Source: a virus. From it: 23,880 bases of DNA. Shown here in pieces: positions 1 through 23,880 of this stretch (positions within the stretch are counted from its first letter, which is position 1; every line of letters starts with the position of its first letter). A program made the translations under genes and the position numbers. The notes under the pieces were generated by a model. It saw nothing but the letters and a program-made list of their open reading frames with translations, was not told the origin of the DNA and ran no database searches. Where the stretch lies: positions 1 through 23,880 of the IMG/VR virus record IMGVR_UViG_3300042465_003951. One strand, given 5' to 3'.

Positions 1-151
1 AGTCTGACAACCCTTTTAACGTTGTAGCTGTGGGGCCAATCATGCCGCCTACAACTACTTTGGTTTGTGATTGCGAAGAAACAACAACAGGTTCCTTCTT
101 TTCTATAATAACTGTATTATTAATTTCCGTTACGATTATTTCAGTTGTCAT
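1..151 (-). CDS. Tail-associated protein, N-terminal 50 residues (cut by window edge)
   Basis: The gene starts at ATG 151, overlapping the preceding stop as ATGA, and stays open to base 1. The visible part reads MTTEIIVTEINNTVIIEKKE, then a short strand (PVVVSSQSQTKVVVGG) and MIGPTATTLKGLSD. The strand followed by Gly-Pro-Thr and a 'LKGLSD' segment resembles the start of collar or fibre proteins with collagen-like or tail-repeat bodies. The C-terminal part and the stop lie outside the window, so function cannot be fixed. Confidence 0.7.
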   Translation of the reverse strand, partial: MTTEIIVTEINNTVIIEKKEPVVVSSQSQTKVVVGGMIGPTATTLKGLSD

Positions 152-744
152 CTAGTAACCTCTTTAACCAAACTAATACTTCCGCTAAGGAAAGGTATTA
201 CGTTACCTTGATTATCTGTTAATTCGCAGGAATATACTGCTGCATCAAAGTTAAATGTTCCTGTTACAGCAGCACTAATTTTTAATGTAATTGTAAAGTT
301 AACCGTATCTATAACAATGCCATTGTTAGCTGTTGTTAGTTCATGTAAGACTGTAGTAGACTCTAGTGTCTCACGGATTTGCATTTGTGCTGAATAACCA
401 GTAATAGGAATTGGTGTGTTATATTCTACAACTCCACCTGATGTATAAGCTCCGTAAGCTGCTGAATTAACCTGGTTTAGGGTTAATGTATTGGCTGTCT
501 TACCCGTAACTAAATAATATGCATCATCACTAATAGTATTGATATCCTTCATGCCAGTTACACCAGTTACACGAACTCTCCAATTTAATGGGACACCGTG
601 AGCACTGCTAGTAGTAATTACGCAAGGAGCTGCATTGGTAATAGCAGTAATTGGAGCATATTGTTTTGTTTCTGACTCCCAGCGCAATGTCTCTGCAAAA
701 GTACTGCCTTGGTAAATTTTATAACTAATCTTTGCTGGTTCCAT
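148..744 (-). CDS. Tail-associated protein with FCCH-like insert
   Basis: A 198-residue beta-rich protein. Residues about 35-110 ('APCVITTSSAHGVPLNWRVRVTGVTGM', then 'DDAYYLVTGKTANTLTL', 'YTSGGVV') match the domain labelled ubiquitin-activating E1 FCCH in phage annotations, a small beta-barrel unrelated to ubiquitin chemistry here. The flanks (YKIYQGSTFAETLRWESE at the start; 'TGYSAQMQIRE', 'FDAAVYSCELTDNQGNVIPFLSGSISLV' at the end) look like the N-terminal domain of baseplate BppU-type proteins, so the FCCH part appears inserted into that fold. It is probably a receptor-binding or fibre-docking protein. AAGG lies upstream of the ATG; ATGA overlap with the next gene. Confidence 0.68.
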   Translation of the reverse strand: MEPAKISYKIYQGSTFAETLRWESETKQYAPITAITNAAPCVITTSSAHGVPLNWRVRVTGVTGMKDINTISDDAYYLVTGKTANTLTLNQVNSAAYGAYTSGGVVEYNTPIPITGYSAQMQIRETLESTTVLHELTTANNGIVIDTVNFTITLKISAAVTGTFNFDAAVYSCELTDNQGNVIPFLSGSISLVKEVTR

Positions 745-748
745 TATT

Positions 749-1099
749 TTACCTTACTTTCTTTGCTGCTGCAAGTGTAGCCGACACTCTAAATTTATTT
801 ACTTCTTCTGTTAAAGCTACAACTTCGGTTTGTAGTTGCTGATTCTCAAGGCACAACTGTGCTAGTTGTGCGTTTAATAAAATCATTTCTTGCTGTAAGC
901 GATTTAATTCGGTTGCTAGTAAGCCGTTCTGTTCGCTCATACGCTCTAGTTCTGTGTGCATTAAAGTAATAATGCTAGTTTCCGCACCAGTACTTTTCCA
1001 GTCTTTTAGCAGTTTCTGTATTCCAACTGAGAAAGCAACAACTGCTAACGCAACTAGTGAAACTGTCTGAATGACGCTGTGGTTATCAATCTCCACCAT
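749..1099 (-). CDS. Membrane-anchored coiled-coil protein (holin/spanin-like candidate)
   Basis: A 116-residue protein. Residues about 8-27 (VIQTVSLVALAVVAFSVGIQ) form one transmembrane segment near the N-terminus. The rest, from about 45 to 105, is a Leu/Gln/Glu-rich coiled coil (LERMSEQNGLLATELNRLQQ and following heptads), and the end is basic (AAAKKVR). Position after the tail fibre block and at the head of a new transcription unit would suit a lysis-related membrane protein, but no family is recognised; a tail-associated membrane protein is equally possible. AAGGAG stands eight bases before the ATG, the best Shine-Dalgarno of the window. The next gene starts four bases after its stop. Confidence 0.65.
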   Translation of the reverse strand: MVEIDNHSVIQTVSLVALAVVAFSVGIQKLLKDWKSTGAETSIITLMHTELERMSEQNGLLATELNRLQQEMILLNAQLAQLCLENQQLQTEVVALTEEVNKFRVSATLAAAKKVR

Positions 1100-1140
1100 A
1101 ATCAGATCTCCTTATTAGCAGTGGTTATATATTTAATTAT

Positions 1141-1170
1141 AATCTAAACGGCAAGTCCGCCCTTTAGATT
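1141..1170 (-). promoter_or_regulatory. Leader hairpin between promoter and coiled-coil gene
   Basis: Arms 1141-1152 and 1159-1170 pair over 12 positions with one mismatch around a 6-nt loop (AATCTAAAGGGC / GCCGTTTAGATT on the minus strand). No T run follows, so it is not an ordinary terminator. It lies in the untranslated leader, about 40 bases from the start codon, and may stabilise the transcript or serve as a protein-binding site. Confidence 0.55.
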
Positions 1171-1222
1171 GGGATAAAAGCTTGTCAAGAAAAAATATTG
1201 AAACGTTCTGACATTTTGGTAT

Positions 1223-1251
1223 ATTATACCACAAGGGCGGGGTATTGTCAA
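1223..1251 (-). promoter_or_regulatory. Perfect sigma70-consensus promoter with palindromic -10 region
   Basis: On the minus strand TTGACA (1246-1251), 17 bases, TATAAT (1223-1228), with TG one base before the -10 (extended -10). The -10 is embedded in a perfect 13-base palindrome GGTATA-A-TATACC (1218-1230), an operator-like dyad. Transcription would start near 1216 and leave a leader of about 117 bases before the ATG at 1099. Confidence 0.9.
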
Positions 1252-1253
1252 TG

Positions 1254-1289
1254 CAAAAAAATACCCTGCCCAAAGAATGGACAGGGTAT
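1254..1289 (-). terminator. Strong intrinsic terminator of the tape measure-fibre operon
   Basis: An 11-bp stem (ATACCCTGTCC / GGGCAGGGTAT, with one G-U pair in RNA) and a 7-nt loop are followed on the minus strand by a run of seven T. It lies 25 bases after the fibre stop. The -35 box of the next promoter begins only three bases past the T run. Confidence 0.93.
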
Positions 1290-1313
1290 AGTTTTTGCGA
1301 AGGTTTATGGTTA

Positions 1314-4300
1314 TTATGTACTAATTTTGAATAAAAAAGACTGTACTGGACCACTTGTATAGGTACCCGTACCGCTTGTAGTATTAACAATTGCTGCATA
1401 TAATATGGCATTATTTACTTGATATACTCCTTGATTTACAAAACCAGTAAAATAACCACTAGTAGCACCAACTAATATTTCTATATTACCATTTCCTGGG
1501 GGTGCTACTGCGCTAGCGCTGCCTGGATACCATACACTACCATAGCTTCCTGCTTGTAGTAAAACCCTAACATAAGTTCCTGCAGTTATTGGTCCACTAA
1601 AAGTTATAAGTGCTTCTACAGTTTCTCCGGGGAAATATTCCGACGATGAAGGAGCTATAGACAATATGGTAGGTACAGCAGTGGGTGCTGGTTCTGCCAA
1701 TATATTAAACGCGCTGGAATTCAATGTTCCGTCAGGATTACTAAATCTGGCTACGACACCAGAGGTTTGTGCCTGAGCACTACCTTGAGGTACTCCAGTT
1801 ATTGTCATGCTTTGAGTAAAAGAATTGGAGTTAATAGTAAAACTTGTGGGAGATATTGTAGCCCTACTGGTTGCTGGAAATAGTGATGCAGTTGTAACTT
1901 TACCACTAGCATTTGTAGCATTAAAACTAAAACTCATACTACTGTTATATCCCAGACTACTTGACATGCCTGTTATTGTGTAACTAGGTTGGGGGATAGT
2001 ATTTACAACACTTACACTTGCAGTAGCTACAATCGTACCTGTAGCACTTCCTGTTCTAAGTTGTAGCTGAACAGTAGTAGTTGCAGAAAATTCTTGTACC
2101 CCCCAATTTACCTGTGTAGAAAAACTATTACTAGTAACAAATACTTGTGATACTCCTGGAGTAACTAAAGCATTATTCGTAGTTAAATAAAGCGTTTGTC
2201 CAGTATAATTAGTTGCAGAAACAGTTCCTAAATAATTTGCTTGTACATAAGGATTTTCAGCATCATTCCAACTACTAAGATTTGGCGTAATACTAAAAGT
2301 AGGTGTAGGGGACAAACTAGTGTCGTAAATAAAGATAGGTTCGCTGTAGTAAGTAGTTCCGTCTACAGTTGCTGACAGTCTAAAATATTCTCCACCTTCG
2401 GTTGTGGCATCTGCTACAGTAGCATAATTTACTGTTACTGTGCCGGCAGCATTTGAACTTCCAACAGTATAGGTTGTAGTAGAAATAGTTACGTCAGTAC
2501 CTAGTGTTGCACCAGTATAGCCTGCTGGTGGAGCTGCTAAGGCAAATGTAATAGTCTTGTTAGCAGCATTACTAAAGTTAAATACGTTTGACCCGCTCTG
2601 TCCTTCGTTTAGCCAAGCTACAGCACTAAAACTATAGGAAGCTGCTGTATTCGTAACTGTAATAACTTTAGAAGCTAAAATAGTTCCGGCTGCGCTACCA
2701 GTTCTAACATATATAGTTACACTAGTATTTGTAGTTACTATGCCTGTAGTATAATTTATATTTGCGGAATAACTTGCACTGTTAGGGGTAACGGTACTAA
2801 CTGAAGGGGTTACTAGTGCATTACTACTAGTTAAGTATAGTGTTACTCCATTAGCGTTTGTTGCTCCTATGGTAACACTAATAGTGCTAGACTCTGCCCA
2901 ACTGTCTGCCACAGTAATTGATGCAGCAGGAGGACTAACACTACTATCATTAATAGTAATGTTATCGCTAGGGGGTATAGTACTACCAGTAACTGTTGCG
3001 GAAATTCTAAAAGCTTGTGCCCCTTCTGTACTAGAATCTGCTACTGTAGAAAAGCTAACTGAAGTACTTCCGGAGGCGTTAGTATTACCAACCGTAAAGC
3101 TTGTAGTAGTTAAAGTTACGTCTGCTGGAGTATCAGCTGTAGCTCCTGTTGAAGGAGCAATTATTGCAAACGTAATAGTTTTATTTGCAGCATAACTATA
3201 ATTAAAAGTAATAGAGCCTGTAGCACCTTCACCAAGTGCAGAAACTCCACCAAAACTATAGGTTTCGCCAACGTTTGTTATAGTAACGGTTCTTTGGGCA
3301 ACAATTCTCCCTGTAGCACTACCGGTTCTTACGTATAGTTCTACTGCTGTATTAGATGTAACTATTCCAGCAGTATAAGATACAGTAGTAGAAAATCCTG
3401 TAGGATTTAAGGGACCTGCAGCACTATCTACATAAACACTACTTACACTTGGAGTAACTAAAGAATTACTTGTAGTAAGGTATAATGTTCCGCCAATAGG
3501 ACCAGTAGAGGTAATAGTTACATTATTACTACTTGACTCTTGCCAGGTAGCACCTGCTGTTATAGTAGTTGTAGAGGTATCATTTACAGTAATATCATTA
3601 CTAGTAGCTACTGTAAGTCCGTCTACTGTAGCAGCTAATCTAAAAGTTTCTGCACCTTCTGTGTAATAGTCTCCTGCTGCAGTATATGATACTGCAATAG
3701 AAGATTGTGCATTAGAAGGAACGGTCCAAGTACCTGTATTAAGTGTGCCGTCAAGACCATCTACCGTATTACCGCTTACAGGTGCTATAATAACAAATGT
3801 TACTACTTTACCGTTTGCATTAGTAGCATTAAAAGTTGTAGAGCCAGAAACCCCTTCGTTAATAGAGCTGACAGTTGAAAAATTGTAGACTGGCGTAGGT
3901 GTTGAAGTATCTAATACATTAACTGTTACACTTAAAGAAGTATTAGTTATTGATAATGTAAATACTTCTGTACCTTCTAACAGTAAATCATTAGCAAAAG
4001 TGAAATTTGCAGTAGCATTATTATTTTGAATAATAAGATTGCCTGTTAAATTTCCTGCACTTAAATCTGCAGCTGCTATACCTGTAACAACATATCCAAA
4101 AGTAGACCCGTTTGCTACATTTACTGTAGTTAATGTTACGGTAACATTGGTCCCTTCATTTGCATTTTGAACACTAGATGTTAATAGATACTGTGGATTT
4201 GTACCAGTACCAGTACCAGTACCTGGTGCAGCATATAAGTCTGCATCAGCAACAATAATTCCTAGTCCGCTTCGATTTCCACTATTGTAGATTGTTTGAG

Positions 4301-5006
4301 TATAAGGCCACGCAGTATCTTCACTAGAATAGTAAGACTGTACTTCTTTTGTTATTACATTACTGCCTTCTCGTTTAAACATAGCCTCGTATACAAATTG
4401 TAAATGATGTGCTGGCGCATCCTTATATACCCTTAGCGAAGTATAGTTAGGTAACATAAATATAGGATTAGTTGGTATACTTAAACTAATAGGCGTACCT
4501 AAACCTTGAGCACCTGTAGGGTCATTCCAAAAAGTAAAACTATCGCTTATATAATAAGGAGCTAATTGTACGTTATTGCTATCATAAGTTTTTGCTCCTG
4601 CCGAATTAAATAATTGAAGTCCATATCCGGAAGTTGCCGGCAAACTACTAACTGCAAACACATATGCAGTAGGGAGTGTATATGTTAGGGCATTGCCTAA
4701 TGAGTTTGCATAAACATATAACGTTAAAAAGCCGCTACCATTAACTGTTGAGCTTTCAAAATTATACCAAACGTCTGCTGTACTGTTAGGTAAAGTCCAC
4801 ATAACTATATAATTACCTGCAGTAGTTATACTTGTAGTTCTATACTCACGTTTTACATATCCGCTATGTAAAAAACTAGTACCGGCTTCTTCCGATACAG
4901 CACTACTAATAAATTCTAGTTTTTGTGTAAATGTAGGAGAAAAATATTCGCTATCTATTAAAAGCTCAGATTCGTCATTGATTGCTCGTAGACCGTAGGT
5001 TGCCAT
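1314..5006 (-). CDS. Large adhesin-like tail fibre with Calx-beta-like repeat array
   Basis: A 1,230-residue protein. Residues 1-260 form a separate N-terminal domain that starts like the preceding small tail protein and probably docks the fibre. A Gly-Thr linker (262-269) encoded by a hexamer repeat follows. After it come beta-sandwich modules: type B (Calx-beta-like, with NEG/GEG near the start and 'TEGAE.FRLSATV' near the end) at about 374, 582 and 791, and type A (TLYLTT.N.LVTP...RTGSATG) with TLYLT at 506, 722 and 938, alternating with a period of about 210-217 residues. A distinct C-terminal domain (1110-1230) may bind the receptor. It is the last gene of the operon: a strong terminator lies 25 bases after the stop. 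Shine-Dalgarno AAAGG precedes the ATG. Confidence 0.72.
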   Translation of the reverse strand: MATYGLRAINDESELLIDSEYFSPTFTQKLEFISSAVSEEAGTSFLHSGYVKREYRTTSITTAGNYIVMWTLPNSTADVWYNFESSTVNGSGFLTLYVYANSLGNALTYTLPTAYVFAVSSLPATSGYGLQLFNSAGAKTYDSNNVQLAPYYISDSFTFWNDPTGAQGLGTPISLSIPTNPIFMLPNYTSLRVYKDAPAHHLQFVYEAMFKREGSNVITKEVQSYYSSEDTAWPYTQTIYNSGNRSGLGIIVADADLYAAPGTGTGTGTNPQYLLTSSVQNANEGTNVTVTLTTVNVANGSTFGYVVTGIAAADLSAGNLTGNLIIQNNNATANFTFANDLLLEGTEVFTLSITNTSLSVTVNVLDTSTPTPVYNFSTVSSINEGVSGSTTFNATNANGKVVTFVIIAPVSGNTVDGLDGTLNTGTWTVPSNAQSSIAVSYTAAGDYYTEGAETFRLAATVDGLTVATSNDITVNDTSTTTITAGATWQESSSNNVTITSTGPIGGTLYLTTSNSLVTPSVSSVYVDSAAGPLNPTGFSTTVSYTAGIVTSNTAVELYVRTGSATGRIVAQRTVTITNVGETYSFGGVSALGEGATGSITFNYSYAANKTITFAIIAPSTGATADTPADVTLTTTSFTVGNTNASGSTSVSFSTVADSSTEGAQAFRISATVTGSTIPPSDNITINDSSVSPPAASITVADSWAESSTISVTIGATNANGVTLYLTSSNALVTPSVSTVTPNSASYSANINYTTGIVTTNTSVTIYVRTGSAAGTILASKVITVTNTAASYSFSAVAWLNEGQSGSNVFNFSNAANKTITFALAAPPAGYTGATLGTDVTISTTTYTVGSSNAAGTVTVNYATVADATTEGGEYFRLSATVDGTTYYSEPIFIYDTSLSPTPTFSITPNLSSWNDAENPYVQANYLGTVSATNYTGQTLYLTTNNALVTPGVSQVFVTSNSFSTQVNWGVQEFSATTTVQLQLRTGSATGTIVATASVSVVNTIPQPSYTITGMSSSLGYNSSMSFSFNATNASGKVTTASLFPATSRATISPTSFTINSNSFTQSMTITGVPQGSAQAQTSGVVARFSNPDGTLNSSAFNILAEPAPTAVPTILSIAPSSSEYFPGETVEALITFSGPITAGTYVRVLLQAGSYGSVWYPGSASAVAPPGNGNIEILVGATSGYFTGFVNQGVYQVNNAILYAAIVNTTSGTGTYTSGPVQSFLFKIST
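1977..3569 (-). repeat. Alternating A-B beta-module array in the fibre gene
   Basis: Residues about 480-1010 of the 1,230-residue fibre hold three A modules (marked by LVTPSVS or LVTPGVS and RTGSATG/RTGSAAG) interleaved with two clear B modules (AANKTITFA, VAD..TEG). The composite unit is about 210-217 residues. The unit-to-unit similarity at protein level is high enough for internal recombination to be possible. Confidence 0.75.
4201..4224 (-). repeat. Four hexamer repeats encoding a Gly-Thr linker
   Basis: On the plus strand GTACCA is repeated three times with a fourth copy GTACCT; on the coding strand this gives alternating Gly-Thr codons. Because the unit is six bases, slippage would change linker length by two residues without breaking the frame. 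Confidence 0.8.
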
Positions 5007-5014
5007 ATTTACCT

Positions 5015-5329
5015 TTATTTAACAAAAATATATAGTACAGTAGAATCGTAATAAAATTGAGGAATACCTGCAGCTATATAATCATTTTCGATAAAAGTTA
5101 TAGTTGGTACGCCACTTGGGTAACTTACTGACCAGCTATGTGCTCCCGGCAATAGTTGCATAGGTCTAATAGTTCTTCCAGTATATTTTGGAAAAGACAC
5201 GGGAGGTTTGCTACCTGCCGTGCCTGTTTTCATATATTGATACATTTCTCCAAAAACCCCACTTTTAGTAGAGTTTTGTAAAACTATAGTAGTTCCGTCG
5301 CTTTTAAAAGTTTGTATTCCGTATGCCAT
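5015..5329 (-). CDS. Small tail-tip protein, DUF6453-like
   Basis: A 104-residue protein beginning MAYGIQTFKSDGTTIV, which resembles the small DUF6453-type proteins that follow tail-tip genes in many phages. It has a beta-rich middle with 'GRTIRPMQLLPGAHSWSVSYP' and a final strand 'STVLYIFVK'. The N-terminus of the next gene product (MATYGLRAINDESELL) starts in the same way, so the two may share a docking fold. It overlaps the fibre stop as TAATG. Function is unknown; it is probably structural. Confidence 0.6.
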   Translation of the reverse strand: MAYGIQTFKSDGTTIVLQNSTKSGVFGEMYQYMKTGTAGSKPPVSFPKYTGRTIRPMQLLPGAHSWSVSYPSGVPTITFIENDYIAAGIPQFYYDSTVLYIFVK

Positions 5330-8115
5330 TATAATAAACCTAATTTAACTCTAGGTACTCCGCCACTGTATACAATAATATTATTTGGAGTAATTAAAAT
5401 ACCATCTCCGTTAGCGTTGGCAGTACTACCTACTTTAATTGTACCAGTTACTGTTAAACTACCAGTATTGGTTTGAATTGCTTCAAGCGTACCAGCCTTA
5501 AAGTAACTTATATAAGGAATACTCCAGGTAGTAGTAGTACTACCTCCTGCAGGGGTTACCCCATCTGTTTGAAATTGTGCGTTGCCAGAATTATCAGCTA
5601 TTGAAACTGGTGAAAGTGACCATACTTCAGGACTGCCATCACGAGCAGTTGGTGCTGCTCCATTTGCTGTCTGAGTTGGGGCGGTAACAAACGTAGTAGC
5701 GGCGGGAAAAGACTTATACGCTCTATGAGTAGATGCACCCGAAGATCCAGGAACAGTAGAGTTTTGACCCGCCCTAGACTTACTAAAAGTTTGTGTTTGT
5801 GTAGTAGCAAAGGACACTCCGGTGGAACTTTTACCAGTTATAGTATATGTAATTGCAGAACTATCTGCACCTGCAAGTACTCCACTATGTTGACCTATAG
5901 TTGCAAATGTACCACTATCACTAATACTGCCTACAACTATATTATTAGGTGTACCAGTACTAAAAGTCCACGTACCGTTTGAAGTACCTACTCCGTCATA
6001 CGAAAGTTCGTTAGCACCTTCATATACACGTAGTTGAGTACCGCTATTTGTATATGAGGTAACATTACCGTCTTTATCTGCTGGAAACGGATGAAACCCG
6101 TTACTAAGAACTGGGTTTATTGCTGAGTTACCTGTCTCACCATGTGTTCCGATAATTCGTTTAGCAGTGCTAGTAGTACTGCTATTGGTGTATGTAACAG
6201 TTTCGTAGTTCCATAGATATTTATTGGTTATGGTGGTAACAGGTGGAGTAGTTACCCATACAGTTGGTTCCACAGTATTACTACTACTCACTGCAAAATA
6301 CTCAACAACAGAACTAATACCTACACCATCTGCAGAAAACGTTCCAATTATTGCAGCAACTGAGTTTGTTGGCGACCCAGAGCTATATCCTATAGCTTCA
6401 TAGTTCCATAAATATTTTAGTGTAGCGGTTGTGGTTGCTAAAGTTGTTGTCCACCCAGCTGTAGCTGCAGTAACACCAGATGCACTAGCAGAAGCTAGAT
6501 AATAATTGGTAACTGAAGTAACACTAATACCTGGAGCACCTTTATATACAATAGTAACAAACTGTGTGTCTAGTAGTGTTGCTCCGCTAACAGTTGCTTG
6601 ATTATACATTCTTGCCGTGTAACTAGATTTTCCAGAAGTACTTGCGGGAGTTAGTGTAATAACAGCACTTGCTGTATCTGTTGCAGTTGTAGCTTGGGCA
6701 TCACCATTTGCAGTAACAGTTATCCATCCATAGTTAGACGTAACATTACCATCATATTTTCTGCCTTGAAAAGTAATAGATGAGTATGTACCAGTAGTAG
6801 CAGCATCTGGCGCATCTTTAACAATTACAGGAGTATTTGTTACTATATCATATACTAAAGATGATGCCCCTACTACTCCATCTAAAGATTTATTAACATT
6901 AAATCTTTTAGTAATACTTGTGTAACCAGCCTTGCTGGCAGTAATATCTATATAACCGGATATAGCAGATAAAGCTGTTACGGTTTGAGTACGATTAACG
7001 GGGGTACCACTAGCTGTAGAATTAATATTTGATTTTACAGCTGAAAATGTCCAATTAGCACTATCATCTGTGGCGCCAATAAACACACTCATAGTAGTTT
7101 CTGCGCCTGCAAAACTAGCTACTACACCTGCACTATTTGCAGGAACAGTTGCAGTTTCGTTACTTAGTACGGCAGTAACAGTATCTGTGCCGTCAAAAAC
7201 TACAGGTATAAATTGTTCATCAATCTTACTAGCTGTCCCGCCTGCTAAATAAAGCTCTACTTTTAGACTTGTAATATTTGATGAACTTGGAGTATAAGTA
7301 TAACTTGATTGATCTGATGCAGAAGTATAGCTTGCTGTAGCACTACCATTTTCATATATTTTAAATCTACCGGCATAAAGAGCAGGAGTTGTTGTACCTA
7401 CTGCAAAATATCCGTATACAACGATACTTGCTGGATTTAAAACACCTAATTTACTTTTTTGAATAGCTGCTGCTGAAACAACTAAACCGTACGCGGTTGC
7501 ATTTTGTCCATCATTAACAACTGCCATAACAATTGTTTTCTCAAGGGGCGTAGATATTCCTGTACCTGTTACGCTTAGTTTAACAGTTACAGAAGTAGTT
7601 GACAATGTAGCTGGTTTTACGCTTATAGAAGCAGTACCAGTAGCTGTAGTTGAAACGCCATCAAGCAGCGTTCCATTGGTAATTGTCCAAGTATACGCTG
7701 GGCTAGCAATGCCGTTTAGTACTGCCGTTAAAGCAACAGAAGTTGGAGTAAATGCAGTACCTGCACTATTTTTTACAAAAGCACTATATCCTGAGATATC
7801 AATTGATTGTGCAGATGCTGCGGTTGGGGTAGCAGTTAGTTGACTAGAAATAGTAAATACTTCTTGTTCGATATCACTAATAAAAGCGTATCTTACATAA
7901 TAAGGCGTACCTGCTGTTAGGTTTGGAATAACAATAGACAAACTTAATCCGTCAAATACTTTATTAGCATTTGACGGAACAAAGTTAATAGTAGTACTGC
8001 ACCATACAATTACTTTTACTAGATCATCCCTTATGTCAGAAGTTCTAATCGTGTCGTATGGTGTGTCTAATTTTAATATTAAGGAATTAACACCTGCAGA
8101 TAAAGTTGCTGCCAT
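5329..8115 (-). CDS. Tail fibre / central fibre protein with repeated Ig-like modules
   Basis: A 928-residue, Ser/Thr/Ala/Val-rich protein. Residues 1-95 look like an FN3 domain (LTAGTPYYVRYAFISD). From 100 on come Ig-like modules, including two related ones at about 310-415 (TDTVTAVLSNETATVPANS...) and 665-785 (GEGANPVLSNGF-like, 'QLRVYEGANELSYDGVG', 'TQTFSKSRAG'), and a tandem pair carrying KYLWNYE at 567-573 and 632-638. The last 50 residues ('TGSLTVTGTIKVG', 'GVPRVKLGLL') resemble the extreme C-terminus of lambda gpJ-family proteins. It probably extends the tail tip and contacts the receptor. Shine-Dalgarno AAAGGA overlaps the end of the tip gene; TAATG overlap with the next gene. Exact receptor role unknown. 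Confidence 0.72.
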   Translation of the reverse strand: MAATLSAGVNSLILKLDTPYDTIRTSDIRDDLVKVIVWCSTTINFVPSNANKVFDGLSLSIVIPNLTAGTPYYVRYAFISDIEQEVFTISSQLTATPTAASAQSIDISGYSAFVKNSAGTAFTPTSVALTAVLNGIASPAYTWTITNGTLLDGVSTTATGTASISVKPATLSTTSVTVKLSVTGTGISTPLEKTIVMAVVNDGQNATAYGLVVSAAAIQKSKLGVLNPASIVVYGYFAVGTTTPALYAGRFKIYENGSATASYTSASDQSSYTYTPSSSNITSLKVELYLAGGTASKIDEQFIPVVFDGTDTVTAVLSNETATVPANSAGVVASFAGAETTMSVFIGATDDSANWTFSAVKSNINSTASGTPVNRTQTVTALSAISGYIDITASKAGYTSITKRFNVNKSLDGVVGASSLVYDIVTNTPVIVKDAPDAATTGTYSSITFQGRKYDGNVTSNYGWITVTANGDAQATTATDTASAVITLTPASTSGKSSYTARMYNQATVSGATLLDTQFVTIVYKGAPGISVTSVTNYYLASASASGVTAATAGWTTTLATTTATLKYLWNYEAIGYSSGSPTNSVAAIIGTFSADGVGISSVVEYFAVSSSNTVEPTVWVTTPPVTTITNKYLWNYETVTYTNSSTTSTAKRIIGTHGETGNSAINPVLSNGFHPFPADKDGNVTSYTNSGTQLRVYEGANELSYDGVGTSNGTWTFSTGTPNNIVVGSISDSGTFATIGQHSGVLAGADSSAITYTITGKSSTGVSFATTQTQTFSKSRAGQNSTVPGSSGASTHRAYKSFPAATTFVTAPTQTANGAAPTARDGSPEVWSLSPVSIADNSGNAQFQTDGVTPAGGSTTTTWSIPYISYFKAGTLEAIQTNTGSLTVTGTIKVGSTANANGDGILITPNNIIVYSGGVPRVKLGLL
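6130..6519 (-). repeat. Tandem 65-residue WNYE repeats in the fibre gene
   Basis: Residues about 533-662 of the 928-residue fibre protein are two copies of one unit: a Tyr/Ala/Ser start (YYLASAS, YFAVSSS), a Trp-Thr-Thr segment, KYLWNYE, a Tyr-Thr/Ser strand and IIGT with a Gly loop. The WNYE motifs are 65 residues apart. I have seen this unit in fibres of unrelated phages, so it is a mobile fibre module by memory of the family. Confidence 0.75.
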
Positions 8116-8124
8116 ATTTATCCT

Positions 8125-11100
8125 TTAAACAATTGTTTTAATTAGTATAGACGCCAACGCACTAGTGCTACTATAGTTGTCGTGAATATCTACAGTTCTG
8201 CAGGCTACTCGGTAGTTTATTCCTGCTTCTGATAATCGTGGGGTCGTAAAATCTAATAAACTCTGTCGAGTTGCACCAGTTGACGTTACTACTTTTATTT
8301 GATTTGTATTATCTGGAATTAAATCCCAGAAATCTGTTGTACCACTGTCTCTATATACTCTGTACTCATAGTGCTTAAATAAAGCAGTATTAATGGGAGT
8401 ATTAGATATGGCGCTTATATCTAAGAAGTGAGTATTAAGATCAAGGTATATACTATCGACAGTTGAATAAGTTCTAAAAGTACCTACTGTGTGAGTAAAC
8501 TCAGTAGACCAGGGGCCTGTTCTGCCATCTGTTGTTACGTATCTTACTTTTATTTTATATACTTGACCTTTTTCTACTCCAGATATGTAGATGGAACCAG
8601 AGTTATATTTTTCTTTAAAAGTAGTAGCATTTATAAGTGTACTAGTACTCTGCAAGTAATAACTGCATTCAATCATTTCTGTACCTTTAGGTAGTTCTTG
8701 AGGATTAGTATAACTTATTTTTATTCTTTGTTCGTAGATACCAGTAGAAAGTAATTTAGCGGCAGACTCGTCACTTACAATTAAACTAATGTTAGGTACG
8801 TCTGTAGAAGTAAAACTATTACGTAGTTCTGTACCAGGTAAAGTAATTTTTGTTTCAAAAACTGTACTTGCTGTTAGAGTCGTATAATCAGTAAAAATGT
8901 TGTAAGAGCTACTAACTCCATAATCAACTAAAGTGATTGATGCAGATTTATTTGAGCTAGGTTCAATACTTAATACAAGTAAATCTTGTGACTCTTGTCC
9001 TAGTTCCCCAAACATAAACAGATCACTACTATTTATCTGTACAGAAGTTGCTGCTACTAGTATTTTAACACTAGTATAGTAACCTGAAGATAATGCGGTT
9101 TTATCTATTTCTCTCTCAACACTAGCTCCCGCTGACGATCTTACTCTAATAGTATAGCGTTTAGAAATATCAATATATACTTGCTCGTCTAGAATAAATT
9201 CGGTGGCGCTTATGCGATTTTTAATTCTGCCAGTTCCGCCACCCCACATAGGTACGTCATGACTTACTTTTACACGATCTCCACGATTACAAACCAAATA
9301 TTCAATATCTGTATTTAATCTGTATGCTTCTGGACGCAATTTTGCTTGCGCAAAATGCCAACGAGCATGGTCAATTACTAATGATTTTTTTGTAACTCCA
9401 GGTAATTGAATACTTTCAAATAATTCAGCATTACTTTCAGATTTTCCTGCATTATATACAATAACTTCTGCTTGTTGATAATCTTGATCTTCGTCAATAT
9501 AAGTTACTTTTAAACCATCTGGCATTTTAACTAATGCTTTTGATGATTCAAATCCCCAACTATTATGTGGAGTAAAGTGTTGTACAATATTGGGCTTAGG
9601 TTCGTCAATTACTACTGACCACTTACCGTCTACCATAGCAGGGCTTGCTCTACCAGCAGCACAAATATCTCGCAATACTTCTAATATGCTACGTTGTGAA
9701 GCTAATATACTGTTATAAGTAAAACCTTTTGTAGTGCAATAACTATGCCAGTATTGTATTTGTGTTAAATCTACTTTAGTACTAACGTCTACATCTTTTA
9801 CTCTTTGAGGATTAGCGGGATGTTTTAGAATAAATAAAAATAAATCTGCAGGGTTATTAGTTGTGTTCGTTATCCATGCGCTACCGTTCCATGAAGGTGC
9901 CCATGTTTGCACAACGGCATTAATACCTTCAATTTGTCCATTAAGCTGGTCATTTGCTTTAATTTTTAAAGCAGTTCCTGCAAGACTACAATTAACTGGT
10001 TCCTTAATAGGAAACATATTACGTAAAAAAGTAGTTTGTAATAATATTACCTGTGCATAGATCTGAGCTTTAGCATAGCCGTTAGCTGCTTTTGTCCACT
10101 CAGCATCAGCACCAGTTTTTCTGCGAACTCTAACTTGAACTTCGTTATAGGAGTTTAATCCATAATAAGTTTTATTTACTGTAAATGCGTCTTTTTTAAC
10201 TGTACCATCTCCAAGTCCAAAATCTTGCCAAGTTGTCCAAGGCCCGGCCCCGTCTTTTACTTGAATCTCAATAGCTACAAAAACAGATTCTTCTTTTCCA
10301 GATTCTTTGCCCTCTGCAAAAATTCTACGCAAACCTTGTGGAAGATGTAATGAAACAGTAAATTGACTAACTGGCACTACGGCCCCACTAGTATTAGTAG
10401 TTGGCGGACCACTGCTTGCAGTTATAAAGGGACCGTACGTACCTTCTGTTAGTACTGCATTATACTGGCCTGGACAAGTTAAAGTAAGCCCGCTGGCAAC
10501 TACTTTTACGTCTTGACCGTAGATGGCATTAAAATCTAGTATTTGCTGTGCAGTAGGAGCAGTTTTTCTATCTAAAGTTACTGGGGGTACTGGTAGTATA
10601 TAATCTGTTAATGCAACGTTACCAATTTTTAAAGTTGCGGCATCAATGTTAAGGGGGCCGTACCCCCAAAGTAACAACATTGACAGGTAACTTTCAGTGT
10701 CATTTTCATAAGTAAGATAGTTAACGGCGCCAAGTGGTGGAGTATATTTAATTTTACCTAAAACTACTGGGATAGCGTCATATGGATGTATTTGGTTAGC
10801 GCCGCCCGTAACCATGTACTGCTGAATAGTAGATCCAGGACTATTAATATCAGGAGGACGAATAGGTGCAATAGCATTAATTAATGCTCCGCCTGCAATT
10901 GTAAAAGCAATAGTAGTAGCAGCATTAGCTACTAACATAGAAGTAGTTACAGCCGCTCCGCCAGCAGCCGCGGTTGCAGCAGCAGCCGTATACCCCGTCA
11001 CTTGTCCTGCTAAATATGGCGCAACATATGCTACTATTAAAGTAAGTATTAATCTTCCTGTATTGCCTTTTCCAGGTACTGCACGATATTCAACACGATC

Positions 11101-11697
11101 TGTGTCTTTTAAAGCAGTAGTATGCCACTTTGTTGGATCTGCTACAACACCGTTAACCAGAATAGTAATTTTGCTTGCTAGTTCATCAGCAATCTTATAT
11201 TCAAATTTAACCCAGGAGGCTAGCTTATCTAAAGTTGTTCCTGGTAAAATAGGTACGGTAAAACGCTCAGTACGTAGTGGATGTGGCACTACGTTTAAAA
11301 TTGCACTTTTGTTTTCACTGTACTTATAAAATCCTGTAATACGGTTCTTCCAACCCACAGACTCAAAAGATTCTATTGCGCTATCGCGACGATCACGCGC
11401 ATGCAAAAAATGAGTACTGCTAACAGCAATACCCATATGTGATTCTACACCTAAAATATTAAATAGTACAATGCAACCTTCTGTTGGAGTATCTATTTTT
11501 TCCCAGCCTTCTTTGTACTGGGCGAGCAAATCACGCATCTGCTCAGCGTCGTCAGCTTCGTAATTAGTACTAAAATTAGGTAGATCTATATTATATTCTT
11601 GCTTATAAACAAGACGAACTAATCCCCAGCAATCAATGCCGTTTGTATCTCTGCCCTTATCTAGGAAAGGTATCCCTATATACTTATTATTCCACAT
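8125..11697 (-). CDS. Tail tip protein: NlpC/P60 hydrolase, I-like and J-like parts fused
   Basis: This 1,190-residue protein combines what lambda encodes as K, I and J. Residues 1-130 are an NlpC/P60 papain-like peptidase with Cys23 (GIDCWGL), His87 (ESHMGI) and a third polar residue His99 (FLHAR), so it looks catalytically intact and would cut peptidoglycan cross-links during entry. Residues about 134-215 resemble the ubiquitin-like gpI domain ('TTALKDTDRVEYRAVPGKG'), followed by an Ala/Gly-rich hydrophobic stretch (215-280). From about 285 (INAIAPIRPP, then IPVVLGKIKYTPPLGA) to the end it looks like the gpJ hub and FN3-like domains; a C-terminal receptor-binding extension of full gpJ is missing and probably lies in the next gene. 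TAATG overlap with the DUF1833 gene. Confidence 0.87.
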   Translation of the reverse strand: MWNNKYIGIPFLDKGRDTNGIDCWGLVRLVYKQEYNIDLPNFSTNYEADDAEQMRDLLAQYKEGWEKIDTPTEGCIVLFNILGVESHMGIAVSSTHFLHARDRRDSAIESFESVGWKNRITGFYKYSENKSAILNVVPHPLRTERFTVPILPGTTLDKLASWVKFEYKIADELASKITILVNGVVADPTKWHTTALKDTDRVEYRAVPGKGNTGRLILTLIVAYVAPYLAGQVTGYTAAAATAAAGGAAVTTSMLVANAATTIAFTIAGGALINAIAPIRPPDINSPGSTIQQYMVTGGANQIHPYDAIPVVLGKIKYTPPLGAVNYLTYENDTESYLSMLLLWGYGPLNIDAATLKIGNVALTDYILPVPPVTLDRKTAPTAQQILDFNAIYGQDVKVVASGLTLTCPGQYNAVLTEGTYGPFITASSGPPTTNTSGAVVPVSQFTVSLHLPQGLRRIFAEGKESGKEESVFVAIEIQVKDGAGPWTTWQDFGLGDGTVKKDAFTVNKTYYGLNSYNEVQVRVRRKTGADAEWTKAANGYAKAQIYAQVILLQTTFLRNMFPIKEPVNCSLAGTALKIKANDQLNGQIEGINAVVQTWAPSWNGSAWITNTTNNPADLFLFILKHPANPQRVKDVDVSTKVDLTQIQYWHSYCTTKGFTYNSILASQRSILEVLRDICAAGRASPAMVDGKWSVVIDEPKPNIVQHFTPHNSWGFESSKALVKMPDGLKVTYIDEDQDYQQAEVIVYNAGKSESNAELFESIQLPGVTKKSLVIDHARWHFAQAKLRPEAYRLNTDIEYLVCNRGDRVKVSHDVPMWGGGTGRIKNRISATEFILDEQVYIDISKRYTIRVRSSAGASVEREIDKTALSSGYYTSVKILVAATSVQINSSDLFMFGELGQESQDLLVLSIEPSSNKSASITLVDYGVSSSYNIFTDYTTLTASTVFETKITLPGTELRNSFTSTDVPNISLIVSDESAAKLLSTGIYEQRIKISYTNPQELPKGTEMIECSYYLQSTSTLINATTFKEKYNSGSIYISGVEKGQVYKIKVRYVTTDGRTGPWSTEFTHTVGTFRTYSTVDSIYLDLNTHFLDISAISNTPINTALFKHYEYRVYRDSGTTDFWDLIPDNTNQIKVVTSTGATRQSLLDFTTPRLSEAGINYRVACRTVDIHDNYSSTSALASILIKTIV

Positions 11698-12218
11698 TAG
11701 AACATCCCTGGAAAATATGCTGGAGTAAATGAATGCATTGGGAACGGTTCACGCTCATAATCGATCATTGATAAATCAGCTGTTACTGAGTCAGCATTGT
11801 AGCTAAAACTACTAATATAAAAACCGTTAAAAGTGGCTTCTACTGTGTCAGGTGTTTTTGATAGTACCAGTTCCATCTTTACTTTAGGTGGACCTACAAT
11901 AGTTCTAACTATAGGTATTACATATTTAGTAACATCTCGCAAAACTATTGAACATCTTGGAGCTTGTGCCTCTTCTTCAGTAGGTAGTGAAATTTCCATT
12001 GGTAGAAACATAAAGTCTTGACTACGGCTTGTTACACCATACATTACTTCATCTGCAGTCTCACTAATGCGCTTTGTAAAGCCGTCGGCAAGTCTGGTTA
12101 CAACGGTAGTTCCATCTGCGGGGTCGTACACAGTCAATAAAAATAATAAGTCACTATCAGCTTCAGGCGAAAATATAGCCTTAATAGCTTCCGGTGACAT
12201 TGTCGTTAATCTACTCAT
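11697..12218 (-). CDS. DUF1833-like minor tail protein (gpL-like position)
   Basis: A 173-residue protein. The N-terminal helix (MSPEAIKAIFSPEADSD), the following strands 'LLFLLTVYDP' and the ending 'YEREPFPMHSFTPAYFPGMF' are what I remember of DUF1833 proteins, which stand between the distal tail protein and the NlpC/J-type tip genes in many siphophages; the terminal Phe-Pro-Gly-x-Phe is especially telling. It is probably part of the tail tip and a beta-barrel hub relative of lambda gpL, but the iron-sulfur cysteines of gpL are not present (one Cys only). It is coupled to neighbours by ATGA upstream and TAATG downstream overlaps. Confidence 0.75.
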   Translation of the reverse strand: MSRLTTMSPEAIKAIFSPEADSDLLFLLTVYDPADGTTVVTRLADGFTKRISETADEVMYGVTSRSQDFMFLPMEISLPTEEEAQAPRCSIVLRDVTKYVIPIVRTIVGPPKVKMELVLSKTPDTVEATFNGFYISSFSYNADSVTADLSMIDYEREPFPMHSFTPAYFPGMF

Positions 12219-12580
12219 GGTAATATTTCAAACTGTAAAGACACGTTACAATAACCTGGGGCAAGGTACGCAGCATTAAAAAGCGCACCATCTCCTTGAG
12301 GTACTATACGTGCTTCTACTACAGTACCTTTGCGTGGGTGTGGAAATCCAAATCTAGCTGTACCGCGTAATGTATTTGTAATCCACGTCTCTAAAGTTCC
12401 TACTTGTACATTTGTCATAATAAAGGTTAGTTGCATAGTATCAGATCTGCGACCACGATATCTTTGTTTTGCAGGGCCAGCATCCATAGGAGTCCTTAAT
12501 ATAAGTGCTCCTATAGATTCTGAAAAACCTTTTTGAGGTACTTGTGGAAGTGTTGGCTCCCAAATATAGCTATATGCCAT
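12215..12580 (-). CDS. Minor tail protein at the distal tail end (gpM-like position)
   Basis: A 121-residue, beta-rich protein placed directly after the tape measure, where lambda has gpM. The visible core is 'RYRGRRSDTMQLTFIMTN', then 'TLRGTARFGFPHPRKGTVVEARIVP' and the terminal strand 'CNVSLQFEILP'; this looks like the small beta-sandwich proteins that join tail tube to tip. Naming by lambda analogy rests on gene order, not on clear sequence identity. It overlaps the next start as ATGA. Shine-Dalgarno GGAG is six bases from the ATG. Confidence 0.65.
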   Translation of the reverse strand: MAYSYIWEPTLPQVPQKGFSESIGALILRTPMDAGPAKQRYRGRRSDTMQLTFIMTNVQVGTLETWITNTLRGTARFGFPHPRKGTVVEARIVPQGDGALFNAAYLAPGYCNVSLQFEILP

Positions 12581-12582
12581 AA

Positions 12583-15500
12583 TTATCTCCTAATTAACTG
12601 AGGCTGAAGTCCGAAAGTTCCGCGTATTGCTTTTTGTGAAGCACTACCATTTCTAGAAATTTCACCTGCAGTCATATCCCCTATAACAACTTCGATTTTA
12701 CGGTTGCCTCGGCTGTCAACAGTTTCTTTAGTTTCTGCTTGTGCCGTAGAATAGTTGTTAACAACTACATCAACATTTCCACCACCACCTGCGCGAACTC
12801 CAAGGTTACCGTTACTATCACGCTTTAGGGGCATGATGGCTTCTGGTCCTGCTTCACCCATTAAACCTGTACCTTGTGCAAACTTAAATAATGTTGGAGA
12901 AGCTACTACAGAGTTAGTAAACATTCCGCCTTTAGCAAAAGTTTGAAGCCCTGTGTCAAATACGTTACCCTTTGCAGAAGGTACATATCCTGCCTGAGTG
13001 CCTGTCATAGAACCTGTATTACCCATGTTTCCAAAAATACTACCAATGAAATTCATAAATCCTGGTTTAAATGCGGCTGACATCATTATAGCTTGTTGCT
13101 GCATTTCGTAACGAATTAAACCTTCAATAAAACTGTCTATCATACCTTTAAAGTTAAGCTTACCAGTTTTAGTAAATTCGATAACAGCATCTGCCATACC
13201 CTCAAAACTGTTTTTAAGTATGTCTCCGTATTTAAGTTGTCTGTCAGTTAAATAGTCATCTAAACTTTTGGTTTTTTGTTTTGCTTCGTATACTTTATTT
13301 ATTCCTTCAACTTCTGCTAAATAAGCATAAGTAGCTGCCTCTCTTTTAGCATTAATAGAGTCAATATTACCAGAATTTTTAGGATCAAGTGCTTGTTTTG
13401 CTAAGTCTAATTGCGTTGCAAGTAAGCTATTTTGTAACTGCTGTAACTTAATGTCACGCTCTTTCATTGTTTGCATTCTATTAATTGTTAAAAGCTGTTC
13501 GCGATAGTTATCTGTAGTAATTACCCCTAAGTCAAGTTGATTTTGCAGAACTTCTTTTTGTATATCAACTAAAGTATTTTCGGTTTCATTTCGTATGCGT
13601 GTTAAGTTTACTTGGCTCTCTAAACTTTGAATAATTTGATCCATTGTTTGTAAACTGACGGCTAATGTATTTTCACGAGTACGTTCTGCAGTTGCCGTTT
13701 TAGTAGTAGTTACAAATAGATTGTCTGCAGTTTGCAGCTGTCTTCTAGTATTCTCCTCAGTTCTTAGAGCTATATCGTAAATTTCCCACCATTTTTCTTG
13801 TTCTGCTTTTTTCTCAACAACAAGTGTAACAGCTAATTCTTTATAACTGTCTAAAGTATTGAGGCCGCGCTTAAGAGAATCTTCTTGTTGAATATATGCC
13901 TCTATTATAGCCTGTTGATCTGCTAAACTACTGTTTCTAAAAACCTGGCTTTTCATTTCTTCTTCTTTAGTAGCAGTTACGTTCTTTAGTATATCTTCAA
14001 CAGTTTTCCTAGTCTTATCATAAGTAAGTTGAACACCAGTTACTTCAGCAGCAAGAATATTTGATTTTTTCTGATCTTGTAATTGAGCAACTTGTGCCAT
14101 AGTACCTTGTTGTTCTTGCATAGCTTTTAAAGATTCAGGTGATTTTTGTATATCTCCTGCTTTAATACTTTTGCTAATATTAGTACTGCTAAGTAGTTTC
14201 ATTCTAGAATCTATTTCAGATATTCTTGTATCTGATTTTACTGATTCAGCTGCTCGAGCACTTTTATCGTCTTTTAAAAGAGCTAAAGCTGCATCTCTTC
14301 TAGTTTCTATAAATTGCTTTTCACTTTGTAAACGGCTTAATTCCATTTCCTTAATTAAACGTTGAGTTTCAGTTATTTGACTAATCTGTAAGTCAATTTT
14401 TTGATTTTCAAGTCGAGCCCCAAGCTTTGCTGTTTCTGCTGTTTGAGGCAATTTATCTAGCAAGTTCTTTTGTGAACTCAGAACTGTTTCCGCCATTTTA
14501 CGAGTAAAACTGCCTTCAATAAGCTCAAAGCCTTTTTCAATTGAAGCTTTTGCTGCCGCTTCAAAATTCTTGCTTAAAGCTAGCATTTCTTGTCTGGTTG
14601 CGTCTAATTTGCTTTTTGCTTCTGCTGAAGCTCCTTTTGCTTTACTAAGTGCTGGGCTATCGACATTAGAGGGAGCTTCTAATCTTCTAGAATTAGGATT
14701 AAACTCTAGTCCGTAGCCGGCAAGATTACGTTGCCCAGCTCTTAGTTTTTCAATTTTAGCTTCTGATTCCGTAAGTTGTGATTCATAACTTTTTGCAGTA
14801 TTTATTAAAGCAATATATGCATCACGATTTTGCATAATAATTGCTTGTGATTCTGGGGCAAGCAATTTAATTTTACTAATATCAGTTAGTAAATCTCTTA
14901 ATGTAGCTAAATTTGCTATAGGGTCTTTTAATGCTTCTGCAAAATTAAATCCTTGTGTGGCTAAATCTTTTCCAAAAACTGAGAGTGCGTCTTTTTGTAT
15001 TAAAGTATTAGACAAGTCTGTGTAGCTTTTTTGTAACCCTACAAAACCATCCTTAACTCCTGATAATACTGCACTAGTTTTTTGCCCTGCTTTAGAAGCA
15101 TATTCAAATACATCTGCTATTTCTGCACCAACTGCAGTCAATCTACTAGTACTCATGCTACTTAAAGACTGTTTAATAGTATCTTCAGTAAGCTCACTAA
15201 CATTTAATATATCTTTTAATCTTTCTCTTGTGTCTTCTTGCATAGAAGGATCTAAAATACCTTTTAATCCTTTTGATAGTTGCTTACCTAGACTTTTTGC
15301 AAAATCATCTTGCATACTTTGTCCAAAAAAGCCTTTAATGCTATCTACAGTATTGTCCCAACGATTAGCTTCTTTATTGGCTTGTTTAAAACTTTCAGCG
15401 GTTTCTTTAAGGTTTTCAGATAAGTTCTGAAAAGAAGTAGCCATAGCTATAACCGAAGCTGTAGACAGTGAGTTTTTATATTTATCATGACTAGCAGTTA

Positions 15501-17253
15501 AAGCCCTAGTATTGTCATCACCTAGTTCTAAATTTTTATTAAATTTTTGTACTTCTTTGTCGTTATTGCCAAAAACATAGTTTAATGCTTGAAACGCTCC
15601 TACTAATACGCCTATTGCCATACCAATATTGCCCATTGTACCTATAAAACCCATAAGTCTTGTAGTTGCAGCAGTTACAGTTGCAGTTACTCCTGTAAAT
15701 AAAGTTCTAACTGTACCTAATCTTTCAGTTTTAAGACTATCTACCATTTCACCAAAGGCAGCTCTAAACCCTACCAAGCTAGCAGTGTCTGCGGCGTTAC
15801 TAATAATTGAGCTTGAGGCTGAACGTTTGCGTTGCTCTTCTGCACCTATTTGTAATCTTCCTAGTGCTGATGTTCTTCCTACTGGTTCATTTTCTTCTTT
15901 TCTTAATTTTGCTGCTGTAACAATATAATCATCTTCTGCTTTTTTAGCTTTACGTATAGCGTCAGCTAACTGATCGTAAATGTACTTATTTTTTGTTAAG
16001 CCTTTACCAGCAGCTTCTATTTGCTGAATTTGTTTTTCTGTGATGGACTGAATACCGCCTGTAGGCGTAAGAATACTAGCAATATCTTTGCGAATACGTC
16101 CACCACTAAGTGTTTTTAATTTTGCTTCTAATTTGTCAATAACTTCTGCTTTAGCATTAGCGGCAGCATCTTGCTTTGCAAGTATATCAGCTCTACGCTT
16201 TGATAACATACTTTCTGCAGTACTAATTTTGTCATCACTTACTTGTTTGCTGAACTCTGCAGTTTTTCTTAGTTCAGTTCTATAATTAACAATACTAGGG
16301 ATTGCTTGCTTGATAATCATTGAGCCAAGCGCAGCTATACCCGCAGTTAAAGCTACTGGGCTAGCACTTAATAAGTCTACTAAAGGTACGAAAGCTTTAT
16401 TTAAAACTTCTAAGATAGTTTGTGCAATGTTTTTAAGCGAAGCTAAAAGTTTGTCATAAGGGTTGGTAGGGATATCAATTTCGTTAAATTTATCAATACC
16501 TTCTTTTAAAACCGCGTTAGCAAAAGCTTGGCGCTTTTCAAAATCTGTTAAGCTATCTACACTTTTACCTATGCTACGTGCGTAATCTTCAGACGATTTA
16601 CCTACTTTTGTAAATAAGCCTAATTCGTCTAATAGTTCTGGTTCTAGTTTAGTAATACCACGAGTTAAACGACTAACAGCGTCGCTCATATTAACACCCA
16701 GTGCTTGCGAGGCCTTTTTAGCTACATCACCAAGTTGTAAAAATTGTTTCTGAGTCATACCGCTACTAATAGCTTTAGCAGTAGCTTCCATTGACTCACG
16801 TAAGCTGATAGCCCCTCCACTAGCTTCTGTAAACTGTTTAGCTAACGCTCCCATTGCAACACCACTAGCGGCACCTAACTGATCTAAACCTTTAACCATG
16901 TTAGTGGTATCCATAGCATTGCTTAAGGCACTAAATGCTGCACTTACTGCGAATACGTTAGCAGCATAGGTAGCATATAAGCGCACTAATCCACCAAGAC
17001 CTTGTGCTTGGTTTGCAAAATCTCGGCCGCTTGCTCCAGTAGATCCCATAGATCCACGAGCACGTCCGTATTCTATATTTTCACCTGCGCCAAGGCTGGC
17101 TGCAGCTGCTTTACTGCCGGATTTAGTACCGGTGGCTAAGTTCTGCGATTTTTGTAATTCTTTATTTAAATTTTTAACTTCATCAGTACGATTCTTTATA
17201 CTATTCGACTGATCCTGTAAACTTAAATTAATATTAACTTGATTTGATGCCAT
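12583..17253 (-). CDS. Tail tape measure protein
   Basis: This is the longest gene of the window (1,556 residues); it sets tail length and lies inside the tube. It shows long helical/coiled-coil stretches; hydrophobic segments at about 86-110, 285-315 and 533-562, typical of tape measures that insert into the host membrane during DNA ejection; and the characteristic C-terminal motif 'GLMGEAGPEAIMPLKR' (starting near 1463) shared with lambda gpH-like proteins, followed by a Gly-rich linker and a short beta region. At roughly 1.5 angstroms per residue the tail would be about 230 nm (inference). GAGG precedes the ATG. The gene has its own consensus promoter and is followed after two bases by the distal tail gene, whose Shine-Dalgarno lies inside the tape measure's last codons. 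Confidence 0.95.
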   Translation of the reverse strand: MASNQVNINLSLQDQSNSIKNRTDEVKNLNKELQKSQNLATGTKSGSKAAAASLGAGENIEYGRARGSMGSTGASGRDFANQAQGLGGLVRLYATYAANVFAVSAAFSALSNAMDTTNMVKGLDQLGAASGVAMGALAKQFTEASGGAISLRESMEATAKAISSGMTQKQFLQLGDVAKKASQALGVNMSDAVSRLTRGITKLEPELLDELGLFTKVGKSSEDYARSIGKSVDSLTDFEKRQAFANAVLKEGIDKFNEIDIPTNPYDKLLASLKNIAQTILEVLNKAFVPLVDLLSASPVALTAGIAALGSMIIKQAIPSIVNYRTELRKTAEFSKQVSDDKISTAESMLSKRRADILAKQDAAANAKAEVIDKLEAKLKTLSGGRIRKDIASILTPTGGIQSITEKQIQQIEAAGKGLTKNKYIYDQLADAIRKAKKAEDDYIVTAAKLRKEENEPVGRTSALGRLQIGAEEQRKRSASSSIISNAADTASLVGFRAAFGEMVDSLKTERLGTVRTLFTGVTATVTAATTRLMGFIGTMGNIGMAIGVLVGAFQALNYVFGNNDKEVQKFNKNLELGDDNTRALTASHDKYKNSLSTASVIAMATSFQNLSENLKETAESFKQANKEANRWDNTVDSIKGFFGQSMQDDFAKSLGKQLSKGLKGILDPSMQEDTRERLKDILNVSELTEDTIKQSLSSMSTSRLTAVGAEIADVFEYASKAGQKTSAVLSGVKDGFVGLQKSYTDLSNTLIQKDALSVFGKDLATQGFNFAEALKDPIANLATLRDLLTDISKIKLLAPESQAIIMQNRDAYIALINTAKSYESQLTESEAKIEKLRAGQRNLAGYGLEFNPNSRRLEAPSNVDSPALSKAKGASAEAKSKLDATRQEMLALSKNFEAAAKASIEKGFELIEGSFTRKMAETVLSSQKNLLDKLPQTAETAKLGARLENQKIDLQISQITETQRLIKEMELSRLQSEKQFIETRRDAALALLKDDKSARAAESVKSDTRISEIDSRMKLLSSTNISKSIKAGDIQKSPESLKAMQEQQGTMAQVAQLQDQKKSNILAAEVTGVQLTYDKTRKTVEDILKNVTATKEEEMKSQVFRNSSLADQQAIIEAYIQQEDSLKRGLNTLDSYKELAVTLVVEKKAEQEKWWEIYDIALRTEENTRRQLQTADNLFVTTTKTATAERTRENTLAVSLQTMDQIIQSLESQVNLTRIRNETENTLVDIQKEVLQNQLDLGVITTDNYREQLLTINRMQTMKERDIKLQQLQNSLLATQLDLAKQALDPKNSGNIDSINAKREAATYAYLAEVEGINKVYEAKQKTKSLDDYLTDRQLKYGDILKNSFEGMADAVIEFTKTGKLNFKGMIDSFIEGLIRYEMQQQAIMMSAAFKPGFMNFIGSIFGNMGNTGSMTGTQAGYVPSAKGNVFDTGLQTFAKGGMFTNSVVASPTLFKFAQGTGLMGEAGPEAIMPLKRDSNGNLGVRAGGGGNVDVVVNNYSTAQAETKETVDSRGNRKIEVVIGDMTAGEISRNGSASQKAIRGTFGLQPQLIRR

Positions 17254-17308
17254 CGTTGTTCCTCTTTAAGGTTGGTGGCTAAAACTTTTAATAGCTTGAC
17301 TAGTGTAC

Positions 17309-17337
17309 ATTATAACATGCAACCACACTTTTGTCAA
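17309..17337 (-). promoter_or_regulatory. Perfect sigma70-consensus promoter for the tape measure operon
   Basis: On the minus strand TTGACA (17332-17337), a 17-base spacer and TATAAT (17309-17314) match the consensus at all 12 positions and ideal spacing. TG one base before TATAAT gives an extended -10 as well. Transcription would start near 17302 and reach the tape measure ATG after about 50 bases. The strong terminator at 17357-17391 lies directly upstream, so this block is restarted independently. An imperfect dyad (TTGAC...AGTG with CACT...GTCAA) flanks the -10 and could bind a regulator. Confidence 0.9.
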
Positions 17338-17356
17338 ACCAAAAAATTTTTAACGT

Positions 17357-17391
17357 AAAAAAGCCTGCCAACTTTTAGCTGGCAGGCTTTT
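17357..17391 (-). terminator. Strong intrinsic terminator after the chaperone pair
   Basis: A perfect 12-bp stem (AAAAGCCTGCCA / TGGCAGGCTTTT) with a 9-nt loop and a six-base T run on the minus strand. The stop codon of the T frame (17375-17377) falls within the loop, so the last codons of the fusion form the upstream arm. It separates the chaperone transcript from the tape measure promoter just downstream. Confidence 0.92.
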
Positions 17392-17761
17392 CCATCTTTT
17401 TCTTATTATTGATTTCGTCTGAACGTACAGCATCAATCATACGTACTAGCATGATTATAAACTTTTGCTCAGAAGGCTCAATCTCTGTTGCTTCTAAAAC
17501 ATCTTTTATTCCTATCAAAGACTTGCCTAAGTAGTTACCATTCATAGTGTCCCACTCATCTCGTAGCATTCGATAAGCATTAAATGCTTGTTGTACTTCT
17601 ATTGGAAAATCTTCAAATTCCACAGGAATCTCAGAATCTAAAGGTTCTGAGCCTAGCATTTCGCACATTTCAAAATACGACTCTTTGGACATACCAAGGC
17701 CCATATTTTGAATGTAGCTGACCAACTGCGCGTTTACTTGCTGGAGTTGGTCGTCGAAAAG
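17375..17761 (-). CDS. Tail assembly chaperone, T domain made by -1 frameshift
   Basis: This frame (128 residues from the slip point) is read by ribosomes that shift -1 at GGGAAAC, giving a 259-residue G-T-like fusion: 131 residues of the upstream frame, then LFDDQLQQVNAQLVSYIQN onward. In lambda, gpGT recruits tube subunits to the tape measure. The T part is helical and acidic (EFEDFPIEVQQAFNAYRMLRDEW) and ends in KKKMEKPAS. Independent initiation is unlikely: the first candidate start is a TTG at 17725 without a Shine-Dalgarno, and the frame is open upstream from there through the slippery site to a TGA at 17783-17785. The stop codon lies in the loop of the following terminator. Confidence 0.82.
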   Translation of the reverse strand, partial: LFDDQLQQVNAQLVSYIQNMGLGMSKESYFEMCEMLGSEPLDSEIPVEFEDFPIEVQQAFNAYRMLRDEWDTMNGNYLGKSLIGIKDVLEATEIEPSEQKFIIMLVRMIDAVRSDEINNKKKMEKPAS

Positions 17762-17767
17762 TTTCCC
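17720..17767 (-). promoter_or_regulatory. -1 programmed ribosomal frameshift signal
   Basis: The heptamer G_GGA_AAC (17761-17767, minus strand) fits X_XXY_YYZ in the phase of the upstream gene and differs from lambda's GGGAAAG only in its last base. After an 8-nt spacer comes a perfect 8-bp hairpin, GACCAACT (17745-17752) with AGTTGGTC (17720-17727), with a 17-nt loop that contains the zero-frame stop. The only stretch open in both frames is about 17737-17782, and this is the one canonical slippery site in it. Confidence 0.88.
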
Positions 17768-18153
17768 AAGTCTGAAACTTGTTCACTAATAAAACCGTCA
17801 AAATTACTAGAGTTCTTCATTAAGTACAAGGCATTTTCAGCAGTATATTCTAATTCGTCGTCTAGGTTTTGGCCTTTTAAATCAACAGGAGCTAATTGCT
17901 CAAGATAACTTAATTTAAAGCCTTTCCACCCTTTGACAGCATTTTCAACATATAATTGCAAGAACAAGTCTTCATTAAATTCTTCTGCTGCTTGGCGGTT
18001 CTTAAAGCTAGTTTTAGTAGACTTCTTACGAATACTTAAAAGTGTTTCGCGAGATAAAAATGCTAAGTCAACAACAAAACCAGGCATACCAGGGTATTCT
18101 ACCTGTACTGATTTGGAGGGAACTAGCAGTGTTTTTAAAGAGAGAGTAGTCAT
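17734..18153 (-). CDS. Tail assembly chaperone, gpG-like (zero-frame product)
   Basis: This is a 139-residue protein made by normal termination. By position (after the tube, before the tape measure) and by the frameshift design it corresponds to lambda gpG, which coats the tape measure during tail assembly and is absent from the finished tail. The N-terminus is beta-rich (LKTLLVPSKSVQVEYPGMPGF); the rest is helical and acidic. The last eight residues after the slippery site are a Ser/Thr tail. The start ATG has no visible Shine-Dalgarno: the 20 bases upstream are A/T only apart from one C, immediately after a terminator. An in-frame TAA five codons upstream rules out a longer form. Ribosomes that slip at 17761-17767 make the fusion described for the next gene. 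Confidence 0.82.
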   Translation of the reverse strand: MTTLSLKTLLVPSKSVQVEYPGMPGFVVDLAFLSRETLLSIRKKSTKTSFKNRQAAEEFNEDLFLQLYVENAVKGWKGFKLSYLEQLAPVDLKGQNLDDELEYTAENALYLMKNSSNFDGFISEQVSDLGNFSTTNSSK

Positions 18154-18170
18154 TTTATAATAATAAGTTT

Positions 18171-18202
18171 AAAAAGAGAGACTGGAGATCAGCCCAGTCT
18201 CT
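18171..18202 (-). terminator. Intrinsic terminator after the tail tube gene
   Basis: A perfect 9-bp stem (AGAGACTGG / CCAGTCTCT) with an 8-nt loop is followed on the minus strand by CTTTTT. It lies between the tube stop codon and the chaperone start and would limit readthrough from the abundant tube transcript into the chaperone and tape measure genes. Confidence 0.85.
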
Positions 18203-18221
18203 ATAAAAGTGCAACTGTTAA

Positions 18222-19898
18222 TTAAACTGCTGCGCGGTAAACGATACTTGCTTCGTTAGACTGTGTAATGTCGTAACCAGTACCTGTAAAGCCTTGAGCT
18301 GTAAAGTTAATTGTTGTAGAAATAACTTGCTCTGTGTTAATTGTAGGAATCTGCAACATAGCCGCAGGTAACTTGATTTCAACACCAGTAGGATTTGTAC
18401 TAGGTCCGCCCATTTGTACATTAATTGTAAACTTAGGGTCTACTGTAGTTGCTGAATTAGCTATCAAGTCAGATAACAGTCCGCCACTTTCAAGACTACC
18501 TGTTTTTAAGTATGCATTAATAGTACCAGTAATAGCGCGTGTACCAGTAAAGTACGTGATTGGTAAATTAACTGTACCTAAGTTAGCAGGTGTCAGATAT
18601 GTTAAGTTATTAGCAAAAGTTATATTTCCGCCAGTTAAAGCAATTGTATAAACATTACCAACATTAGCTGCAATTACAGCAGTAGCTGCAGCTCCTGAAC
18701 CACCGCCACCAGAAATAGTAATTGTGGGAGCTGTTGTATAACCATATCCTGCGTTAGTAATAGTGATACCAGTAATAGTAGAGCCAGTAATAGTTACGGC
18801 ACCAAGAACAGCTCCAGTACCTGCACCTAAAGAGCCAAGAGTAGCTGTAGGAGCTGTAGTATATCCAGTACCAGCTGTTGTAATAGCAATACCAGTTATT
18901 GCACCGCCGCTAACTGTTACAGTACCTACTGCAGTTACACCGCCGGCAACTGTAGGAGGAGAGAATGTTACGGTTGGAGTTGTGTATCCAGTTCCACCAG
19001 TAGTAACTGCTACAGCACTAACACCTCCACCAGATAATACGGCCGTACCAGTGGTTGTTACACCGCTAGCAGGTGCAGCACTAAAAGTTACGGTAGGAAC
19101 AGACGTATATCCAGAACCAGCAGTACCAACTGTAACGCTAGTCACAGCACCACCAGCAGCAGCAACAAAGTCATTGATACCATCATTAACAACTAAAGTA
19201 CTTAACTTGTTAGTAATATAACGAGCCGTAGTATTTTTAGCTAATGCTTGGTCAGGGGCCGTGTTATCAAAATCTGTTCCTGAGAAAACAACTGGACTAG
19301 CAGTATTAGCTTGTGCATCTGATAACACACGAATTGCGGAACCTTTACCAGCCCAGGCCACTGCCGCAATAGCGTCAATACCAAAGTCAATAGTTGCAGA
19401 ATCTAGTGCGCAGTTATCGATAACGTAGCCGGCATTGTCAAACAATATAATTAAGCCAAAAGGCAGTAATTGGTGCTTGTTAGAATTAGTAAAATCAACA
19501 GTAGAAGAACTTGCTCCTGCTGTCCAAGCAGCACCTGCGGCGCCAATGTTAGCTGCACCACCGAAAGCATTCCATAAATAGGCTTCTTCAGCAGTAATCA
19601 AACTACCATTATTATGTGGTCGAATATAGGTAGAGAAAGTAAAATCTACTGGCTCTAGTGCAGTGTTAAAACTGCGTTGACCACGTACAGGAGCTGCCCC
19701 TGCTTCATTTAGTGTAACTGTATCTACAGTAGTATTTTGTGAAAAGCTCATGCCTTCCAATACTTGAAGTTCAAAACAGTTTGTTGTAGACATGCCGCTT
19801 GCTGCATCTTTTAATGCACCAATTTTTACACGGCCAAAACTGTCAATGTTAGTAGTAAAGAAGACTCTACTATTACGAATTAAATTAACTGCTGCCAT
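18222..19898 (-). CDS. Major tail tube protein with inserted GxGYT repeats
   Basis: This 558-residue protein forms the tail tube. Residues 1-240 (SRVFFTTNIDSFGRVKIG, SFSQNTTVDTVTLNEAG, RSFNTALEPVDFTFSTYIRP) and 415-558 (LTGGNITFANNLTYLTP, TGTRAITGTINAYLKTG, GVEIKLPAAMLQIP) look like the two halves of a gpV/T5 pb6-type tube fold. Between them, residues about 251-410 are a Gly/Thr/Val-rich insert with four GxGYT motifs whose tyrosines fall at 264, 305, 346 and 387, an exact 41-residue period. The insert probably projects as a surface decoration. Shine-Dalgarno AAAGGA precedes the ATG. An intrinsic terminator follows 20 bases after the stop. The tube role is supported by position before the chaperones and tape measure. 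Confidence 0.85.
   Translation of the reverse strand: MAAVNLIRNSRVFFTTNIDSFGRVKIGALKDAASGMSTTNCFELQVLEGMSFSQNTTVDTVTLNEAGAAPVRGQRSFNTALEPVDFTFSTYIRPHNNGSLITAEEAYLWNAFGGAANIGAAGAAWTAGASSSTVDFTNSNKHQLLPFGLIILFDNAGYVIDNCALDSATIDFGIDAIAAVAWAGKGSAIRVLSDAQANTASPVVFSGTDFDNTAPDQALAKNTTARYITNKLSTLVVNDGINDFVAAAGGAVTSVTVGTAGSGYTSVPTVTFSAAPASGVTTTGTAVLSGGGVSAVAVTTGGTGYTTPTVTFSPPTVAGGVTAVGTVTVSGGAITGIAITTAGTGYTTAPTATLGSLGAGTGAVLGAVTITGSTITGITITNAGYGYTTAPTITISGGGGSGAAATAVIAANVGNVYTIALTGGNITFANNLTYLTPANLGTVNLPITYFTGTRAITGTINAYLKTGSLESGGLLSDLIANSATTVDPKFTINVQMGGPSTNPTGVEIKLPAAMLQIPTINTEQVISTTINFTAQGFTGTGYDITQSNEASIVYRAAV
18669..19148 (-). repeat. Four 41-residue GxGYT repeats inside the tube gene
   Basis: Tube-protein residues about 251-410 contain four tandem units, each with a G-x-G-Y-T-x-x-P-T motif followed by a Gly-rich turn and short Val/Thr strands. 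The tyrosine spacing is 41, 41 and 41 residues. The units have diverged in sequence but not in length, pointing to old tandem duplication under a structural constraint. One unit has lost a residue before Pro-Thr (GYTTPT) and regains it elsewhere. Confidence 0.85.
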
Positions 19899-19970
19899 AG
19901 TTATTCCTTTTAGTTGGTAACCTAGCAGTACGCTTACTAGACATTTATCTGTATTGGTACTATTTGGTAA

Positions 19971-20408
19971 TTAGAGTGCATAACGCACCTGTAAATTTAT
20001 TTCACCGACGCCATAAGGACTTAGCAGACCTTCATCGGTTGTTATTGACTGAATTAATATTTCAGTAGTTGACAGATTATTAGTAGTATCATATACTAAT
20101 ACTCGGTTAGCGTCTATTACGTTTTCTAAATCGTCTAGTAAGTCTTCAAGTAATTGTTGCGCTTCGCTTTCGCTACGAACATAAACTTTGACACTGACGT
20201 TTAGATGCCCCCAGGTAAAATCTCCTGGTAGATATTCTCTTAGTTCTGACCCTGGAGTAAGGTATACTGCAGGAAAATCCTGAATCTCATCCCAGAATTT
20301 TAATTTAGGGTAGCTATTATCAGACAAGTCACTTTTAAACCTACCAGTTCCGTCGATTACTTTAAATTTTTCAGCTAACGCTGTTACAATACTTGTTCTT
20401 TTTGTCAT
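19971..20408 (-). CDS. Tail terminator / tail completion protein
   Basis: At 145 residues, this has the size and alpha/beta pattern of lambda gpU-type terminators: an N-terminal helix (SIVTALAEKFKVIDG), a strand pair around 'DFPAVYLTPGSELREYLPG', a strand 'LNVSVKVYVRSES', a long acidic helix (EAQQLLEDLLDDLENVID) and a C-terminal strand 'GEINLQVRYAL'. Such proteins cap the tail tube at the head-proximal end and fix its length together with the tape measure. The gene overlaps the neck gene by ATGA and stands just before the tail tube gene, which is the normal place. Confidence 0.78.
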   Translation of the reverse strand: MTKRTSIVTALAEKFKVIDGTGRFKSDLSDNSYPKLKFWDEIQDFPAVYLTPGSELREYLPGDFTWGHLNVSVKVYVRSESEAQQLLEDLLDDLENVIDANRVLVYDTTNNLSTTEILIQSITTDEGLLSPYGVGEINLQVRYAL

Positions 20409-21820
20409 AGTGATACTGCCCTTAAATTATTAGCTACCGCTTGTGCAGCAATTTCTCTTATGGATTTAGAGATTAATAGTTTGGGGTCTCTTGTTCTTGG
20501 TGATGATTGACGACCACCATTGCTAAAAGTTGCGTAAGGGTTCTTCATATAAGAATAAAATACCGTAATCATGCCTTCTCTGCTCATAGTTGCGTGTTCT
20601 GCTTTAACAGTACTAGCAAATCTGCCCGTTCTATAGTTCAAAACATTCTTAGCGGAGCCGTCACCCATATTAGCACTAATTACATCCTGTAACTGGCTAT
20701 TAATTAAATTAGTTAAACTAAGTAAACTGGTTTTAGCTAACATCGCACCTTTTACTTGTTGTATGTTATTTTTTTGTTTTTTAATTTGCTGTTTATTTGT
20801 CTGAGCTTCTCTTAAAGTTTTCTTTAACTTTTTCCTATACTCAGACTTTGCCTTTTCGTCTACATAAGCCGTAACTATTTCGTTAGGTAGCTTAATTTTT
20901 GGACTATTAATTTGCTTAGGATTTTTAGGTTTAACTCCTAAAGGTTCTAATAGTGTATCAACTATTAAATCCCTCATTGTAGGAGAGCTTTTAAAATCTA
21001 AAATTTCACTACTAGAAAAATTAGCATCTTTGCTTAATATATCTAGTATTCCTGCTAAAGCTTTGGCTTGTGTGGACTGAGGATTTACTAGTGCACGAAT
21101 ACCTGTGCTTCCGCCTTTTTGTCCCGATAACCTTTGAACTAACTTAGCACTAGCGGCGTTGTCTGATTCTGACTGTAGTTCAATAAGAAAATTAGTAGCA
21201 CTTTTATTATACTTTAAAAATACTGGACTAGTAAGTGTTTTTAACTCTGCAGACTCAATATCCAGCTTCTGCAGATGAAGTATTAAATTGTCTAAGAATC
21301 CTAGTGCATAGTCTGCTTCATCTTCTGACATCATAGGCATATCGCCTTTAGTCATATAATTATAAAGCTCGTCTCTAGCACCTAATACTGCTCCAGTCAT
21401 CATACCATAGATATGGCCTTTAACCATACCCATTTCTTTAAACTTGGCGCTTGTACCGCCTCCAAGATACTTATCTAAAGTTCTTTCCACTCCGTCTTTA
21501 AATGGCGTTTCTGGAAATAGTATAAAAGTTTTACCATCTACAACGTCTACAATAGGTTTTGAAATATCACTATTTCCAGTAAATTGTTGCTGTAAATTTT
21601 TAAATGCTTGGCTAACGCCTAGTTCGGCTGCTTTAGATTCTGATACTACAACCCCTACGTTTCGGCTAAGACCTTGTGCTTCAAGATCTGCTCGGTTTTT
21701 GTTAAACCAAGTTTTATTTGTAGTTACGTAACGACTATAATCAGCGTAGTCAGCTGCATCCTCAGAATTTCCACTCTTTTTCTTATCTCTAAAAAACTTA
21801 ATGAAATTTTCTGCACTCAT
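20405..21820 (-). CDS. Large neck-region protein of unknown fold
   Basis: This 471-residue protein is not recognised with confidence. It lies between the connector and the tail terminator genes, the place where HK97-like phages carry a small head-closure or gp10-like tail-completion protein (usually 100-150 residues). The N-terminus is charged and helical. Residues about 310-350 form a Lys-rich helical stretch (KSEYRKKLKKTLREAQTNKQ). The last 110 or so residues contain a compact segment (TGRFASTVKAEHATM, MKNPYATFSNGG, SPRTRDPKLLISKSIREIA) that may be the part corresponding to a neck protein. It has ATGA overlaps with both neighbours, so it is made together with the connector and tail terminator. 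A structural role is inferred from context only. The extra N-terminal 300 or so residues have no assigned function. Confidence 0.6.
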   Translation of the reverse strand: MSAENFIKFFRDKKKSGNSEDAADYADYSRYVTTNKTWFNKNRADLEAQGLSRNVGVVVSESKAAELGVSQAFKNLQQQFTGNSDISKPIVDVVDGKTFILFPETPFKDGVERTLDKYLGGGTSAKFKEMGMVKGHIYGMMTGAVLGARDELYNYMTKGDMPMMSEDEADYALGFLDNLILHLQKLDIESAELKTLTSPVFLKYNKSATNFLIELQSESDNAASAKLVQRLSGQKGGSTGIRALVNPQSTQAKALAGILDILSKDANFSSSEILDFKSSPTMRDLIVDTLLEPLGVKPKNPKQINSPKIKLPNEIVTAYVDEKAKSEYRKKLKKTLREAQTNKQQIKKQKNNIQQVKGAMLAKTSLLSLTNLINSQLQDVISANMGDGSAKNVLNYRTGRFASTVKAEHATMSREGMITVFYSYMKNPYATFSNGGRQSSPRTRDPKLLISKSIREIAAQAVANNLRAVSL

Positions 21821-22383
21821 GTAAAGTCCGCTACATATTGATCTAAAACACGTTTAATTGGTGCAGGTAAATTTGTAGATGAAACGTAATTGATTTGTGT
21901 AGTGTTAGGGTTTAAGTCACGGCTACTGTGTACAGCACCGTTATTACGCGAGTAGTATTCAATTAAGTCTAATACTGCTAATTTTAAGTCACCTGGAATT
22001 GGGTCGTAACCACCAAAGTAACTTACTTTATATCCGTTAATTGCTTCAGGAAATACACTGTAACCTATACTAACAACAGAATCGCCTCTTATAACCCAGT
22101 CTGTGAATTTTGTTAAAGTTGTATAAGTCTTACCATAATCTGAACTATACTGCACTGATGCAATTGTTACAAGAGGACTTTCTTTTAGTAAAAGCTCTTT
22201 AAAGCCACCATCAAAATATTCAATCTTTATATCGCTGTAGAAATCTACAAAAGTGCGACGGCAGTATGATTTAACCAAGTCACTGACTTTAGGTATTAAG
22301 AAATCAATTTCTGCGTCTGAATTTGTGCTGGTAATCCCCATGTAAGTTTTGTATTCAGATTTTGTTACTAAATCTATTGCCAT
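21817..22383 (-). CDS. Head-tail connector (adaptor) protein, gp6-like
   Basis: This is a 188-residue protein if it starts at ATG 22383, where GAGG sits a few bases upstream. A start at 22431 would add 16 residues translated from the terminator and inverted repeat, so it is rejected. The N-terminus (LVTKSEYKTYMGI, then 'DAEIDFLIPKVSDLVKSYCRR') matches the helical opening of HK97 gp6 / SPP1 gp15-type adaptors, which form a ring under the portal. A beta-rich middle follows (EYFDGG, LLLKESPLVTIASVQY, WVIRG), and then 'DLKLAVLDLIEYYSRN', also typical of the family. Position directly after the capsid gene agrees. Its stop codon overlaps the next start as ATGA, implying translational coupling. Confidence 0.8.
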   Translation of the reverse strand: MAIDLVTKSEYKTYMGITSTNSDAEIDFLIPKVSDLVKSYCRRTFVDFYSDIKIEYFDGGFKELLLKESPLVTIASVQYSSDYGKTYTTLTKFTDWVIRGDSVVSIGYSVFPEAINGYKVSYFGGYDPIPGDLKLAVLDLIEYYSRNNGAVHSSRDLNPNTTQINYVSSTNLPAPIKRVLDQYVADFT

Positions 22384-22395
22384 AAATACCTCACT

Positions 22396-22430
22396 TGTTT
22401 TATAAAGGCACATTATACCTTTATAAAACA
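22396..22430 (-). promoter_or_regulatory. 13-bp perfect inverted repeat with TATAAT in its spacer
   Basis: The arms are 22396-22408 and 22418-22430 (TGTTTTATAAAGG / CCTTTATAAAACA), separated by nine bases that read TATAATGTG on the minus strand. It sits between the capsid terminator and the Shine-Dalgarno of the connector gene, and it shares four bases (22427-22430) with the terminator stem. It could be an operator over a -10 box or an RNA hairpin in the connector leader. No good -35 box is seen 17 bases upstream (TTCGGG), so a promoter here would be weak or activator-dependent. Function is inferred. Confidence 0.5.
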
Positions 22431-22450
22431 AGACCCCGAAGGGTCTTGTT
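22427..22450 (-). terminator. Intrinsic terminator after the capsid gene
   Basis: A perfect 10-bp stem (AACAAGACCC / GGGTCTTGTT) closes on a UUCG tetraloop when read on the minus strand and is followed by a short T-rich run (TTGTTTTAT). It lies 16 bases after the capsid stop codon. The U-tract is short, so termination may be partial, which would let some transcription continue into the connector genes. Confidence 0.75.
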
Positions 22451-22466
22451 AAACTTATTTAGCTAA

Positions 22467-23846
22467 TTAAGCTACGTAAGTAAGTTTTGCAACTCCATTA
22501 CCATTATTAGTAGTAACTTGAGTCATACCTGTACGGAGGCTAGCCACCATAACACGACGCTGTGTTTCTACCAATTCTTGGGTGTCGATACGCAGACCAC
22601 GCTGATTACCAACTAAGAAATTACCTGGGTTAATTGCAATAGCACCAGCAATAGTACCAGTTGCTGCAGGTGTTGCATATTCAGCAGACACTAACACTGG
22701 GCTTCCGCCGATTTGACCAATTTGACCAGTCAATAATGTAGCTTGTGTGCCGACTTGATTCATTGTTTGGAAGATTGGATCATCCAACAATTGATAATAA
22801 ATATCGGTATTAACAATATAAATTACTTCTTGTGGGTCAAGACCCCAAGCACCTAAACCTTGACGTAATTTACGCAAGTTAGCAACAGTAACACCAGTAG
22901 TACTTGCTAAAGAGTAGGTGACTTGACCTGTTCCAGCACCTGCCCAGTTAGAGATTCCTTTAACAGGATCAGCACCAGAACCAAGACCTAACAAGAAAGC
23001 CTTGTCAACGGCGCGAGCAACACGACGGATCATACCATCACGAATCACGGGCATCAAAGCGATCAAAGAATCTTCTTCTTCTTCATATGCAGTGTACTCA
23101 TTAGTAGCAACTTTATATGCATTCAAAGTAATTTCTTTGAGTGTGTGGTTTTGTGTAGTACCAGCAGAAGTAGAAGCACCAAAACCAGTATTTTGAACCC
23201 AAGTTGCAGTACCTGCTTCTGGGTTAACTGGCATAGTCATTACGTTAGTTTGCATAGCAATGTTGCGGAAGATAGGAGCAACAACTAAACGACGACGAAT
23301 CTCATTTTCCATGTTTAAAGAAACTTCTAATTCCCAGATACCGCTTGGTAAGTGGTTAGTATTAGATGTAGTAACTGAAGCAGGAGCATAAGTAGCAGCT
23401 TTTTCAATCAATGCACGGCCAGTGCGTGTTTCTTGAACAGGCTTACCGGTCATCTTAGATAGCAAGATTGCTTTTTCTTTTTCTGCATAGGTAATGTCTT
23501 GATTTTTTGTGTCAGCAAAAGACATTTTTGACTTTGTCATGGCTTCAATTTCAGCAGCTTTTTCTTTCAAAGAAGCTTCTAAACCAGCAATGACTGATTT
23601 TGTTGATTCATCAGCAGTAGCAAAACGCTTCTCAACTTCGGCCATCAAGCGCTCAGCACCTGTGTCACCTGTAGAGATAGAAGCAACAGCGGCTTTAACG
23701 CGTGCATCTAATTCGGCTTCAGCTTTGTCAGCAGCGGCTTTTTCAGCCAATTGTTTTGCCTGTGTATCGGCGATGGCTTTAGCAGTGAGCTCAGCCGCTT
23801 TGTTAGCTGCATCAGCCAACATTTGTTCTAATTGTTTAGGATCCAT
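22467..23846 (-). CDS. Major capsid protein, HK97 fold
   Basis: The 459-residue protein has two parts. Residues 1 to about 110 are Ala/Glu/Lys-rich and predicted coiled coil, like the N-terminal scaffolding (delta) domain of HK97-type capsid proteins, which is often removed by the prohead protease. Residues from about 150 onward look like the HK97 shell fold: 'ELEVSLNMENEIRRRLVVAPIFRNI' style P-region (about 172-196), 'MTMPVNPEAGTATWV' (about 203-217), then an acidic E-loop-like and A-domain region. It self-assembles into the icosahedral shell. The ATG has AAGGA seven bases upstream. The same frame stays open upstream to the window edge (11 more codons), so a longer form or fusion cannot be excluded. 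An intrinsic terminator follows at 22427-22450. Family assignment rests on overall pattern and on position just upstream of a connector gene. Confidence 0.9.
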   Translation of the reverse strand: MDPKQLEQMLADAANKAAELTAKAIADTQAKQLAEKAAADKAEAELDARVKAAVASISTGDTGAERLMAEVEKRFATADESTKSVIAGLEASLKEKAAEIEAMTKSKMSFADTKNQDITYAEKEKAILLSKMTGKPVQETRTGRALIEKAATYAPASVTTSNTNHLPSGIWELEVSLNMENEIRRRLVVAPIFRNIAMQTNVMTMPVNPEAGTATWVQNTGFGASTSAGTTQNHTLKEITLNAYKVATNEYTAYEEEEDSLIALMPVIRDGMIRRVARAVDKAFLLGLGSGADPVKGISNWAGAGTGQVTYSLASTTGVTVANLRKLRQGLGAWGLDPQEVIYIVNTDIYYQLLDDPIFQTMNQVGTQATLLTGQIGQIGGSPVLVSAEYATPAATGTIAGAIAINPGNFLVGNQRGLRIDTQELVETQRRVMVASLRTGMTQVTTNNGNGVAKLTYVA

Positions 23847-23880
23847 TTCCCATTCCTTTTTAATTTCGCCGATTGCTTCC

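Follow-up and report, generated by a model that had tools for sequence, protein, structure and literature searches.

Candidate frameshift signals of opposite direction at one codon of the tail assembly chaperone genes of T5-like phages

Two tail assembly chaperone genes, G and T, overlap out of frame in the genome of a freshwater, T5-like phage. How do ribosomes reach the second of them, and do the relatives of this phage, T5 included, arrive there by the same route? The window (the whole stretch of DNA analysed, 23,880 nucleotides, positions 1 to 23,880 of IMG/VR record IMGVR_UViG_3300042465_003951) covers the head-to-tail part of the genome. A preliminary description, made from its letters alone, had proposed that T is entered as in lambda G/GT, by a -1 frameshift. 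For the window alone such a reading is ordinary; the comparison across the family matters more. We conclude, with considerable confidence, that a -1 slip at G_GGA_AAC in the window makes both G and a G-T fusion, and that the homologous recoding element pivots on a phenylalanine codon across T5-like phages, working in the +1 direction in the T5-type members.

The gene pair and its overlap in the window

The genes of the window follow one another in the order capsid, head completion, T5_p143-type tail completion, tail terminator, major tail protein, G/T, tape measure and a large fused tip protein. The capsid, tail completion, chaperone and tape measure genes (T5_p143 domain included) are orthologous to those of the T5-like (Demerecviridae) tail module, and T5-like phages gave the best capsid matches (about 32%). 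A search of a phage collection with gene G matched 900 records; among the matches listed, nearly all were T5-like and all fell below 60% identity. The sole match to the clade on a genome contig was on a contig binned to a gammaproteobacterial MAG. The features of the locus are as follows, in the order of reading:

18222..19898, minus strand: major tail protein gene, upstream neighbour of G/T (phrog_3575, E 2.6e-55)
17734..18153, minus strand: gene G, zero frame, tail assembly chaperone of 139 aa (open reading frame; phrog_313, E 1.6e-14)
17783..17785, minus strand: TGA, last stop of the -1 frame before the overlap (recomputed)
17761..17767, minus strand: slippery heptamer G_GGA_AAC, in phase (recomputed; invariant at codon level in 69/69 distinct relatives)
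17375..17761, minus strand: predicted T extension after a -1 slip, first T codon CTT at 17761-17759, stop TAA at 17377-17375 (phrog_3914, E 1.5e-12)
17755..17760, minus strand: TTTTCG directly after the heptamer (site alignment of the three classes)
17745..17752, minus strand: 5' stem arm GACCAACT, 8 nt after the heptamer (covariation, 54 sequences)
17728..17744, minus strand: 17-nt loop holding the zero-frame stop (recomputed, and folding)
17734..17736, minus strand: TAA, zero-frame stop of G, within the loop (recomputed)
17720..17727, minus strand: 3' stem arm AGTTGGTC (covariation, 54 sequences)
17356..17394, minus strand: terminator-like hairpin over the T stop codon (-27 kcal/mol, z -5.9)
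12583..17253, minus strand: tape measure protein gene, downstream neighbour of G/T (phrog_3779, phrog_1716; PF09718)

Both halves of the pair matched tail assembly chaperone families, G phrog_313 and T phrog_3914, with the E values given above. Gene G was 27.6% identical to T5.143 of T5 (E 2e-15), and T was homologous by tblastn to the T gene of T5-like phages; in T5, G aligns with the first half of phrog_313, and T with its second half as well as with phrog_3914. An AlphaFold model of G built from 62 relatives reached a pLDDT of 84, as against 37 for a single-sequence prediction. When this model was searched with Foldseek against BFVD, the best matches were tape measure chaperones of T5-like phages, followed more weakly by those of Loki, CcrColossus and Mu (FS-gp41), placing G in the chaperone fold class. 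Neither a fold search of the PDB with the G model nor a PDB profile search returned a meaningful match.

The -1 frame is open from 17782, just after the TGA at 17785-17783, to the TAA at 17377-17375, and overlaps G in the -1 phase. GGGAAAC at 17767-17761 starts with the third base of a codon (X_XXY_YYZ), and no other heptamer of the overlap is in phase; gene G has two in-phase TTTAAAA, both upstream of the overlap. In the other large genes of the window, in-phase XXXYYYZ heptamers were found at 33 of 6378 codons, a background rate at which about 0.06 would be expected in the 12-codon overlap, and in-phase GGGAAAC was found zero times. The arms GACCAACT and AGTTGGTC form a perfect stem of 8 bp, with a spacer of 8 nt and a loop of 17 nt; the folding energy of the stem region is -13.9 kcal/mol (z = -3.2). 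The predicted G-T fusion is 259 aa long, with the junction SDLGN-LFDD. Recomputation reproduced exactly the dual-open overlap, coordinates, heptamer, hairpin, spacing, loop and fusion length of the preliminary description, along with its claim that the heptamer is the sole one in phase.

Might T be expressed from a start of its own, the heptamer and stem being coincidental? Several ATGs are present in T downstream of the overlap, but the best one supported by a Shine-Dalgarno sequence (17545) lies deep within the gene. The second frame had been said to have no credible start. That was right in so far as candidate T-frame starts near the overlap show weak Shine-Dalgarno pairing; however, gene G itself starts (18153) without a Shine-Dalgarno sequence (duplex energy +1.7), as it does in much of the clade, so weak starts may be tolerated and the argument from a missing start is weak in this operon. 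What makes an independent start scarcely credible is the conservation of the site, frozen at codon level and followed by a stem that covaries across the clade.

In the clade of the window, GGGAAAC stood at the same place in all of the first 80 relatives and in 79 distinct sequences of the class. The codons GGA, AAC and the next TTT were each represented by a single codon in the 69 distinct relatives; at 38 amino-acid-conserved positions with a synonymous choice, just one codon outside the site was equally frozen, and 34 varied. Among 54 sequences of equal geometry, 94.7% of stem cells were paired, and 17 cells carried double changes versus 6.4 in shuffles and far fewer in slid controls: a conserved, covarying structure a few nucleotides after the heptamer. 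A small subclade with GGGAAACTTCTAA lacks the stem in the window's form, and RNAalifold did not recover the stem from the whole alignment of the class, giving instead a weak 4-pair alternative; the stem is therefore common, not universal. With this reservation, the alignment of relatives that had been suggested as a check bore out the conservation of heptamer and hairpin. It also overturned the idea that the final C of the heptamer and the geometry of the loop are particular to this phage, as KL1, Colossus, HCTV-1 and about 80 relatives share G_GGA_AAC, and both heptamer and loop are common to most relatives.

The pair sits between the major tail protein and tape measure genes, and T is open in -1 across the end of G at an in-phase slippery heptamer, as expected of the lambda type. 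Codon freezing (69/69), compensatory changes in the stem, and the chaperone families and fold make a lambda G/GT-like -1 frameshift a well-supported prediction from sequence. A minority of the ribosomes on gene G would slip back one base at G_GGA_AAC, with the stem-loop 8 nt beyond it as an aid, and would read on into T. The products would be two tail assembly chaperones, G of 139 aa and G-T of 259 aa, and G-T would bridge the tape measure and the tube protein as in lambda, where it is established that the two chaperones load tube subunits onto the tape measure protein (PMC5009743). Frames, invariant sites, covariation and fold class are observed directly; slippage and its efficiency are what we infer.

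The surroundings of the pair hold further features. A terminator is annotated at the same place as the hairpin after T in the records of T5, KEY and PR1. Directly before the tape measure gene, and after that hairpin, a sigma-70 consensus promoter is present at 17309-17337 (12/12; TTGACA, 17 nt, TATAAT). A second terminator-like hairpin, with a T run, was located at 18177-18202, just upstream of gene G; it recurs across much of the clade, in which a TATAAT-like stretch is often found right before the ATG of gene G. Together with the missing Shine-Dalgarno sequence, the upstream hairpin may mean that expression of G/T is separate or leaderless. T5 (L081) and Vibrio relatives (L086, L089, L090) have one more gene, of about 250 aa, after T and before the tape measure gene; in the T5 record it is described as similar to RB49ORF239C. 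The tail tip protein of the window (8125-11697, 1190 aa) combines NlpC/P60, ThiS-like and Phage-tail_3 domains in one chain, whereas the equivalent domains in lambda are in the separate proteins K, I and J. The major tail protein (18222-19898) carries a long insert of glycine-rich repeats of the GSGYTSVPTVTF type, with matching repeats in other virion proteins and tail fibres.

Three classes of site at one phenylalanine codon

We classified 295 loci: 90 with +1 UUU_CGN, 80 with -1 G_GGA_AAC, 124 with -1 A_AAU_UUU, and 1 degenerate. The sites of all classes fall at the same conserved phenylalanine codon, usually preceded by asparagine, and in all three classes both halves of the pair belong to the same families. 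The zero frame typically ends in DL[E/D]NFR in the +1 class, DLENFT in the A_AAU_UUU class and DLGNFS in the G_GGA_AAC class, and the T frame often goes on with an aromatic-x-x-Q motif. Many aquatic relatives have T in -1 and A_AAU_UUU at the phenylalanine codon; in most cases a stem that shows compensatory changes comes after it. The codons AAT TTT were found in 61 of 61 non-redundant rows of this class; among 58 other conserved columns, none was restricted to a single codon.

The T5-type orthologues are built otherwise. In 12 records of T5-like phages, T was open in +1 but closed in -1, and an in-phase TTT CGN stood close to the stop of G or immediately before it (GAT ACT TTT CGT AGC in T5; TCC TTT CGT TAA in My1). 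An in-phase TTT_CGN was present in every +1 locus, first in 83 of 83 and then in 90 of 90 in a larger set. The phenylalanine of the site was TTT in 41 of 41 non-redundant rows, versus 72-81% TTT at other conserved phenylalanine columns, and the arginine was always CGN and never AGA or AGG, which make up about one third of the arginine codons elsewhere in G.

Could the +1 class be a misreading, the family using ordinary lambda-type -1 slippage only, and T of T5 starting independently or by translational coupling? T of T5 and of most of its relatives is annotated as a separate reading frame with its own start, and the genome paper of Sugarland, a T5-like Klebsiella phage, describes the chaperone, like that of T5, as without a predicted frameshift signal (PMC6256483). 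Such an explanation has to contend, however, with the frozen, in-phase TTT_CGN within the overlap at all 90 loci, with a T frame that in every +1 case stays open back beyond its annotated start and across the overlap, and with the orthologous T of the -1 lineages, reached by a frameshift at the same codon. The Shivani record, moreover, is annotated with a joined chaperone CDS, which implies that its annotators suspected a frameshift. We consider a misreading improbable.

The direction of the shift is a separate matter, as +1 and -2 end in the same frame and T5-type phages might shift by -2, as Mu does. The joined CDS of Shivani (832 nt; BFVD product of 277 aa) fits a -2 join, a +1 join giving 276 aa. 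Yet the codon before UUU varies freely (AAC, AAT, CGA, ACG, ACC, CAC and others) and UUU_C is invariant, which favors +1. A +1 shift also requires just that tRNA-Phe re-pair from UUU to UUC, the mechanism established for influenza A PA-X, in which the P-site tRNA makes this move during a +1 slip on UCC_UUU_CGU (PMC3498833). A -2 shift is thus possible but unlikely, and +1 is the direction that we would infer for the T5 type.

In T5-type phages, then, tRNA-Phe would slip +1 on UUU_CGN without a downstream structure; aquatic lineages would slip -1 on A_AAU_UUU, and the clade of the window -1 on G_GGA_AAC, each usually with a stem. Downstream stems mark the -1 classes and not the +1 class. Mean downstream folding z was -3.2 for A_AAU_UUU, -2.2 for G_GGA_AAC and -0.5 for the +1 class, with control windows inside T at -0.5 to 0.1 (Mann-Whitney 6e-12, relatedness of loci uncorrected). 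The same difference separated two neighbours, L298 (+1), without a stem (z -0.4), and L223 (-1), with one (z -4.1). No stem was evident in a few -1 lineages (L266, L437-L449, L454-L457 and L460).

The heptamer of the window is followed directly by TTTTCG, which is likely to be a remnant of, or to share ancestry with, the UUU_CGN site of the T5 type, judging from the alignment of sites. As a working +1 site in the window it was rejected: it is out of phase, the zero frame reading TTT TCG, and T is in -1.

A few loci departed from the three patterns or combined them. In L223 and L315, AAATTTTTCG looks like a +1 site plus one extra T, and AAATTTTCGT in L236 and L268 presents both signals at once. 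L371, the degenerate locus, reads GAG AAT TTT (G_AAU_UUU); every other -1 orthologue has a full XXXYYYZ heptamer. In L317 (1896-3395) about 500 codons of the T frame pass without a stop, against 140 in the closely related L320, which may reflect either a sequence error or a fusion of T to the gene that follows. L454-L457 and L460 have A_AAU_UUU with a zero-frame stop within one or two codons (TTT CAA TAG) and no stem. On the tree, L454 branches as the sister of the GGGAAAC clade, and its type of site may show the state before the GGGAAAC heptamer arose.

Probable changes of direction within the family

For the trees, G and T were combined and the site was left out. The G_GGA_AAC class formed one clade, supported in the larger tree. 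A single change of direction held on the first tree (94 rows) and was rejected once L298 was included: slip direction changed twice on the tree, and a single clade of all +1 rows was rejected (AU p = 0.006), in a family of low identity with some long branches. Direction thus appears to have changed at least twice within one gene family, as far as such trees can tell. The root is not fixed, so that the trees give the older switch no polarity.

The sharpest case of a switch is that of L298 and L301 (+1), which stand beside L437-L449 and L223 (-1) at supports of 100/94 and 100/99. Their sites read TTT CGT AAG TTC ACAG in L298/L301, AAT TTT CAG AAG TTC AG in L437-L449 and AAT TTT TCG in L223; L298/L301 differ from L437-L449 by a net insertion of 2 nt plus a change of CAG to CGT. 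Sequencing error was dismissed as a cause, as the class of site is the same in four contigs of different metagenomes, one of which has a variant sequence. Nor is L298 likely to have arisen by recombination between a +1 G and a -1 T: both halves of L298 were closest by identity, in the set compared, to L223, and simple recombination therefore does not explain this locus.

The reconstructed course of events is that small indels near the pivot would flip the frame of T, after which the local signal would be re-tuned, the order of these mutations being our reading of an observed tree. In its full form the account has one homologous site alternate between -1 (on G_GGA_AAC or A_AAU_UUU, mostly with a stem) and +1 (on UUU_CGN, no stem) around a fixed phenylalanine via small indels, at least twice, T5 then making G-T by a PA-X-type +1 slip; we regard it as probable. 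What is selected seems to be the presence of a minority G-T fusion and not the route that the ribosome takes to it. The loci offer a natural series for a change of direction, in which gene and codon stay constant, an indel occurs, and a stem is subsequently gained or lost.

Comparison with known systems

Lambda-type G/GT, GGGAAAC sites, the -2 shift of Mu and a probable +1 shift in HSTV-2 are already known. The open-access literature that was searched yielded no report of a +1 frameshift in the chaperones of T5, none of a bacterial use of the PA-X motif, and no case in which one orthologous pair switches direction at a single codon; relative to that literature, the UUU_CGN signal in T5-type chaperones and the switch of direction in one orthologous pair are new. 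T5, a model phage reported without a frameshift signal, is thereby given a concrete and testable one, and the PA-X motif UUU_CGN is placed in bacterial viruses, open to E. coli genetics. Annotation pipelines looking solely for XXXYYYZ miss the +1 half of the family.

Like the window, lambda G/GT has two chaperones from one start, a -1 slip near the end of G at an XXXYYYZ heptamer, and the order tube protein, G/T, tape measure; this likeness is one of architecture and proposed mechanism. The heptamer of lambda is G_GGA_AAG, whereas that of the window ends in C; 8 nt beyond the latter there is a conserved stem-loop, while certain tailed phages cited alongside lambda are described as shifting with no evident stimulatory signals (PMC5009743). 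The GGGAAAC chaperone site itself was predicted in the genome papers of Burkholderia phage KL1 (PMC3483164) and Caulobacter phage Colossus, or CcrColossus (PMC3556154), and is described in haloarchaeal HCTV-1 (PMC5009743); all three share heptamer and gene pair with the window but belong to different phage families.

The tape measure chaperones T5.143 and T5.142 of T5 (Demerecviridae) are direct orthologues of both halves, in the same gene order and with a terminator after T, but T is in +1, entered, on our reading, at UUU_CGU and without a stem. In motif and direction the T5-type sites resemble those of influenza A PA-X (UCC_UUU_CGU) and of amalgaviruses (UUU_CG), and the site of Pectobacterium phage My1, UCC_UUU_CGU, is identical to that of PA-X; the eukaryotic systems differ in their ribosomes and in their unrelated genes, and CGU, rare among the codons of human and chicken, is common in E. 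coli. That chaperone frameshifts differ in direction between phage families is evident from gp41 of Mu (-2) and from haloarchaeal HSTV-2 (very likely +1; PMC5009743), both unrelated to the phage of the window.
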